DNA of 64,000 nucleotides from Pistricoccus aurantiacus (GTDB lineage Bacteria > Pseudomonadota > Gammaproteobacteria > Pseudomonadales > Halomonadaceae), in the NCBI RefSeq assembly GCF_007954585.1, contig NZ_CP042382.1:620001-684000 (forward strand), written 5' to 3'. The translations under genes were made by a program, and so were the position numbers. Positions 1-64,000 of this stretch are shown piece after piece; the stretch's first letter is position 1; each line of letters opens with the position of its first letter. A model generated the notes under the pieces. It did not search any database and was not told where the DNA came from. It saw only the letters and a program-made list of their open reading frames with translations.

Positions 1-508
1 TTCTGAGCTGCCTGGGCGGCAGCGAACGCTTCTGCCTCTTCCTCGTTTATGCTCATGCCTTTCTGAGCTGCCTGGGCGGCAGCGAACTTGAGAGATGTTC
101 AATTCCCAGATAATTTCTCTTTTCTGAGCTGCCTGGGCGGCAGCGAACTTGGGTATGCCCACTCAGGTCGCAATGACTCTTTTCTGAGCTGCCTGGGCGG
201 CAGCGAACGAAAAGTCTATTCGATTGGATGCTTGCGCATATTTCTGAGCTGCCTGGGCGGCAGCGAACATTAGCCTCTGGGATCATGGTTTCAGGGACGA
301 TTTCTGAGCTGCCTGGGCGGCAGCGAACCTGGGCGCAGATCAAATGCAATACTGGGTGGATTTCTGAGCTGCCTGGGCGGCAGCGAACCTGGGCGCAGAT
401 CAAATGCAACACAGGATGGATTTCTGAGCTGCCTGGGCGGCAGCGAACTGTAGACGAACACCGGCTCGATCTCGCCCGAGTTTCTGAGCTGCCTGGGCGG
501 CAGCGAAC
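1..508 (-). CRISPR. Type I-F CRISPR array, 9 repeats, 8 spacers, cut by left edge
   Basis: Nine copies of a 28-bp repeat lie at 1-27 (first base missing at the window edge), 60-87, 121-148, 181-208, 241-268, 301-328, 361-388, 421-448 and 481-508. Read on the minus strand the repeat is GTTCGCTGCCGCCC followed by AGGCAGCTCAGAAA, with the CTGCC/GGCAG stem typical of I-F repeats cut by Cas6f. All visible repeats are identical. Spacers are 32 bp except 88-120, which is 33 bp. The array is transcribed on the minus strand from the leader at 509-637, so the spacer at 449-480 is the youngest. Spacers 329-360 and 389-420 are near-identical. The array probably continues left of the window. Confidence 0.98.
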
Positions 509-637
509 TAGAGCAAAATAACGCTAATTGATTGATTTTTAAAGAGCCTCCTGTAAAAAGCGCGATATTACCTTTATCAAGGCAACACCGCTAACCCATT
601 GTTTTATAGATCTTCTTTTACTTCTTGCAAAAAAGGG
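509..637 (-). promoter_or_regulatory. CRISPR leader with candidate promoter
   Basis: This AT-rich 129-bp stretch separates the cas6f stop from the first repeat. On the minus strand a TTGCAA hexamer (625-630) and a TATAAA hexamer (603-608) are 16 bp apart, a plausible sigma-70 promoter that would place the start of the pre-crRNA about 90 nt before the first repeat. Position and composition match the leader of I-F loci, where new spacers enter. The promoter is inferred from hexamer match only. Confidence 0.7.
525..537 (-). promoter_or_regulatory. IHF-type binding site in CRISPR leader
   Basis: The minus strand reads AATCAATCAATTA, a full match to the IHF consensus WATCAANNNNTTR, 17 bp from the leader-proximal repeat. 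In type I-E and I-F systems IHF bends the leader so that Cas1-Cas2 can integrate new spacers. The assignment rests on consensus match and position. Confidence 0.6.
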
Positions 638-1207
638 TCAAAACCAGGGTACCGTGGCATGACGGCTCAGGCCGTAGTGGTTGAACGTGCCTTGTACGGG
701 TTCCCTTTGCGGCTTGCCGTGGTCGATAAACAGGCAGAAGCGCTGCTGGCTCGAGCGGCTGTTGAGCTGTACGAACGGCAGTTCGATGCGACGCGACGCC
801 GGTGCGGCATATAGCTGCCGCGCTTCCTCCAGGCTTATGTCATGACGTTTGGCATAACGCTTGGCGCGGCTTTCGCCGCCGGTGTTGAACTGCCTACGCT
901 TCACTACGACATGTCTCACACCTTCGGGTACCGCTTGCACATTGCTCGATACGACGTGATCGCGCATGCCGATTAACCATTCACTCTCCATCAGTTGCTC
1001 GAGTCTTTGGCGAGAGCCGTGGAGACGAAATTGCTCCCCCAGGGTGCGCGCCTGCACTCCGCTTTTATGTTCGGGAAAGCTGACGCCGATATCATCGGCG
1101 TCGAGATCAAAAAGCGCTCGGTGCAGCTTGGCGTAGAGCGCTCCCATCAACATTGGCGCCGGAAATTCCGGATCGAGCCGTAGGCGAATATCGATGTAGT
1201 GATTCAT
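638..1207 (-). CDS. cas6f: Cas6f (Csy4) crRNA endoribonuclease
   Basis: This 189-residue protein has the length and layout of Csy4, which cuts pre-crRNA at the 3' side of the repeat hairpin and stays bound to the crRNA in the Csy complex. His29 lies in ALYAKLHRALF, the same number as the catalytic His29 of Pseudomonas aeruginosa Csy4. Ser150 in QLNSRSS is the likely partner serine. A basic helix with Arg114, Arg117, Lys120 and Arg121 fits the hairpin-binding helix. It starts 3 nt after the csy3 stop and is the last cas gene before the leader. Nothing suggests loss of function in this gene itself. Confidence 0.95.
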   Translation of the reverse strand: MNHYIDIRLRLDPEFPAPMLMGALYAKLHRALFDLDADDIGVSFPEHKSGVQARTLGEQFRLHGSRQRLEQLMESEWLIGMRDHVVSSNVQAVPEGVRHVVVKRRQFNTGGESRAKRYAKRHDISLEEARQLYAAPASRRIELPFVQLNSRSSQQRFCLFIDHGKPQREPVQGTFNHYGLSRHATVPWF

Positions 1208-1210
1208 GGC

Positions 1211-2248
1211 TTACCCCGCTTCGCCGAACACGCCGCCGCGAATCAACGTCGCCATCACAAAATGCTGTTGCTCGGTCGGCGGCACCTGATCCTTGATGAT
1301 CCAACCGTCCAGCAACGAATAGAAATCGGCTTTTTGCTTGGGTTGGCGATACGCCTTGCCTTGGGTAGTGACGGAACCATAGGGCTCGACGGCAATAGGG
1401 CCGAGATCCTCATCGTTTTCCTGCGGATACCAGGTATCGATGGTGCGAATCGCATTGCCGAGCTTCTGAGAGTGAATACCCGCAACACCGCTGACTTGAT
1501 AAAGCGTCTTGCTTTTATTGCCGCTGCTGCGATCCAGAATCAGCTCCTGGGAAGGAAACACCTCCTGCCCCTCTCCAACTCGGGCAAAGGCAACCACTTC
1601 CAGCAGCACATGACGCTCACCGCTCAGGCCGTTATGGATCTGATCCGCCAGCTCCTTCAGGCCCGACTGAGTCGCTTGAGTGGTTTCAAATCCGCGCAAG
1701 GAAAGCGTAAGCGCATCGAAGGACCAACTGCCGGTGGCCTGGCCCTGCTCCACGAGGTTGATACGAATCTCGATCTGCTCGGCGCCCATGCGGTTGCGCC
1801 ACAGAAAGCGCCCATTGGCGAGGTTATAGGCATAGCGTTTGGCTAGTTCAGTGAAACCCTGCTCGCTGACGTAGCCTTTTACCGTTTCGCTCAGCTTGTC
1901 CTGGTAGTCAGCGTTATTGCAGGCGGAAGGCCTGCCGGCGCCACCCAAGACCCGCAGCGTGAAGCGGGTCATTAGCGTGTCCACATCGCTTGGCAGGGTA
2001 GCAACATCCACGGTCTGCAGATTGGGATTTTCAATGGCGACATCCAGTTTGGCGGGATCCTGATCCTTGGCCTTCAAGCGGTTGGAAATAGTGCCGCGCA
2101 CGGATTTTTCGCGAATGGCGATGGGTTGCCATTCTTGCATGTCGTCGCGCTGCTCCCATTGACCGGCGAACATCAGCGCGTCGGAAGGATCAAGCTTGCG
2201 TTCGAAAGCGAGTACGGAAGCGGTCTTGAGAGTATCGTTCTTGGCCAT
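1211..2248 (-). CDS. csy3: Csy3 (Cas7f) backbone subunit of type I-F Cascade
   Basis: The 345-residue product begins [19 protein letters not shown] and contains MFAGQWEQR near residue 26, both typical of Csy3. Six copies of this protein form the helical backbone that holds the crRNA spacer in I-F surveillance complexes. The gene lies between csy2 and cas6f on the minus strand with 16 bp and 2 bp gaps, so it is cotranscribed. The frame is intact, but the gene is downstream of the IS insertion in csy1, so expression may now depend on read-through or on a promoter in the element. Confidence 0.95.
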
Positions 2249-2264
2249 GTCAAGGCTCCTTGCG

Positions 2265-3266
2265 TTAAGCGCGCTCTGTGCGCGTTTGATAGTCGTTATT
2301 CAGGCGATAAAGGCCTTGCTCCAGGTCGTTATCCACATACCAGAGCAGGTCTTGCAGCGAATGCAGGCGGTGCGGGCTAATCCACTGCCCGATGGAATAC
2401 AGGCTTTCAACAAAACGGAAAGGCGTACTTTCATCCCGGGCGCCGGCAACCTCGCCAGGCTCGAAAATATCGGTAAGAGCGCCGTAACCTACGGGGATCG
2501 GCACCAGCCAGCCGGGCTTCTTGCGCACCTGCCATTCCACCTCGGCCTTTTCCTTACCGTTTTCATCCGCGATAGCGGTTTGATGGCATTCCCAGTTCAG
2601 GCGTGAAAGATCCAGCCAGCTATCCAGCAGGGTACTATTCGGTTGAGTTTGTTGGCGTTCCTGATGATGCTCCTGCAGGAGATCGTCACGCAGTACCAAG
2701 GCAAAGCCGGGCAGCCAGCGGCGCTTGAGCTTGCTAAAGACCTCTTGTCTGTCGCTTACATCATCGCCAAGCACTTCCAATGTCGGCTGATAGCGGCGCT
2801 GCCCCGGCAATAGCGGCATAACGCTGCCTCCGGCGATACGCATTCCCGCGACGATATCCATGACGGCCTGGGCGGCGTCGGCGCTCTGGATACCTTCGCC
2901 CTTCACCGCCAGCACCAGGGTGATCTCGAGATGCATGCGCCCTTCCTCGACAATGGACGGCGTTGTATAGCTGCCACTTTTTTCGATCTTTTTCCTATCT
3001 TCATGCGAGGCCAATGGATTACGAGTCAAATGGAAGGTGCGCACATAGCCTTGCTGGGTCTGGGTTTCGAAGTCGTGGCAGATCACGCCGATGGCGTTGA
3101 ACTGCAGCTCCAGGGTTTCGGGCAGCTTGCGCTCCAGCGCATGCATGAAGCCGACAAAGGCGCTCATGGCGGGAAAGCCCCAGGTCATCGAGCTGGAAAT
3201 GGCGTTGGCGTTCTGAATACGCAAATGCGGCAGAACCAGCAAGGCTTTGGTATCGGCATCAAACAT
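2265..3266 (-). CDS. csy2: Csy2 (Cas5f) subunit of type I-F Cascade
   Basis: The 333-residue protein opens with [19 protein letters not shown] and continues [17 protein letters not shown], the N-terminal signature of Csy2, which caps the 5' handle of the crRNA together with Csy1. It overlaps the csy1 3' end by 8 bp, which normally couples their translation. Because csy1 is interrupted upstream, coupled translation from the normal csy1 start cannot occur. The csy2 frame itself is intact and of family length. Confidence 0.94.
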
Positions 3267-4272
3267 GGGGCAGTTCCTCCTGCAGAGTATCCAGCTTGCG
3301 TTTCAGGCGCGCCGCCCACTCTCGATGCTCGTTGTCCCCCACGCTCAACCGATTCAGCTGGCGATTGAGCCAGCGGGCAAAGGCCTCGCGAATTCGTTCC
3401 GGCCATTCGCCTTGCTCACGCTGGTTGGCAAAATCCGCCTCTTCTTCACCACGCCAGGGGTCTAGCCATAGCTGCTGCTCCAGCGGCAGGCGGCAAGCCG
3501 AATCCGCGGACCAGCCCGGCGACAGCCCGTGAAATTCGCTGGAGAACAGCACCAGCTCATCGATCAGCGCATCGAAATAGCCATCGACCCGGTTGCGGGT
3601 ATGGCGGTTTTCGGGCGGGTGTGTGAGTAAAAACTGCGCCAAGCCCTGTACCAGCCAGCGCACCTCGCGGCGGCGGCCAAAGCGCTCGAATACGGATTCG
3701 GTATACAAGGGCGCCTTGACGCCTTGGCTTTTCCATTTGGGCGGGAGGGAAGCCAACAGGTAGTTGTTGCCGCCCCGTTCACTGTTGAGCTGGGAAATAT
3801 TCTGCGGCTTGGTGCCACCCAATTTCTGGGCCGCCAGATTCGGGTAATCGCGATAGCCACTTTCGGCTGGCTTGTTGTCTCGTCGTGCCTGGCGAGCCGT
3901 CTTGGCGGCATCGCCGAAACGGTCGGTATTGATGCGCTGGAATATCTGATGGGCAAGGGAAGTGGCATACAGCGGCGCCAGCAAGTGGAAGTCTCCATCG
4001 TCCGTGGGGTCGTCACCCGCAAGCCAATAAAGCTGCTTTGCTTGTGTATGCGAGGCCTCGATGCCCTTGGGCTGGGTAATGCCGGCAAAGGCGTTTGCCC
4101 ACTCGGCTGCCTGGCCAGGGTTATCGCTTAGCGCGTCGCTGAATGCCGCGTCTTCTTCCAGCGCCAGTTCCAGCAGCGATCTGTCTGCATGCTGTAGCCT
4201 GAGAAACTTGTAAATATCTAGCGCCGCCGCATCCCCCACTACATCGCCGCTAAAATCCTCAGGCAGTAGATG

Positions 4273-4278
4273 GCTACC
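4273..4278. repeat. Target-site duplication, left copy (GCTACC)
   Basis: GCTACC directly precedes the TGT terminus of the insertion element and is repeated at 5352-5357 after its ACA terminus. The two copies mark the 6-bp staggered cut made at insertion within csy1. Confidence 0.92.
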
Positions 4279-5260
4279 TGTCGGGGCCCGTGTGATTAAT
4301 TACACGTTTCCAAAATAAATCGGGGCGCTCTTGCTGCCACTGCTTCATGGCCTCGATCGGTGTCCGATGATGCAAGGCCTTCTGGTGGATATGGTGATTG
4401 TACAGCCAGTTGTAGCGTTTGAGCGTCGCCTCCAAGTCGTCACGCGAGTCGAATCGGTGCGTGTTCAGGACATCGCTTATCCTGCCGTTAAACCGTTCCA
4501 CCATACCGTTTGTTTGCGGCCGATACGGGGGAATGAGGCGATGATCAATCCCCTGCCGGGCACAGAACTGATCTACGCGGTGCCTGCCGGTGGGCTGGCG
4601 TTCGCCGCCGGCGGCAAAGCGGTCGGTAAAGGTCTTGCCGTTGTCAGTCAGCAGCGTCTTGATCTCGAACGGTGCACGCTCACGCACATGCTGCAAGAAG
4701 GCCTCAGCATCCTTGGCCGATTGACGATGACGTATCTCCAGATAGACCCAACGCGTCGCCCGATCGATGGCGACGAAAAGATAGCGTTTGCGCTCTTCGT
4801 CAGGCATCTGCGGCAGGTATTTGACGTCGACATGCACATAGCCCGGCTCATAGTCCTTGAACGGCTTGTGTGGCGGTTTCTGGGCGGCTTTTTCCTGCTT
4901 GTACAACGTGGCAAGGCTCGGTAGACCTCGACGTTTCATCAGTCGTTCAAGGGCAGAGCGAGACAGGCTGGGATGCAGAAACTCCCTCGCCACCTTCAGC
5001 AAATCGTCGACGCTCAGGCGCAGGTATTCGCGCAATGCCACGACAATCTCTTCTTGAATCGGCGACAAAGTCGTGAGCAGGTTGTGTCGGGTATGGGAGC
5101 GATCCTGTTGCGTCGTGCGATGACGCCACCGGGCGATGGTGGGACAGGACACACGATAGCGTCGTGCTAATTCACTATCGCTAGTCGACGCTGGGGCTTG
5201 TTGGATTTCCTGGCGGATGCGTGGCGTGGTGGTCGCCGTCTTATGCAGTTTGATATCCAT
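4274..5260 (-). CDS. IS481-family DDE transposase
   Basis: This 328-residue protein has an N-terminal helix-turn-helix region (DSELARRYRVSCPTIARWRHR) and an integrase core. Likely catalytic residues are the Asp in YVHVDVKYLP, the Asp in LLTDNGKTF and the Glu in NGMVERFNGR. I chose the start at 5260 because CAGGAGC lies 6 nt upstream; a longer frame begins at 5296. The element carries no stop codon of its own: the last Arg codon uses one IS base plus two bases of the duplicated target, and the TAG stop (4276-4274) lies entirely in the target duplication GCTACC. Confidence 0.92.
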   Translation of the reverse strand: MDIKLHKTATTTPRIRQEIQQAPASTSDSELARRYRVSCPTIARWRHRTTQQDRSHTRHNLLTTLSPIQEEIVVALREYLRLSVDDLLKVAREFLHPSLSRSALERLMKRRGLPSLATLYKQEKAAQKPPHKPFKDYEPGYVHVDVKYLPQMPDEERKRYLFVAIDRATRWVYLEIRHRQSAKDAEAFLQHVRERAPFEIKTLLTDNGKTFTDRFAAGGERQPTGRHRVDQFCARQGIDHRLIPPYRPQTNGMVERFNGRISDVLNTHRFDSRDDLEATLKRYNWLYNHHIHQKALHHRTPIEAMKQWQQERPDLFWKRVINHTGPDR

Positions 5261-5351
5261 CTCGTTGCTCCTGGATGAACTGGGCAATGAGGTCACGTGC
5301 TGCCAACAAAGGATAACTCCTGTGGCTCAATCTATCATCCGGGGCCTTACA
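4279..5351 (-). mobile_element. IS481-like insertion sequence, 1073 bp, inside csy1
   Basis: The element begins TGTCGGGGCCCG at 4279 and, read from the other end, TGTAAGGCCCCG at 5351. These form an imperfect terminal inverted repeat with 16 of 23 matching positions. It holds one transposase gene on the minus strand, parallel to the cas operon. The flanking 6-bp duplication GCTACC and exact restoration of csy1 on removal define both ends. TGT termini, one DDE transposase and about 1.1 kb agree with the IS481 family. I did not identify a named member. Confidence 0.93.
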
Positions 5352-5357
5352 GCTACC
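5352..5357. repeat. Target-site duplication, right copy (GCTACC)
   Basis: This is the second copy of GCTACC, immediately after the ACA end of the insertion element, and it belongs to the original csy1 sequence. Confidence 0.92.
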
Positions 5358-5650
5358 CACCAAAGGCATATCAGGTAGAGCAGCGGGCTCGACATAGCGA
5401 CTGGAGCCTTTGGCTGCTGGATGAGTCGCTTTCAGCGCATGCGTTACCACCTGCAACCGACTGACCCGGCGAGCGGCATCCCCAACCCAGGCCTCGAACT
5501 CGAACTGCTCGACGAGCGCCTCGCGCTTGGGATCGTCCGAGGCAAGTTTTTCCAGCTTGCCGGCCAGGCGCTCATCGATAAATGTCTGCATCAGTTGGCG
5601 GATTTCGACCGCTCTGTTTTCACTATGACTCGACATACGTTTCCCTTTGT

Positions 5651-8600
5651 TTAATGCCTTGAAAATCCGATCGCCGGATGGAACCGCCATTGCCTGTCGC
5701 CTTCCAGCGCGCGCAACGTCAGCCGACCAAAGCGCTTGGCGCAGGCCTCAAGCGGTAGATCCTGGACTTCCGCCAGTTCGGCCAATTCGGTGAGATAGTC
5801 CTCCTGCCCCCAGGGCCGGATACCTGGGCCTTGTTCCAGTTCGATACGCTGGAGATTCGCCTCGCACTGAACGAATAGATCCGGATCCCGAGGGCGCTCC
5901 TTGTGAACGCGATGAAGGAGCGCTTGCTCGCCGCTCTCATCCGGCAGCAGCACCAGTTCCTCTTCCTGACCCGTACTCTCTCGAAAGGGCCGCCATTGGC
6001 TCATCACGCCGGTCAGCGGCAAGCGGGGCATGGCAAACCAGCTGTAGGCCCCCAGGCTTGGTGCAGCAGTGGAGCCACTTACTTCGGCCAGGTATTTCTG
6101 ACGCTTGCGCTTGGAGAGCTTCGCTAGCTCTTCTTCACTCAAAACCGGCGTTTCTTCGGTGCTTGTAGTTGACGGAGCAACCATCATTTCTTGCAGGCAA
6201 GCATGTTCCAGGTCGACGAGATTGCGGCGGGGCTCAGGCGTTTCGCGGGGCAGAATACGCGGGCGAGCGTCGATCACGTCCCGCTGTTCCGGCGACAGCA
6301 GCGTCATCAGCTCATGGCTTTGCAGCAGATGCGCTTCGGTCTCGAAACCGGGGCGTATAAATACCGGCGAGCGCCCATCGGGATGCTCAAGCGCTTTCAG
6401 ATTGCGGTTGAGCAGCAGGATATTGGGGGTTTCGCAAGGCGCCGGGCGATGGCGGCGCACGCGCCCTGCCAGCTGAATCAGCGAGCGCATCGACGAGGGC
6501 TCGACGATCGCCCAGTCGTAGTCATGATCCCGCCCCACTTCGGTGACCGGCGAACCCAGCACGATAAACAGCTGATCCCGAGCCGATGAGGCGTCGATAC
6601 GGCGCCGAATATCCGGCAGTTCGAACACCGCCTCGGGCTCCTTGCGCTGCAAGGTGCGATCCAGCTGCCGCTCGATGGCCGAGCGCATCAACAGCGGATA
6701 TTGGGAGTGATATACACACAGGTGGATCTGGACATTTTCCGGCGCGCCAAGCCGATAAAGCGAGAGCGCCACTTCCACCAGCGGGTCGATATTGGCCATG
6801 CGGATCAAGCCGAAGGAGACGCGCTTGGCGCTTTTAGGTAGCGTCTCGCCGTGCCGGCGATGCAGGTCCAGGGCGTGTTCGCGCAGCTGCGCGGCCAATT
6901 CCCGGCGTATCTCCTGAGGCTGACGCGATGACGGTATCCATTCTGCCACTTCGGCACGGCGGCGAATCGTATCCTTCGCCAACTGTTGATAGCGCTTTTG
7001 CACGAATTGCCGGTGGGCGCTTTCGAAACTCGTTCGGTCGCTGCAGCCTTCCGCAAGCGTTGCGCTCTCATCGAACCAGGCACAACAAACGCTAGGGTTT
7101 CGTCCGGTTGGTTCCCCGCGATTACGCCGATAAACCGCGCGCCCCGCGCGGTAAGCATCGTAAAGCCCCGCCACCAGGGCGGGCGGCAGCGTGGCGGAAG
7201 AAAGCAGCACTCGAGAGCCGAGCAGCCCCGCCCAGTTCACCAGCCGCGTCAACGCGGGCAGGTCATTAATATCGAAGTCGTCGATCTCATCGAGCACCAG
7301 ATCGGAGGTCATCAGGCGCAACATGGGGGCGATCTGTCCGCCGCCTCGGGCGCTTTCCGTGGCGGGCATCAGATGATCCACGGTGCAGGTGAGAATCGGT
7401 GCGGCGATCAGGCTCTTGACCGTAGCATCGTGAGCGACGCGCTTGAGAATCGGATGCTCGGAGAAATTTCCCTCGAACAGCACATGGGAATCGTCCGAAA
7501 GCAAGTCTTGGGAAGACGCGGAGCCGGTCTTTTCCGCCTCCGCCTCGTAGTGCTCGAACAGGGCGCGGCTGGCACTGCCGCCGACGCGAATCGCCAACTC
7601 GTCTTCGCCCAGATGCATCTGCCGGCGGTAATCGCGGCCGGTCTGTAGGGTCAGGGTGCGCAGCCCCAGGGCAATGGAGAAACGCGCGCCTTTCTGCGGG
7701 TCCGCCAGGGCATACAGAATACGACCATTGGCCAGGGTCTTGCCGCAGCCGGTGGAGGCCATGTTGATGCCGAAAAAACCGTGATCGGATGATTTGTCAC
7801 GCAGCCCAACCGCAAGATCGGAGGCGCGATCCTGCCAGCGAAAGCGACTGTTTTCGCTGCGTTTACGAAAGCCCTTGTGACGTGCCAGACGCGGCAGATG
7901 ATCAGCCAAGGTAGCCAGATGGCGGGCGTTTTCCTTGCTGAAGCGCGCCACGCCTAGAAGGTGAGCGTCGAGCTTTTGATTGGGCTCGCCGGTCTTGCGC
8001 TGGGTGTTGGCGTAGAGGTTGTAATCGGCGTCGCCGCGCACCCAGTCGTCCTGCTTCGGGTCGTTCAGGCTGGAATAATAGTGATCCGCCAGCATCAGAC
8101 ATAGTCGTGCCAGGTGCATGACATAGGCGTTATCCAGCGGATGATCCGCATGACCGGGCAACCGTTTGAGCAGCCTTTCCGCGACCAGAGCCGCCTGCTG
8201 TTGCCACTTGGCTGTAACCACCGGCAGTTCATCGGCCAGCTGCCAGTAAGCCGTCAGCCGCTCAGGGTCGGTCTCGGTACAAGCCTCGTTCCACTGGTGG
8301 GTCAGCATGCCGGGTATATCGACCAAGGCGCTGGCGGAAAGCCCTTTCAACTTGCCGCCCAGCCGTTCGGGATTATCGCCGGGTTTCAACGGCAGACGGT
8401 GATGGCTAAGCAACAGCCAACCCACCGCCTGGGCCAGCGGCGGCAACCGGGTGAAAGGCGCCATGCTCTCGGCGTTTAATCCATCCCGCTGCAAACGGCG
8501 CGTCCAGCTGTCGGCGAAATCCGCCGGTGGCTCTATCAGACGCTTGAGCCATCCTTCGTCGTCATCCTCGCCGACAAACGCCTGGAAAAGCCGCAGCGAC

Positions 8601-9052
8601 AGCCATTCGTGACGATAGAGATTCCTGCCTTCCAGCTTTCCTTTCAGCCGCAACTGAAAGGCCTCGGATGCCTTGCCCAAATCGTGCAGCAGTGCGGCCA
8701 AGGTGGCCAGCAGCTTGATATCCTCGCCGGTGTGCCAATCGTTCTCGTCGGCGCGACGCAAAATGTCGCGTCGTGTGGTATTGGTGGGCACGGCGCCTTG
8801 CATATTGAAGCGGCTGGCATCGCCGACGATCCAGACAAGCTCGCTATGATCGCGGCCGCGAATCCAGTGACAGGCCACCGCGGTATTCTTGCGCGCGCTC
8901 TTTCTCAGCAACTTTCTAAGCGTATCCAGTCCGGCCTGAGTGATGGGCGTCTGCCAGGTGCGCTCGCCGCGCCGCTCGGCGAACTGATCGAGAATGCGCC
9001 GGGTCTCCTTGAGAGCGTTCTTGTTGCACTGGGAGACGATCAGCACGTTCAT
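5651..9052 (-). CDS. cas3: Cas2-Cas3 fusion nuclease-helicase, type I-F
   Basis: The 1133-residue fusion starts with a Cas2 domain (MNVLIVSQCNKNALKETR, residues 1-95) followed by Cas3. The HD nuclease motif is LLHDLGKA (His123, Asp124). Helicase motifs are Walker A ASTGCGKT at 432-439, the DEAD-box variant DEIDD at 588-592, SSATLP at 618-623, and QLAGRVRRHR near the C-terminus. Such fusions are specific to type I-F and serve both spacer acquisition with Cas1 and target shredding after Csy recruitment. The start at 9052 was chosen because its ATGA overlaps the cas1 stop; the frame is open further upstream but lies inside cas1. The gene is intact. Confidence 0.96.
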   Translation of the reverse strand: MNVLIVSQCNKNALKETRRILDQFAERRGERTWQTPITQAGLDTLRKLLRKSARKNTAVACHWIRGRDHSELVWIVGDASRFNMQGAVPTNTTRRDILRRADENDWHTGEDIKLLATLAALLHDLGKASEAFQLRLKGKLEGRNLYRHEWLSLRLFQAFVGEDDDEGWLKRLIEPPADFADSWTRRLQRDGLNAESMAPFTRLPPLAQAVGWLLLSHHRLPLKPGDNPERLGGKLKGLSASALVDIPGMLTHQWNEACTETDPERLTAYWQLADELPVVTAKWQQQAALVAERLLKRLPGHADHPLDNAYVMHLARLCLMLADHYYSSLNDPKQDDWVRGDADYNLYANTQRKTGEPNQKLDAHLLGVARFSKENARHLATLADHLPRLARHKGFRKRSENSRFRWQDRASDLAVGLRDKSSDHGFFGINMASTGCGKTLANGRILYALADPQKGARFSIALGLRTLTLQTGRDYRRQMHLGEDELAIRVGGSASRALFEHYEAEAEKTGSASSQDLLSDDSHVLFEGNFSEHPILKRVAHDATVKSLIAAPILTCTVDHLMPATESARGGGQIAPMLRLMTSDLVLDEIDDFDINDLPALTRLVNWAGLLGSRVLLSSATLPPALVAGLYDAYRAGRAVYRRNRGEPTGRNPSVCCAWFDESATLAEGCSDRTSFESAHRQFVQKRYQQLAKDTIRRRAEVAEWIPSSRQPQEIRRELAAQLREHALDLHRRHGETLPKSAKRVSFGLIRMANIDPLVEVALSLYRLGAPENVQIHLCVYHSQYPLLMRSAIERQLDRTLQRKEPEAVFELPDIRRRIDASSARDQLFIVLGSPVTEVGRDHDYDWAIVEPSSMRSLIQLAGRVRRHRPAPCETPNILLLNRNLKALEHPDGRSPVFIRPGFETEAHLLQSHELMTLLSPEQRDVIDARPRILPRETPEPRRNLVDLEHACLQEMMVAPSTTSTEETPVLSEEELAKLSKRKRQKYLAEVSGSTAAPSLGAYSWFAMPRLPLTGVMSQWRPFRESTGQEEELVLLPDESGEQALLHRVHKERPRDPDLFVQCEANLQRIELEQGPGIRPWGQEDYLTELAELAEVQDLPLEACAKRFGRLTLRALEGDRQWRFHPAIGFSRH

Positions 9053-10026
9053 GATTCGACGCTCCCCAGATCGATGGCGATCTCCTTCAGGGTGTCGATC
9101 ATGAAATCCAGGGATTCGCTGCGGGTGAGGCTTTCGATGCAGGCTTGGCGAAACTCCTGCTCCTCGTCGCCGCACATGGCGGAAATGAACGCCTGAGGAA
9201 GAATGACCGCATCTTTGACCAGATCCGCCACGTCGAACACCAGCCCGCCCCGCCGGGTCTTGCCGTGCAGTACCGCCAATCCATGAGGAATGCCCATGAC
9301 CCAGGTAGCCGTGGCGCCCAAGCCATAGGCGAGATAGTTACCGTGATCGAGGAAGCGGTTGGCCGGGTCCGTGCCGCTGCCACGCTTGGCGCGAGTGAAG
9401 TCGCCATAATTCACCGCCTGCACCGCCAGCTTGAACAGCGTCTTGGTCAGGCGTGCTTCCAGGGTCAGCAGGTCGATGGTGCTGGGCGCCTTGGCGATGG
9501 CCTGGCGATGCTGCTCCAGGGCCGAAGTCAGACGATCCGGCGAGATGACAAAACCTGAGTCGCGTAGCGGACGACTGTCGAGCCACTGTTTCTCGATACG
9601 TGCAAGCCGCGCTAGTTGAAAGCGCCGCGCGGCTTCGAGACGTTTCTCGTCGTCGAACCAGAAACGCACCCAGTACTGCAGGTATTCCGTGGGCCGATAC
9701 TCGCTTTGCGGGCTGAGCCAGGCGACGTCCACGTCGACTTCGTTGGCGGAAAACAGCGGCGTGCCACCCCCACCACAGAAGCCGACCAGCACCCCTGCCT
9801 TGGCCAGCTCGCGCATGGCGGCCTGGGTAATGGAGGTGCCGGTACCCAGCAGGATCGAAGTGGTATTGGCAATCGGAATGTTCCAGTACTTCGACTGGCG
9901 CCCTTCATCGGTGACATATTCTACCCGACCACCGTTGACCAGCACGCGGCAATGCTGCAGGTAATAAAGGTTGGCCCGCTTGGAATGCAGGATCGTCTTG
10001 AGCGACGAAGGAGAAAGCTCGTCCAT
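9049..10026 (-). CDS. cas1: Cas1 integrase, type I-F
   Basis: The 325-residue protein carries the metal-binding residues Glu190 (LTLEARL), His254 (GLAVLHGK), Asp265 and Asp268 (FDVADLVKD), which coincide in number with the P. aeruginosa I-F Cas1. Cas1 with the Cas2 part of Cas2-3 integrates prespacers at the leader-proximal repeat. It is the first gene of the minus-strand cas operon and overlaps cas2-3 by 4 bp. About 220 bp without a gene lie upstream and should hold the operon promoter, which I could not define with confidence. Confidence 0.96.
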   Translation of the reverse strand: MDELSPSSLKTILHSKRANLYYLQHCRVLVNGGRVEYVTDEGRQSKYWNIPIANTTSILLGTGTSITQAAMRELAKAGVLVGFCGGGGTPLFSANEVDVDVAWLSPQSEYRPTEYLQYWVRFWFDDEKRLEAARRFQLARLARIEKQWLDSRPLRDSGFVISPDRLTSALEQHRQAIAKAPSTIDLLTLEARLTKTLFKLAVQAVNYGDFTRAKRGSGTDPANRFLDHGNYLAYGLGATATWVMGIPHGLAVLHGKTRRGGLVFDVADLVKDAVILPQAFISAMCGDEEQEFRQACIESLTRSESLDFMIDTLKEIAIDLGSVES

Positions 10027-10245
10027 GTGACATGACCGCCGACTGTTTTACATAGGTTGCTATATAAGCATCATATGACTTGGGGCGAGCATTTGAACCG
10101 ACGATCTGACGGCTATTGCATGGGCAGTTTCGGTGATGGCGGGCTCGGAACCGCTTCTTCTGAAGAAAATCTAGCGCAGGCAGCGGCGCTGATCGGTTCA
10201 TTTCCATGGACATGGGAAACGCAGTGATAGCAGCTATCTATCTCA

Positions 10246-10533
10246 CTACCGAGACGGCTCCTTCTCATGGGCGCCATGTTCTGACAGGTACACCCTCAGC
10301 GCCTGGTTCATCCGCGTCTGCCAGCCGGGGCCGGTTTCGCGAAAAGCCGACACCACACCTGGATCCAAGCGTACGGTGATACGCTCCTTGACCGTTCCCG
10401 CCTTGTGCCGTCCCCGTCGAACCAAGGTATCGCCTCGGTACTCATCGGCCTGCTCGAAAAACTCATCGGTCAGTTCCGGCGCGTCATCCGGATCGATCCA
10501 GCTGCTGTCGATATTTCGCTTGTTCGCGCTCAT
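10246..10533 (-). CDS. brnA: BrnA-family antitoxin
   Basis: The 95-residue protein contains WIDPDDAPELTDEFFEQAD and a C-terminal ribbon-helix-helix region (ERITVRLDPGVVSAFRETG, then GWQTRMNQALRVYL), the features of BrnA antitoxins. BrnA binds the RNase BrnT and represses their operon. BrnT normally lies directly upstream in the same operon. Here only a short BrnT-like remnant is present, ending in the ATGA overlap with this gene, so the antitoxin appears orphaned. Confidence 0.85.
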   Translation of the reverse strand: MSANKRNIDSSWIDPDDAPELTDEFFEQADEYRGDTLVRRGRHKAGTVKERITVRLDPGVVSAFRETGPGWQTRMNQALRVYLSEHGAHEKEPSR

Positions 10534-10682
10534 TGGCTTTCCTCATCGAAATAATGCGGCGATCCGCGCCGCGCGGCGTCCAGACCATGATCATCATATG
10601 TATGCACAAAAAATATCAAGCGCAAGACGCCAACGGCTGGTGTCACGGATACAGAAAGATAGCCGGGGCGAAACAAGCAAGT
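10530..10682 (-). pseudogene. brnT: Probable BrnT toxin remnant
   Basis: A 50-codon open stretch upstream of brnA ends in a TGA that overlaps the brnA ATG. It reads GVLRLIFFVHTYDD and then LDAARRGSPHYFDEE. The first part resembles the RLLxVxHT segment of BrnT and the second weakly its ISARxA C-terminus. The N-terminal half with the catalytic residues is absent, an in-frame TGA lies at 10685-10683, and there is no good start codon. I read it as a decayed toxin; the resemblance is judged by eye and weak at the end. Confidence 0.4.
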
Positions 10683-10748
10683 TCATGATGTGCTCGTGCA
10701 AAGAATCCTTTGCGATATGCTGCAGTCAAAGAAGCGAAGGTGATTGGC

Positions 10749-11189
10749 ATGGCAACGCTTTACGAAAAAGACGCCTATGCCTGGGCGCTTGAACAGGCGG
10801 CTTTACTACGTGCCGGCAAGCTCGATCTGATCGACAGCCAGAACATCGCCGAGGAGATCGAAAGCATGGGCAAGAGCGAGCGTCGCGCCTTGATTAGCCA
10901 GCTGGCGCGATTGCTCATGTATCGCCTGAAATGGGATCATCAGCCGGAGCGGCGCTCCCGTAGCTGGCAACTCACGATAGTGGATGCCCGCGAGAAGTCC
11001 CTGCGGCTGTTGAAGGACAGCCCGAGCCTCAAGAGTTCCCTGGAAGCGTTGCTGGACGATGCCTATGAGGATGCCCGGCGAGCCGCTGCCATCGAGACGG
11101 AGCTGGAAAACACCTTCCCTGAGCAGCGGTTGTACCACGCCAATGAACTTTTGAGCCCATCGGACGATGAGTTGCCGGAGAAGCATTGA
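10749..11189 (+). CDS. DUF29 family protein
   Basis: The 146-residue protein begins MATLYEKDAYAWALEQAALLR and has AEEIESMGKSERRAL, followed by LMYRLKWDHQPERRSRSWQ, the conserved pattern of DUF29. Its function is unknown; members are small helical cytosolic proteins often found in accessory regions. I chose the ATG at 10749 because GAAGG precedes it by about 9 bases; an upstream in-frame start at 10710 lacks that signal. It stands alone, pointing away from the brnA remnant. Confidence 0.85.
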   Translation: MATLYEKDAYAWALEQAALLRAGKLDLIDSQNIAEEIESMGKSERRALISQLARLLMYRLKWDHQPERRSRSWQLTIVDAREKSLRLLKDSPSLKSSLEALLDDAYEDARRAAAIETELENTFPEQRLYHANELLSPSDDELPEKH

Positions 11190-11282
11190 GCATGGAAATA
11201 GCGGGCCAAGGCTCGAGCAGCGTCACCGCCGCCTATGTCATACCGAGTGCCGTAATCACACCTTTTCACCCCTCGAACTCAG

Positions 11283-11300
11283 CCACTATAGTGATAGTGG
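11283..11300. promoter_or_regulatory. Inverted repeat upstream of pncC
   Basis: CCACTAT and ATAGTGG form perfect 7-bp arms around AGTG, 43 bp before the pncC start. The size and place would suit a repressor operator or a small 5'UTR hairpin. No known operator is recognised. Confidence 0.35.
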
Positions 11301-11342
11301 TAACGTCGCCACCGGATCGGCGACTCATAGGGAGTGATAACC

Positions 11343-11849
11343 ATGGAGCTTTTGGAAAACGTAGCGCGGTATCTAAAGGACAATGAGCTGAAGCTGGCCA
11401 CGGCGGAATCCTGCACCGCAGGGTTGATCGTTTCGGAGCTGGCGCGGGTGCCGGGTAGCGGACAAGGTATCGATTGCGGCCTGGCGGTCTACTCGCCCCA
11501 GGCCAAGCATCGTTATCTGGGGGTAAGGTTCGAGACTATCGATACCTATGGTCTTACCAGCGAGCAGACCGCGCGCGAGATGGCCATAGGCGCACTGGAC
11601 AACAACGATGCGGATTTGGCCATCGCCAACACCGGCGTGGCAGGGCCCGATCCCGCCGATGGCATTCCAGCCGGCACGGTATGTTTCGCCTGGGCCTTCA
11701 ATCACCAGGAAAAGAAATACTTGTTTCTTGAAACCCGTCGCTTTACCGGCGAGCGCAACGAGGTGCGCCTGGCGGCGGCGCATCATGCCTTGGCGCGCAT
11801 TCTTCGCCACCATGCGGCGGTGAAGGAAGGCAAGGCGCCGCCTCTTTGA
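11343..11849 (+). CDS. pncC: Nicotinamide-nucleotide amidase (CinA C-terminal type)
   Basis: The 168-residue protein is a stand-alone CinA C-terminal domain. It contains LATAESCTAGLI near residue 18, the VPGSG segment, NTGVAGPDPADG and GTVCFAWA, which are the PncC active-site region. PncC deamidates nicotinamide mononucleotide to nicotinate mononucleotide for NAD recycling. The ATG at 11343 follows GGGAG by 8 bases; a GTG 9 bases earlier is less likely. The next gene, nadE, performs the last step of NAD synthesis, so the pair fits one pathway. Confidence 0.9.
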   Translation: MELLENVARYLKDNELKLATAESCTAGLIVSELARVPGSGQGIDCGLAVYSPQAKHRYLGVRFETIDTYGLTSEQTAREMAIGALDNNDADLAIANTGVAGPDPADGIPAGTVCFAWAFNHQEKKYLFLETRRFTGERNEVRLAAAHHALARILRHHAAVKEGKAPPL

Positions 11850-11850
11850 T

Positions 11851-11871
11851 AACTTGTGGCGCTGACAAGTT
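11851..11871 (+). terminator. Weak hairpin after pncC
   Basis: AACTTGT and ACAAGTT form 7-bp arms around a 7-base loop, 2 bp after the pncC stop, with only a short T run. It may reduce read-through into nadE, which starts 44 bp later. Confidence 0.35.
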
Positions 11872-11914
11872 TTAGTGGAACACTCTATTACTTATGCCTA
11901 ACCAGGAGGTCAGG

Positions 11915-12751
11915 ATGACCAGTCAGGACAATCGCGACTTGCAGCAGCGAATCGGCCAAGCGCTGGGAGTGCTCAATTCATTCGACTCCGAGCGGGAAAT
12001 CGAGCGGCGTGTCGACTTTCTATGCAAGCAGATGATCGAGTCAGGTCAGCGAGGTTTGGTATTGGGTATCAGTGGCGGAGTCGACTCGACGGTGGCCGGC
12101 CGGCTTGCTCAGCTGGCGGTGGAGCGGGTGCGCGAGCAAGGCGACAAGGCAACCTTCTATGCCATGCGCTTACCTTACGGTGAGCAGCAGGACGAAAAAG
12201 ATGCTCGAATGGCCATCGACTATATCGCTCCGGATCGGGCACTCGCCACGGATATCAAGCCCGCTAGTGATGCCATGCTCGAAGCTCTGGAGCAAAGTGG
12301 TTTGCAGTTCGACGACCCGGGACATCGGGATTTCGTGCACGGAAATATCAAGGCGCGCCAGCGCATGATTGCCCAGTATGCGGTAGCCGGTACCAATGGC
12401 GCTCTGGTGGTAGGCACCGATCAGGCGGCGGAGGCAATGATGGGCTTTTTTACTAAATACGGGGACGGTGCCTGCGACTTGGTACCGCTTGCCGGTTTGA
12501 CCAAGGGGCAGGTGCGGGAACTGGGTCGAGCCCTGGGCGCCCCGAGCCAACTGGTGGAGAAAGTGCCCACGGCGGATCTGGAATCCCTGCGGCCACAGTT
12601 GACCGATGAAGAAGCCTTGGGGGTCAGCTACGAAGAAATCGACACCTTCCTGATGGGAGGAGAAGTCAGCGAGCAGGCCTATCGCACCATTGTCAGCACC
12701 TATGAACGTACCGAACACAAGCGTCGGCTGCCTCGATCACCGCTGGATTGA
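11915..12751 (+). CDS. nadE: Ammonia-dependent NAD(+) synthetase
   Basis: The 278-residue enzyme converts nicotinic acid adenine dinucleotide to NAD with ATP and ammonia. The ATP-pyrophosphatase P-loop SGGVDST is at residues 53-59, and VVGTDQAAEAMMGFFTKYGDG and the DLVPLAGLTKGQVREL region follow as expected. No glutaminase domain is present, so this is the short ammonia-using form. The start at 11915 follows CAGGAGGTCAGG; an upstream in-frame ATG (11894) would place this ribosome site inside the gene. Confidence 0.95.
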   Translation: MTSQDNRDLQQRIGQALGVLNSFDSEREIERRVDFLCKQMIESGQRGLVLGISGGVDSTVAGRLAQLAVERVREQGDKATFYAMRLPYGEQQDEKDARMAIDYIAPDRALATDIKPASDAMLEALEQSGLQFDDPGHRDFVHGNIKARQRMIAQYAVAGTNGALVVGTDQAAEAMMGFFTKYGDGACDLVPLAGLTKGQVRELGRALGAPSQLVEKVPTADLESLRPQLTDEEALGVSYEEIDTFLMGGEVSEQAYRTIVSTYERTEHKRRLPRSPLD

Positions 12752-12908
12752 GCGTGGTATCTGAATCCAGCATCTTATCGAGCCTGTCCGATGGGTATTT
12801 TTAATTCGCATGCTATCTTCTATGCTGATTGCCTGGCGTCCAGACACGATGAAGGAACTCCGGCCATCTCAATAGAGCTTCAAGGAGCCAGTACAAGGAG
12901 AGCGATCC

Positions 12909-14780
12909 ATGGCAAGGAAATCCCGGCAGACTCGGTCAGGCGGCGAAACCGCCTCTTCCCTACCCCAGCGTCCTCTGGCGCCGACCACCGGCACTCCCAA
13001 GAAGGAGGAAGCCCATAGAAGCGCGATGGAGGCCAACCAGGCGGCAAGTGACCTCTCCAGCGAGGATTTCTTCCAGCGTTGGGATGAGCAGGTGCATGCG
13101 GCGATGGCCAAGTTCACCGCCGGGGTGTCGCCGGCCTCGATCCGCCAGGCCTATAGCGACTGGTGGTGGCATTTGCTGCTGTCTCCGGGCAAGCAGGCGC
13201 AGCTGGCCCTGCAGATGCAACGCAGTATGGTGCGGTTCGCCCAGTACGCTGCGGAGGCCGCGTCGAATCCGCAGTGCGAGCCCTGCGTCGAGCCCCTGGC
13301 TCAGGACGACCGATTCGAAGATTCCGAGTGGCAGCAGTGGCCTTTCAATGTCATCCATCAGGGTTTCCTGCTGACCCAGCAGTGGTGGCAGGAAGCCTCC
13401 ACCGGTGTGCCTGGCATGACCCGGCATCATGACGAGGTGGTCACCTTCATCGGCCGGCAGCTGCTGGACATGGTTTCCCCGGCCAACAATCCCTGGACCA
13501 ATCCGGTGGTGATGAAACGTACCCTCGAGCAGGGCGGACGCAACCTGCTCGAAGGCGCCGCCAATGCCCAGGAGGATATTCAGCGTTTCGTCAATCATCA
13601 GCCGCCGGTGGGGGCGGAAAAGTTCACTCCCGGCGAGGCCGTGGCCGTTACCCCGGGCAAGGTGATTTACCGCAATCAGTTGATCGAGCTGATTCAGTAC
13701 AGCCCGACCACGGGCAAGGTGCAGAAGGAGCCGCTGCTGATCATTCCCGCCTGGGTGATGAAGTACTACATTCTCGATCTTTCCCCGGAAAACTCCCTGG
13801 TACGCTATCTGGTGGATCAGGGCCATACGGTGTTCATGGTGTCCTGGAAGAATCCCGGCAGCGCGGAGCGGGATTTGGGCCTCGAGGATTACCGCGAACT
13901 CGGCATCATGGAGGCGCTGGAGGCGGTCAACGCCGTGGTGCCGAATCAGAAGGTGCACGCGGTGGGCTACTGTCTGGGAGGCACTCTGCTCTCCATCGCC
14001 GCGGCGGTGATGGCCCGACAGGAAGACGATCGCCTGGCCAGCCTCACCCTGTTCGCCAGCCTGACGGACTTCGAGGAAGCCGGGGAGCTTGAGCTGTTCA
14101 TCGACGACAGCCAGGTGCATTTCCTGGAAGACGCCATGCGCGAACAGGGTTATCTGGAAGACTGGCAGATGAAGGGTGCCTTTCAGTTGCTGCAGTCCAA
14201 CGACCTGATCTGGTCTCGGGTGGTGCGGGAATATCTGATGGGCGAACGCATGGGCACCTTCGATCTGATGGCCTGGAGCACCGATGGCACCCGCATGCCC
14301 TACCGCATGCACTCCGAATATCTGCGCCGGCTCTATCTGGCCAACGAACTGGCCTTGGGGCGCTATCGCACCAACGATCATCCGGTGCTGCTCGGCGACA
14401 TCACCCTGCCCGGGTTTCTGGTCGCCACCCGCAAGGACCATATCGCCCCCTGGCGCTCGGTGTATCGCAATCAGCTGCTGCTGGGCGGCGACCTCACCTT
14501 CGTGCTGACCAGCGGCGGCCACAACGCCGGGGTGGTCAGCGAGCCCGGGCACAAGCACCGGGTCTATCAGATCGCCGACAAGCCTGCGGACGCCCCCTAC
14601 GTGGGCGCCCATACCTGGTACGAGCAGGTGCCGGAACGGGAAGGTTCCTGGTGGCCGGAGTGGCAGGCCTGGCTGCTGGAGCATTCCAGCGGCGAAACCA
14701 CGCCGCCGTCCATGGGCAATCCCGACAAGGGTTACGCGCCCATCGAGGATGCCCCGGGGCGCTATGTTTTGGAAAGATAG
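12909..14780 (+). CDS. phaC: Class I poly(R)-hydroxyalkanoate synthase, copy 1
   Basis: The 623-residue enzyme polymerises (R)-3-hydroxyacyl-CoA on the granule surface. The lipase-like box GYCLGG contains the nucleophile Cys355; Asp510 (RKDHIAPW) and His538 (SGGHNAG) complete the triad. The first 50 residues are polar and poorly ordered, longer than in Cupriavidus PhaC. AAGGAG lies about 20 bp before the ATG, so the start is not strongly supported. The neighbouring SDR gene could supply hydroxyacyl-CoA. A second synthase lies at 31626-33440. The stop codon is embedded in a 15-bp tandem repeat that copies the last codons. Confidence 0.96.
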   Translation: MARKSRQTRSGGETASSLPQRPLAPTTGTPKKEEAHRSAMEANQAASDLSSEDFFQRWDEQVHAAMAKFTAGVSPASIRQAYSDWWWHLLLSPGKQAQLALQMQRSMVRFAQYAAEAASNPQCEPCVEPLAQDDRFEDSEWQQWPFNVIHQGFLLTQQWWQEASTGVPGMTRHHDEVVTFIGRQLLDMVSPANNPWTNPVVMKRTLEQGGRNLLEGAANAQEDIQRFVNHQPPVGAEKFTPGEAVAVTPGKVIYRNQLIELIQYSPTTGKVQKEPLLIIPAWVMKYYILDLSPENSLVRYLVDQGHTVFMVSWKNPGSAERDLGLEDYRELGIMEALEAVNAVVPNQKVHAVGYCLGGTLLSIAAAVMARQEDDRLASLTLFASLTDFEEAGELELFIDDSQVHFLEDAMREQGYLEDWQMKGAFQLLQSNDLIWSRVVREYLMGERMGTFDLMAWSTDGTRMPYRMHSEYLRRLYLANELALGRYRTNDHPVLLGDITLPGFLVATRKDHIAPWRSVYRNQLLLGGDLTFVLTSGGHNAGVVSEPGHKHRVYQIADKPADAPYVGAHTWYEQVPEREGSWWPEWQAWLLEHSSGETTPPSMGNPDKGYAPIEDAPGRYVLER

Positions 14781-14840
14781 GTTTTGGAAAGATGGGTTTT
14801 AAAAAGATAGGTTTTAAAAAGATAGGTCTTAGAACGGAAA
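14766..14840 (+). repeat. 15-bp tandem repeat across the phaC1 stop codon
   Basis: Five head-to-tail 15-bp units follow GTTTTGGAAAGATAG (14766-14780), which encodes the last residues VLER and the stop. Units 2 to 4 differ by one to three bases, and unit 5 (14826-14840) is more diverged. The units lie between phaC1 and the SDR gene. Confidence 0.88.
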
Positions 14841-14864
14841 ACACCATTTGACAAGGAGTTCAGG

Positions 14865-15644
14865 ATGCAACTCAAGGACAAGATCATCGCGATCACCGGC
14901 GCCGCCGGCGGCCTGGGCCGAGCCATGGCGGTCCGCCTGAGCCGATGCGGCGCAATGCCGGTACTGCTGGACATGAACGAGGATGGCCTGGAGCAGGTCC
15001 GCCAGGAATGCGAGCAGGCCGGCGCCAAGGCCAGAACCTATATCGTCGATATCACCCAGGAAGACCAGGTGGTGAAAACCTTCAAGCAGCTGATAGAAGA
15101 CTGCGGCGGCCTGCACGGAGTGGTCAACAACGCCGGGGTCACCGCGGATGGTCTGCTGGTCAAGGCCAAGGACGGCCAGGTGGAGAAGACGCTTTCTCTG
15201 GAGGACTGGGACAAGGTCTCACAGATCGACATGCGCGGCGTCTTTCTGTGCGCCCGGGAAGCAGCGGCTCGGATGATCGAGCAGGATGAAGGAGAAGCGC
15301 CCCAGATGCGCGGGGTGATCGTCAATATCTCCAGCATCAGCCGCGCCGGCAATGTCGGCCAGACCAATTACTCCGCCGCCAAGTCCGGAGTGGCCGCCAT
15401 GACCGTGACCTGGGCCAATGAACTGGCGCGCCACGGCATTCGGGTCGCCGCCATTGCTCCGGGGTTCTGCCAGACCGCCATGGTCGAGAAGATGCCGGAC
15501 AAGGCCAGGGAGAAACTCGAAGCGAGCATCCCCCTCAAGCGCTTGGGAGAGCCGGACGAGATCGCTCACGCGGTGCAGTTCGCCTTCGAGAACGACTATT
15601 TCAACGGGCGAGTACTGGAAGTGGACGGCGGCCTGCGCCTGTAA
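14865..15644 (+). CDS. SDR-family oxidoreductase, FabG/PhaB-like
   Basis: The 259-residue protein has the classical short-chain dehydrogenase features: TGAAGGLG at 11-18 for the cofactor, NNAG at 88-91, Ser in NISSIS near 156, Tyr169 and Lys173. It probably reduces a 3-oxoacyl or acetoacetyl thioester, or oxidises a secondary alcohol. Its place 84 bp after a PHA synthase suggests a role in making hydroxyacyl-CoA, but the acidic residue in VLLDMNE after the second strand would favour NADH over NADPH. The substrate cannot be set from sequence. Confidence 0.85.
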   Translation: MQLKDKIIAITGAAGGLGRAMAVRLSRCGAMPVLLDMNEDGLEQVRQECEQAGAKARTYIVDITQEDQVVKTFKQLIEDCGGLHGVVNNAGVTADGLLVKAKDGQVEKTLSLEDWDKVSQIDMRGVFLCAREAAARMIEQDEGEAPQMRGVIVNISSISRAGNVGQTNYSAAKSGVAAMTVTWANELARHGIRVAAIAPGFCQTAMVEKMPDKAREKLEASIPLKRLGEPDEIAHAVQFAFENDYFNGRVLEVDGGLRL

Positions 15645-15716
15645 TTCTCATTCCTGATTTGCCCCCTTGACCAGTCGGCGACCTGTGGGTGGCTCCGGCT
15701 GGTTTCGGCGTCTTTT

Positions 15717-15729
15717 GTTATGTTATAAC
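15717..15729. promoter_or_regulatory. zur box: Candidate Zur box before the zinc ABC operon
   Basis: GTTATGTTATAAC has arms GTTAT and ATAAC around a 3-bp centre, the same arms and spacing as the core of the enterobacterial Zur site GTTATAATATAAC. It lies 27 bp upstream of the first gene of a zinc uptake operon and overlaps a TATAAC hexamer, so bound Zur would block transcription when zinc is plentiful. Confidence 0.65.
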
Positions 15730-15756
15730 CTTTCACTTGTTTTGGGAGGTTAGCTT

Positions 15757-15897
15757 ATGGCGCATCGCCACCGGCCGGAAGGCCCCTGCCATTTTTCCCT
15801 GATGTCGCTTTCCGCCCGGCGACGCCTGGCGCTTGCCGCCATTCCGCTGGGGGGGCTCTGGCTGGCGGTGGCCTGGGCGACAGGTATGGGCTTCTGA
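15757..15897 (+). CDS. Small hydrophobic protein leading the zinc transport operon
   Basis: This 46-residue frame has a strong ribosome site (GGGAGGT, 6 bases before the ATG) and its TGA shares one base with the znuC ATG, so the two are translationally coupled. Residues 1-23 are rich in His, Arg and Cys (MAHRHRPEGPCHF), and residues 24-46 are one hydrophobic segment containing LAAIPLGGLWLAVAWATG. It may be a one-pass membrane peptide or simply a coupling leader. I do not recognise a family. Confidence 0.6.
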   Translation: MAHRHRPEGPCHFSLMSLSARRRLALAAIPLGGLWLAVAWATGMGF

Positions 15898-16619
15898 TGG
15901 CCAGACTGACCCTCGAACATCTGCATCTGGCCCAGGGCGGACGCAGCGTGCTGGAAGATGTCAACGGCGCCTTTCCGGACGGTGCCATCACCGTTTTGAT
16001 CGGGCCCAACGGTGCCGGCAAGAGCACCCTGATACAGGCCATCATGGGCCTGCTCAGGCCGATTTCCGGGCGGATAACCTGCCGGGTACCCAAGGAACGC
16101 CGAGCCTGGCTGCCCCAGCAACTGGCCCTGGATCTGAGCTTTCCGATCAGCGTCGAGGAACTGGTGATGACCGGCACCTGGCCAAGCCACGGCGCGCTTG
16201 CCGGCTACTGCGGCCCTCATTATCGCAAGGCCCGGGAAGTCATGAAGCGCCTGGGAATTTCTCATCTCGCCCATCGTGCCTTGGGAGAGCTTTCCGGCGG
16301 CCAGCGCCAGCGGGCGCTGATCGGTCGTACCCTGATGCAGGAGGCGGAGCTGCTGCTGCTCGACGAGCCCTTCGCCAACGTGGATCAAGAAACCGTCGAA
16401 GTGCTGACCCAGGTGCTGCGGGACATGGCCCGGGAAGGCGCCACCCTCCTGGTGGTGGTTCACGATCGGGAACAGCTCGCCAAGCTGGCGGATCAGGTGC
16501 TGGCGCTTTCTCACGGTCGGGCTCGCTGGCTCGATCCTCAGACAACACTCTCTTCGCGGGCGCTAGATCAAGGCCAGCCCGCGCCTACGATGCCTTTCGC
16601 CTTCGCGGATTCCTTTTGA
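15897..16619 (+). CDS. znuC: Zinc ABC transporter ATP-binding protein
   Basis: The 240-residue ATPase has Walker A GPNGAGKST near residue 37, the signature LSGGQRQRALIGR, Walker B LLLLDEP and the switch histidine in VVVHDRE. It belongs to the metal (Zn/Mn) ABC group, as its membrane and binding-protein partners directly follow. It overlaps the small upstream gene by 1 bp and the permease by 1 bp. It powers uptake at the cytoplasmic membrane. A candidate Zur box lies upstream of the operon. Confidence 0.92.
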   Translation: MARLTLEHLHLAQGGRSVLEDVNGAFPDGAITVLIGPNGAGKSTLIQAIMGLLRPISGRITCRVPKERRAWLPQQLALDLSFPISVEELVMTGTWPSHGALAGYCGPHYRKAREVMKRLGISHLAHRALGELSGGQRQRALIGRTLMQEAELLLLDEPFANVDQETVEVLTQVLRDMAREGATLLVVVHDREQLAKLADQVLALSHGRARWLDPQTTLSSRALDQGQPAPTMPFAFADSF

Positions 16620-17518
16620 TGTTCGATCAACTGCATGCCCTGCTACTCGCCCCTTTCGACTACGGTTTCATGCGCCGCGCTCTCGTCGCCGGGCTGGCGC
16701 TTTCCTTGGCCGCACCGGCGCTGGGGGTCTTTCTGACCCTGCGCGGCATGAGTCTGATCGGCGATGCCATGGCCCACGCCATCCTGCCCGGGGTGGCCCT
16801 GGGCTTTCTGCTGGCGGGATTCTCCCTGCCGGCGATGAGCCTGGGGGGCGTGCTTTCCGGGCTCATGGTGGCGGCACTGTCCGGCAGCGTTTCCCAGATG
16901 ACCGGCCACAAGGAAGACTCCGCCATGGCGAGCTTCTATCTGATCTCGCTCGCGGCGGGGGTCATGCTGGTGTCCCTGGGCGGCAGCAGCGTGGATCTGA
17001 CCCACGTGCTGTTCGGCTCGATCCTGGCGGTGAATACCACCGCGCTTCTATTGATCGCCGCGGTGTGCAGCGTCACGGTGGCCTTGCTAGCGGCGCTGTT
17101 TCGCGCCCTGGTGGTGGAATGCCTCGATCCTTTGTTCCTGCGCGGCCAGGGAGCTCATAACGGCCTGATCCAAGGGGTTTTCCTGGGACTGGTGGTGCTT
17201 AATCTGACCGCCGGCTTCCAGACCCTGGGCACATTGATGGCGGTGGGTCTGATGATGCTTCCCGCCACTGCGGCGCGCTTCTGGTCGAAGCGCCTGGAGG
17301 GGCTGATCGGCCTGGGCACGCTATTCGCCATGTTCGCCAGCACCGGTGGCCTGTTGCTTTCCTATCATCTCGACCTGCCCTCCGGCCCCAGCATCATCCT
17401 GCTGGCCGGCGGGATCTATCTGCTATCGGCCCTGTTGGGGCGACACAATAGCCTGCGGGCGCGGCTACACCGCAAGGCCGTTTCCCGGGAAAGCGGCGAA
17501 GAGGAGGCTCGCGTATGA
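16619..17518 (+). CDS. znuB: Zinc ABC transporter permease
   Basis: The 299-residue integral membrane protein begins MFDQLHALLLAPFDYGFMRRAL and has about eight hydrophobic segments and the conserved GMSLIGDAMAHAILPGVALGF stretch of ZnuB/MntB permeases. It forms the zinc channel with ZnuC. The start at 16619 overlaps the znuC stop; the reading frame is open for nearly 800 bp upstream, but that part is the shadow of znuC. Manganese is an alternative substrate; the Zur-like site and His-rich binding protein favour zinc. Confidence 0.9.
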   Translation: MFDQLHALLLAPFDYGFMRRALVAGLALSLAAPALGVFLTLRGMSLIGDAMAHAILPGVALGFLLAGFSLPAMSLGGVLSGLMVAALSGSVSQMTGHKEDSAMASFYLISLAAGVMLVSLGGSSVDLTHVLFGSILAVNTTALLLIAAVCSVTVALLAALFRALVVECLDPLFLRGQGAHNGLIQGVFLGLVVLNLTAGFQTLGTLMAVGLMMLPATAARFWSKRLEGLIGLGTLFAMFASTGGLLLSYHLDLPSGPSIILLAGGIYLLSALLGRHNSLRARLHRKAVSRESGEEEARV

Positions 17519-18459
17519 GACGTTATATGGCCGGTCTGGTCGGCATGATCGTGATGATTGGCGTCATGGCTTCACCGACCCAGGCGCAGGAGGAGGCGAA
17601 ACCCATTCCGGTGGTGGCGAGTTTCAGCGTGCTGGCGGATATGATCGAACAGATCGGCGGCGATCACGTCGAGGTGACCTCCTTGGTGGGGCCGGACAGC
17701 GACAGCCATGCCTATTCCCCCAGCCCCCGGGACGCTCGGCGTATCAAGCAGGCGCAGCTGGTGGTGTTCAACGGGCTGCAACTCGAGGGATGGATGGCTC
17801 GGCTGCTGGAGGCCGGCGACTACGGCGGCGTAAAAGTGATTGCCAGCCAGGGCGTGGCGACCCGCGAGGATATAGAGGTGGAGCAGGAAGGCCACGCCGC
17901 TCACGCCCATGACGATCACCATCACGGCGACGCGGACCCTCACGCCTGGCTGGATGCGCAGCGAGGCAAGCAGTACGTTATCAATATCCGCGACGGCCTG
18001 ATCGAGGCGGATCCGGCTCACGCGGCGGACTATCGCAAGCAAGCCGACGCCTACCTGGCGGAACTCGAGACACTGGACCAGGAGATTCACCGCCTGATCG
18101 AGACCATTCCCGAGAACCAGCGGCTGGTAGTCACCAACCACGATGCCTTCGGCTATTTCGGCGACGCTTACGGGATAAGATTTCTTTCGCCCCTAGGCAT
18201 CAATACCGCCGCCGCCCCCTCCGCCCGGGTCATGGCCCAGTTGATCGATACCCTGCGGGAACAGGGCGTGAAGGCACTGTTTCATGAAAACATCACCAAC
18301 CCCAGCCTGATCGACCAACTTGCCGAGGAAAGCGGCCTGCCCATCGCCGGCACCCTGTATTCCGGCGCCTTGGCCAGGGAAGGCGAAGCCAGCCACTATA
18401 GCGGCATGCTGCGCCACAATACCCGGGTGATTCACGAGGCCCTGGGAAATACGGAGTAA
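17515..18459 (+). CDS. znuA: Zinc ABC transporter substrate-binding protein
   Basis: The 314-residue protein has an N-terminal signal peptide ending near TQAQ (residues 1-25) and the cluster 9 metal-binding fold. Expected ligands are His in SDSHAYSPSP, His in DPHAWLD, His in TNHDAFGYF and an acidic residue near the C-terminus. A His/Asp-rich loop (HAAHAHDDHHHGDADPHAW) near residues 127-145 is typical of zinc-binding ZnuA proteins and less common in manganese homologues. The ATGA start overlaps the permease stop by 4 bp. It captures zinc in the periplasm. Confidence 0.93.
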   Translation: MRRYMAGLVGMIVMIGVMASPTQAQEEAKPIPVVASFSVLADMIEQIGGDHVEVTSLVGPDSDSHAYSPSPRDARRIKQAQLVVFNGLQLEGWMARLLEAGDYGGVKVIASQGVATREDIEVEQEGHAAHAHDDHHHGDADPHAWLDAQRGKQYVINIRDGLIEADPAHAADYRKQADAYLAELETLDQEIHRLIETIPENQRLVVTNHDAFGYFGDAYGIRFLSPLGINTAAAPSARVMAQLIDTLREQGVKALFHENITNPSLIDQLAEESGLPIAGTLYSGALAREGEASHYSGMLRHNTRVIHEALGNTE

Positions 18460-18509
18460 CGCGCTAGGGTCTGATCCTGTTAAGGATGGGCTTAAGGGAG
18501 AAACACGCG

Positions 18510-18818
18510 ATGCGACTTACCGAAGAGCAGAAAGCCAGACTTCTTGCCGAGGTACATGATGCGGTAGGCGTAGCCTGTGACGTGCGCCTTTTCGGCTCGC
18601 GCCTCGACGACAGCCGCCGCGGCGGCGATCTGGATCTGCTGCTGATCACTCGGTCCCCCCTGCCCCGACTGCAGGTCGCCGAACTCAAGCAGTCGCTCGA
18701 GGAAGTCCTGTATCTGCCTGTCGATATCGTCACTTATACACAGGGCACGGAACCGACTCCGTTTCAGGCCATCGCCCTGGCCCAGGCTCGCTCTCTTGAT
18801 GCAAAGGATGCCGCATGA
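18510..18818 (+). CDS. MNT-type minimal nucleotidyltransferase
   Basis: The 102-residue protein has the nucleotidyltransferase core LFGSRLDDSRRGGDLDLLL, with the GS motif and the DxD metal site. Such proteins usually act as the antitoxin of HEPN/MNT pairs, adding AMP units to the HEPN RNase. The start at 18510 follows GGGAG by about 10 bases. An ATG overlaps its stop (ATGA), as expected for the partner, but that frame reads MNRVLPVRIQKNAKE and then runs out of phase into the next gene. No HEPN gene follows, so it is orphaned or works alone. Confidence 0.8.
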   Translation: MRLTEEQKARLLAEVHDAVGVACDVRLFGSRLDDSRRGGDLDLLLITRSPLPRLQVAELKQSLEEVLYLPVDIVTYTQGTEPTPFQAIALAQARSLDAKDAA

Positions 18819-18864
18819 ATCGAGTATTACCGGTAAGGATTCAAAAAAACGCCAAGGAGCCCCC

Positions 18865-19524
18865 ATGCTCGAGTTCCGCCAGGTTCACAAGGCCTATGCC
18901 ACGCCGCAGGGGCCACTTGAGGTACTCGAGGGAGTCGATCTCGAGCTGGCGGCGGGGGAAAGCCTGGCGCTGATGGGGGAATCCGGCAGCGGCAAGTCGA
19001 CGCTGCTGCACCTGGCGGCGGGGCTGGACGTGCCGGACCGAGGCGACATCCTGCTCGACGGCAAGCGGCTTTCCTCCCTGGCGGAGCCGGCCCGGGCGGC
19101 GCTGCGGCGCGAGCGGCTGGGGCTGGTGTTCCAGCAGTTCCACCTGATTCCAAGCCTGAGCGTACGCGACAACCTGACCCTGCAGGCCCGGCTGGCGGAG
19201 CGGGAGGATCCGGACTGGACCACCATGCTTCTTGAACGTCTGGGGCTTGCCAACATGGCCGGGCGTTATCCTGAACAGCTTTCCGGCGGGCAGCAGCAGC
19301 GCCTGGCCATCGGTCGCGCTCTGGCTCTCCGTCCGGCCCTGCTGCTGGCGGATGAACCCACCGGCAACCTGGACGAGGCCAGCGCAGACAGCGTGCTGGC
19401 CCTGCTGGGGGAACTGGTGGCGGAAAGCCGCTGCGCCCTGCTGATGGTCACCCATAGCGCTCGGGTGGCGGCGCCCATGGATCGCCGTCTGATACTGAAG
19501 CGGGGCCAGCTATGCAGCGCCTGA
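18865..19524 (+). CDS. ABC transporter ATP-binding protein (LolD/MacB type)
   Basis: The 219-residue ATPase carries Walker A GESGSGKST, Q-loop QQFHLIPSL, signature LSGGQQQRLAIGRAL, Walker B LLLADEPTGNLD and switch His in MVTHSARV. The DEPTGNLD motif marks the FtsX-linked lipoprotein/lipid export group. It follows AAGGAG and overlaps the permease start by 13 bp, so the two form one transporter. The third gene, an AttH-like lipocalin, completes an export operon. Its substrate is unknown. Confidence 0.9.
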   Translation: MLEFRQVHKAYATPQGPLEVLEGVDLELAAGESLALMGESGSGKSTLLHLAAGLDVPDRGDILLDGKRLSSLAEPARAALRRERLGLVFQQFHLIPSLSVRDNLTLQARLAEREDPDWTTMLLERLGLANMAGRYPEQLSGGQQQRLAIGRALALRPALLLADEPTGNLDEASADSVLALLGELVAESRCALLMVTHSARVAAPMDRRLILKRGQLCSA

Positions 19525-22004
19525 GGGTCGTGCTGATCACCCTGCTGGCCCATTACCGCCGCCATCCGGGGCAGCTGGCCATGCTGCTGGTAGGGCTGTG
19601 GGTAGCCAGCGCCCTGTGGAGCGGCGTGCAGGCGATCAATGCCTCCGCTCGGGACAGCTACGCTCGCGCCGAGGCGCTGTTCAGCACCCAGTTGGACAGC
19701 ATTCAGCGGCGCAATGGCCAACCCCTGACTATCGAAAATTATGCCGCCCTGCGTCGCGCCGGGCAGCCGGTATCGCCGCTGCTGGAAGGCCGGATCACCC
19801 TGGCCAACGGCGAACGCCTGGACGTGATGGGCATCGATCCCTTGAGCCTGCCGGCGGGAAGCGGCTGGCAAAGTACCGATGATGCCACGGACCTGACCGC
19901 CTTCGTCACGCCCCCCTGGCGCACCCGCTTGGCCCCGGATACGCTGGCGCGTCTCGGCACCAATGAGAACGAGCAGGCGGTGCCGGGCAGCCGCCCACGT
20001 CTGGAAAACGGACAGCGCCTGCCGCCGCTGGAAATCGTCGCCAGCCTGCCGCCGGATACGCTGATCATGGATATCGCCCCGGCGGCGGCACTTCTCGAGC
20101 GCGGCAACACCATCGACCGGCTGCTGGTGGCGCCGGATCAACCCACGGATCTGCCCTCAGCGTTTCAACGCCAGGCCGGCGACCAGTTGCCGGCGCCGGA
20201 TCAGCTGACCGGGAGCTTTCATCTCAACCTCACCGCCATGGGACTGCTGGCGCTGGTGGTGGGTTTCCTGATCGTTCACGCGGCCCTGGGGCTGGCCCTG
20301 GAGCAGCGTCTGGACATGCTGCGCACCCTGCGCGCCCTCGGCGTGTCCGGGCGCGAGCTGACCCTGGCCCTGGGTCTGGAGATGCTGCTGATTGGTCTGC
20401 TGGGCGCGGTGCTCGGCGTGATCAGCGGCGTATGGATCGCCGGCGCCCTGCTGCCGGACGTCGCCTCGACTCTGCGCTCCCTCTACGATGCCCAGGTCGG
20501 CGTCCGGCTCTCTCTGCCCTGGTATTACTGGCTGGGCGGCGTCGCCATCACCCTGGGAGGGCTGGCCACCGCCGGGCTCGGCATGCTGTGGCGCACCGCT
20601 CGCTTGAACGTGCTGGCCTTGGGTCAGGCCCAGGCCTGGCGCGGCGGTTTTCGGCGCCAGCTAGGGCGTATGACCCTGGGCGGGGGCCTGCTGTGGCTGA
20701 TCGCCCTGGGGCTGTACCTCTGGCTGCTAGGGCGGCCCGCCGGCGAAGGACTGGTAAGCGGCTTCCTGATGGTCGGCGCGGCGCTGCTGGGTAGCGCCCT
20801 GTTGCTGCCCCGCCTGCTGGCCTGGTTGCTTGCAAAACTAACCGGCCGCGAGAATCACCCTCTGCGCCAATGGGCATTGGCGGATACCCAACTGCAGCTA
20901 CCCAAGCTGTCGCTGGCGATGATGGCGCTACTGCTGGCGCTTGCCGCCAACCTGGGGGTAAGCAGCATGGTCGGCGGCTTTCGCCTGACGTTTCTGGACT
21001 GGCTGGATCAGCGCCTGGTGGCGGATATCTATCTGCGCCCCGGGGAGGAGCGCTACACCGAAGTGCTCGACTGGCTGGAAGCTCGGTCGGATATCATCGC
21101 GCTATTGCCTAACCGCCAGACGGAAGCTCGACTCGACGCCGGCAAGCAGTCCCGCCCGGTGTCCATCGACGGCATCACCCCCGCTCCGGCCTTGACCGAA
21201 CGCTGGCCGCTGCTGGATACGCTTGACGGTCGCGAGCAGGCCTGGCAGTCCGTCGCCGAGGGAGCGTCACTGATCAACGAGCAGTTAGCGATCGCCGCCG
21301 GCCTGGAACTCGGGCAAAAGATCATTCTCGCAACCTCCCGCGGGCCGTTCGAGACGCGTATCGTCGGCGTCTATCCGGATTACGGCAATCCGCGCGAGGA
21401 GATGGTGCTGGCGGAGTCGTTGGTGGCGTCCCGTTTTCAGGCGCCGCCGGATTCCGTGGGCCTGGTACTGGAAGAATCGAGCGACGGCGAGTCGCTGCTG
21501 GCGGATCTCGACAGGCGATTCGGCGCGGACAGCGTGTCGGTCATCGACCGGCGCGGCATCCGGGAGCTTGCCATCGAGATCTTCGAGCGTACCTTCACCA
21601 TTACCCGGGCGCTCAACGCCCTGACCCTGGGGGTGGCAGCACTAGCGCTGTTCACCAGCCTGCTGGCCCAGGCAAGAACGCGGCGGGCGCAGCTCGCGCC
21701 GCTATGGGCGTTGGGCGTTCCTCGACGCCCCCTGGCGCTGGTGTCCCTGGTCCAGCTTGGCGGCCTGGCGCTCGTTACCGCCCTGGTCGCGATTCCTCTA
21801 GGTATCGCTCTGACCTGGGCCCTGGTGGCGGTGATCAACGTCGCCGCCTTCGGCTGGCGGCTGCCGCTTCACGTGTTTCCCCTGCAGATCCTCTGGACCC
21901 TGGGACTGGCGGTGCTGGTGGCCTGGCTGGCGGCACTCTTGCCCGCCTGGCGGCTATGGCGCATCCCGCCCCGGGCCCTGTTGGCGGAATTCGAAGGTAA
22001 ATAG
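19512..22004 (+). CDS. FtsX-family ABC permease, large form
   Basis: The 830-residue membrane protein has an N-terminal transmembrane helix (residues 17-37), a periplasmic domain, and two FtsX-type membrane blocks (about 240-420, then 690-820) separated by a second soluble region near 460-680. This duplicated plan is found in permeases paired with LolD-like ATPases and used to move lipophilic cargo across the envelope rather than for uptake. The last helices end LPAWRLWRIPPRALLAEFEGK. It lies between the ATPase and the AttH-like gene with tight spacing. Confidence 0.88.
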   Translation: MQRLRVVLITLLAHYRRHPGQLAMLLVGLWVASALWSGVQAINASARDSYARAEALFSTQLDSIQRRNGQPLTIENYAALRRAGQPVSPLLEGRITLANGERLDVMGIDPLSLPAGSGWQSTDDATDLTAFVTPPWRTRLAPDTLARLGTNENEQAVPGSRPRLENGQRLPPLEIVASLPPDTLIMDIAPAAALLERGNTIDRLLVAPDQPTDLPSAFQRQAGDQLPAPDQLTGSFHLNLTAMGLLALVVGFLIVHAALGLALEQRLDMLRTLRALGVSGRELTLALGLEMLLIGLLGAVLGVISGVWIAGALLPDVASTLRSLYDAQVGVRLSLPWYYWLGGVAITLGGLATAGLGMLWRTARLNVLALGQAQAWRGGFRRQLGRMTLGGGLLWLIALGLYLWLLGRPAGEGLVSGFLMVGAALLGSALLLPRLLAWLLAKLTGRENHPLRQWALADTQLQLPKLSLAMMALLLALAANLGVSSMVGGFRLTFLDWLDQRLVADIYLRPGEERYTEVLDWLEARSDIIALLPNRQTEARLDAGKQSRPVSIDGITPAPALTERWPLLDTLDGREQAWQSVAEGASLINEQLAIAAGLELGQKIILATSRGPFETRIVGVYPDYGNPREEMVLAESLVASRFQAPPDSVGLVLEESSDGESLLADLDRRFGADSVSVIDRRGIRELAIEIFERTFTITRALNALTLGVAALALFTSLLAQARTRRAQLAPLWALGVPRRPLALVSLVQLGGLALVTALVAIPLGIALTWALVAVINVAAFGWRLPLHVFPLQILWTLGLAVLVAWLAALLPAWRLWRIPPRALLAEFEGK

Positions 22005-22021
22005 CTGGCGGAGTTCGAACA

Positions 22022-23185
22022 ATGATGACGCGATGGTCGAACAGGCTCTTCTGGATCGCCCTTGGCCCCGGGCTGCTGCTCCTGGCAGCGGTGGGCTGGT
22101 GGAGCTTTCGTGAAGACGATACCGCTGCCGAGAGCTTCGCCGGGCTGGGCGAAACCCAGGAAGGCTTTCCCCAGGCGCGCCCGGGAACCGAACTGCGCTT
22201 TCCCGAGGATCACGGCGCTCATCCGGACTACCGCATCGAATGGTGGTATCTCACCGCCAACCTGCGCGACGCTCAGGGCAACCCCCTGGGCATGCAGTGG
22301 ACCCTGTTCCGCCAGGCCCTGGCGCCGCCGGATGCAAATTCAGCGCCGGTATCGCCCTGGCAGACCCGCCAGCTATGGATGGCCCACGCGGCGCTTTCCA
22401 AGGGTGATACCCACCTTGTCGCGGAGCGCTTCGCCCGGGGCGACACCGGCCAGGCCGGCGTGAAGCTCGCCCCCTTTCGCGCCTGGCTGGACAACTGGCA
22501 GTTGACCAGTCGAGTAGATGATTCCCAGGCGGACGCCTTCTCGGATATGACCCTGAGCGTACAAGCCCAGGATAGCGATGGCGAGGATTTCGGCTATCGT
22601 TTGCAACTCAAGGCGCAAGGGCCGCTGGTCGCTCATGGCGAGGCGGGCTTCAGCCAGAAATCCGCGGATGGCCAGGGGTCCTTCTATTACAGCCAGCCGT
22701 TCTACCGGGTCGAAGGTGAAGTGACCCTGAACGGCGAAAACCTTCCGGTCAGCGGCCAGGCCTGGCTCGACCGGGAATGGAGCAGCCAACTGCTCGGTCC
22801 CACCCAGAGCGGCTGGGACTGGTTTTCGCTGCACCTGAAGGATGGCCACCGGCTGATGGCCTTTCGCCTGCGCGGCGGCGGCAAGGATAAAGACAGCGCC
22901 TACGTGTCCGGCAGCTGGATCACGCCGCAGGGCGAGCTGACGCCTCTGAAAAACGACGAGGTGACGCTGACGCCGCTGGAGACACGCCAGGTCGCCGGGC
23001 GCGAGGTACCGACCCGTTGGCGGCTGGCACTGCCGGATCAGGCGCGGGAATTTATCGTCACCGCCCGCAATCCCAATCGCTGGATGGGCACCAGCTTTCC
23101 CTACTGGGAAGGCGCCGTCACGGTAAGGAATTCAGGCGACGGCGCCCTGGCGGGCGAGGGTTATCTGGAAATGACCGGCTATTGA
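22022..23185 (+). CDS. AttH/CrtC-like lipocalin-domain protein
   Basis: The 387-residue protein has an N-terminal signal anchor (residues 8-28) followed by the AttH/CrtC lipocalin domain: YRIEWWYLTANL near residue 70, QWTLFRQAL, and SGQAWLDREWSSQLL with GWDWFSLHL in the second half. The family includes carotenoid 1,2-hydratase, but members in this genetic setting are exported proteins of unknown activity. It starts 17 bp after the FtsX permease stop, giving an ATPase-permease-lipocalin operon like attFGH. It probably binds or modifies a hydrophobic compound in the envelope. Confidence 0.85.
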   Translation: MMTRWSNRLFWIALGPGLLLLAAVGWWSFREDDTAAESFAGLGETQEGFPQARPGTELRFPEDHGAHPDYRIEWWYLTANLRDAQGNPLGMQWTLFRQALAPPDANSAPVSPWQTRQLWMAHAALSKGDTHLVAERFARGDTGQAGVKLAPFRAWLDNWQLTSRVDDSQADAFSDMTLSVQAQDSDGEDFGYRLQLKAQGPLVAHGEAGFSQKSADGQGSFYYSQPFYRVEGEVTLNGENLPVSGQAWLDREWSSQLLGPTQSGWDWFSLHLKDGHRLMAFRLRGGGKDKDSAYVSGSWITPQGELTPLKNDEVTLTPLETRQVAGREVPTRWRLALPDQAREFIVTARNPNRWMGTSFPYWEGAVTVRNSGDGALAGEGYLEMTGY

Positions 23186-23207
23186 GCCGACGGCTCAGCG
23201 AGCAGTA

Positions 23208-23420
23208 TCAGCCATCCGTTTTCTTCAACGTGCCTTCCTTGTGCGCGGCGACGTGATCCGTCTTGTCGCTCTTGATTTCGTATTGCGGTTCGTCTTCCGA
23301 GGCGCGCCGCTTATGCCCCTTGTACTCGAAATCCTGGGTATGCACTTTCTTGATGGTGCCGCTCACCTGGCCTGCTTCGGAATTCCAGGTCACATGGTCG
23401 CCTACCTTGAACTTGGTCAT
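23208..23420 (-). CDS. DUF2945 (TUDOR-like) small protein
   Basis: The 70-residue protein reads MTKFKVGDHVTWNSEAGQVS, then GTIKKVHTQDFEYKGHKRRA and ends with HVAAHKEGTLKKTDG. This is the DUF2945 pattern, also called the hypervirulence-associated TUDOR domain. Its function is unknown. AAAGGAGG precedes the ATG at 23420; an in-frame start at 23483 exists but would overlap the glyoxalase stop. It sits 59 bp after the glyoxalase gene on the same strand, and may be cotranscribed. Confidence 0.85.
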   Translation of the reverse strand: MTKFKVGDHVTWNSEAGQVSGTIKKVHTQDFEYKGHKRRASEDEPQYEIKSDKTDHVAAHKEGTLKKTDG

Positions 23421-23479
23421 GACATTGCCTCCTTTACGCAGGTCATAAACAACGTTTGCTTGACTAGCCTGGCCGTCAA

Positions 23480-24013
23480 TCAATCTCCCAACTGCTTGAG
23501 TCTGGCCGCTTCCACTATCTCGATCCAGTAGCCGTCCGCGTCCTTGACGAAGGCCACGTCCTTCATCTTGCCCTGATCCGGGCGCTTGACGAATTCCACA
23601 TCGTTGGCATCGAACCAGGCCACGGCGGCGTCCAGGTCCGGCACCGAGAAGCAGATATGCCCGAAACCCTGGGGCTCGGCGTTGCCGTCGTGATAGGCGA
23701 AGTCGTCCTGCTGCTCCGTGCCCCAGTTATGGGTCAGTTCCAGAATGCCGCGCTGATCGAAAGTCCAGGCGGTGCGCTCCGCCGCATCCTCCGGTGGCTG
23801 CTCATTCGCGTCGAGCCGAGCCAGAAAATACAGCGAGAACTGCATCTCCTCGAAATCCAGCCGTCGCAGTACCCGCATGCCGAAGATACGGCTGTAGAAC
23901 GCCAGCGCCTTTTCCGGGTCCTTGACCCGCAGCATGGTGTGATTGAGCCGAAACCCTTGGGAATCGCTGGTGGGCGCCTGAACGCCGGGATATTGCTCGC
24001 CATCGAAACTCAT
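23480..24013 (-). CDS. gloA: Lactoylglutathione lyase (glyoxalase I), long form
   Basis: The 177-residue enzyme converts the methylglyoxal-glutathione adduct to S-lactoylglutathione. The metal ligands are His25 (LNHTMLRV), Glu92 (ILELTHNWG), His119 (GFGHICFSV) and Glu165 (YWIEIVE). The extra N-terminal segment and the length match the zinc-type long glyoxalase I rather than the 135-residue nickel type. AAGGAGAG precedes the ATG at 24013; an upstream start at 24067 lies inside the next gene. Confidence 0.93.
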   Translation of the reverse strand: MSFDGEQYPGVQAPTSDSQGFRLNHTMLRVKDPEKALAFYSRIFGMRVLRRLDFEEMQFSLYFLARLDANEQPPEDAAERTAWTFDQRGILELTHNWGTEQQDDFAYHDGNAEPQGFGHICFSVPDLDAAVAWFDANDVEFVKRPDQGKMKDVAFVKDADGYWIEIVEAARLKQLGD

Positions 24014-24047
24014 CGCGCTCTCCTTGTCCTTGAGAATGAGGATTGCC

Positions 24048-25022
24048 TTACCCTTGCGGCAGGTCAAACGCCTGCTGCAGCGCCGGCCAGGCGGGCTCGC
24101 CGCTTCGGGTGGTCACGCCCTCGACAAAGGCCTTGACCTTTTCCGGGTTGTTCTTGATCCACTCCTCCGCGACGGCTTCCGGCTCTCGCTCTTCGTAGCT
24201 GAAGCCCAGAATCATCTGGCTCTGATCCTCCGCATCGATGACGATCTGGTCAAGCAGCCTGGCGGCGTTGGGGTGGGTGTCGGCGAAATCCTTGTTGAGC
24301 AGGGTTTTCACGTCACTGCGTCCGCCATCCGGCCCCCAGAGGTTTTCCGGATCCTCGAGATAGACGATATCGTATTCGATATTCATCCAATGCGGGGTCC
24401 AGGCGCCGAAGACGATCCATTCATCGTTGTCGATGGCGCTGTCCACGGAGCTGAGCATGCCCGGGGTCGAGGTGCCGGCGATTCTCCAGTCCCCCAGGCC
24501 GTAGGTGTCCTCATCCACCGCCTCATGCAGGATTTCGCTCATGCCGGAGCCGGCTTCGATGGTGTAGAGGGTGCGATCGAACCTGTCGGCGAACTCGTCC
24601 TTGTCCAGGTCCTCGGTGCTGGTCACCCCGGCGTCCGCTACATAGCGCGGCACGGCGAAGCCCAGCCGGGCACCGTCAACGTTATTGCCCAGATCGACGA
24701 TCTTGCCTTTGGACATGGCCGAGTCATACATGCTCTGCTGCCCCGGCAGCCAGGCCGCTAGAAAGGCATCCAGCTCGCCCAGATTGAGCGCTTCGTAGGT
24801 AATGGTGGCGCTGATTTCCTGCTGATCCGGCTCGTAGCCCAAGGCGTCCAGCAACTGAGACGCCATGGCGGTCTTGACGGTGACACCGGGCCAGGAGGGG
24901 GAGGAAAAACGTACCCGAGGGGATTCTTCCGCGGCAAAGGCAGCACTTGTCAACAACGTCAGGGGCGCGGCCAGCACAATACCGGCGACGGTCAGCGTCA
25001 GCGGGTGCAATCGTGATGTCAT
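24048..25022 (-). CDS. Glycine betaine/proline-type ABC substrate-binding protein
   Basis: The 324-residue protein has a signal peptide (residues 1-30, ending SAAFAAEES) and the OpuAC/ProX-type binding domain, with SSPSWPGVTVKTAMASQLL, AWLPGQQ and WIVFGAWTPHWMNIEYDI. The aromatic residues of the last segment resemble the cage that holds quaternary amines. It probably delivers betaine, proline or a related solute in the periplasm. No ATPase or permease is beside it, so it must serve a transporter encoded elsewhere. The strong AAGGAG before the start and the 244-bp gene-free region upstream suggest its own promoter. Confidence 0.85.
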   Translation of the reverse strand: MTSRLHPLTLTVAGIVLAAPLTLLTSAAFAAEESPRVRFSSPSWPGVTVKTAMASQLLDALGYEPDQQEISATITYEALNLGELDAFLAAWLPGQQSMYDSAMSKGKIVDLGNNVDGARLGFAVPRYVADAGVTSTEDLDKDEFADRFDRTLYTIEAGSGMSEILHEAVDEDTYGLGDWRIAGTSTPGMLSSVDSAIDNDEWIVFGAWTPHWMNIEYDIVYLEDPENLWGPDGGRSDVKTLLNKDFADTHPNAARLLDQIVIDAEDQSQMILGFSYEEREPEAVAEEWIKNNPEKVKAFVEGVTTRSGEPAWPALQQAFDLPQG

Positions 25023-25266
25023 ATCGACTCCTTGGTATTACCTGCGATATTTGAAAACCCTTTCTAAACTAGTGGCATGAGCGCCTTGCGTATAAACGTC
25101 TGCTCAACGTAGCAGCCGGCGGCCATCGAGTTGACCCGCCCGTAGGCCATCAACCGTGAATCAGCATTTGGCCAATGTCGACCAATGTTCTACATTTATT
25201 GTACAAAAGCGCTACGACAATTAAGTTCAGCCGTTTATCTCATCAGACAATCAAGGAGCTTGAACA

Positions 25267-25611
25267 ATGGCTTACGTGCAGGAAATGGGCGATAACGTCA
25301 CGCTGTCGGAACTCGAAAGGGCCGTAAACAACGGTTTTTCTCCCATTGTCGAAATATGGTCCATGGACGGGGTCTATGTGGTTCGCCTACATCATCACGT
25401 CGACAAGGTAAGCAGTCTTTGCGACAAGGATGGCCAGGTTCTCAGCTTCAAGGGCACCGGCAAGATCTGCGACATGCTCGGTGAAATCGGCCTGACCCAT
25501 GGCGTGCTGACCTTCGCGGATCAGAATGGCGACGAGATGATCGGCGTGGCGAGCCAGCCGGTTACCCGGGACGAAATGCTGGCTTACGGAACCCGTATCG
25601 CGTTTCGCTGA
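25267..25611 (+). CDS. DUF6482-like small protein
   Basis: The 114-residue cytosolic protein starts MAYVQEMGDNVTLSELERAV after AAGGAGC. It contains PIVEIWSMDGVYVVRLHH and SFKGTGKICDMLGEIGL. I associate it with DUF6482, a family of unknown function common in Halomonas and related bacteria, but this is from memory of the pattern. It is monocistronic and lies among stress-related genes. Confidence 0.6.
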   Translation: MAYVQEMGDNVTLSELERAVNNGFSPIVEIWSMDGVYVVRLHHHVDKVSSLCDKDGQVLSFKGTGKICDMLGEIGLTHGVLTFADQNGDEMIGVASQPVTRDEMLAYGTRIAFR

Positions 25612-25758
25612 GCCTCGGGATTTGTCGCCGGCAATCATTGAAAGAATGCTCGACCGTTCCCATGTCATTCAAGTGGCACTACGCTGAGCATGAAGCCGGA
25701 GAGCAACGGAAGCCCCAACACTTCGGCCAAGCTTGTACAAACGAAAAGGAGTCGGATC

Positions 25759-26316
25759 GTGTCCAATCAGCCATTTCTTACGGATATCAAGACCATACGC
25801 GAGCGCGCTCGTCAGCATATCGAGCGCGGCGCCGTCACCGAGGGCTATACCGCGGATCGGGAAAACGTCATCAATCTGCTCAACGAAGCGCTGGCCACGG
25901 AAATCGTCTGCACGCTTCGCTACAAGCGCCACTACTATATGGCGGACGGCCTGAGCGCAAGCGTTGCCAAGGAAGAGTTTCTCGAGCATGCCCAGCAGGA
26001 GCAGCAGCACGCGGACTGGCTGGCAGAGCGCATCGTGCAGCTGGGCGGCGCGCCCAACTTCTCGCCGGAAGGCCTGCTGAGCCGTTCTCACGCGGAGTAC
26101 GTCGAAGGCGAAAGCTTGCGCGACATGATCATGGAGGACCTGGTGGCGGAACGCATTGCCATCGACAGCTATCGGGAAATCGCTACCTACCTGGGTGACA
26201 AGGATCCGACCTCCCGGCGCATCATGGAGGACATTCTTGCCCAAGAAGAAGAGCACGCGGACGACATGGCCGGCCTGCTTGAAGGGCTGGATCATCAGCG
26301 GCTGGACAACGCCTAA
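25759..26316 (+). CDS. Ferritin-like / bacterioferritin-type protein
   Basis: The 185-residue four-helix protein has two ferritin-like iron-site segments: LNEALATEIVCTLRYKRHYY and LEHAQQEQQHADWLAERI in the first half, and LVAERIAIDSYREIA with ILAQEEEHADDM in the second. The Glu and ExxH patterns suit a di-iron site. Such proteins store iron or detoxify peroxide in the cytosol. I chose the GTG at 25759 because AAAAGGAG ends 8 bases upstream; an ATG at 25690 has no such signal. The peroxiredoxin gene follows. Confidence 0.85.
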   Translation: MSNQPFLTDIKTIRERARQHIERGAVTEGYTADRENVINLLNEALATEIVCTLRYKRHYYMADGLSASVAKEEFLEHAQQEQQHADWLAERIVQLGGAPNFSPEGLLSRSHAEYVEGESLRDMIMEDLVAERIAIDSYREIATYLGDKDPTSRRIMEDILAQEEEHADDMAGLLEGLDHQRLDNA

Positions 26317-26485
26317 TCCCACCCAGGTAGCCCAACCGATGCCGCCTCGAAGACAACGACACGCCGGGTATCGTCATGCCCGCTCGGTCTTTGCTTATCC
26401 TCAGCGGTTGTTTCACAGCAGTTGGTGAAAATGGCATGCTGAGCGGGTTAGCTAATGATCTCTACATTCAATTCAGGAGGACCAC

Positions 26486-27124
26486 ATGGCGCTGCAACTT
26501 GGCGATATCGCCCCGGACTTCACCCAGGAAAGCACCGAAGGAACCATCAATTTTCACGAGTGGGCCGGCGACAGCTGGGTAATCCTGTTCTCGCATCCCA
26601 AGGATTACACGCCGGTCTGCACCACTGAGCTTGGCGAGGTGTCTCGCTTGAAGCCGGAGTTCGAGCGCCGCAATGCCAAGGCCATCGGTCTGTCGGTTGA
26701 TCCTCTGGATGATCACCATGGCTGGGCCGGAGACATCCAGGAAACCCAGGGACATGCGCTCAACTTCCCCCTGCTGGCGGATGCAGACCGCAAGGTCAGC
26801 GACCTTTACGGCATGATTCATCCCAAGGCCAACGACACCCTGACGGTGCGCAGCGTCTTCATCATCGACCCCAGCAAGAAGGTGCGCCTGACCATCACCT
26901 ATCCCGCCAGCACCGGACGGAACTTCGCGGAAATCCTGCGGGTGCTCGACAGCCTCCAGCTCACCGACAATCACAAGGTGGCCACGCCGGTGAACTGGTG
27001 CGACGGTGACGACTGCATTATCGTCCCGGCGGTCAGCAACGAAGAAGCCAAGACCCTGTTCCCCGAGGGCTGGGACGAGAAGAAGTCCTATCTGCGCATG
27101 GTCAAGCAGCCGGGCAAGGCTTGA
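26486..27124 (+). CDS. 1-Cys peroxiredoxin (Prx6 type)
   Basis: The 212-residue enzyme reduces peroxides in the cytosol. The peroxidatic Cys45 lies in HPKDYTPVCTTELG, with the supporting Thr42 and a downstream Arg in TVRSVFIIDP. The long C-terminal domain with ITYPASTGRNFAEILRVLDSLQ is characteristic of Prx6-like enzymes. A second Cys pair (NWCDGDDC) lies in the C-terminal domain but not at the usual resolving place. AGGAGG precedes the ATG. It is separate from but close to the ferritin-like gene. Confidence 0.92.
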   Translation: MALQLGDIAPDFTQESTEGTINFHEWAGDSWVILFSHPKDYTPVCTTELGEVSRLKPEFERRNAKAIGLSVDPLDDHHGWAGDIQETQGHALNFPLLADADRKVSDLYGMIHPKANDTLTVRSVFIIDPSKKVRLTITYPASTGRNFAEILRVLDSLQLTDNHKVATPVNWCDGDDCIIVPAVSNEEAKTLFPEGWDEKKSYLRMVKQPGKA

Positions 27125-27167
27125 GACCAGGCGGTCTCGACAAGCGCGGCATCCGCTAGACTCGAAA

Positions 27168-27192
27168 GATACCGGTCCAGGTGGCCGGTATC
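27168..27192 (+). terminator. Hairpin after the peroxiredoxin gene
   Basis: GATACCGG and CCGGTATC form perfect 8-bp arms around a 9-base loop, followed by GTCGTTTTC. The T run is short, so it is a moderate candidate for a rho-independent terminator. A smaller hairpin GAGACC/GGTCTC directly overlaps the stop codon region at 27123-27138. Confidence 0.5.
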
Positions 27193-27235
27193 GTCGTTTT
27201 CTATAATGGGTCAGGGACGGAACAAGGAGATCACC

Positions 27236-28399
27236 ATGCCTACCTTTAAAGGACTTTCCACCCGCTGCGTGCACGCCGGCGAGCCGGAAACGGATACGCC
27301 GCAAACGCCCATATACGCCACCACGCTGTTCACCTTTCAAGACACCCAGCAGTTAAGCGACACGGTGGCGGGGCGCCGACCCGGTGGTCTCTATACCCGC
27401 TTCGGCCTCAATCCCACCATTCAAGCCTTGGAAGCCAAACTCGCCACCCTGGAAGAGGGCGAAGCGGCGCTGTCCTTCAGTTCAGGAATGGCGGCGGAAT
27501 CCGCCCTGTTCATGAGCCATGGCCGTCAAGGCGTCATCACGTTGGGCGATGTTTACGGTGGCACCCTGACTCTGCTGGCGGATCAGTTGCCTACCCTGGG
27601 TATTCCCTTTTTTCCCTTGCTGGGCCATGAGCTGGACCGCCTGGAAGAGACGCTTGTCCAAGGTCCCAAGCTGATCTTCCTGGAAACCCCCACCAACCCG
27701 GCCCTGGAAATCTTCGATATCGCCGCCATTGCGGAGATGGCTCACCACCACGGGGCGTTACTGGCGGTGGACAACACCTTCGCCTCACCGGTCAACCAGC
27801 AGCCCTTGGCCCTCGGAGCGGATCTGGTCATGCACAGCGCCACCAAGTACCTGGGCGGCCACAGCGACCTGACCGCCGGCGCCCTGATCGGCCCCCGTGA
27901 GTTGCTCGAGCCGATCAACGCCTGGCGCAAGAGCCTGGGCAGCGTACCCGCCCCGGAAACCGCCTCGCTGCTCGCGCGCAGCCTGCGCACCCTGGTGATA
28001 CGCATTCGCCAGCATAATGCAGGCGCTCAGCAGGTGGCGGAAGCCCTGGCAAAGCACCCCAAGGTAACGCGAGTGTTGTATCCGGGTCTGGAAAGCTTCC
28101 CCGGCCACGACTTGGCCAAGCGCCAGATGCGCGGCTTCGGCGGCATGTTGACCATCACCGTGGGCGACAGCGGCGAGGACGCCACCCGCTTCGTCGATCG
28201 TCTGAAGCTCTTTGCTCTGGCGCCGAGCCTGGGCGGCGTGGAAAGCCTGGTCACCCAGCCGCTGACCCTGACTCACCACGCCATGGGCGCGGCTGAGCGC
28301 GAGCGTCGCGGCATCAGCGACAACATGGTGCGGCTCTCCGTGGGGCTGGAAGACCCGGAGGATCTGATCGAGGACCTGCAGCAAGCACTGGAAGAATGA
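27236..28399 (+). CDS. Trans-sulfuration PLP enzyme (Cys/Met metabolism family)
   Basis: The 387-residue enzyme belongs to the cystathionine gamma-synthase/lyase family. The PLP lysine is Lys204 in SATKYLGGHSD, with the cofactor-binding YTRFGLNPT (53-61), SSGMAAESA and VDNTF segments. It may be methionine gamma-lyase, cystathionine gamma-lyase or O-succinylhomoserine sulfhydrylase; the residue before the GLYTR segment does not settle it. AAGGAG precedes the ATG at 27236. The following sulfonate-like transporter, DsrE-like gene and cysJI suggest a local sulfur theme. Confidence 0.88.
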   Translation: MPTFKGLSTRCVHAGEPETDTPQTPIYATTLFTFQDTQQLSDTVAGRRPGGLYTRFGLNPTIQALEAKLATLEEGEAALSFSSGMAAESALFMSHGRQGVITLGDVYGGTLTLLADQLPTLGIPFFPLLGHELDRLEETLVQGPKLIFLETPTNPALEIFDIAAIAEMAHHHGALLAVDNTFASPVNQQPLALGADLVMHSATKYLGGHSDLTAGALIGPRELLEPINAWRKSLGSVPAPETASLLARSLRTLVIRIRQHNAGAQQVAEALAKHPKVTRVLYPGLESFPGHDLAKRQMRGFGGMLTITVGDSGEDATRFVDRLKLFALAPSLGGVESLVTQPLTLTHHAMGAAERERRGISDNMVRLSVGLEDPEDLIEDLQQALEE

Positions 28400-28524
28400 A
28401 ATCGTTCAAACAACATATCCTTATAACGGATTTATCCAAGTCGCGGTTTTCCCCTGTCCATCGCCAGCGGCTATGATCGGCGGCCTGACTCATCAAGTTG
28501 CATGTATCGGAACGGAGACTCCTT

Positions 28525-29553
28525 ATGCTGCCTATTTTCCGTCGCCTTGGCGCGTTACTGGCCTTGTCATGCCTGCCCGGGCTCGCCCCGGCCCAGAACA
28601 CCACCCTGGAGGTGGGCTACATGCCGATTCTGCCGGTGGCGCAGCTTTTCGTCATGGAAGGCGAAGGTTGGACCGAGGAAGCTGGCCTGGAGCTTGACCT
28701 GACCCGCTTTTCCAGCGGCCCGGCCATGGTGCAGGCCTTGGCCGCCGGCGATCTGGACGTGATGTATTTCGGCATCGGTCCGGCCATGGTGGCTCGGGCC
28801 AATGGGGTGCCGATCAAGGTGCTGGCCGCCAGCATCAAGGAGCAGATCGGCCTGGTGGCCCGAGGGGAATTCGCCGAGAGTTTCGACGGCTTGGACCCCA
28901 AGGCAGCCATTGCCCGTTTTACCGAAGAGCAGAGTCGCAAGCCCAAGATCGCCACCTTCCCCCGCGGCTCGGTGCCGGACACGGTGCTGCGCTACTGGCT
29001 CGCCGAGCAGGTCGGTGTGGATCTGGATAGCGTGGACATCGTCGCCATGGGCGCGGATCGGGTACAGCAGGCGCTGCTGGCCGGTGCGGTGGATGCGGCG
29101 TCGATCCTCGAGCCGATCCTGACCACGGTGACCGAACGCGACGATAGCGCGAAAGTGATCGTTCGAGGCGGCGACATGCTGCCGAATCAGCCCGGCGCGG
29201 TCCTGGCTGCCCGGGAAGCCGTACTGAAAGAGCATCCGCAGGCCATGCGCAAGCTGCTGGAGCTGCATATCCGCGCCACTCAAGTCCTGGAAGAAGATCC
29301 GGAGCGCGCCGCGCCCCACGTGCGGGAATTCGTCGGCAAGCGCCTGGTGCCCCTGGCCACGGTAGAAGCGGCGCTGAAATCGCCTTCCTCCAATTACCTG
29401 AGCGATCCTCATGAAATCATCGACGCCACCCGGGTGATGCGAGATTTTCAGACCCAGAACGGCACCCTGAGGAAGTCGGTGGATATCGAGGCACTGTTCG
29501 ATACGCAACTCTACGACGAGGTGAGCCAACCGCAGGGCGATCAGACCTCATGA
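28525..29553 (+). CDS. ABC substrate-binding protein, SsuA/TauA-like
   Basis: The 342-residue protein has a signal peptide ending near LAPAQ and the NitT/TauT-type binding domain: LEVGYMPILPVAQLFV, DVMYFGIGPAMVARANG, KIATFPRGSVPDTVLRYWL and AADAAS-like AVDAASILEPI. It would capture a sulfonate, taurine, nitrate or related small molecule in the periplasm. CGGAG lies 8 bases before the ATG at 28525. The gene leads a four-gene operon with 4-bp ATGA overlaps, ending in a DsrE-like protein, which favours a sulfur compound. Confidence 0.9.
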   Translation: MLPIFRRLGALLALSCLPGLAPAQNTTLEVGYMPILPVAQLFVMEGEGWTEEAGLELDLTRFSSGPAMVQALAAGDLDVMYFGIGPAMVARANGVPIKVLAASIKEQIGLVARGEFAESFDGLDPKAAIARFTEEQSRKPKIATFPRGSVPDTVLRYWLAEQVGVDLDSVDIVAMGADRVQQALLAGAVDAASILEPILTTVTERDDSAKVIVRGGDMLPNQPGAVLAAREAVLKEHPQAMRKLLELHIRATQVLEEDPERAAPHVREFVGKRLVPLATVEAALKSPSSNYLSDPHEIIDATRVMRDFQTQNGTLRKSVDIEALFDTQLYDEVSQPQGDQTS

Positions 29554-30302
29554 GCCACTATCGGCGCATACTGCTCAGCATCCTGGGGGTTGGGGTTTTC
29601 GTGGTGCTGTGGGAAGCGGCGCTGCGCAGCGGCCTGCTGCCGGGCAATCTGGTACCGCTGCCGTCGAGCATTCCCGGCGTCTTCTGGGCGGAAGTGCTCG
29701 ACGGTATCTGGCTCGAGGTCGTGATATCGAGCCTGTCCCACTATGGCGTGGGAGTAGCGATCGGCTCGATACTCGGCATTCTGGTGGGTGTCGGCGCCGC
29801 CCTGGTGCCTACCTTTGACGCCCTGCATGCATGGCTAGCGAGGTTATTACGCCCGATTCCGCCCCTGGCCTGGATTCCCTTCGCCATCATCTGGTTCGGT
29901 ATCAGCGCCCAGGCGGCGGCATTCATCATCAGTATCGGCGTGTTCTGGATCAACTACTTCACCAGCTACAGCGCCGTGAAGAGCGTCGACCCGGGCTTCG
30001 ACGAGGTTGCCATCGCCTTCGGCCAGAAAAGCTTTCTGGCCAGACTGCACAAGGTCAGCCTGCCCGCGGCGGCGCCGGGCATCTTGAGCGGTCTGCGCGC
30101 CGGTCTCGGCCAAGGCTGGATGACCGTGGTCGCCGCGGAGCTGTTCGGCATTCCCGGTATCGGTCAACGCATGATGGAAGCCTCGAGCCTGCTGGCCACG
30201 GACATCGTGGTGGTCTACATGCTGACCATCGCCGGGCTCTATGCTCTGTTCGACTCCCTGTTCATGGCCCTGCAGCGCCGATTACTGAGATGGCAGCCAT
30301 GA
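29550..30302 (+). CDS. ABC permease, SsuC/TauC-like
   Basis: The 250-residue protein has six or so transmembrane segments and the binding-protein-dependent permease region near residue 160-200 (EVAIAFGQKSFLARLHKVSLP, then GLRAGLGQGWMTVVAAELFG), the EAA-loop equivalent that meets the ATPase. It begins at an ATGA overlap with the binding protein gene and ends at an ATGA overlap with the ATPase gene. Together the three make one importer. Confidence 0.92.
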   Translation: MSHYRRILLSILGVGVFVVLWEAALRSGLLPGNLVPLPSSIPGVFWAEVLDGIWLEVVISSLSHYGVGVAIGSILGILVGVGAALVPTFDALHAWLARLLRPIPPLAWIPFAIIWFGISAQAAAFIISIGVFWINYFTSYSAVKSVDPGFDEVAIAFGQKSFLARLHKVSLPAAAPGILSGLRAGLGQGWMTVVAAELFGIPGIGQRMMEASSLLATDIVVVYMLTIAGLYALFDSLFMALQRRLLRWQP

Positions 30303-31081
30303 ATCGACACGAAAGCGCATCACAGCCAGTACTCAAGGCTCAAGGGTTGAGCCTGGGATTTGGCGCGGACACGGTGCTGGAAGGGGTCGATCTCGATCTG
30401 GCGCCCCAGGAATTCGTCGCCATCGTCGGCGCTTCCGGGGTGGGCAAGTCGACTCTGCTGCGCGCCTTGGCAGGCTTGCTAAAACCGCAGCACGGCCAAG
30501 TGGCGCTGCGAAAAGACACCGCGCCGGATAAGCGCAGCTGGTCGATGGTGTTTCAGGCACCAAGACTGTTTCCCTGGCGCCGAGTGCATCGCAACGTGGA
30601 GCTGGGGCTCGAAGGGCTCAAGCTCTCCCGGCGAGAGCGCCGCCAGCGGGCGCTGGAAACGCTATCGCTAGTGGATCTGGCGGACTATGCCGAGCGCTGG
30701 CCAGGCACCCTCTCCGGAGGTCAGCAGCAGCGGGTGGGCATCGCTCGAGCGCTGGCGGTGCGCCCGGACGTCTTGTTCATGGACGAGCCCTTCTCCGCCC
30801 TGGACGCCATCACCCGCCGGCGCCTGCAGGCGGAGCTGGTAGCACTGCGCACCCGCACCGAGGCGGCCATCGTCTTCGTTACCCACGATATCGAAGAAGC
30901 CGTGCTGCTCGCCGACCGAGTCATCGTGCTGGGCAAGCGCGGCGAGGGGCCCGCCGGCGTGGTGGCCAGGGTGGATATCGATCTGCCCCTGGAAGGCCGT
31001 CGAGAGCATGACGGCTTCGCCGATCGGGTCTATACCATTGAAAAGCGTATCGGCACCGCCGCCACCGAGTTCACTCTTTGA
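30299..31081 (+). CDS. ABC ATP-binding protein, SsuB/TauB-like
   Basis: The 260-residue ATPase has Walker A GASGVGKST near residue 44, Q-loop FQAPRLFPWRRV, signature LSGGQQQRVGIARAL, Walker B VLFMDEPFSALD and switch His in VTHDIEEAV. PRLFPWRRV and DEPFSALD are typical of sulfonate/nitrate/taurine importers. The ATG at 30299 overlaps the permease stop. A long open frame upstream (from 29831) is the shadow of the permease gene. Confidence 0.92.
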   Translation: MNRHESASQPVLKAQGLSLGFGADTVLEGVDLDLAPQEFVAIVGASGVGKSTLLRALAGLLKPQHGQVALRKDTAPDKRSWSMVFQAPRLFPWRRVHRNVELGLEGLKLSRRERRQRALETLSLVDLADYAERWPGTLSGGQQQRVGIARALAVRPDVLFMDEPFSALDAITRRRLQAELVALRTRTEAAIVFVTHDIEEAVLLADRVIVLGKRGEGPAGVVARVDIDLPLEGRREHDGFADRVYTIEKRIGTAATEFTL

Positions 31082-31097
31082 TGAGGAAGAAATTCTC

Positions 31098-31400
31098 ATG
31101 ACGCTGATGAAAGTACTGCTGCACGCCCCTACCGCCGCGAGTCTGGCCCGGGCGCGGCGCAACGCCAGAAACCTGCTGGCGGCGCGCCCGGAAGCCCAGG
31201 TGCTGATCGTCGCCAACGGCCCGGGGGTTCGCGAGGCCCTGGAGAATCCCGATCCGGACACGGATGATCGCCTGCGCCTGTGCCTCAATACGCTGCATAC
31301 CCTGCAGCTGGAAAATTCCGGGGGCATCCAGGAAGTGGAAGCGGCGGTGGTGACCCTGGCGGAACTGCAGGCCCAGGGCTGGCACTACATTCGCGGCTGA
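31098..31400 (+). CDS. DsrE-like small protein
   Basis: The 100-residue protein reads MTLMKVLLHAPTAASLARAR, has VLIVANGPGVREAL near residue 37 and RLRLCLNTL near 65. The fold and the single cysteine in the second motif resemble DsrE/DsrF proteins, which carry sulfur as persulfide. It follows the ABC importer by 16 bp behind GAGGAAG and is therefore part of that operon. A role in handling sulfur from the imported compound is inference. Confidence 0.75.
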   Translation: MTLMKVLLHAPTAASLARARRNARNLLAARPEAQVLIVANGPGVREALENPDPDTDDRLRLCLNTLHTLQLENSGGIQEVEAAVVTLAELQAQGWHYIRG

Positions 31401-31625
31401 TTGTTCCTATCTTGCCAAGGAAATTCGGATTGACTATTTTATATTGGTCATTTGATTCGTTTTGCGATAAGGAGTCAGGTCAAGCTGTAATATCGCCTTT
31501 GGCTTAGGTTATCTAGTGCGGCTGGGGCAAGGAAGAATAATCAAGGAGGAATGATATATCCGAGTTCGAACGCTATCCCCGTGCTTGAACCCTAAGGTAT
31601 CAATGCCGCATGGAATTAGTTCGTC

Positions 31626-33440
31626 ATGAACCAGGCTTATCAAAATCTTACAATTTCCCGGCTATCCGAACGCCCCACCTCCCCGCTATCCGAACGTCCC
31701 ACCACTTCTCCACTGTCCGGGCGTTACGCCACGCGTTCCCTGGATCGCGCGTTCAAGGCCAACCTAGCCAAGGCAACCGGGGGCACCTCACCGGCGGGCG
31801 TTGCCACGGTCATCTATGAATGGCTCGCGCACCTGGCCATGTCCCCAGGCAAGCAGCTGGAGCTGACCGAGGAACTGGGCTTCAAGCTTGCCTACCTGAC
31901 ACGCCGCGTCCGCCACATGAACCCGGCCTGGGATACCCGGCCTTGTCTCGACCCCATCCCACGAGATAATCGCTTTGGCCACGAAGCCTGGTCTCGCTGG
32001 CCCTATAACCTGATCTCTCAATCGTTTCTGTTGCAGCAGGAGTGGTGGGAAAGCGCCACCACCAATATCGATGGGCTATCGAAAAGCACCGAAAATGTGG
32101 TGTCCTTCATCGCCCGGCAGACACTTGATCACTGGTCACCGTCCAACTTCTCCTGGCTCAACCCGGAAGTGATCGACGCGACCCTGGCCCAGGGCGGCAT
32201 GAACTTCCTACGCGGCTGGGAGAATCTCTGCGAAGACTGGGAACGTCATGTGTCCGGTTGTCCGCCGGTGGGTAGCGAGGACTTCAAGCTCGGCGAGAAC
32301 CTGGCGGCCACCCCGGGCAAGGTCATCTATCGCAACCGGCTGATCGAGCTAATCCAGTACACGCCGACCACCGAAAAGGTCTATGCGGAACCGATCCTGA
32401 TCGTGCCGGCCTGGATCATGAAGTACTACATTCTTGACCTGACGCCGAAGAAATCCCTGGTCCGCTACTTGGTGGAACAGGGACATACCGTCTTCATGAT
32501 TTCCTGGCTCAACCCTACCTCGGAAGATCGAGATTTGAGTATGAGCCACTATCGGCGCCTTGGCCCCGAGGCAGCATTGAGTGTCATTTCGGCCATCGTC
32601 CCGGACCGCAAGATTCACGCCGTCGGTTACTGTCTCGGTGGCACACTGCTGTACATAACCGCCGCCGCCATGGCGCGGGACGGCGACGAGCGCCTGGCCA
32701 CGATCACCACCCTGGCCGCCCAGGCCGACTTCACCGAAGCCGGCGAACTGTCGATGTTCATCACCGAAAGCGAAGTCGACTACCTCGAAAGCATGATGCA
32801 GGACCTTGGCTATCTCGATGGCTACCAGATGGCCGGCGCCTTCCAGCTGATGCGCTCCAACGACCTGATCTGGTCACGCATGATTCACAACTACATGCTC
32901 GGCAAGCGTCAAGTAGCGAGCGCACTGATGGCCTGGAACGCGGACATGACGCGCATGCCTCATTTGATGCACTCCCAGTATTTGCGTCGACTGTTCCTTG
33001 ACAACGACCTGGCCACCGGCCGCTATATCATCGGCGATCGTCCCATCGCCATCCCGGATATCAACGCCCCGATCTTCGCGGTGGCGACCCTCGGCGATCA
33101 CGTCGCTCCCTGGCGTTCGGTCTACAAGATTCATCTACTGTCCGACATGGACGAGGTCACCTTCCTGCTCACCAGCGGCGGCCACAACGCGGGCATCGTC
33201 AGCGAGCCAGGGCACAAGCGCCGCACCTACCAGATGGAAACTCGCCTGGCGAGGCAGAGCTACATCGATCCGGATACCTGGCTGCAGACGATGCCCAGCC
33301 AGCATGGCTCCTGGTGGCCGGTCTGGCAGGCCTGGCTGGTGGAGCGCTCCTCCGCGAAGCGAGTCGCGCCTCCCAGCATGGGCAATGGACGCTATGCGCC
33401 ACTGGTGGACGCCCCGGGTACCTATGTCCTGCAGAAGTGA
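31626..33440 (+). CDS. phaC: Class I poly(R)-hydroxyalkanoate synthase, copy 2
   Basis: The 604-residue synthase has the lipase-like box GYCLGG with Cys336, the catalytic Asp in TLGDHVAPW and His in SGGHNAG. It resembles copy 1 over the central and C-terminal parts but has a different N-terminus, where residues 13-33 are a short repeat (LSERPTSP, LSERPTTSP, LSGR). No clear ribosome site precedes the ATG at 31626, so the true start may be further in. It is monocistronic. Two degenerate copies of its terminal codons follow the stop. Confidence 0.95.
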   Translation: MNQAYQNLTISRLSERPTSPLSERPTTSPLSGRYATRSLDRAFKANLAKATGGTSPAGVATVIYEWLAHLAMSPGKQLELTEELGFKLAYLTRRVRHMNPAWDTRPCLDPIPRDNRFGHEAWSRWPYNLISQSFLLQQEWWESATTNIDGLSKSTENVVSFIARQTLDHWSPSNFSWLNPEVIDATLAQGGMNFLRGWENLCEDWERHVSGCPPVGSEDFKLGENLAATPGKVIYRNRLIELIQYTPTTEKVYAEPILIVPAWIMKYYILDLTPKKSLVRYLVEQGHTVFMISWLNPTSEDRDLSMSHYRRLGPEAALSVISAIVPDRKIHAVGYCLGGTLLYITAAAMARDGDERLATITTLAAQADFTEAGELSMFITESEVDYLESMMQDLGYLDGYQMAGAFQLMRSNDLIWSRMIHNYMLGKRQVASALMAWNADMTRMPHLMHSQYLRRLFLDNDLATGRYIIGDRPIAIPDINAPIFAVATLGDHVAPWRSVYKIHLLSDMDEVTFLLTSGGHNAGIVSEPGHKRRTYQMETRLARQSYIDPDTWLQTMPSQHGSWWPVWQAWLVERSSAKRVAPPSMGNGRYAPLVDAPGTYVLQK

Positions 33441-33473
33441 GGGCTTGCAAAAATAAGGTCTTGCAGGAATACC
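33426..33473 (+). repeat. 16-bp degenerate tandem repeat across the phaC2 stop codon
   Basis: Three head-to-tail 16-bp units start with GTCCTGCAGAAGTGAG, which encodes VLQK and the stop. The second (33442-33457) and third (33458-33473) units are diverged but keep the CTTGCA core and spacing. This parallels the 15-bp repeat at the same place in phaC1. Confidence 0.6.
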
Positions 33474-33490
33474 TCCCGACTTGTTGACCG

Positions 33491-35212
33491 TCAGTCGTTG
33501 AAGTGGCGCCCGGCGGTCACTTCCGGCACGTAGCCCACGCGAATCACGAAATCGCCGAAGGGCTCGCCGGGTTCGCGCTCGCGACCGTAATGCTGGAATA
33601 ACCCTTCCAGGGCCTCGAGAATCTTCGTCTCGCCGACGTTTTCCAGGTAGCACTTGTTGAGCCGCTGGCCGTGAAAGCCGCCGCCCAGGTACAGGTTGTA
33701 CTTGCCCGGCGCGCGGCCGGTGAAGCCGATTTCCGCCAGGTAGGGCCGGGCGCAGCCGTTGGGGCAGCCGGTCATGCGGGTAACGATCGGCGTGTCGGCG
33801 ATGCCCGCCTGTTCTGCCAGCGCTTCCAGCTTGATCAAGAGGCTCGGCAGATAGCGCTCGCTTTCCGCCATGGCCAAGCCACAGGTAGGCATGGCCACGC
33901 AGGCCATGGCGTTGCGTCGCAGGGCGCTCTGTCGACGTCCTTGAGTCAGATGATGGTCTTGTAGCAGGCGCTCGATGGTGTCCCGCCATGCCGGTGAAAT
34001 ATTGACAATGGTCAGGTTCTGGTTGGGGGTCAGCTGGAACTCGCCTTCGTGTACTCGGGCGATCTCTCGCAGCCCGCTCATCAGCGGGTAATCCGGCCAG
34101 TCGCGAATACGCCCGTTCTCGATGAACAGGGTGTAGTGCCAGTGACCGTCGTCGCCTTCCAGCCAGCCGTAGCGGTCGCCGTTGTGCTCGAAGGCGACTT
34201 CCCGCGCCTCGCCCAGGGACCAGCCCAGGCGCTCCTCGACCTCGCCCTTGAACCAGTCCAGGCCGTGGGTATCCAGGGTGTACTTGAGCCGGGCCCGCTT
34301 GCGATCCACCCGGTCGCCGTAGTCCCGCTGCACGGTGACGATGGTTTCCGCCACCGCGATCATCTCCTCCGGACGACAGAAGCCGATCGGGTCCGCCAGG
34401 CGCGGATAGGTGGCGGCCTCGTTGTCGGTGCGCCCCATGCCGCCGCCCACGCAGACGTTGAAGCCCTGCAGGTCGCCATCTTCGACGATGGCGATAAAGC
34501 CCAGGTCCTGGCTGTAGACGTCGATATCGTTGACCGGCGGCACCGCGAAGCCGATCTTGAACTTGCGCGGCAGGTAGGTGGGGCCGTAGATCGGCTCGTT
34601 GTCCTTGTCCGGATCGACGCGCTCGCCGTCCAGCCAGATTTCCCGGTAGGCGCCGGCGCGAGGCGCCAGGTGATCGCTGACCGCTTGGGCGTGCTCTTGC
34701 ACCTTTGCATGCAGCGCGCTCTGATGTGGGTTGACCGCGGCCATGACGGTACGGTTGACGTCGCCACAGGCGGCCATGGTATCCAGCAGCACCGAGTTGA
34801 TGTCCTGAATGGTGGTGCGCAGATCGCGCTTGAGCACGCCGTGAAACTGGAAGGTCTGGCGGGTGGTCAGGCGCAGGCCGCCATCCCCGTAGCGGCGGCC
34901 GATGTCGTCGAGCTTGAGCCACTGTTCTGGGGTACAAGTGCCACCAGGCAGGCGAAGGCGCAGCATCATCTGGTAGGCGGGCTCCAGCTTCTGGCGACGC
35001 CGCTCGTCCCTCAGGTCGCGGTCGTCCTGCTGATAGAAGCCGTGGAACTTGGTCAGCTGGGTATCGTCCGGCGCCAAGGCCCCGGTGATCGGATCCGCCA
35101 GGCTCTGCTCGATGGTGCCGCACAGGAAGCGGCTATTGGCCTTGAGGCGCTCGTTGGGGTGCAGCGTCTCGAGGGGTTGGGTGATATCGCGGCTGCGATC
35201 GGGAGTGCTCAT
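33491..35212 (-). CDS. cysI: Sulfite reductase (NADPH) hemoprotein beta subunit
   Basis: The 573-residue enzyme reduces sulfite to sulfide with six electrons from CysJ. The four cysteines that hold the 4Fe-4S cluster and siroheme are Cys438, Cys444 (CVAMPTC), Cys483 and Cys487 (TGCPNGCARP). Nitrite/sulfite reductase repeats such as GDGGLRLTTRQTFQFHG and GFNVCVGGGMGRT are in place. It follows cysJ with a 12-bp gap on the minus strand. The start matches the family N-terminus. Confidence 0.97.
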   Translation of the reverse strand: MSTPDRSRDITQPLETLHPNERLKANSRFLCGTIEQSLADPITGALAPDDTQLTKFHGFYQQDDRDLRDERRRQKLEPAYQMMLRLRLPGGTCTPEQWLKLDDIGRRYGDGGLRLTTRQTFQFHGVLKRDLRTTIQDINSVLLDTMAACGDVNRTVMAAVNPHQSALHAKVQEHAQAVSDHLAPRAGAYREIWLDGERVDPDKDNEPIYGPTYLPRKFKIGFAVPPVNDIDVYSQDLGFIAIVEDGDLQGFNVCVGGGMGRTDNEAATYPRLADPIGFCRPEEMIAVAETIVTVQRDYGDRVDRKRARLKYTLDTHGLDWFKGEVEERLGWSLGEAREVAFEHNGDRYGWLEGDDGHWHYTLFIENGRIRDWPDYPLMSGLREIARVHEGEFQLTPNQNLTIVNISPAWRDTIERLLQDHHLTQGRRQSALRRNAMACVAMPTCGLAMAESERYLPSLLIKLEALAEQAGIADTPIVTRMTGCPNGCARPYLAEIGFTGRAPGKYNLYLGGGFHGQRLNKCYLENVGETKILEALEGLFQHYGREREPGEPFGDFVIRVGYVPEVTAGRHFND

Positions 35213-35224
35213 CTCGAACCTCGC

Positions 35225-37030
35225 TCAATAGACGTCGCGCTGATAACGCTTGTCGCGCTGCAGCTGTTTGACATAGTCGGTAGCGGCTTCCTTCGAATGG
35301 CCACCGTGCTCGCGGACGATCTCGATCAGGGCGTCGTTGACATCCGGTGCCATGCGCTCCGCGTCGCCGCATACGTAGAAGTGCGCACCGTCTTCCAGCC
35401 AGCGATAGACCTCGCCACCGCGCTCGCGAAGGCGCTGCTGGACGTAGATCTTCTCCGCCTCGTCCCGGGAGAAAGCCACGTCGAGCCGGCTCAGCACACC
35501 GCGCTTGAGCCAGTCCTGGAACTCGGTCTGATAGAGGAAATCCGTGCGGAAGTGCGGATTGCCGAAGAACAGCCAGCTGGGGCCGCTGGCGCCAAGCTCC
35601 TCGCGCTGCTGCAAGAAGGCGCGAAACGGCGCGACCCCGGTGCCCGGCCCCACCATGATCAGCGGGGTCTCGGGATTGTCCGGCAGGCGGAAATGCTTGT
35701 TGGTGCGCAGATAGATCGGCACCCGATCGCCGGGCTCGATCAGGTCGCACAGATAGGTGGAGGCGACGCCATGGCGCTCGCGCTCGAAGCTGGTATAACG
35801 CACCGCCGCCACGGTGAGATGAACCTCTTCCGGGTTCGCTAGGTGGCTCGAGGCAATCGAGTACTCCCGGGGCTGCAGCTTGCGCAGCATACCCAGCAGC
35901 GCCGGAGCATCCAGATTAGCGCCGGGGTATTCGAGCACCAGATCGATCAGGTGGCGCCCGTAAAGGTAATCCATCAACTCGCCGCGCCGCTCCTTGGCCA
36001 GCAGTTCGCCAATGGCTGGTGCCTCGATTCGGGCCGCGTAGGCTTCCACCACCGGCGGCGTCAGGGTGGTGATCTCGTAGTCGTCCCGCAGCGCTTCGAA
36101 AAGGCTACGTCCACCGCTATGACTTTCGACTCGTTCCTCCGGGTCCAGTCCCAGGGCGTCGAGCAAGGCGCTGACTTCCGCCTCCCGGTTGCGCGGCAAC
36201 AAACACAAGATGTCGCCGGGCTGATAGTCCAGTCCGGCGCCTTCCAGGGAAAGTTCCAGATGATAGGTTTCCTTGGGGGAACCGCGCCCGTTCAGCCCCT
36301 GGCACTCCAGCACCTCCGCCAGGAAAGGGTGCTGGCGATCGTAGCGAGTTGCCTGCGGTGAGTCTTGCGGAGTCAGCGCCGCCGGTTCGGCGCCCGGCGC
36401 CGGCGTATCGCTGCGGCTGGCCAGGGCGTCCAGCAACTGGGTGATCCAGGCCTGGGCAGGCTCCTCATAATCCACGTCGCAATCGAGTCGCGGTGATAGG
36501 CGCTCGGCGCCCAGGGCTTCCAGCCGGCGGTCGAAATCCTGGCCGGTCTGGCAGAAGAATTCATAGCTGGAATCTCCCAGCCCTAGCACCGCAAAGAGGC
36601 ACTCCTTGAGCTTGGGCGCCTTGCGGCCGTGCAGAAATTCATAGAAGTCCGCCGCCGGGTCCGGTGGCTCCCCCTCGCCATGGGTGGCGGTGACGATCAC
36701 TAGCCGGGCTTCCTGGCGCAGTTCCTTGTGCTTGTAGTCCGCCAAGTCGACGACTCGGGCATCGAGCCCCCGGGCCAGGGCCTGCTCGCCGAGCTGGCGC
36801 GCCACCCCTTCCGCATTGCCGGTTTCGGAGCCATAGAGAATCGTCAGGGGATGCGCCGCAGGCGCCTGAGAAGGAGCTGGCTGAGCCGACGCCGCGGCGT
36901 TGACACCCGTCAAGTAGCCGCTCAGCCAAGTACGCTGATCCGCGGACAGCGCCTCGATCAAGCGATTGACCGCGCCAGCCTGCTCCACCGTCAGCGGGCT
37001 ATTGGTCGCATCCAGGGCGTTGCTGTGCAT
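35225..37030 (-). CDS. cysJ: Sulfite reductase (NADPH) flavoprotein alpha subunit
   Basis: The 601-residue diflavin reductase passes electrons from NADPH through FAD and FMN to CysI. The flavodoxin domain starts at ILYGSETGNAEG (about 64-75) with THGEGEPPD and GLGDSSYEFF. The FAD region has PREYSIASS and GVASTYL, and the NADPH region GPGTGVAPFRAF, FGNPHFRTDF and YVCGDAERM. The C-terminal KRYQRDVY is typical. It is first in the cysJI operon. A gene-free 102 bp lies upstream and may hold a CysB-type promoter, which I could not define. Confidence 0.97.
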   Translation of the reverse strand: MHSNALDATNSPLTVEQAGAVNRLIEALSADQRTWLSGYLTGVNAAASAQPAPSQAPAAHPLTILYGSETGNAEGVARQLGEQALARGLDARVVDLADYKHKELRQEARLVIVTATHGEGEPPDPAADFYEFLHGRKAPKLKECLFAVLGLGDSSYEFFCQTGQDFDRRLEALGAERLSPRLDCDVDYEEPAQAWITQLLDALASRSDTPAPGAEPAALTPQDSPQATRYDRQHPFLAEVLECQGLNGRGSPKETYHLELSLEGAGLDYQPGDILCLLPRNREAEVSALLDALGLDPEERVESHSGGRSLFEALRDDYEITTLTPPVVEAYAARIEAPAIGELLAKERRGELMDYLYGRHLIDLVLEYPGANLDAPALLGMLRKLQPREYSIASSHLANPEEVHLTVAAVRYTSFERERHGVASTYLCDLIEPGDRVPIYLRTNKHFRLPDNPETPLIMVGPGTGVAPFRAFLQQREELGASGPSWLFFGNPHFRTDFLYQTEFQDWLKRGVLSRLDVAFSRDEAEKIYVQQRLRERGGEVYRWLEDGAHFYVCGDAERMAPDVNDALIEIVREHGGHSKEAATDYVKQLQRDKRYQRDVY

Positions 37031-37132
37031 GGGCGTTCACCATGTAGACAAAAGCGGAAGACGCCCTACCCTACCGACCTTTTTTAATACTATTAAGGAA
37101 TTGTTGCTTACCTTTCTATTCGAATTGGTTAT

Positions 37133-37642
37133 TTAGCTTACTTTATGTAGTTCCTTGGCGACGTCGGCCATGCTGTGGTAGGTGTGATCGCCGAACTTCT
37201 CCAGGGTCTGCATCTCCTGCTCGCTGGCCTGTGCGCGGGCATGGCGCTTGAGTTCCTCGCCGCTGGCAGGAAAGCTCATGCCCTCGAATAAGCTGGCGAA
37301 GCGCGCGGCGGAGGGCGCCTGCATGGCCCGTTGGCCGCCGGTCTTGCTCGGCTGGCTGTCCGGGGCCTTCTCGTGGGTGCGCAGCTCACCGAAGGCACGC
37401 GCCACTTCCGCGGCGTCGCGATATTCCTGATCGGGCAGTTGCGCGATGATATCGCGCACCTCACCGTTATCGACGGCGTTTCCCAGTTCCTCCCGCGATG
37501 TCGGAAAGTCGACGCCCTTCAGTGCCTTCTCGAGATCCGCGGCGGACACCGCCTGGCGGGGGTGGGAAGTCTGCAGATGCCGTTCGTAGCGGGATTTCTG
37601 CTCGAACTCCGCGCCGCATATTTCACAGGTGAATTGAGCCAT
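37133..37642 (-). CDS. C2H2 zinc finger plus two DUF2795-like domains
   Basis: The 169-residue protein has an N-terminal C2H2-type finger (FTCEICGAEFEQKSRYERHL, with His22 and His27 as the last ligands). Two DUF2795-like helical units follow, about residues 35-88 (KALKGVDFPTSREEL) and 112-165 (LFEGMSFPASGEEL). DUF2795 has no assigned function. Its ATG shares one base with the stop of the upstream gene (TGATG), so the two are coupled. C2H2 fingers are uncommon in bacteria; this may bind nucleic acid, which is inference. Confidence 0.75.
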   Translation of the reverse strand: MAQFTCEICGAEFEQKSRYERHLQTSHPRQAVSAADLEKALKGVDFPTSREELGNAVDNGEVRDIIAQLPDQEYRDAAEVARAFGELRTHEKAPDSQPSKTGGQRAMQAPSAARFASLFEGMSFPASGEELKRHARAQASEQEMQTLEKFGDHTYHSMADVAKELHKVS

Positions 37643-38637
37643 CAGCGCACCTCCCCCACCGCTTTCTGAACATCCGCCATGGTCTCGAACTGCCGATCGG
37701 AAACCTCGTCGAGCACCTCGACGATTTCCTTTGCGGCATCGTTGGCTTTGGCCTGCTTGAGCAACTCGGATTTGCCGCAGGGAAAATCAACGCCCTTGAG
37801 CGCCTTGGCGATGCCTGCCGCGGAGTCGGTTTGGCTTGCCGCCTTGCCGCCGCGCTCACCGCCCTTGCTGCGATCCCCTGCCGGGGCCTCGCTTCCCGGT
37901 TGCATCTGTGGCTCCACGAGCTTGCCGCTTTCCAGCGCGTCGGTGGGCCATTCCCGCTTCGTCAAGCCCAAGGTCTTGAACAGATTCGCCTTGCCGGTGA
38001 TCTTGACGTCTTCCTCGCTCAGATCATCGTGGGCCCCGATCAGCAGAAATTGAGCGTCCGCGTAGTCGAGCAGCTTGGGATCATCGATGGCGATCCAGCG
38101 CTTGTCGGCGAACTTGTCCTTCAGGTGCTTGGGATAGTCCGGCTTGGCCTGGGGAAAGCCGGGCACGTCGACGGCGGGATTGCGTACCGAGATCACGAAG
38201 CTCGCCTCGGCGAGTATGCCTAGCGTCTTCTGTGCCTTGCCGATCGTTTCGGGGCTGGAAAGCCGGTAGGCCAGGCGGGTGCCGCTGTCATCTTCGAAGA
38301 TCGCGTAGCGTCCCTCGCCGACGGGAATGGCCTCGCCCTGCTCCTGCTCGCCTCGGGTCTTGGTTTCGTACTCGAGCGGAACCAACGCCTCGCCAATGTC
38401 CTTCGGCTTGGCGGTCAGGTCGTTCATCATCCATTCGCGTTGGGTGGACTTCGATTTCCCTCGCGGAATCTCCGGCAGTCGCTTCTTGCCTACCAGAAAA
38501 AGCCGCGCCGTGTCTTTCTTCTCCGGCGCCAGCACCAGGTACAGGCGCTGAATGTCATCCAGCTCCTGGATTTTTTCTGCATCGATCTTTGGCCGGTAGA
38601 AGAAATAGATATCTCCCTTTTCCACATAAGCCGTCAT
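37642..38637 (-). CDS. Protein of unknown function with C-terminal DUF2795 domain
   Basis: The 331-residue protein starts MTAYVEKGDIYFFYRPKID after a strong AGGAGGTGAC. The first 240 residues (including RLYLVLAPEKKDTARLFLVG and FVISVRNPAVDVPGFPQAKP) look like a soluble globular domain that I do not recognise. A charged linker rich in Gly, Ser and Lys precedes a DUF2795 unit (AKALKGVDFPCGKSELLKQA) that closely matches the first unit of the coupled downstream gene. The shared domain and coupling suggest the two proteins act together. Confidence 0.7.
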   Translation of the reverse strand: MTAYVEKGDIYFFYRPKIDAEKIQELDDIQRLYLVLAPEKKDTARLFLVGKKRLPEIPRGKSKSTQREWMMNDLTAKPKDIGEALVPLEYETKTRGEQEQGEAIPVGEGRYAIFEDDSGTRLAYRLSSPETIGKAQKTLGILAEASFVISVRNPAVDVPGFPQAKPDYPKHLKDKFADKRWIAIDDPKLLDYADAQFLLIGAHDDLSEEDVKITGKANLFKTLGLTKREWPTDALESGKLVEPQMQPGSEAPAGDRSKGGERGGKAASQTDSAAGIAKALKGVDFPCGKSELLKQAKANDAAKEIVEVLDEVSDRQFETMADVQKAVGEVR

Positions 38638-38729
38638 TTGTCACCTCCTGTGTCAAAATCGACGTGTTCGAGTCACCCGAACGCCACTTCCATGGGTAGC
38701 AAAGAAGCTTCTATCCTGCAACGTCCAGG

Positions 38730-39605
38730 CTAGGTCGTCGGTCGTGCCTTGATCGCCACCCGACGCTCGTGCAAGGCGATCAGGGAACCGCTGGCGATGA
38801 TCACCAGGCTGCCCACGTAAACCCACAGATCCGGCGCTTCATTCCAGAACCACCAGCCCAGTAGTACCGCCCAGACCATGGCGGTGTAGTCGAATGGCGC
38901 CACTAGCGCGGCGGGAGCGATACGGCAGGCCAGTGTGATGAAGAGCATGCTGCCTACCCCGAGAATGCCGGCTCCAGCGAAGGCGAGCCAGTGAATCGCC
39001 TGAGGCGTCTGCCAGACACCGGGCAGCAGCGTGGCGGAAACCAGCAGCGGCACCAGCACTACATAGAAGACCATTGCCCACAGGGGTTCGCGATAACCGT
39101 AGCGCCGGGCGGACAGCATCAGTAGCGCATAGCAGAGCGCCGCCCCCAGCAGCGAAAGCGCTCCCCACTGGAAGCTTTCGCCACCGGGACGCACCACGAT
39201 CAGCACGCCGCCAAAGCCCACCAGGGCAGCCATCAACGGCAAAGGGGCCACCCGTTCGTTAAGCAAGGGAAGTGACAGAAGAGTGACGAACAATGGCGCG
39301 GCGAAGGCGATGGCGGTGGCCTCCGCCAGGGGCAGCAGGGTCAGACCGAAGATGAAGCACAGCATGGAGCCGGTGGCGAATAGCCCCCGCCAGACGTGCA
39401 GCCAGGGGCGCCGGGTCTTCAAGGTGCCCAGGCCGCCGCGAAAATGCGCGATCAGTGCGACCAGCGGCACCGATACCAGAGTGCGAAAGAAGATGATCTG
39501 AATGATTGCGTAGCTCTGTCCCAGCCACTTGGACAGGGCATCGCCCAGCGCCAGGCACAACACTCCCAGGCACATGTAGCCGATACCCAGCAGCGTCGTT
39601 GGCAT
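38730..39605 (-). CDS. DMT-superfamily permease (EamA family)
   Basis: The 291-residue protein has ten predicted transmembrane segments in two EamA repeats, with FFRTLVSVPLVAL and the LPLAEATAIAFAAPLF signature in the first and ALVAPFDYTAMVWAVLLGW in the second. It exports or imports a small metabolite at the cytoplasmic membrane; the substrate cannot be told. The C-terminus is cytosolic and basic. It is a single gene, between the DUF2795 pair and dacA-like gene, all on the minus strand. Confidence 0.88.
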   Translation of the reverse strand: MPTTLLGIGYMCLGVLCLALGDALSKWLGQSYAIIQIIFFRTLVSVPLVALIAHFRGGLGTLKTRRPWLHVWRGLFATGSMLCFIFGLTLLPLAEATAIAFAAPLFVTLLSLPLLNERVAPLPLMAALVGFGGVLIVVRPGGESFQWGALSLLGAALCYALLMLSARRYGYREPLWAMVFYVVLVPLLVSATLLPGVWQTPQAIHWLAFAGAGILGVGSMLFITLACRIAPAALVAPFDYTAMVWAVLLGWWFWNEAPDLWVYVGSLVIIASGSLIALHERRVAIKARPTT

Positions 39606-39641
39606 TGCGTCATCTCACTTACTTGATCATCTCACTTATAG

Positions 39642-40988
39642 TCATCTTACTACCAGACAGTCCATCCCCCGAGCGGAGAGACGGCTGCAGACGCTACGCG
39701 CCTGGTCTTCCTGCAAATCTACCAGACGCGCGCGGAACATGCGGCTGTCCGAGACGGCGACCTCCATGACATCCACACGCAGGGCCTGCTGCGCTCCCAG
39801 GTAATCCGCCGCCCGAGACGCGAGATGACGAGCCTGACCGGCATCCTTGAAGGCACCGACCTGAACCGCCCACTCACCGGCGGGACCCGGCCGCGAGCGA
39901 CGCTCGACCAGTTCGGCGATAGGATCCGCAGAACCCTGGGCCTGAGATGGCGAGGAAGAAGAAACGTAGGAAGCGGTTGTCGTCGCTGCGTCAGGATTCG
40001 TGACGCGGCGACGGGCGGTGGAAGCCGGGCTAGCCGAGGCGATTTGCCGACTGGCGTTTGCCATGGTCGGTGCAATGATCGCCGATGCCAGCGCCGGCAA
40101 GGGCGTTGCGTTGCCGTAGATGTCGGTTTGACCGCTCCAGTCCCGGCCGCTCAGCATGGCAAGGCGGGTGAATCCGTCGTCCATCAGCTCCGCCATGTGT
40201 TCATCCCGGGAACTGGCGGAATAGCCGCCCATCACCACCGCGATCACCCGCCGGTTATCACGCATGGCGGAGGTCGCCACGTTGAAGCCGGAAGCGCGAA
40301 TAAAGCCGGTTTTCAAACCGTCAGCGCCTTCATAGTTGCTGAGCAGCCGGTTGTGGCCACGACGGGACTTGCCCTGATACACGTAGCTCTTGCGGGAAAA
40401 CTCTTGATAATACTGGGGAAAATCCCGCATCAGATGCACCGACAACACCGCCATGTCCCGAGCGGTAGTCACCTGCGCCGCATCCGGCAGCCCCGAGGCG
40501 TTGCGGAACTGGGTGTCCTGCATCCCGAAGGCCTGGGCTTTCTGTGTCATCAAGCGGGTGAAGTTGGTTTCGGTGCCGCCCAGCGCTTCTGCCACCACCA
40601 CCGCGACATCATTGGCGGAGGTCACCACCAGAGCAGGAATCGCCTCCTCCACGGAGATCGTGCTGCCGACATTGAGCCACAGCTTGGACGCCGGCATGGA
40701 CGCCGCATGAGAGGATACATAAAGCGGCTGATCGAGGGCCACTCGCCCTTCTTCGATGGCTTCGAACAGCAGATAAAGCGTCATCATCTTGGTCAGCGAC
40801 GCCGGATAACGACTCTCTTCCGCATTGGCCGCATGCAGAATATTTCCACTGGTGGCATCCACCACGATAGAGGCGTAACGCGGATTGGCCGCCTGGGCCG
40901 CTCCACTCATCAAGATAAAAAGCATCAAAGCCAATGAAATGGCCCACGGGTAATGATAAGACCCGCGCCCCAGGACGTTACCCCGCAT
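39642..40988 (-). CDS. D-alanyl-D-alanine carboxypeptidase with SPOR domain
   Basis: The 448-residue protein has a signal peptide ending near AQAAN (residue 34) and a class A low-molecular-weight PBP domain with SLTK (64-67), SAN (124-126) and KTG (226-228). It trims D-Ala from peptidoglycan stem peptides in the periplasm. A Ser/Ala-rich linker (about 310-365) leads to a C-terminal SPOR domain (WAVQVGAFKDAGQARHLASR), which binds denuded glycan at the division site. PBP plus SPOR is common in alphaproteobacteria and some halophiles, and differs from E. coli DacA, which has a membrane anchor. Confidence 0.92.
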   Translation of the reverse strand: MRGNVLGRGSYHYPWAISLALMLFILMSGAAQAANPRYASIVVDATSGNILHAANAEESRYPASLTKMMTLYLLFEAIEEGRVALDQPLYVSSHAASMPASKLWLNVGSTISVEEAIPALVVTSANDVAVVVAEALGGTETNFTRLMTQKAQAFGMQDTQFRNASGLPDAAQVTTARDMAVLSVHLMRDFPQYYQEFSRKSYVYQGKSRRGHNRLLSNYEGADGLKTGFIRASGFNVATSAMRDNRRVIAVVMGGYSASSRDEHMAELMDDGFTRLAMLSGRDWSGQTDIYGNATPLPALASAIIAPTMANASRQIASASPASTARRRVTNPDAATTTASYVSSSSPSQAQGSADPIAELVERRSRPGPAGEWAVQVGAFKDAGQARHLASRAADYLGAQQALRVDVMEVAVSDSRMFRARLVDLQEDQARSVCSRLSARGMDCLVVR

Positions 40989-41171
40989 GACGTTCCCCCG
41001 AACACATATTTTTTACATTGCGAAACAATAAACCTAATTCCGTTGCTTTGAAATCCCGATTAGGCGCCAATATGCCCATCAACTCTCGCCTATCCAACTG
41101 TAGCGCCATTTACTCAATTAGATTTTTCCTTGTTCGTGCTCGTCAAGCACCAGCTTATCCTGGACCGATAT

Positions 41172-41200
41172 TTGACATACTCCAACATGTCGTCAATAAA
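41172..41200 (+). promoter_or_regulatory. Candidate promoter of the azurin gene
   Basis: TTGACA at 41172-41177 is 17 bp from AATAAA at 41195-41200, 64 bp before the azurin start. The -35 is perfect and the -10 poor. The rest of the 276-bp gene-free region (40989-41264), which also serves the divergent carboxypeptidase gene, shows no other clear element. Confidence 0.35.
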
Positions 41201-41264
41201 GAAGGTTGAAGTTAAGTGGCCTATCCAGGCTCGTAACCGCTTCAATCACGGTAATGGAGAGACA

Positions 41265-41735
41265 ATGATGCGTACTTCATGGATGTTACTGGCTGCGACG
41301 GCGTTTACCGCTGCCTTGGCTAGCGCGCCGACCTTTGCCGCCGACGATGAGTGCACCTTGACCATCGAAGGCAACGACCAGATGCAGTTCAACAAGGAAG
41401 AAATGACCGTTCCCGCCAGCTGCAACGAGGTCACTATAGAACTCGAGCACACCGGCGAAATGGCGGCGGACGTGATGGGGCACAACTGGGTGCTGGCCGA
41501 GTCCAGCGTCTCCGAGGAAGTGGCGACCGCCGGCATGCAGGCGGGTATGGACAACGACTATCTGCCCCAGGACGATGACCGTATCATCGCTCACACGGAA
41601 ATCGTCGGCGGTGGTGAAACAACTTCCGTCACCTTTTCCACAGCGGACCTGGCGGACAAGGATCTGACCTTCTTCTGCTCCTTCCCGGGTCACTACGCTC
41701 CCATGCACGGCAAATTCATCGTCAAGCAAGAGTAA
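41265..41735 (+). CDS. azu: Azurin
   Basis: The 156-residue blue copper protein has a signal peptide cleaved near PTFA/ADDEC. Mature features include GNDQMQFN, MGHNWVL with the first copper His, and FFCSFPGHYAPMHGKF with the copper Cys, His and Met. The opening Cys forms the usual disulfide with the Cys in VPASCNEV. Azurin carries electrons in the periplasm, for example to cytochrome peroxidase or nitrite reductase. GGAGAG precedes the ATG at 41265. Confidence 0.97.
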   Translation: MMRTSWMLLAATAFTAALASAPTFAADDECTLTIEGNDQMQFNKEEMTVPASCNEVTIELEHTGEMAADVMGHNWVLAESSVSEEVATAGMQAGMDNDYLPQDDDRIIAHTEIVGGGETTSVTFSTADLADKDLTFFCSFPGHYAPMHGKFIVKQE

Positions 41736-41762
41736 CGCCAAGCCTACTATCGACATGAATCC

Positions 41763-41786
41763 ATCGCCGGCCTTAGCGCCGGCGAT
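41763..41786 (+). terminator. Strong hairpin after azurin
   Basis: ATCGCCGGC and GCCGGCGAT form perfect 9-bp GC-rich arms around CTTAGC, 27 bp after the azurin stop. It lacks a T tract, so it may act as a terminator only partly, or stabilise the mRNA end. thiM starts 45 bp later. Confidence 0.5.
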
Positions 41787-41831
41787 ATCGTTGCGATACT
41801 CGCCACCCCTGCGACGTGAGGCGTTCCCTGC

Positions 41832-42632
41832 ATGTCCGACTGTGCCGCTCACCTTGCCCGTCTGCGCGAAACCGCGCCCCTCGTGCAACACATCACCAAT
41901 CACGTGGCCATGAACCTGGCCGCCAATGTGCTGTTGGCCCTCGGCGCTTCTCCGGCGATGGTGCATGCCAAGGAGGAGGTCGAGGAATTCGCCGCTCTGA
42001 CGGACGCGCTGTGTATCAATATCGGCACCCTTTCCGCGCCTTGGGTTGAGTCCATGCAACTGGCCGCCAAGACTGCGCGGCATGTCGGCACTCCCTGGGT
42101 GTTCGATCCGGTGGCGGTAGGGGCCACCGCTTTTCGCCGGGAGACCGCCGCTCGACTGCTGGAACTCAAGCCCACGGCGATTCGCGGCAACGCCTCGGAG
42201 ATCATCGCCCTGGCGGCCCAGGGTAGTGCGGGGCGGGGCGTGGACAGCACTGATAGCGTCGAGGCGGCGGAGCAGGCGGCGATCGCCCTGGCGAACCGGA
42301 CCGGCGGCGTGGTCGCGGTCACCGGCCCGGTGGATTTTGTGACCGACGGCAAGCGTCAGGCCAAGGTAGCCAATGGCCACGCCCTGATGCCCAGAGTCAC
42401 CGCCCTGGGCTGCGCGCAATCCGGCGTCGTCGCCGCTTTTCTGGCCGATACCGAGGATAACTTCGAGGCAACCCTGGCGGCGCTGGTGAGCTATGCCATT
42501 GCCGGCGAAATTGCCGCTCAACGCGCCCAAGGCCCCGGTAGTTTCGCCGTCGCCTTCCTGGACACCCTCTATCGACTGGACGGCCAGCAGATCGATACCT
42601 ACCTACGCCTGGAGATGTCGGATGAAATTTGA
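41832..42632 (+). CDS. thiM: Hydroxyethylthiazole kinase
   Basis: The 266-residue kinase phosphorylates the thiazole moiety of thiamine for salvage. It has PLVQHITNHVAMNLAANVLL, LCINIGTL, WVFDPVAVGAT and IRGNASEI. The catalytic cysteine lies in VTALGCAQSG, where many homologues have TGTGC. It overlaps thiE by 11 bp. I saw no THI-box riboswitch in the 96 bp upstream, so regulation by TPP is not evident here. Confidence 0.95.
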   Translation: MSDCAAHLARLRETAPLVQHITNHVAMNLAANVLLALGASPAMVHAKEEVEEFAALTDALCINIGTLSAPWVESMQLAAKTARHVGTPWVFDPVAVGATAFRRETAARLLELKPTAIRGNASEIIALAAQGSAGRGVDSTDSVEAAEQAAIALANRTGGVVAVTGPVDFVTDGKRQAKVANGHALMPRVTALGCAQSGVVAAFLADTEDNFEATLAALVSYAIAGEIAAQRAQGPGSFAVAFLDTLYRLDGQQIDTYLRLEMSDEI

Positions 42633-43242
42633 TCTTTCTCTGTATCTGATCACCGACCCGGCCCTGTGTGCGGAAAAAGGCCTGGTGGAAACGGTCAAGG
42701 CCGCCGTGGAAGGCGGCGTCAGCATGGTACAGCTGCGTGACAAGCACGCCTCCGACGCGGACATGATCGAAGAGGCCAAGGCCTTGAAGGAGGCTCTGGC
42801 GGGCAGCGGCGTACCCTTGATCATCAACGACCGTCTCGACGTGGCCCTGGCCGCCGGCGCGGACGGACTGCATATGGGCCAAAGCGACGGCGACGTGGCG
42901 GCGGCGCGCCGGGCCCTGGGACCGAACGCGATTCTTGGGCTCTCGGTCAGCAATCACGCCCAGATGCGCGAAGTGAACGAGGAACCACTGGATTATCTGG
43001 GTCTGGGCCCGATCTTCGCCACCCAGACCAAGGATGATCACGATATTCCCTTGGGTTTCGACGGTCTGGAGGAGCTCGCCGCCGCCAGCTCGCTTCCCTG
43101 CGTCGCCATCGGCGGCCTCAAGGCAGATCATGTCGAGGCGGTACGCAAGGCCGGCGCCCAGGGGCTCGCGGTAGTCTCGGCGATCTGCGCCACCAAGGAT
43201 CCCAAGGCGGCGGCGCAGGAGTTCAAGCGCTCAACCGACTGA
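42622..43242 (+). CDS. thiE: Thiamine-phosphate synthase
   Basis: The 206-residue TIM-barrel enzyme joins the pyrimidine and thiazole phosphates. Motifs are LYLITDPALC, VQLRDKHASD, LIINDRLDVALAAGADGLHMGQ, GLSVSNHAQ and VAIGGLKADHV with GLAVVSAI. The start at 42622 lies within the end of thiM, giving tight coupling; an earlier in-frame start is inside thiM. Its 3' end overlaps the convergent TauE/SafE gene by 20 bp. Confidence 0.95.
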   Translation: MKFDLSLYLITDPALCAEKGLVETVKAAVEGGVSMVQLRDKHASDADMIEEAKALKEALAGSGVPLIINDRLDVALAAGADGLHMGQSDGDVAAARRALGPNAILGLSVSNHAQMREVNEEPLDYLGLGPIFATQTKDDHDIPLGFDGLEELAAASSLPCVAIGGLKADHVEAVRKAGAQGLAVVSAICATKDPKAAAQEFKRSTD

Positions 43243-43993
43243 CGCCCATCCAGATCAGCCGCAGGGCAAGCAGCGTCAGCATCCACTTGAACAGGGTGTC
43301 GAAGCGCTGGTCGCTCAGGCCGCGCAGCAGCTTCAGTCCCAGCCAGGTGCCCAGCAGGCCGGCGACGATCATCGCCAGCATCAGGCCCAGCCATTCCCGG
43401 AAGACGAAGCCCGCCACCCCGAACACGAAGGCCTTGCTGAGATGCTGCAGGCTCATGCAGGCGGCGAAGGTGGCCACCCGGGGCAGCCGCGCGGTCTGGC
43501 TGTGCTTGATGAAAGCCCCTACCAGCGGGCCGCTCGCTCCCACCAGACTCGACAGCAGCGTGGTCACCGCCCCCGCCGCGAAGGTGGCTTTGTTGCCCAA
43601 GGAACGCTTCGGCAAGCTCGGCCCCCAGCAGGACAGCAGCACGAAGCCGGCGATACACAGCTCCAGCACCCCCGGCGGCAATCGCACCAGCAGCCAGGCC
43701 GCCATCAGCGCCCCGACGATAACTCCGGGCAGAAATACCGCGATCACCTGACGATCGATGTGCGGCCAGGTCAGCGCCGCCCGCCCGGCGTTGGAACCCA
43801 GCTGCACCATGCCGTGTACCGGAATCAGGGCGGCTGCGGGCATGATCTGCGCCATCACCATGATCAAGAGCGTCCCGCCGCCGATCCCCACGCTGGCGGA
43901 AATTCCCGAAGTCAGCAGGGAAAGCAGCGTCAGGCTCAGATTGAGCCCGGGAGGAAGCGGCGATAATAGCTCGAGAAACGACAAGGCCGACAC
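43223..43993 (-). CDS. TauE/SafE-family sulfite/sulfonate permease
   Basis: The 256-residue protein has about eight transmembrane segments and the family motif ISASVGIGGGTLLIMVMAQI near residue 32, with a second glycine-rich repeat SSLVGASGPLVGAF near 145. The family exports sulfite, sulfoacetate or related organic anions. It converges on thiE and overlaps it by 20 bp. No regulator is visible. Confidence 0.88.
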   Translation of the reverse strand: MSALSFLELLSPLPPGLNLSLTLLSLLTSGISASVGIGGGTLLIMVMAQIMPAAALIPVHGMVQLGSNAGRAALTWPHIDRQVIAVFLPGVIVGALMAAWLLVRLPPGVLELCIAGFVLLSCWGPSLPKRSLGNKATFAAGAVTTLLSSLVGASGPLVGAFIKHSQTARLPRVATFAACMSLQHLSKAFVFGVAGFVFREWLGLMLAMIVAGLLGTWLGLKLLRGLSDQRFDTLFKWMLTLLALRLIWMGVSRLSA

Positions 43994-44109
43994 TCTTGCA
44001 GCAGAAAACGGGGTTCACCATAAAGCATCACCGGGTCGTTTGGCAGCGAATTACCGCAATACGATGTGAAAGCATTGCAACTCAGTCTCAGGTAAATATA
44101 CTCGTGAAA

Positions 44110-44128
44110 GTAAATCACTCTCATTCAC
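44110..44128. promoter_or_regulatory. fur box: Candidate Fur box before the imelysin operon
   Basis: Read on the minus strand, the 19 bp contain AATGAGAGTGATTTAC, close to typical gammaproteobacterial Fur sites (AATGAGAATNATT). It matches 11 of 19 positions of the classical consensus and lies just upstream of an iron-regulated type of operon. Confidence 0.5.
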
Positions 44129-44130
44129 GG

Positions 44131-45411
44131 ATGCCACCCATGACGTCTCGTCTTCACCTCGCCCCCTTGGTGATCAGCCTTGCTAGCCTGAGCAGCCTAT
44201 CCTTCGCCCAAGACGACGTATCGCCCCAGGCAGTGGTGGAACACTATGCGGATATCGCCCATGCCAACTATCAGGACGCCCTGGTGACGGCAAAGGAACT
44301 CGACCAAGCCACTGATGCCTTCATCGACGACCCCAACGCCGAAACCCTGAAAGCCGCCAAGCAGGCTTGGCTGGCTTCTCGCGTGCCCTATCAGCAGACG
44401 GAAGTCTTTCGCTTCGGCAACCCGGTCGTCGATGACTGGGAAGGCCAGGTCAACGCCTGGCCCCTGGACGAGGGCATGATCGACTACGTCGAGGGTGACG
44501 ACTATCAGCACGAGCTGGGCAACCAGGGCGCCAAGGCGAATATCATCGCCAGCAGCGAGATCAACGTCGGCGGCCAGACCGTGGACGTCAGCGACCTGAC
44601 TCCGGAACTGCTGGCGGATCTCAACGAGATCGGCGGCTCGGAAGCCAACGTGGCCACCGGCTATCATGCCGTCGAATTCCTGCTGTGGGGCCAGGACCTG
44701 CACGGCTTCGAGGCAGGCAGCGGCGAGCGCCCGCCCAGCGACTACCAGACCGGCGATGACTGCACCGGCGGCAACTGCGAGCGCCGCGCCGCCTATCTGG
44801 ACGCCGCCACGGATCTGCTGGTCGAGGACCTGGAATGGATGACCCAGCAGTGGGCGCCGAACCAGGACGACAACTACCGTGCCGAGCTGCTGGCACTCGA
44901 TCCCCAGGAAAGCTTGAAGCGCATGCTGTTCGGCATGGGTTCTCTGTCACTTGGCGAGCTGGCCGGGGAGCGCATGAAGGTCGCCCTGGAAGCCAACTCC
45001 TTCGAGGACGAGCACTCCTGCTTCAGCGACAACACCCACAACGATCACTATTACAACGGCATGGGCATTCGCAACGTCTATACCGGCAGCTACGAGCGGG
45101 TGGACGGCGAGACCCTCGAAGGCCCGGCGCTTGCCGACCTAGTGACAAGCCAAAATCCCGAACTGGACAACACCCTGCGCCAGCAGCTCGAGGATTCCAT
45201 GGCGGCGCTGGATACCCTGAAACAGACTGCGGAAGCCGGACAGGATCCGATGACCTTCGATATGATGATCGCACCGGGCAACAGCGAAGGCAGCGAGATG
45301 ATCAACGGCGCCATTCTTGCCCTGATGGAACAGACCGGCTCCATCGAGCAGGCCGCGGGCAAGTTGGGTATCGAGTCCCTGGAGCCGGATACCGCCGGCC
45401 ACGCCTTCTGA
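44131..45411 (+). CDS. Imelysin-family protein, copy 1 (IrpA-like)
   Basis: The 426-residue protein has a signal peptide ending near SLSFAQ and a full imelysin (peptidase M75) domain. The conserved GxHxxE motif is ATGYHAVEFLLWGQDLHG near residue 178, and the second conserved region has MLFGMGSLSLGELAGERM. Family members are periplasmic or membrane-attached proteins made under iron limitation, with proposed roles in iron or haem uptake; the peptidase activity is disputed. The start is 44131 or 44140; both give a signal peptide. A Fur-like site lies directly upstream. Confidence 0.92.
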   Translation: MPPMTSRLHLAPLVISLASLSSLSFAQDDVSPQAVVEHYADIAHANYQDALVTAKELDQATDAFIDDPNAETLKAAKQAWLASRVPYQQTEVFRFGNPVVDDWEGQVNAWPLDEGMIDYVEGDDYQHELGNQGAKANIIASSEINVGGQTVDVSDLTPELLADLNEIGGSEANVATGYHAVEFLLWGQDLHGFEAGSGERPPSDYQTGDDCTGGNCERRAAYLDAATDLLVEDLEWMTQQWAPNQDDNYRAELLALDPQESLKRMLFGMGSLSLGELAGERMKVALEANSFEDEHSCFSDNTHNDHYYNGMGIRNVYTGSYERVDGETLEGPALADLVTSQNPELDNTLRQQLEDSMAALDTLKQTAEAGQDPMTFDMMIAPGNSEGSEMINGAILALMEQTGSIEQAAGKLGIESLEPDTAGHAF

Positions 45412-45435
45412 TTTCTTCTTATAAGACCCATGAGC

Positions 45436-45484
45436 TGCGGCGAGACTTTTCTTGAGACCGTTTTCCCAAGAAGGTCTCGCCGCA
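45436..45484 (+). other. Long inverted repeat between two operon genes
   Basis: TGCGGCGAGAC and GTCTCGCCGCA form perfect 11-bp outer arms, with inner arms TCTTG/CAAGA and a 12-base loop, followed by AACGTTTT. It lies between imelysin copy 1 and the di-haem gene, whose start is 22 bp beyond. It may be an attenuating terminator or an RNA stabiliser that raises the level of the first gene. Confidence 0.75.
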
Positions 45485-45505
45485 AACGTTTTACGAGGTT
45501 CGCTA

Positions 45506-46915
45506 ATGGACGCATCGCGTCACTTGATCTACTGGCTTGGCGCCTGGTTGCTGGGGCTGACCGCCAGCGTCCATGCGCAGCCGTATCCGCTGCAGGACAC
45601 GTCCAAGAGCGGCGACGCCGGCACGGTGGAGCAGTTCGATCACAACGCCTACTCCCTGCCGCTGGCCAACCAGTCGATGACCAAGCGTCTAGATTTCAGC
45701 GTCGGCAACAGCTTCTTCCGCAATCCCTGGGTCGAGGCGCCGTCCAGCACCGAAGCTCGGGACGGCCTGGGGCCGCTGTTCAACACCAACTCCTGCCAGG
45801 GCTGCCATATCAAGGACGGTCGCGGCCACCCGCCGGCGCCGGGGGAAACCCCGGTGTCATTGTTCCTGCGTCTGTCGGTGCCCGCGGACCCGGATAAGGA
45901 CGCCGAGTTGCTCGAGCGCCAGGGAGTCAAGCCCGCACCGGTCTATGGAACTCAGCTGCAGAACGCCGCCCTGCCGAGCTTCAAGCCCGAGGCGGATATG
46001 GTGGTGAAATACCGCGAGCGCGAGGTGAAACTCGACGACGGCAGCAAGGTAAGCCTGCAGGTGCCGGAATATCGTATCGAGAATCTCAACTACGGGTCGC
46101 TGCCGGAAGACTTGCTGACCTCCCCCCGGATGGCGCCGCCGATGATCGGCCTGGGGCTGCTCGAGGCGATTCCCGAGGAAGATATTCTGGCGGGTGCCGA
46201 TCCGCAGGATACGGATGGCGACGGCGTCTCCGGGCGACCCAACCAGGCCTGGAATCGCGCCACGGATAGCATCCAGCTGGGCCGCTTCGGCTGGAAGGCC
46301 GGGGAAGTGAGTATCGAGCAGCAGAGCCTGGGGGCCTTCGCCGGGGACATGGGCTTGACCTCGAGCTTGAACCTCAAGACGGACTGCGATCCCAAGCAGC
46401 GCTGCGGCGATATTCCCCACGGCGGCGAACCGGAAGTCAGCGACAAGATCGCCGATTTCGTGACCTTCTACGCCAGCAGCCTGGCGGTGCCCGCGCGTCG
46501 GGATATGGATGATCCCCAAGTGCAGGCCGGTGCCCGGCAGTTCAACGCTCTAGGCTGCGCCGCCTGCCATACGCCGCGTCACCAGACCGGCCAGATGGAA
46601 GGCCGCCCGGAACTGAGCGATCAGACAATCTGGCCCTACACCGACCTGCTGCTTCACGATATGGGCGAAGATCTAGCGGATGGACGCCCGGAATTCCAGG
46701 CCAGCGGCCGGGAATGGCGCACTCCGCCGCTGTGGGGTATCGGCCTGGCGCAGACCGTCAATCCTCGCGCCGGTTTCTTGCACGATGGCCGCGCCCGCAC
46801 TTTGGAAGAGGCTGTCCTCTGGCACGGCGGCGAAGCGCAAACCGCCCGGGAAGGCTATCGCAACCTGCCCCGTGAAGAGCGCCAGGCGCTGCTACGCTTT
46901 CTCGAATCGTTATAA
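45506..46915 (+). CDS. Di-haem oxidoreductase (DUF1111, putative thiol oxidoreductase)
   Basis: The 469-residue exported protein has a signal peptide (residues 1-25) and two c-type haem motifs: CQGCH at 97-101 and CAACH in the last third. FSVGNSFFRNPWVEAPSS and the C-terminal FLHDGRARTLEEAVLWHGGEA belong to the DUF1111 family, which resembles di-haem peroxidases. Such genes occur between imelysin genes in iron-regulated operons. It probably performs redox chemistry on iron or haem in the periplasm, but the substrate is not known. GAGG precedes the ATG. Confidence 0.92.
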   Translation: MDASRHLIYWLGAWLLGLTASVHAQPYPLQDTSKSGDAGTVEQFDHNAYSLPLANQSMTKRLDFSVGNSFFRNPWVEAPSSTEARDGLGPLFNTNSCQGCHIKDGRGHPPAPGETPVSLFLRLSVPADPDKDAELLERQGVKPAPVYGTQLQNAALPSFKPEADMVVKYREREVKLDDGSKVSLQVPEYRIENLNYGSLPEDLLTSPRMAPPMIGLGLLEAIPEEDILAGADPQDTDGDGVSGRPNQAWNRATDSIQLGRFGWKAGEVSIEQQSLGAFAGDMGLTSSLNLKTDCDPKQRCGDIPHGGEPEVSDKIADFVTFYASSLAVPARRDMDDPQVQAGARQFNALGCAACHTPRHQTGQMEGRPELSDQTIWPYTDLLLHDMGEDLADGRPEFQASGREWRTPPLWGIGLAQTVNPRAGFLHDGRARTLEEAVLWHGGEAQTAREGYRNLPREERQALLRFLESL

Positions 46916-46929
46916 CATCCAGGATCACC

Positions 46930-47919
46930 ATGACATCACTGCGTCGTTTATCCGCCTTGCTCCTCACCTTGGCTATCCCCACTGTTACCTGGGCACAAGC
47001 TGGTGAACCCAAGGCGCTCTGGCATGGCACCATCGGCGAGCAGTATCAGATGCTGCACCAAGCCAGCACCGAACTCGCCAACAATCTGGAAAACGGCTGC
47101 GAGGATAAAGCGACGCTGCGTCAGGAATGGCTCGCGGCCAATCGGGCCTGGCAGCGGGTGCGCTATGTGGATTTCGGTCCCATCGAGCAGCAAAGCCGCG
47201 CCTGGCAGTTGCAGTTCTGGCCGGATCGCAAGAACCTGGTCGCCAAGAAGGTCAGCGCCTGGTTGAAAGCGCCGAATCCGCCCACCGCAGAGCAGATCAA
47301 GGCGGATAGCGTGGCGCTGCAGGGCTTCCCGGCTATGGAATATCTGCTGGTCGAGGAAGATATCGCCTCTCCCCAGGCCTGCGCCTTGTTTAGTGCCATC
47401 GCCGAGCATCTGACCGCCACGACTCAAGCCTTGAGCGACGACTGGCAGGCCTTCGAGGATCACTACCTGAATACCGAAGGCTACACGGACACCACCGTGA
47501 AAAGCGCCATGCACGGCCTGGAAATCCTCGAGGAAAAACGCATCGCCGAGCCCATGGGGCTACGCGGCAAGCCGCGCAACGGCTACCTTGCGGACGCCTG
47601 GCGCAGCGGCGAATCCGTCGCCCTGATCCAAGCCTCCCTGGCGGGACTGGAACAAAGCTTCCTGCCCGGCGCCAAGGCGCTGCTGGAACGTGAAGACGAA
47701 GCGGAGCTTGCCCAGGAGCTGGAAACCGAGCTGACCAAGGCTCGGGAGCTGGCAGCGTCTCTCAAGCCGGGCCTGGCCCCGGCCCTGGAAAACGACGAAG
47801 ACTACAGGCAACTGCAGAGCCTGTATCTGCAGGTGGGCAAGCTGCGCCGGCTGGTCAATCAGGACATCGCTTCCGCTCTGGAGATCAAGCAGGGCTTCAA
47901 TTCCAGCGACGGAGACTGA
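46930..47919 (+). CDS. Imelysin-family protein, copy 2
   Basis: The 329-residue protein has a signal peptide ending near TWAQA and a shorter imelysin domain. The equivalent of the GxHxxE motif is LQGFPAMEYLL near residue 135, where proline replaces the usual histidine. It starts 14 bp after the di-haem gene. Imelysin-like pairs flanking a DUF1111 gene are a recurrent arrangement, and the two copies may have different ligand roles. Confidence 0.9.
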   Translation: MTSLRRLSALLLTLAIPTVTWAQAGEPKALWHGTIGEQYQMLHQASTELANNLENGCEDKATLRQEWLAANRAWQRVRYVDFGPIEQQSRAWQLQFWPDRKNLVAKKVSAWLKAPNPPTAEQIKADSVALQGFPAMEYLLVEEDIASPQACALFSAIAEHLTATTQALSDDWQAFEDHYLNTEGYTDTTVKSAMHGLEILEEKRIAEPMGLRGKPRNGYLADAWRSGESVALIQASLAGLEQSFLPGAKALLEREDEAELAQELETELTKARELAASLKPGLAPALENDEDYRQLQSLYLQVGKLRRLVNQDIASALEIKQGFNSSDGD

Positions 47920-48080
47920 GAACCTATTTATGATCTACTGCGTGTCGGTCATACGTCGTTAAATTCGGCCTCGTGCGCGAGTCCGATCAAAATACTCATT
48001 TACACCAGCAAACTCCGCTTTTTCGTCCGAATTTGCCTTGTCTGACACTAACTCGCTAGATCATAAATTAGGTTCCAAGC

Positions 48081-49175
48081 ATGCTGAATCGTCGCCGCTT
48101 CCTCAAGAACAGTCTGACACTGGGGGCCTTGGCGCAGATGCCCTGGGCCTGGGGAAAGGTTCCAGAGGGCGAACCGCTGCTGCTGAGCGCCGTGGACGAT
48201 GCCCGGGGCCGTCACTGCCTGGCCGGGGCGACTGCCCAAGGCGAACTGGCCTTTATCAGCCAGGTGCCGGAGCGCTGCCACGGCGGCACCCGGCGCCCAG
48301 GCCGTGAGGAAGTCGTGATGTTCGCCCGTCGCCCGGGCCGGCATTTTCATGTAGTCAATACCGCCACCGGTAAAAAGCAGCTAAGCGTTGCTGCCAGTGA
48401 AGGCCGCCACTTCTACGGTCACGGGGTGTTCAGTCCGGACGGGCGCTATCTCTACGCCGCCGCCAATCGTTTCGAGACCCGCGAAGGTATCGTGCAGGTC
48501 TACGATGCCCGGAAAGACTATCGACCGGTCAAGGAGCTGTCGCTTGACGGCATCGGCCCCCATGAGTTGCGCCTGCATCCGGACGGCGAAACCCTGATCG
48601 TCGCCCTGGGCGGCATCGAAACCCACCCGGACTACGGCCGGGTCAAGCTCAATCTGGACAGCATGGCCCCGGCGCTTTTGCTGATGAATAGCCACAGCGG
48701 CGAAATTCACGCCCGCCACACCCCTTCTCACCATCAGCTGAGCTGTCGCCATCTGGACGTGGCGCCGGACGGCACGGTAATCCTCGGCTATCAGTTCCAG
48801 GGGCCGGAATGGGAAACCCCGCCGCTGATCGCCCGGCTGGACGGCAAAAGCGGCGAATTCCACGAGCTGACGCTGCCGGAAACTCTCACTCCCCGACTAC
48901 GCAACTATATCGCCAGCATCGCCGTCTCCCGGGATGGCAAGCACGCCGCGATCACCGCCCCCCGAGGCAATCGGGTGCTGATCCTCGATACCCGCGACGG
49001 CAGGCTGTTGAATGAGTCAGAGCTGGAAGACGCCGCCGGCGTGGTTGCTTATGGCGATGGTTTTCTGATCTCCTCCGGTCGCGGCGGGCTCTATCGTCTG
49101 AGCAGCGAGGCCAGCACGCCACAACGGCTCACTACCCTGCCGCTACACTGGGACAATCATCTGACCCTGGCGTAA
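48081..49175 (+). CDS. DUF1513 family beta-propeller-like protein
   Basis: The 364-residue protein opens with a Tat signal (NRRRFLKNSLTLGALAQMP) and has repeats such as HGVFSPDGRYLYAAANRF, HELRLHPDGETLIVALGG and CRHLDVAPDGTVILGYQ that point to a beta-propeller. Members of DUF1513 are the usual last gene of imelysin/DUF1111 operons. The Tat signal means it is exported folded, perhaps with a cofactor. It lies 161 bp after copy 2, so it may also have a separate promoter. Confidence 0.88.
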   Translation: MLNRRRFLKNSLTLGALAQMPWAWGKVPEGEPLLLSAVDDARGRHCLAGATAQGELAFISQVPERCHGGTRRPGREEVVMFARRPGRHFHVVNTATGKKQLSVAASEGRHFYGHGVFSPDGRYLYAAANRFETREGIVQVYDARKDYRPVKELSLDGIGPHELRLHPDGETLIVALGGIETHPDYGRVKLNLDSMAPALLLMNSHSGEIHARHTPSHHQLSCRHLDVAPDGTVILGYQFQGPEWETPPLIARLDGKSGEFHELTLPETLTPRLRNYIASIAVSRDGKHAAITAPRGNRVLILDTRDGRLLNESELEDAAGVVAYGDGFLISSGRGGLYRLSSEASTPQRLTTLPLHWDNHLTLA

Positions 49176-49276
49176 GGGCTTGCGATGCTTCAACGCGGTA
49201 TCTACACAAGTGAACCGGATAAGTCCGGGTTTGCCTTCACTGCCTGAATCCAGGTCATTGAAATCCCTTCATACAA

Positions 49277-49308
49277 AAAGCCCCGCATCCTGGCGAATGC
49301 GGGGCTTT
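49277..49308 (-). terminator. Rho-independent terminator between convergent genes
   Basis: AAAGCCCCGCAT and ATGCGGGGCTTT form perfect 12-bp arms around an 8-base loop. On the minus strand the stem is followed by a T run, so it ends the aldehyde dehydrogenase transcript; it may also stop the DUF1513 transcript on the plus strand. Confidence 0.9.
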
Positions 49309-49341
49309 CGATTGCATCACGTCGTCAGCTTGGATCGCGAA

Positions 49342-50718
49342 TCACTCGACGATCATTATCGATTTGACGTTGACGAATTCCTTCATGCCGAAGCCGCCGT
49401 GCTCACGGCCGTAGCCGCTGTCCTTGACGCCGCCGAAGGGCAGCTGGGGCTGGGCGATGCGATAGCCGTTGATGTTGACCATGCCGGTATCGAACAGGTT
49501 GCGTGCGATATCGATGGCGCGCTTCTCGTCCTTGGAGAAGATGCCGCCGCCGAGGCCGTAGCGGGAATCGTTGGCCACGCGAATGGCTTCGTCCTCGTCC
49601 TTCACCCGAATCAACGATGCCACCGGGCCGAACAGCTCTTCGTCATAGGCGGGCATGCCGGGCTTCAAGTCTTCCAGCACGGTGCTGGGGTAGAAATAGC
49701 CCGGGCCGTCGGGAATTTCACCGCCGAACACGCAGGTCGCACCGGCGTCGACAGAGCGTTTGACCAGATCGTGCAGGGTATCGCGCAAGTCGTCGCGAGC
49801 GATGGGGCCAAGCATAGTGTTCTCGTCGGTGGGATCGCCGTATTCGATCTGACGCATCTTCTCGACGAACTTGTCGCGGAACTGCTGATAGACGGAATCC
49901 ACCACGATGAAGCGCTTGGCGGCCACGCAGGTCTGGCCGTTATTGAAGATCCGGGCCTGTGTACAGGTTTCCACCGCCAGATCGATATCCGCGTCGTCCA
50001 GCACCAGATAGGCATCGTTGCTGCCCAGCTCCAGCACGGACTTCTTCAGGCACTCGCCGGCCTTGGCCCCCACGGCGCTGCCGGCCCGCGGGCTGCCGGT
50101 CAGGGTCACGCCGCGCACGTGTTCGTGCTCGATAAGCTGGTTGACCTGATCCGCGTCGATGAGCAGATTGCGGAACACGTTCTCCGGCAGGCCGGCCTCA
50201 AGAAAGACCTTCTCGATTTCCACCGCGGACCCCCAGACGTTGGGGGCATGCTTGAGCAGCACGGTGTTGCCCGCCATGATGTTGGCGATGCTGTAGCGAA
50301 TGACCTGGTAGAACGGGAAGTTCCAGGGCTGAATACCCAGAATCACGCCGATGGGCTGATAGCTGACCAGCGCACGGCCGCCTTCGAGTTCGCGCTCTTC
50401 ATCCGCCAGTTCCTCCGGCGCTCTATCGGCACTGTATTCACAGATGGCGGCACACAGCTCGATCTCGTCACCGCCCTGGGAAATCGGCTTGCCCATCTCC
50501 CGGGTCATCAGCGCCACGTACTCGTCCTTGCTGGCCCGCAGGCGCTTGGCGATTTCCCGCAGGATGTTGCCGCGCTCCTCGAGGCTGGTCTTGCGCCACT
50601 CGAGAAAGGCCTGGTGGGAATCCTTCAGCGCCTGCAACGCCTGCTCGTCGCTGAGCATCTCATAGGTGGCAAGGGTCTCGCCGTTAGCCGGATTGATCGT
50701 CTGATACGTCTTCGCCAT
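49342..50718 (-). CDS. NAD(P)-dependent succinate-semialdehyde-type aldehyde dehydrogenase
   Basis: The 458-residue ALDH has QPWNFPFYQVIRY near the cofactor site, GSPRAGSAVG, the catalytic Glu in LELGSNDAY and Cys in NNGQTCVAAKR. The pattern ELGSNDAYLVLDDADID and the length match the succinate-semialdehyde dehydrogenase group (GabD/Sad), but other aldehydes are possible. I prefer the ATG at 50718 because AAGG is well spaced there; one at 50727 is in frame. It is divergent from an AraC regulator, which may control it. Confidence 0.88.
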   Translation of the reverse strand: MAKTYQTINPANGETLATYEMLSDEQALQALKDSHQAFLEWRKTSLEERGNILREIAKRLRASKDEYVALMTREMGKPISQGGDEIELCAAICEYSADRAPEELADEERELEGGRALVSYQPIGVILGIQPWNFPFYQVIRYSIANIMAGNTVLLKHAPNVWGSAVEIEKVFLEAGLPENVFRNLLIDADQVNQLIEHEHVRGVTLTGSPRAGSAVGAKAGECLKKSVLELGSNDAYLVLDDADIDLAVETCTQARIFNNGQTCVAAKRFIVVDSVYQQFRDKFVEKMRQIEYGDPTDENTMLGPIARDDLRDTLHDLVKRSVDAGATCVFGGEIPDGPGYFYPSTVLEDLKPGMPAYDEELFGPVASLIRVKDEDEAIRVANDSRYGLGGGIFSKDEKRAIDIARNLFDTGMVNINGYRIAQPQLPFGGVKDSGYGREHGGFGMKEFVNVKSIMIVE

Positions 50719-50972
50719 GTCATTCATCCTTTTTGCAATGGTTCATAAAACCCGTCTGGAACGGGGTTCTGACGCAAGCCTTGTTCCTTGGCCGGTCTCT
50801 TCGATTGGTGTGAATGCCAGAACAATGCCAAGCATTATAGGAAGTGCAGCCAGGGAATGAGACCAACATTTCTGCGAGATTTTTGCACATTCCTGCTGAA
50901 TCAAGACGCCCTCGAGGATCAATGAGGATATAAATTGGCATAATCGTCCCGCACCGAATCACGGAGCCCAAG

Positions 50973-51869
50973 ATGCCTGCATTCCCATCGACCGATGTCC
51001 TGATCGAACTGATCGCGCCTTTGATCGAACATGACGGCTACACCAGAACGTCATTGCCATCGGTGACGCTGATGGCGCTACGCCGGCCCATTCCACGAAC
51101 GCCGCTGATGTACGAACCCAGCCTGAATATCGTCGCCCAAGGCTACAAGATCGGCTACCTCGGCAACCGCGAGATTCACTATGGCCCAGGGCAGTATCTG
51201 GTACAGACCCTGCCGCTGCCTTTCGAGTGCGAGACTCAGGCGTCGCCCGAGTCGCCGCTGCTGGGGGTATCGATACGCCTGGATCCAGCGCTGCTGGGGG
51301 AACTGGTCGCGGCCATGGGTGAGCACGACGACCAGGACGAAGAACCGCCCGTGCCCATGGCCTCGGTATCGATGACCCCCGGCATGCTGGGCGCGGTGGT
51401 ACGACTGTTGCAGACACTGCACGACCCCGCCGAGACCGCGGCCATGGGACCGCTGCGGGAGCGCGATGTGGTGTTCGAAGCATTGAAGGGCCAGCAGGGG
51501 GCAGCGCTTCGCGCTCTGGTGAATCACCAGGGCCACTATTCGCAAATCGTCCAGGTGCTGTCACGGCTGCATGCCTGCTACGCGGAGGAAGTCTCGGTCG
51601 AGGCCTTGGCGAGCCAGGCCAACATGAGCCTCTCGACCTTTCACCAGCACTTCAAGCAGATCACCCAAACCTCGCCGCTGCAATATCTCAAGCGGCTGCG
51701 CTTGATCAAGGCGCAGCAGCTGCTCGTTCAGGAGGCCTACAACGTGAATCAGATCGCCGAGGCGGTCGGCTATCGCAGCGTTTCCCAGTTCAGCCGCGAC
51801 TACAAGCGCTGCTTCGGCACCTCGCCTCTGCGGCATCGCAAGGAGGAACGTGCCCTGCAGGTATCCTGA
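50973..51869 (+). CDS. AraC-family transcriptional regulator
   Basis: The 298-residue regulator has an N-terminal AraC_N-type sensing domain (MYEPSLNIVAQGYKIGYLG, GQYLVQTLPLPFE) and a C-terminal pair of helix-turn-helix units (VEALASQANMSLSTFHQHF and VNQIAEAVGYRSVSQFSRDY). This group often sits beside, and controls, alcohol or aldehyde dehydrogenase genes; here it diverges from one. The 245-bp gap between them should hold the shared control region, but I see no clear operator. Confidence 0.92.
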   Translation: MPAFPSTDVLIELIAPLIEHDGYTRTSLPSVTLMALRRPIPRTPLMYEPSLNIVAQGYKIGYLGNREIHYGPGQYLVQTLPLPFECETQASPESPLLGVSIRLDPALLGELVAAMGEHDDQDEEPPVPMASVSMTPGMLGAVVRLLQTLHDPAETAAMGPLRERDVVFEALKGQQGAALRALVNHQGHYSQIVQVLSRLHACYAEEVSVEALASQANMSLSTFHQHFKQITQTSPLQYLKRLRLIKAQQLLVQEAYNVNQIAEAVGYRSVSQFSRDYKRCFGTSPLRHRKEERALQVS

Positions 51870-52033
51870 GCCGACAGGTAACTTCACCACAGACGTTTCC
51901 GTTGCTGCAGTAGCTCGAACAAATGATGCGATACACAGCTTGTCGTAAAATGACAATAAAGCGTCGCATAACGGCGATTCATCCGGCAGGTTCTCCACCA
52001 CACTAAGCGTCACTTAACTAGGGAGACGCCCAG

Positions 52034-52942
52034 ATGAATCGCAACGTCATTCTCACCTGCGCCTTGACCGGCGCCGGCGACACCGCCGACAAGAACCCCA
52101 ACGTGCCCGTTACCCCGAAGCAGATCGCCGATGCGGCGATCGAGGCGGCGAAAGCGGGCGCCAGCGTGGCGCACCTGCACGTGCGCGACCCGGAAACCGG
52201 CGGCATCAGCCATTCCATGGAACACTTCCGGGAAGTCGTCGGGCGCATCCGCGAAGCGAACGAAGACGTCGTCATCAACATCACCGCCGGCGGCGGCGGC
52301 GACTGGATTCCGGATGCCAACGATCCGACCCGGGGCGGTCCGGGCACCGACATGCAGACCCCGGCGGAGCGCCACGCCCCGGTAGGCGAGCTGTTGCCGG
52401 AACTCTGCACCCTGGACTGCGGCAGCCTCAACTTCGGTGACATGGTCTATATCAACACCGCGGACTGGCTGCGGGAACACGCTCGCCTGGTGCAAGCCGC
52501 CGGGGTCAAGCCGGAACTCGAGTGCTTCGATCTGGGCCATGTGTGGTTCGCCCGCCAGCTGCAGCAGGAAGGCCTGCTCGACGGCGATCCGCTGTTCCAG
52601 CTGTGCCTGGGCATTCCCTGGGGCGCGGAAGCGGACACCGAGACCATGCTGGCCATGCGCAACAAGCTGCCGGAAAACGCCAACTGGGCGGCTTTCGGTA
52701 TCGGTCGCATGCAGATGCCCATGGTCGCCCAGGCCATGCTGCTCGGCGGTCACGCCCGGGTCGGACTGGAGGACAATCTGTATCTGAGCAAAGGGGTCAA
52801 GGCCACCAACGGCCAACTGGTGGAAAAGGCCGCCGGCATCATCGAGAACCTGGGTGGCAAGGTCATGACCCCGGCGGAAACCCGCGCTCACCTCAAGCTT
52901 CGCGACCCGGACACCGGAAAGACCGCAGGAGAAAAGGCATGA
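52034..52942 (+). CDS. cdhC: Beta-keto acid cleavage enzyme (3-dehydrocarnitine cleavage)
   Basis: The 302-residue enzyme belongs to the BKACE/DUF849 family. It has [29 protein letters not shown] with the zinc-binding His pair, [10 protein letters not shown] and [11 protein letters not shown]. In carnitine catabolism the enzyme splits 3-dehydrocarnitine with acetyl-CoA to give betainyl-CoA and acetoacetate. The next gene, carnitine dehydrogenase, overlaps it by 4 bp and fixes the substrate. GGGAG precedes the ATG. Confidence 0.92.
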
Positions 52943-53910
52943 GCGAGCAACACACCAGCAAGCAACTCTCCGTCATCGGTACCGGAGTGATCGGCAACGG
53001 CTGGATTTCCCGGGCCCTGGCACAAGGCTTCGACGTGGTGGCGTTTGATCCCATGAAAGGGGCCGAGGCGCGTACCCGCAACGCGGTAAAAAACGCCTGG
53101 CCCTCCCTGGAAAAACTCGGCCTGGCAGACGGCGCCAGTCAGGAGCGGCTGCGCTTCGTCGATAGCCTGGAAGCAGCCGTCGAGAACGCGGACCTGGTGC
53201 AGGAGAACGTGCCGGAGCGCCTCGAGCTCAAGCGCGAGATTCTCGCCAAGCTGGATGCGGCGGCCCCGAGTGCCACCATCATCGGCTCGTCTACCTCCGG
53301 CTTCAAGCCCACGGATCTGCAGCAGGACTGCACCAAGGCGCCGGGCCGGGTGATCGTCGCTCACCCCTTCAACCCGGTCTATCTGCTGCCCCTGGTGGAA
53401 CTGGTGGGAGGCGAGGCTACCACGGCCGCGCAGATGGAAACCGCTCGGGCGCTGTATCGGGACATGGCCATGCGCCCCTTGATCGTGCGCAAGGAGATCG
53501 AGGGTCATATCGCCGACCGGCTGATGGAAGCCCTATGGCGCGAGGCGCTGCATCTGGTCAACGACGGCGTGGCCACCACCGAGGAAATCGACGCCGCTGT
53601 GGTCTATGGTTGCGGCCTGCGCTGGTCGCTGATGGGCACCTTCCTGACCTTCCATCTGGCCGGGGGCGACGCGGGCATGCGCCATATGCTCGAACAGTTC
53701 GGCCCGGCATTGAAGCTGCCCTGGACCAAGCTGGAAGCTCCGGAGCTCACCGATGAGCTGATAGACAAGGTCGTCAAAGGCTGCGAACACCAGGCCGCCG
53801 ATCGTCCCGTCGCGCAGCTCGATAAGCGCCGGGACGACTTTCTGGTGGAGCTGCTCGATCTGGTACATAAATACTGGCCGGAAGCCGAAGGGCTCGAGGG
53901 GCGTATCTGA
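52939..53910 (+). CDS. cdhA: L-carnitine dehydrogenase
   Basis: The 323-residue enzyme oxidises L-carnitine to 3-dehydrocarnitine with NAD. It is a 3-hydroxyacyl-CoA dehydrogenase-type protein with the dinucleotide motif GTGVIGNGW near residue 14, [28 protein letters not shown] with the catalytic His, and [10 protein letters not shown]. The start at 52939 forms an ATGA overlap with the upstream gene. A long open frame upstream is the shadow of that gene. It is followed with 1-bp overlap by the thioesterase. Confidence 0.94.
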
Positions 53911-54365
53911 TGCGCATTCTCGACACCCGAGTCGCCCCGGAGTGGGTGGACTACAACGGCCATATGAACGACGCGGAGTACGCTCGGGTCTTTTCCCTGG
54001 CCTTGGAAGCCTTGATGGATCATATCGGTCTGGATGAGGCGGGCCGCGCCGAGCACGCCTACACCATCTACACCCTGGAAACCCATCTGTGCTATCGCCG
54101 GGAGGCCCATGAAGGCCAGCCCCTCGGCGTCGAGGTGACCCTGCTGGATCAGGACGCCAAGCGGCTTCACGTCTTCATGGAGATGCAGGACCAGGACGGT
54201 CAAACCCTTGCCACCAGCGAGCAGATGCTGATGGGCATGGGCAGCGACAGCGGTCGTCCGGAGCCGTTTCCAGCCTCGGTGGCGGAGCGCATCGATCGTT
54301 TGCCCCAGGCTGATACGGAACAATGGCCGAGCCTGGCAGGACGCAGGATCGGAATTCGCCGCTAG
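53910..54365 (+). CDS. cdhB: Thioesterase, probable betainyl-CoA hydrolase
   Basis: The 151-residue hotdog protein has WVDYNGHMNDAEYARVF with the Asp typical of 4-hydroxybenzoyl-CoA-type thioesterases, and TLETHLCYRREAHEGQPL. In the Pseudomonas carnitine pathway CdhB hydrolyses betainyl-CoA to glycine betaine. Its place directly after the dehydrogenase supports the same role. It overlaps the following hydrolase gene. Confidence 0.88.
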   Translation: MRILDTRVAPEWVDYNGHMNDAEYARVFSLALEALMDHIGLDEAGRAEHAYTIYTLETHLCYRREAHEGQPLGVEVTLLDQDAKRLHVFMEMQDQDGQTLATSEQMLMGMGSDSGRPEPFPASVAERIDRLPQADTEQWPSLAGRRIGIRR

Positions 54366-55183
54366 TGGATATCGATACGTTTATCCGCCGCTTCGAGGCG
54401 GGCCTGGCAACCCTCGGGGGAGTTTCCATCGAGGAAGCACGTCGGCGCTACGATACAATTTGCGCCAGTTTCGCCCCGGCGGATCCCGCCGGCATGCGTA
54501 TTCACGACGACCAGGTGGAAGGCGTGCCGGTACGGCGCTTCTTGCCCGGCTCGCCGCAGCGGGGCTGTGTCGTCTACTGCCACGGCGGCGGCTGGAACCT
54601 GGGCTCGACGATAAGCCATCACGGCGTGGCGGCGAGCCTGGCCCAGCAACTCGGACGAGAGGTGGTCAGCGTCGACTATCGCCTCGCTCCGGAGGCAAGT
54701 TATCGGGATGCCCTGGAAGACTGTCGGCGAGTAGTGGTGGTCTGTGCGCCTCATGCCTTGGTCGGCGATAGCGCCGGCGCCCGACTGGCCATGGACGTGG
54801 CCTACGGCGGCGACTGGCAAGGGCCGCTGGGGCTGATCTACCCCCCGGTGGGCAAGCCGAGCGTAAAGGCGCTGGGGCCGGATGCGCCGCTGCTTTCCCG
54901 GGTGGATATCCTGACACTGTGGCGGCAGGTTGCCGATCAGTTGCCGGATATCCCCGTTGATACTCCGCCAGCCTCGCGTATGGACGTACTGGCGGTGGAA
55001 CACGATCCGCTGACTCGTCCTCTTTTCAACGCCGTAGATGACTGGCGTGCCTTTGGTGCTGAGGTAAGCTATCGTGTGGCGCCTGACATGGTGCATGGCG
55101 CCCTGCATGCCTGGGCTAGCCTTCCCGCCATGGGCGATGCCTGGCAAGAATTCTGCGAAGCGCTGCGGGTTCGCCTAAGCTGA
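54323..55183 (+). CDS. Alpha/beta hydrolase (HSL-type), possibly acylcarnitine hydrolase
   Basis: The 286-residue esterase has the oxyanion-hole motif HGGG (CHGGGWNLGS), the nucleophile elbow GDSAGA and a C-terminal DMVHGALH with the catalytic His. It lies in the carnitine operon. In Pseudomonas a hydrolase in the same context (HocS) cleaves short-chain acylcarnitines; this may be its counterpart. The ATG at 54323 overlaps cdhB by 43 bp; a GTG at 54364 is an alternative start with a tighter overlap. Confidence 0.78.
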   Translation: MAEPGRTQDRNSPLVDIDTFIRRFEAGLATLGGVSIEEARRRYDTICASFAPADPAGMRIHDDQVEGVPVRRFLPGSPQRGCVVYCHGGGWNLGSTISHHGVAASLAQQLGREVVSVDYRLAPEASYRDALEDCRRVVVVCAPHALVGDSAGARLAMDVAYGGDWQGPLGLIYPPVGKPSVKALGPDAPLLSRVDILTLWRQVADQLPDIPVDTPPASRMDVLAVEHDPLTRPLFNAVDDWRAFGAEVSYRVAPDMVHGALHAWASLPAMGDAWQEFCEALRVRLS

Positions 55184-55316
55184 AACAATACGCGCGACAA
55201 TCTGCCTGTCGCCAAGTGTCATCCATGTGTCCATTTCATCCTCATTTTCCTTTAATCCACGAGGCGCGATCGAACGAACATTCACGTAAAAATTCCAACA
55301 CACAAGGCCAACAACC

Positions 55317-56699
55317 ATGCAACGCAGTTATTTGACGTCGATCTTTTCGATCACCACCATCATAATCCTTATCGCCATCACGGCGATCTTTCCCAGCCAG
55401 TTCGAGCATTACCTCAATCTTATCAAGCAGCAGGTCGTCGGCAATTTCGGCTTTATCTTCACCTATCCCGCCTTCTTGGCCTCGCTGTTCTTTATCGTCA
55501 TCTGCTTTACCCCTTGGGGTAATATCAAGTTCGGCAGCGGTGAGCCGGAATTCAAGACCCTGAGCTGGATGGGCATGCTGTTCGCCACCGGCATGGGCAT
55601 CGCCCTGGTAACCTGGGGGGTCACGGAGCCTCAGGCGCATCTGGAAGAAGGCATGAGCCTGGACGAGTCGCTGCTTCATGCCTATAACCACTGGGCGCTG
55701 CTGGCCTGGGTGGGTTATCTCGCCGTGGGCGTGATGTTTTCCTACGCCCTCTACAACATGGGCATCGAAAAGCCCGCGGAGGAACTGCTGGGCAACGGCT
55801 TTCTCAGCAAGCTGAATCTGGTCAGCTTGGTGGTGTCCACGGTCATCGGCTTGGCATTGACCTTTTCCTATGCCAGCAACCCCATTCAGGCGAGTCTCGT
55901 CGAATGGTTCGGCGTGGAAATCAACACCAGTCTGATCATCGCGGTGCTGGCGCTGTTTGCTATCGCTTCCTCGACTTCCGGGCTCAATCGCGGCATCAAG
56001 TGGCTGAGCAACTACAATAGCCTGTTCGCGCTGATCCTGCTGTTCGCCGCCTTTCTGTTGACCCAGCCCTTCGAGATTATTACGACTCTGGGGCGGTTGC
56101 TGCCGGAATACCTGGTGCGCTACCCGGCCATGGCCACGGATATCGGTCTGGGCGATCCGGAGCGCAAGGCCTGGCTGGCGGATTGGCTGTACGCCTTCGA
56201 GGCGTCCTGGTACGGCTGGTTCATCTTCACCGGGGTATTCATCGCGCGGATTTCCCGGGGTCGCACCCTGCGCCAGATGGTGCTCGGCATCCTGATCGCC
56301 CCCAGCCTGATTTCCTGCTTCTGGTTCACTACCTTCGGCCTGGCGGGGATATCCGAGAACGTCGATGACGTCTTCTCGCTGATCGCCCAGCTCGATGCCA
56401 CCGGCATTCTTTCCATCGTGCTGACTCTGAACATCCTGCTGTTCTTCGTCACCAGCGCGGACTCCGCCGGCCTGGTCTGCGAGATGCTGACGGTCAAGCG
56501 CTCGCGGATCTTCTGGATCATCGCCATGGCGGGACTGGCGATCTCCATCAACCTGCTGGGAGGCGATATCTACAAGGTGATCCTGACGCTGATTTCCGTT
56601 GCCGCCATACCGGTGGCCATCGGCGTATTTGCCCTGGGTGCGGCCTTTGTGGTGCGAGTCATGCGCAATCGCGCCGCCGCCAAGCAGACGGCAAGCTAA
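55317..56699 (+). CDS. BCCT-family transporter (carnitine/betaine type)
   Basis: The 460-residue protein has about twelve transmembrane segments and the family's glycine stretch MGMLFATGMGIALVTWGVTEP near residue 80. The aromatic substrate region is WYGWFIFTGVFIARISRGRT. BCCT carriers take up quaternary amines coupled to sodium or protons. Its place in a carnitine operon suggests carnitine uptake, replacing the ABC binding protein used by Pseudomonas. It is shorter than osmoregulated BetT and lacks a long regulatory tail, which fits nutrition more than osmoprotection. Confidence 0.85.
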   Translation: MQRSYLTSIFSITTIIILIAITAIFPSQFEHYLNLIKQQVVGNFGFIFTYPAFLASLFFIVICFTPWGNIKFGSGEPEFKTLSWMGMLFATGMGIALVTWGVTEPQAHLEEGMSLDESLLHAYNHWALLAWVGYLAVGVMFSYALYNMGIEKPAEELLGNGFLSKLNLVSLVVSTVIGLALTFSYASNPIQASLVEWFGVEINTSLIIAVLALFAIASSTSGLNRGIKWLSNYNSLFALILLFAAFLLTQPFEIITTLGRLLPEYLVRYPAMATDIGLGDPERKAWLADWLYAFEASWYGWFIFTGVFIARISRGRTLRQMVLGILIAPSLISCFWFTTFGLAGISENVDDVFSLIAQLDATGILSIVLTLNILLFFVTSADSAGLVCEMLTVKRSRIFWIIAMAGLAISINLLGGDIYKVILTLISVAAIPVAIGVFALGAAFVVRVMRNRAAAKQTAS

Positions 56700-57721
56700 C
56701 TGCCTTGCCGGGATGCCGCGTCAGGCTTGGTAGCGTCGTCGAACGTAGTGCTGTCAAAAGTGGTATTGCGAACCTGGCGCGGCGACATGGCGTAGTGGCC
56801 ACGAAAGGCCCGGGAAAGACCCGAGCTTGAGGAGAAGCCACAAGCCAGGGCGATGGAAAGAACGTCCAGATCGGTTTCCTCGAGCAGCTGCCGGGCCCGC
56901 TTGAGGCGTAGTTTCAGGTAATAGTCCCGAGGCCTGTCCTGCAGTTCCTGCTCGAACAGCCGCTGCAGCTGGCGCGGCGAGACATGAACGCGCCGAGCGA
57001 TTTCCGTCAGGCTCAAGGGCGTCTCCAGATGACGCTCCATCAGCGCCACTGCCTCGACCAGCGGGCGCTTGTGGGTGCCCAGACGCTGGGCCAGGGACCT
57101 GCGCTGCTGGTCGCTTCTCGTGCGAATGCGCTCATGCACCAACTGCTCGGAGACATCCACCGCCAGACGCGAGCCGTGGCGCCGGGCGATGATCTCCAGG
57201 GTCATGTCCATGGCGGCGGCTCCTCCGGCACAGGAGAAGCGCCTGTGTCCGAGTTCATAAAGCTCATCCGAAGTGCTGATGCCGGGAAAGCGCTCGCGAA
57301 ACGTCGGCAGGCTTTCCCAGTGCAGGGTGACCCGCTCGCCCTCGAGCAGCCCCGCCGCCGCGAGCAGAAAGCAGCCGGTATCCATCCCGCCCAGCGCACA
57401 GCCCGACTGATCAAGCCGATGCAGCCAAGCCAGCAGCTCTCGGCTGATGGCGGCTTCCGGATGAAAACCGCTGCATACCGCCAGAGACGGCAAGTGACGC
57501 ACCTCGGCGATGGACTGATCCACCACCAGGGTCATGCCGCTGGAGGCAGTGACCGGGGCGCCGTCCTCGCTGATCAGAATCCAGTCGAAGAGTGGCCGCC
57601 CGGCGATCCGATTGGCGATCCGCAGCGGCTCCACCGCGGAGAAGAACGCCATCATCGAAAAGCGCGGCAGCAGCAGAAAGCCGATGGGTTCGGGGCTGGG
57701 GCCCAGGTATTCGAGTCGCAT
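56696..57721 (-). CDS. cdhR: GATase-like/AraC regulator, CdhR-like
   Basis: The 341-residue regulator joins an N-terminal DJ-1/PfpI domain (about 10-185, with GCALGGMDTGCFLLAAAGLL) to a C-terminal AraC helix-turn-helix pair (LSLTEIARRVHVSPRQLQRL and VLSIALACGFSSSSGLSRAF). In Pseudomonas the paralogues CdhR, GbdR and SouR control carnitine, betaine and sarcosine genes. Here it faces the carnitine operon and overlaps the BCCT gene by 4 bp, so it is the likely activator of the operon. Confidence 0.88.
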   Translation of the reverse strand: MRLEYLGPSPEPIGFLLLPRFSMMAFFSAVEPLRIANRIAGRPLFDWILISEDGAPVTASSGMTLVVDQSIAEVRHLPSLAVCSGFHPEAAISRELLAWLHRLDQSGCALGGMDTGCFLLAAAGLLEGERVTLHWESLPTFRERFPGISTSDELYELGHRRFSCAGGAAAMDMTLEIIARRHGSRLAVDVSEQLVHERIRTRSDQQRRSLAQRLGTHKRPLVEAVALMERHLETPLSLTEIARRVHVSPRQLQRLFEQELQDRPRDYYLKLRLKRARQLLEETDLDVLSIALACGFSSSSGLSRAFRGHYAMSPRQVRNTTFDSTTFDDATKPDAASRQGS

Positions 57722-57783
57722 GGGGCGAGTCTAGCAAGGGCGAACGAGAAAGACTGGGTGACGCTCGGATAATACGCCTTGGA

Positions 57784-58185
57784 TCAGGCGCAGTTCGCTT
57801 CCGCGTTCATGGGCAATCGCGCAATGATATCACTGACGTCGCGACACACCTCGGCGATGGTTTCATCGCCATAGCGCTGGCCCCGGCGCTTCTTGTAGCC
57901 TTTCTCGTAGAGCTTGACGTGCTCGGTGGCACTGACCCCGGCCTTTTCCAGGCAATGGGTGACGCAGTGCATCTGGCAGCCGTCGATGGCAACAATGGGG
58001 CGCCCGGAGCGAGCGACTTTCACCAACCCCGGCACGCCGCCGCCGACCCCGGCGATGCAGGACATTTCCGCCACGCCGGTGTGGTCAAGACGAATCGCCG
58101 TTTCGTTGGCGAGCTGGGCCACATCGGAACAGCCGGAGCAGGAATACACGAGAGTGCGAGGTTTCCTGGATGACGACACTGCCAT
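57784..58185 (-). CDS. DGC-domain putative zinc-binding protein
   Basis: The 133-residue protein has VYSCSGCSDVAQLAN near residue 13, MSCIAGVGG, and the name motif DGC in AIDGCQMHCVTHCL near 69-82, all with cysteines that could bind metal. DGC-domain proteins have no proven function. AAGGAGG precedes the ATG. It follows cdhR on the same strand with a 62-bp gap. The intergenic stretch to sdhB (58186-58369) shows no clear features. Confidence 0.82.
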   Translation of the reverse strand: MAVSSSRKPRTLVYSCSGCSDVAQLANETAIRLDHTGVAEMSCIAGVGGGVPGLVKVARSGRPIVAIDGCQMHCVTHCLEKAGVSATEHVKLYEKGYKKRRGQRYGDETIAEVCRDVSDIIARLPMNAEANCA

Positions 58186-58369
58186 GAATCCTCCTTGTTT
58201 TAGAAAATAATTGACAGGAAAGTAACTGTAGAAGCCGCTGACAGAACATCTCAGAAAACGGCAAATTCCGAGCTCTCAAGAGAGAGCCCGGGGAATGAGG
58301 ACCAGTATGGCCAATAATTAGCAGGGGAACATTGCGCCCGATCAATTTTTGGGTGAATTCATCTCGAAT

Positions 58370-59077
58370 TCAGGTGCTCTGTTCAAGCAGCATGGCCTTG
58401 ATATGCCCAATGGCACGTAACGGATTGAGCCCCTTGGGACACACCCAGGTACAGTTGCCAATCTGACGGCAGCGAAACACGCTGAAGGGATCCTCGAGCT
58501 CGGAAAGCCGCTGTACCGTCGCGGTATCGCGGCTATCGATCAGAAAACGATAGGCCTGGATCAAGCCCGCCGGACCGATGTACTTCTCCGGATTCCACCA
58601 CCAGGAGGGGCAGGCGGAGCTACAGCAGGCGCACAGGATGCACTCGTAGAGACCGTCGAGCTTCTCGCGATCTGCAGGGCTCTGCAGACGCTCGATAGCC
58701 GGATCGGGTTCATCGTTGATCAGATAAGGATGAATCTTCTCGAACTGACGAAAGAACTGGGTCTGATCCACCACCAGATCGCGGATCACCGGCATGCCGG
58801 GCAAAGGACGCAGGATCAGGGTGTTGGAGCGCCCCAGCACCTCCTCCACCGACGTGATGCAGGCAAGCCCGTTCTTGCCGTTGATGTTCATCCCATCCGA
58901 GCCGCAAACCCCCTCGCGGCAGGAGCGTCGATAGGCCAGCTGTGCATCCTGCTGCTTCAGATGCTCCAGAACATCCAGCACCATGGCCTTGCGAAAACGA
59001 TCCTCGACCTCGACGCTTTGCATACGAGGCGTCTCGTCGAGTTCTGGGTGATAGCGGAACAGCTTGACGGTAAACAT
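58370..59077 (-). CDS. sdhB: Orphan succinate dehydrogenase iron-sulfur subunit
   Basis: The 235-residue protein has all cluster cysteines of SdhB: the 2Fe-2S region CREGVCGSDGMNINGKNG with the following LAC, and the two cubane regions CILCACCSSACPS and CRQIGNCTWVCPKGLNP. It looks fully functional and very like E. coli SdhB. The other three complex II genes are not next to it, so it is either a duplicate or serves another complex. It is 116 bp downstream of a Crp/Fnr regulator on the same strand. Confidence 0.93.
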   Translation of the reverse strand: MFTVKLFRYHPELDETPRMQSVEVEDRFRKAMVLDVLEHLKQQDAQLAYRRSCREGVCGSDGMNINGKNGLACITSVEEVLGRSNTLILRPLPGMPVIRDLVVDQTQFFRQFEKIHPYLINDEPDPAIERLQSPADREKLDGLYECILCACCSSACPSWWWNPEKYIGPAGLIQAYRFLIDSRDTATVQRLSELEDPFSVFRCRQIGNCTWVCPKGLNPLRAIGHIKAMLLEQST

Positions 59078-59193
59078 CGTTATTTCCCCCGATCAAACAT
59101 TCTTCATTACCTTGACACTAGGAAAGAAGGAGGAATTTAACAAGCATTTTAATTGCATCTTTGATGCAGACTGCTATCTCACTTTTGACGCAT

Positions 59194-59928
59194 TCAAGAA
59201 ACGGACTGGGTCAGCTTGCGCAGGCGAACTTCGTCGCGCACCACCAGACGCTGGCGATCCACATCGATGATCTCGAGCTCGCGCAGCTTGGAAAGCAGGC
59301 GCGACAAGGTTTCCGGGGCCATGGACAGTTGCGCGGCCAGCCAGTACTTGGGAATGGTCAGGTTGACAACGCGCTCGGGAGCGTCCTCGTCGGAAAGCCG
59401 TCGCAGTAGGTAGGTGGCCAGACGAATCATGGCATCGCCTTGGGTCAGCAGAGCCAGATCCTCCAGGCGCTCGGTGAGCTCGAGAGCCAGACGACTCATG
59501 AATTCCGCACGACATTTCGGCTGCCGATCCATGATCTCGCGACAGAGGGCCGCGTCGATCTGCAGCACGTGAGTATGCCGCAGCGCCTCGGCAGAATAGA
59601 GATATTCGCCTTTCTGGGAAACCATGCTCAGTTCCCCCAAGGTATCGCCTTGCTCGACGCAACGGATCGTCGCCATCCGGGTATCGGAGGTGGTGCGTAC
59701 CAGTCGTACCGCGCCGTTGATCACCACGTACAGCCATTGAGCACGTTCATCCTGCTGAAAAAGCCAATGGTGAGCGTCCAGGCTCTGTATGCTGGCGTCC
59801 TTCAAGAGTGCTTCCAGCTCTTCCGCTTCTAGCTGAGCAAGCCAAGGTACACCCAACACCAGTTCACGAAGTTGCGCCGGCTGAAACGTGCTCGATGTCG
59901 GGTCATCGGGTAAGGAAGGTTCCATCAT
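59194..59928 (-). CDS. Crp/Fnr-family transcriptional regulator
   Basis: The 244-residue regulator has a cyclic-nucleotide-binding-like domain (LVRTTSDTRMATIRCVEQGD, LGELSMVSQKGEYLYSAEAL) and a winged helix-turn-helix (LTIPKYWLAAQLSMAPETLS). It lacks the N-terminal cysteine cluster of Fnr/Anr, so it resembles Dnr-type or other redox/NO sensors. The nearby orphan sdhB could be a target. I found no good TTGAT-N4-ATCAA box in the flanking gaps. Confidence 0.9.
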   Translation of the reverse strand: MMEPSLPDDPTSSTFQPAQLRELVLGVPWLAQLEAEELEALLKDASIQSLDAHHWLFQQDERAQWLYVVINGAVRLVRTTSDTRMATIRCVEQGDTLGELSMVSQKGEYLYSAEALRHTHVLQIDAALCREIMDRQPKCRAEFMSRLALELTERLEDLALLTQGDAMIRLATYLLRRLSDEDAPERVVNLTIPKYWLAAQLSMAPETLSRLLSKLRELEIIDVDRQRLVVRDEVRLRKLTQSVS

Positions 59929-60235
59929 GTTGTTCTTCCACGGGGCTGAACCGCCCCTTCATGTTGATAACTCGGAAACACAGGTTGCGAGCTAAACAAT
60001 CACCATAGTTCGAAAATCAACGAATAGCCGTGACTTGGATCAATTCGATGTTAATCCTAGCGAGAATAGCAGCATGATACCGGACGAATCAGATGTTGCC
60101 CTTGCCCGTTGAGGCCCGCCCTATCGCGAACTTAGAGCCTGCATACTTGATTCTCTTCTCAAGACCAGGTCCGCATGGTTACGGTATACGGGAACGAACG
60201 GTATCGAATGCTTTGTCTTTGAAAAAGGAACCGCC
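59929..60235. other. Gene-free region between two divergent genes
   Basis: These 307 bp separate the divergent Crp/Fnr and nitronate monooxygenase genes. I see a small GC hairpin (GGGGC/GCCCC at 59942-59957) and AT-rich stretches, but no clear promoter, operator or small gene apart from AAAAAGGA before the start at 60236. Confidence 0.6.
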
Positions 60236-61306
60236 ATGTCTTCTTCTACCAGCGTTCTCGAGCGATTGGGTATCGAACATCCTATTATTCAGGCGCCGAT
60301 GGCCGGTGTGTCCACGCCCCGACTAGCGGCAGCGGTTTCTAATGCGGGCGGGCTAGGCTCACTGGGCATCGGTGCCAGCACGGCTGACCAGGCGCGGAAA
60401 ATGATCGAGGAAACCCAACGTCTGACGCCTCGACCATTCAACGTGAATCTGTTCTGCCACGCGCCGGCGCAGCGTGACGCCAAGATCGAAGCCGCCTGGC
60501 TTGACTATCTTTCACCGCTATTCGAAGAAACCGGATTGGAAACTCCCAGCGGCCTCGAGGAAATCTACCGGTCTTTCATCGACGACGCCGCGACGCTTGA
60601 AATGCTGCTCGAACTGCGTCCAGCCGTGGTCAGTTTCCATTTCGGCCTACCTTCAGCGGACGTTATCGCCTCATTGCGCGAGGCAGGCATCTATACGATG
60701 GCCACGGCAACCTGCCCGGACGAAGCAAGACAGATCGAGCGAGCCGGAATCGATGCCATCGTGGCCCAAGGCATGGAAGCCGGCGGACACAGAGGCAACT
60801 TCGAGCCCGAGGCAAACGATGAGCACTTGAGCACCCTGGTGCTCGTCCGCCTGCTGCTACGCCAGACAGGCCTTCCGATCGTTGCCGCCGGTGGCATCAT
60901 GGACGGCCATGCCATTAAAGCGGCTCTGGATCTGGGCGCGGCTGCCGTTCAGCTTGGCACCGCCTTCGTGCTATGCCCCGAGTCATCGGCGAATGACGCC
61001 TATCGCGAGAGCCTGAAAAGCGAGAAAGCAAAACGGACACGACTGACGAAAGTGCTATCCGGCCGACCTGCGCGCGGCATGGTCAATCGGCTGATTTCCT
61101 TCGGCGAAGCGAAAGGTAGCCCGCCTCCCGCGGACTATCCGGTGGCCTACGATGCGGCCAAACGGCTCAATGCGGCGGCTTCCAAACTCGGCGATCATGA
61201 ATTTGCCGCTCAGTGGGCGGGACAAGGGGCGCCCCTGGCCCGCGAGCTGCCTGCCGCGGATTTGATGGCATTACTGCGAGAAGAAAGCAGAAGTAGCGGC
61301 GGCTGA
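60236..61306 (+). CDS. Nitronate monooxygenase
   Basis: The 356-residue flavoenzyme has the nitronate monooxygenase/2-nitropropane dioxygenase fold: [50 protein letters not shown] with the catalytic His, and AAGGIMDG with [17 protein letters not shown]. It oxidises nitronates such as propionate-3-nitronate using FMN. It is monocistronic and divergent from the Crp/Fnr regulator. Confidence 0.92.
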
Positions 61307-61502
61307 CAGAAAACGAAACGCACGCCTTGAAAAAGCGTCACGGCGATAATAGGGCTACTCTAAAACCTACCCTGCATAAGAAAAACAGCATTTCTTTTCG
61401 CTTGCCGAGCGATGTGAGACTTGACCCGATCGACAGACTTTGGCTATTCCTTGGCTCAGCTGTTATTATTTAATAATCAATAACTTGCATGAGGCTTTCT
61501 GT

Positions 61503-62621
61503 ATGTATTACCTCGACATGCCAACCGCCGAGGAAATCGACGATCTCAACCTGGTTCGGTCTGATGCATGCATTTCAGTCTATCTACCCACCACTCCCAT
61601 CACCCGCGATATCGAGCAGAGCCGGATCAACCTCGGCAATCTGGTCAAGAAGGCCATCGGCCAGCTTGAAGCAGAGGATTTTGACAAACGGCGTATATGG
61701 GCTCTACAGGAGCAGTTCGAGGAACTGCTGGCAGATGACGACTTCTGGAATCATCAGGCACATAGCCTGGCGATTCTGGCGACGCCGGAATCGCTGCGCA
61801 CCTACCGCCTGGCGAACAAGCTGAACGCTATCGTGGAGGTGTCCGACCGCTTCCATCTCAAGCCGTTGCTACGCGCCATTACTTTCTCGCACGCCGCCTA
61901 TGTCCTGGCGCTTTCGGAAAACGCCGCCAGATTGATCGAAATGTCTTCGGACGCATCGGCCACCGAGATCGAGGTTCCCGATCTGCCCAAAAATGCCGCC
62001 GACGTCATTGGCGAACCGACAACCAAGGACTATACCGGCACCGGTCACAGGCATGGCGCAAAGGGACAGAACTTTCACCTGGCGCGATATGTGCGCAAGA
62101 TCGATGCCGCGCTACGACCTATCCTCATGCGCTCGAACGTTCCGCTGGTGCTGGCGGCGGCCAAGCCATTGGAGACGCTGTTCCGGGCACGGTGCACCAT
62201 TACCGTTCTCCCCCAGGCCATCGAGGGAAGCCCCGACCGCTTGAGCGCGGCGGAACTGGCGGCTGCCGCAAGGCCCATACTCGATGAGCATTACGCAAGC
62301 CAGATCAAGGACTTTCATCGCTTGTTCGAAAGACGAAGGGGCCAGAATCGAACGACCACGGATATCTCCGACGCCGCTCGCCTGGCCACCTTCGGTGGCA
62401 TCGACAGCCTACTGGTGGATATCGATGGCGTGATCGATGGGTTTGTCGACGAGGAAACCGGCGAGGTCACTTTCGGCTCCCAAGGCGACGCCTTCAATTA
62501 TGGCGTGGTCGATGAAATCACCGGCCGCGCCCTGCGTTCGGGGGCTCGAGTGCTGGCCGTGCGCAGGGCTGACATTCCAGAAGGCAAGGATCTGGCTGCC
62601 ATCCTGCGCTATCCGATCTAG
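61503..62621 (+). CDS. baeRF-family protein (release-factor-like domain)
   Basis: The 372-residue protein has CISVYLPTTPITRDIEQSRI, ALSENAARLIEM, HGAKGQNFHLARYVRKIDAAL and PLVLAAAKPLETLFR, a pattern I associate with the bacterial archaeo-eukaryotic release factor (baeRF) families, probably family 11. These proteins resemble eRF1/Pelota domains and may act on stalled ribosomes, but no function is proven. GAGGC precedes the ATG at 61503. It is alone and converges on purU with a 10-bp gap. Confidence 0.7.
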   Translation: MYYLDMPTAEEIDDLNLVRSDACISVYLPTTPITRDIEQSRINLGNLVKKAIGQLEAEDFDKRRIWALQEQFEELLADDDFWNHQAHSLAILATPESLRTYRLANKLNAIVEVSDRFHLKPLLRAITFSHAAYVLALSENAARLIEMSSDASATEIEVPDLPKNAADVIGEPTTKDYTGTGHRHGAKGQNFHLARYVRKIDAALRPILMRSNVPLVLAAAKPLETLFRARCTITVLPQAIEGSPDRLSAAELAAAARPILDEHYASQIKDFHRLFERRRGQNRTTTDISDAARLATFGGIDSLLVDIDGVIDGFVDEETGEVTFGSQGDAFNYGVVDEITGRALRSGARVLAVRRADIPEGKDLAAILRYPI

Positions 62622-62631
62622 GATATTTTCC

Positions 62632-63498
62632 TCAGCTTCGCGCGAACACCACCGTGCGCCGGGCGTGCAAAAAGACCCGGCGTTCCACGTGATATCCTAT
62701 CGCACGAGCCAACGTCAGACATTCCACGTCCTGGCCTTTGGCTACCATGTCTTCCGGATAGTAACTGTGGTCCACTGGCTCGACCCTTTGGGTGATGATC
62801 GGCCCTTCGTCCAGGTCGTCGTTGATGTAATGCGCCGTGGCGCCGACCAGCTTGACGCCTTTCTCATAGGCCTGATGATAGGGCTTGGCGCCCTTGAATC
62901 CCGGCAGCAGGGAATGATGAATATTGATCGCCCAACCGCTGAGCCGTTCGCTCATCTCCGGTGACAGCACCTGCATGTAACGGGCCAGGATCACCAGCTC
63001 CGCGCCGGCTTCCTGGATGATCCGCCACACCTCGGCTTCCTGCTGCGGCTTGGTTTGTGCGGTGATCGGGCAGTGATGGTAGGGAATTCCGTGCCAGGCC
63101 GCCAGCGGCTCGAGATCCGGATGGTTGGAAATCACCGCTCGCACGTCGATGGGTAACTGCCCGGTGCGATAGCGATAGAGCAGATCGTTCAGACAGTGAT
63201 CCGCCTTGGAGACCATGATCACCACCGGCAGACGCCGCCCCGGCGGCGTCAGCTCGAAACTCATGTCGAACTCCATCGCCCGGGCGGCGAATTCCGCCTG
63301 GAAAACCTCGCTGTCGAAGCCATCCTCCTCCGGGCGAAACTCCACACGAATGAAGAAGCGACAGTTCAGCCGATCATCGAAGGAATTGAGCTCGGTGATA
63401 TAGCAGCGGCTTTCCTTCAAGAACCGAGTGACCACATCCACGGTACCCAGACGGCTGGGACACTGGGCGGCGAGAATCCAGGTATCTTTGGTGCTCAT
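62632..63498 (-). CDS. purU: Formyltetrahydrofolate deformylase
   Basis: The 288-residue enzyme hydrolyses 10-formyl-THF to THF and formate. It has an N-terminal ACT domain (AAQCPSRLGTVDVVTRFL) and a C-terminal formyltransferase domain with ISNHPD, YMQVLSPE, NIHHSLLPGFKGAKPY and the catalytic Asp in INDDLDEGPII. AAGGAG precedes the ATG at 63498. In other bacteria purU is linked to one-carbon flow from betaine and sarcosine demethylation, which fits the nearby carnitine-to-betaine cluster; that link is inference. Confidence 0.95.
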   Translation of the reverse strand: MSTKDTWILAAQCPSRLGTVDVVTRFLKESRCYITELNSFDDRLNCRFFIRVEFRPEEDGFDSEVFQAEFAARAMEFDMSFELTPPGRRLPVVIMVSKADHCLNDLLYRYRTGQLPIDVRAVISNHPDLEPLAAWHGIPYHHCPITAQTKPQQEAEVWRIIQEAGAELVILARYMQVLSPEMSERLSGWAINIHHSLLPGFKGAKPYHQAYEKGVKLVGATAHYINDDLDEGPIITQRVEPVDHSYYPEDMVAKGQDVECLTLARAIGYHVERRVFLHARRTVVFARS

Positions 63499-63582
63499 GG
63501 CGACTCCTTGCAAACTTTACTATTATGGGGAAGTAAAGATTATGGGCATTACATTGTTATTGTCCGAAAGGGAGCAACCCTA

Positions 63583-63840
63583 ATGACCAAGACGTTGGCT
63601 ACCGTCAGTTCGAAGCGGCAGATCACGCTACCCATCGACCTCTGCCGAGAAGTAGGCATTACTCCCGGCGACAAGGTCAAGGTGTTCATTCATGACGGTC
63701 AAATTACCTTGATGAAACAACGCTGCGGAGCGGCTGAAGGCGCACTCGCCAAACTTGAGGGCGACATTTCCTTGAGTGATGAAGCCTCCTTGCTGGATGC
63801 GCTGGAGCAGCGCGATACCAGTCGGAATTCGACGGAGTGA
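63583..63840 (+). CDS. vapB: AbrB/VapB-type antitoxin
   Basis: The 85-residue protein has a swapped-hairpin DNA-binding domain (LATVSSKRQITLPIDLCREV, GDKVKVFIHDGQITL) and a C-terminal tail that should block a PIN toxin. Its stop overlaps the start of a PIN-domain gene by 3 bp (GTGA). AAAGGGAGC precedes the ATG at 63583. Such antitoxins repress their own operon. Confidence 0.85.
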   Translation: MTKTLATVSSKRQITLPIDLCREVGITPGDKVKVFIHDGQITLMKQRCGAAEGALAKLEGDISLSDEASLLDALEQRDTSRNSTE

Positions 63841-64000
63841 TTGCCATCGACACCAATGTGCTCCTGCGTTACCTGTTGCAGGATGACGAGGTTCAGGCCA
63901 GTCAAGCCAAGACGCTGATCCAAGGCGATAGCCTGGTGTTGATCACGGATGTCGTCCTTGTCGAAACGCTCTGGACACTGAAAGGCAAGAAGTACCGCGC
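63837..64000 (+). CDS. vapC: VapC-type PIN-domain toxin, cut by the right edge
   Basis: The first 54 codons start with GTG inside the antitoxin stop and read VIAIDTNVLLRYLLQDDEV, with the first acidic PIN residue in IDTN. A second conserved acidic segment DVVLVETLWTL follows near residue 43. VapC toxins are tRNA or rRNA nucleases. The rest lies outside the window, so integrity cannot be judged. Confidence 0.85.
   Translation, partial: MIAIDTNVLLRYLLQDDEVQASQAKTLIQGDSLVLITDVVLVETLWTLKGKKYR

What the first reader, a model, noticed from the sequence alone, without database searches (positions are those of the whole stretch)
329..420. Twin adjacent spacers that differ only at synonymous wobble positions
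Spacers 329-360 and 389-420 share 29 of 32 bases. The three differences (spacer positions 22, 25, 28) are exactly 3 nt apart. In the open plus frame both encode WAQIKCNTGW; in the open minus frame both encode HPVLHLICAQ. All three changes are thus silent third-position changes of one conserved gene, not sequencing noise. On the crRNA they fall at positions 5, 8 and 11, two within the seed, where mismatches matter most. The simplest reading is that the cell acquired the same protospacer site from two diverged relatives of one phage, the leader-proximal copy later, as an update against a variant that the older spacer would miss. Reuse of the same site also suggests strongly site-preferred or primed acquisition.
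Basis: partly seen in the sequence, partly recalled or inferred. Interest (0 to 1): 0.82.

Follow-up and report, generated by a model that had tools for sequence, protein, structure and literature searches.

The report
Twin CRISPR spacers from diverged phages
Two neighbouring entries in a bacterium's CRISPR memory appear to be copies of the same spot of one viral gene taken from two slightly different relatives of a virus; this is a neat record of repeated infection that recurs in related bacteria, but no new mechanism is needed, and the CRISPR system of this strain is now probably disabled by a jumping gene.

Summary
Spacers 329-360 and 389-420 are spacers 3 and 2 from the leader of an 87-spacer type I-F array. 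They share 29 of 32 bases and differ at crRNA positions 5, 8 and 11, silently in the only two frames that stay identical.

Two separate captures of one protospacer from diverged homologous invaders is the best explanation (about 0.85). Duplication followed by mutation is disfavoured: true duplicates in this array are identical and 87 of 88 repeats are invariant. A second pair here (spacers 15 and 49) overlaps at a 5-nt offset, differs silently and shows the CC PAM, so it cannot be an array copy. In 79 family arrays (4,202 spacers) 23 overlapping non-identical pairs occur, against 0 in shuffles; 6 of the 12 with two or more differences lie in one codon phase (P = 0.004).

Silent spacing alone is weak evidence (9% by chance). 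No target was found in phages, plasmids, IMG/VR, species genomes or relatives, so gene, frame and the twins' own PAM are unidentified. Strong site preference or priming is not required; the "update" is plausible but untested. In passing: cas8f is split by a recent insertion element, so interference is probably off now.

The parts
389..420 (-). Spacer 2 from the leader (crRNA TCCATCCTGTGTTGCATTTGATCTGCGCCCAG), younger twin
329..360 (-). Spacer 3 from the leader (crRNA TCCACCCAGTATTGCATTTGATCTGCGCCCAG), older twin
1..508 (-). Leader-proximal end of the I-F array (repeats and spacers 1-8); the whole array is G000:C1:615260-620508, 88 repeats and 87 spacers, so most of it lies left of the window
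509..637 (-). Presumed leader between the first repeat and cas6f
   Evidence: position between array and cas6f; boundary inferred
638..1207 (-). cas6f (csy4)
   Evidence: PF09618 4e-62
1211..2248 (-). cas7f (csy3)
   Evidence: PF09615 2e-153
2265..3266 (-). cas5f (csy2)
   Evidence: PF09614 1e-109
3259..4278 (-). cas8f (csy1), C-terminal part, cut off by the insertion element
   Evidence: PF09611 profile positions 63-378; frame open up to the element
4279..5351 (-). Insertion element with an rve-type DDE transposase (4274-5296, -); direct repeats GCTACC at 4273-4278 and 5352-5357; identical second copy at G000:C1:802742-803818
5352..5690 (-). cas8f (csy1), N-terminal part, cut off by the insertion element (start codon not fixed)
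   Evidence: PF09611 profile positions 1-53
5651..9175 (-). cas2-cas3 fusion (likely start internal, at MNVLIVS)
   Evidence: PF21384 3e-45; PADLOC Cas23f score 1289
9049..10026 (-). cas1f
   Evidence: PADLOC Cas1f 5e-158

Best explanation
The twins are two independent captures of the same 32-bp protospacer, at the same PAM, from two diverged copies of one protein-coding gene, most likely in two related phages that infected this lineage at close times. Steps: (1) the older spacer (329-360) was taken by Cas1:Cas2-3 from invader A; (2) a homologous invader B with three silent changes in the PAM-proximal part of the site was met later, and the same site was taken again next to the leader (389-420); (3) while the system worked, B's changes at crRNA positions 5 and 8 lie in the seed, so the older guide should have been weakened against B while the new one matched exactly. 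Shown here: identity, positions, silent frames, array order, and the general habit of re-sampling homologous sites. Inferred: that the source was a phage gene, that two separate invaders were involved, and that the second capture helped.
For: Spacer order, orientation and differences. Copies made inside this array do not diverge: spacers 27-30 = 50-53 and 31-32 = 34-35 with 0 of 192 bases changed, and 87 of 88 repeats are identical. A second pair in the same array, spacers 15 and 49, overlaps by 27 nt at a 5-nt offset, differs at two positions 3 nt apart, is silent in frames HDSQGNTAA / AAVLPWLS, and shows CC inside spacer 15 exactly where the PAM of spacer 49 should be; an array copy cannot shift register. 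Survey of 79 I-F arrays of the family, 4,202 spacers: 23 overlapping non-identical pairs against 0, 0, 0 with shuffled spacers and 0, 1, 0 with spacers dealt at random among arrays. Of 12 pairs with at least 2 differences, 6 have all differences in one codon phase (expected 1.97, P = 0.004; without the twin P = 0.017). The mismatch spectrum of in-register pairs (66 identical, 2 with one mismatch, 0 with two, 3 with three, 1 with six) does not fit copy-then-mutate, which predicts about 0.0003 pairs with three or more. CC PAM visible in 8 of 11 checkable offset positions and beside the phage matches of spacers 80 and 83.
Against: No protospacer for either twin was found anywhere searched, so source, gene, frame and the twins' own PAM are unverified. 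Silence by itself has a chance of about 9%. Two of the diverged in-register pairs in the survey (L103 16/84, L106 95/99) are not silent in any frame, so such pairs are not always silent coding changes.
Confidence: 0.85

Rival explanations
1. One spacer is a tandem copy of the other, made by repeat-mediated recombination, which then picked up three point mutations in the array.
For: The twins are adjacent, and exact block duplications occur in this array and in the family (66 identical pairs, 17 adjacent).
Against: All other duplicates in this array are identical (0/192 bases) and 87 of 88 repeats are invariant. The family's mismatch spectrum predicts about 0.0003 pairs with three or more changes by this route. 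Three mutations at exact 3-nt spacing, all silent, have no reason to arise in a non-coding spacer (0.5% for the spacing).
Confidence: 0.06
2. Both protospacers sat in one invader, as paralogous or repeated copies of one gene or domain, and were captured in one infection.
For: Adjacency in the array; silent divergence is equally expected between paralogues. Inference only.
Against: No invader genome is available to test it. Twenty-one shared bases and three silent changes fit recent homologues at least as well. Other family pairs lie far apart in their arrays (gaps 29-68), as expected for separate infections.
Confidence: 0.07
3. Two sister cells each captured the site from a different phage variant and a repeat-mediated recombination between their arrays brought the two spacers side by side; array order then says nothing about which came first.
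For: The array has recombined (blocks 27-30/50-53 and 31-32/34-35).
Against: The flanking spacers of the twins show no duplication. No sister-strain array is held: neither spacer occurs in 275 family genomes.
Confidence: 0.1
4. The second capture was primed: the older guide bound the variant imperfectly and steered Cas1:Cas2-3 back to the same region (a version of the best explanation, not exclusive with it).
For: In the P. atrosepticum I-F system primed spacers map close to the priming protospacer (PMC5059440). In-register diverged pairs of the family tend to lie close together in their arrays (Fisher P = 0.024 for four pairs, post hoc).
Against: Priming favours the neighbourhood, not the exact same site. 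Random re-sampling of PAM sites could give a few exact coincidences in a survey of this size, depending on assumed genome size and phage sharing. Offset pairs show no closeness in the array (P = 0.30).
Confidence: 0.35

Closest known systems
Type I-F primed and interference-driven adaptation (Pectobacterium atrosepticum; PMC5059440)
   Same: Same subtype; GG/CC PAM; 32-nt spacers with a 33-nt minority; slips of a nucleotide at the same PAM (the +/-1 offset pairs of the survey look like this)
   Different: There new spacers spread around the priming site; here the exact same site was taken twice. Priming was not tested here.
Spacer clusters differing by a few bases, as grouped by array-comparison software (CRISPR Comparison Toolkit, PMC10457644, which offers grouping of spacers that differ by two or fewer bases)
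   Same: Near-identical spacers are a known occurrence
   Different: There near-identity is handled between homologous arrays; here both lie in one array, differ by three silent changes and are adjacent.
Segmental spacer duplication by recombination at repeats
   Same: Occurs in this array (spacers 27-30/50-53, 31-32/34-35)
   Different: Copies are exact and come in blocks; the twins are diverged and have unrelated neighbours.

Membership tests
Type I-F CRISPR-Cas | 28-nt I-F repeat with about 32-nt spacers | tested here: met
   88 repeats; 86 spacers of 32 nt and one of 33 nt
Type I-F CRISPR-Cas | cas1, cas2-3 fusion, csy1-csy4 | tested here: met
   All six genes recognised, but cas8f/csy1 is split by an insertion element
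Type I-F CRISPR-Cas | CC PAM next to protospacers (crRNA-sense strand, 5' side) | tested here: met
   Phage matches of spacers 80 and 83; 8 of 11 offset-pair positions. Not testable for the twins themselves (no target found)
Type I-F CRISPR-Cas | Intact effector complex able to interfere | tested here: not met
   cas8f interrupted at 4279-5351 and no second copy in the genome; loss of function itself is inferred
Re-sampled protospacer from diverged invaders | Both spacers match homologous sites in two invader genomes | tested here: inconclusive
   No target in IMG/VR, phages, plasmids, species genomes or relatives
Re-sampled protospacer from diverged invaders | Differences fit silent coding changes | tested here: met
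   Silent in frames +2 and -3; recurrent phase bias in the family
Array-internal duplication | Copies identical, usually in blocks with matching neighbours | tested here: not met
   Three differences, neighbours unrelated
Primed acquisition | Second spacer acquired because the first guide partly matched the invader | not testable with these tools
   Needs an invader sequence and an acquisition assay

The most novel reading that the evidence does not exclude
Type I-F arrays of this family return to the exact same PAM site when a diverged version of a phage arrives more often than PAM density predicts, so that an array holds matched 'versions' of one guide; this would be a directed guide-updating mode of primed adaptation.
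Probability: 0.08. Interest if true: 0.7.

Novelty: new member of a known kind. Interest (0 to 1): 0.33.

Why it matters
The pair is a small fossil record of an arms race: a host met two versions of one virus gene and stored both, with the changes in the part of the guide where mismatches hurt most. The survey shows that such pairs recur, at about 0.3 overlapping non-identical pairs per array. They can therefore be mined without any phage genome to read codon phase, PAM and divergence of unsequenced viruses. If exact-site reuse proved more frequent than PAM density predicts, it would point to a directed updating step in primed adaptation, which can be tested in a lab I-F strain.

Tried and rejected
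Target search for the twins. IMG/VR was scanned with a wobble-free pattern, plus-frame codons, minus-frame codons and four relaxed cores; all hits were short open frames without matching context. Species genomes were scanned twice. Also searched: 275 family and 391 order genomes with up to 3 mismatches, phages and plasmids, and tblastn of the 11-residue peptide, which is near the detection limit. A 17-nt exact hit in Rosemountvirus phages was checked and rejected: it covers only the PAM-distal half of the + strand reading, and the annotated gene there is in another frame. Target search for the spacer 15/49 pair likewise failed; the family search gave only short partial matches. The concatenated-spacer search of relatives was weakly sensitive because only two candidates per genome are scored. 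Chance similarity of the twins was rejected. Sequencing error was not pursued: it would not produce silent 3-nt spacing in a complete assembly, but no reads are available. Paper searches for an earlier description of in-array silent twins found none, in a library that lacks most subscription journals.

Full report
WHAT IS THERE. The window begins inside a large type I-F CRISPR array. The whole array runs from G000:C1:615260 to 620508, with 88 repeats and 87 spacers; all spacers are 32 nt except spacer 7, which is 33 nt. The crRNA strand is minus (repeat GTTCGCTGCCGCCCAGGCAGCTCAGAAA). The only degenerate repeat is at the far left end and the cas genes are on the right, so the leader is on the right. 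The spacers in the finding are therefore spacer 3 (329-360) and spacer 2 (389-420); spacer 1 is 449-480.

THE OBSERVATION. The two spacers share 29 of 32 bases. The differences are at + strand spacer positions 22, 25 and 28, crRNA positions 11, 8 and 5. Frames +2 (WAQIKCNTGW) and -3 (HPVLHLICAQ) are identical between the two, the other four differ. A match this good between two spacers is not chance (about 2e-11 expected). The silent pattern alone is only suggestive: about 9% of random triple substitutions are silent in at least one open frame, 2.5% in two or more, and exact 3-3 spacing occurs in 0.5% of position triples.

COPY OR RE-CAPTURE. The array contains true internal copies, spacers 27-30 = 50-53 and 31-32 = 34-35, with no base changed in 192, and 87 of 88 repeats are identical. 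A copied spacer that gained three changes while everything else stayed fixed is unlikely. A second pair, spacers 15 and 49, is more telling: the two overlap by 27 nt but are shifted by 5 nt, differ at two positions 3 nt apart, both silent in the open frames AAVLPWLS and HDSQGNTAA, and the CC PAM of spacer 49 is visible inside spacer 15. A copy within the array cannot shift register, so this array has sampled diverged versions of one locus at least once apart from the twins. The CC PAM and orientation are also seen beside the best phage matches of spacers 80 and 83, in baseplate genes of Peduoviridae and of a Halomonas phage; it was not seen at the weaker matches of spacers 56 and 44.

HOW COMMON IS IT. 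97 of 275 genomes of the family have a Cas6f match. From 70 loci, 78 arrays with 4,115 spacers were extracted. With the window's array that makes 79 arrays and 4,202 spacers. Within arrays there are 66 identical pairs (41 in duplicated blocks) and 23 overlapping non-identical pairs; controls give 0, 0, 0 (shuffled spacers) and 0, 1, 0 (spacers dealt among arrays). Of the 12 pairs with at least two differences, 6 have all differences in one codon phase, against 1.97 expected (P = 0.004; P = 0.017 without the twins). In-register pairs fall into 66 with no mismatch, 2 with one, 0 with two, 3 with three and 1 with six; copy-then-mutate would give about 0.0003 pairs with three or more. In offset pairs the PAM position can be read off the partner in 11 cases and is CC in 8. 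So repeated capture of homologous sites from diverged invaders is a recurrent feature of these arrays, and the twins are the one case in which an in-register diverged pair is adjacent.

SITE PREFERENCE, PRIMING AND UPDATE. If spacers are drawn at random from PAM sites, the survey's 156,431 within-array pairs would hold from about 0.2 to 8 exact coincidences, depending on assumed phage genome size, PAM density and the fraction of pairs from homologous phages; 3 to 4 diverged in-register pairs were seen. Two hints point the other way and remain weak: in-register diverged pairs lie nearer to each other in the array than chance (Fisher P = 0.024, four pairs, chosen after the fact), while offset pairs do not (P = 0.30). 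In P. atrosepticum primed spacers map near the priming site (PMC5059440), which fits but does not single out the same site. The seed statement is correct for two of the three changes: the Csy seed is the first eight protospacer nucleotides (PMC4344526). That the newer spacer was useful is inference.

THE TARGET IS UNKNOWN. Neither twin matches anything in IMG/VR, the species-genome collection, phage records, plasmids, 275 family genomes or 391 order genomes at up to three mismatches, or its own genome outside the array. The collections hide the window's own record and near ones, and most phages of this host group are unsequenced, so the absence is weak evidence. The frame, the gene, the PAM at the twins and the number of invaders therefore stay open.

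STATE OF THE SYSTEM. cas8f (csy1) is split. Its N-terminal part (profile 1-53) and C-terminal part (63-378) are separated by a 1,073-bp element at 4279-5351 with an rve-type DDE transposase and GCTACC direct repeats on both sides; an identical copy lies at G000:C1:802742-803818, so the insertion is recent. No second cas8f exists in the genome. The Csy complex contains one Csy1 and initiates target recognition at the PAM (PMC4344526), so interference and priming are expected to be off now, while Cas1 and Cas2-3 look intact. Any benefit of the newer twin would belong to the time before this insertion; whether the twins were captured before it cannot be told from one genome.

VERDICT. Observation confirmed; interpretation partly supported. 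The twins are a new example of a known kind of event (repeated sampling of homologous invaders), here unusually clean and adjacent.

Noticed in passing
window 4273-5357: cas8f (csy1) is interrupted by a 1,073-bp insertion element (rve-type DDE transposase, GCTACC target duplication, 100% identical second copy at G000:C1:802742-803818); no other cas8f in the genome, so the I-F effector is probably inactive although all other cas genes look whole.
   Followed up: partly
G000:C1:617300-618740 (left of the window; spacers 27-30/50-53 and 31-32/34-35): Exact block duplications inside the array, with no base changed, showing repeat-mediated rearrangement.
   Followed up: yes
G000:C1:617568-617599 and 619608-619639 (spacers 49 and 15): A second re-sampled site, shifted by 5 nt, with silent differences and a visible CC PAM; the minus-frame peptide GHDSQGNTAAG looks tail-fibre-like by eye (not confirmed).
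   Followed up: partly
L137 (spacers 2/68), L120 (5/38), L123 (56/85), L139 (1/35): Other family arrays with overlapping spacers whose differences all fall in one codon phase; three of the four are offset by one nucleotide, as if captured at the same PAM with a slip.
   Followed up: partly
survey arrays, 25 identical within-array pairs outside duplicated blocks: Single identical spacers repeated far apart without matching neighbours; could be exact re-capture or small recombinations.
   Followed up: no
G251:C1:294190-294221 (L017): A family genome carries a 29/32 match to spacer 44, but with CT rather than CC at the PAM position; not checked whether it is a prophage.
   Followed up: no
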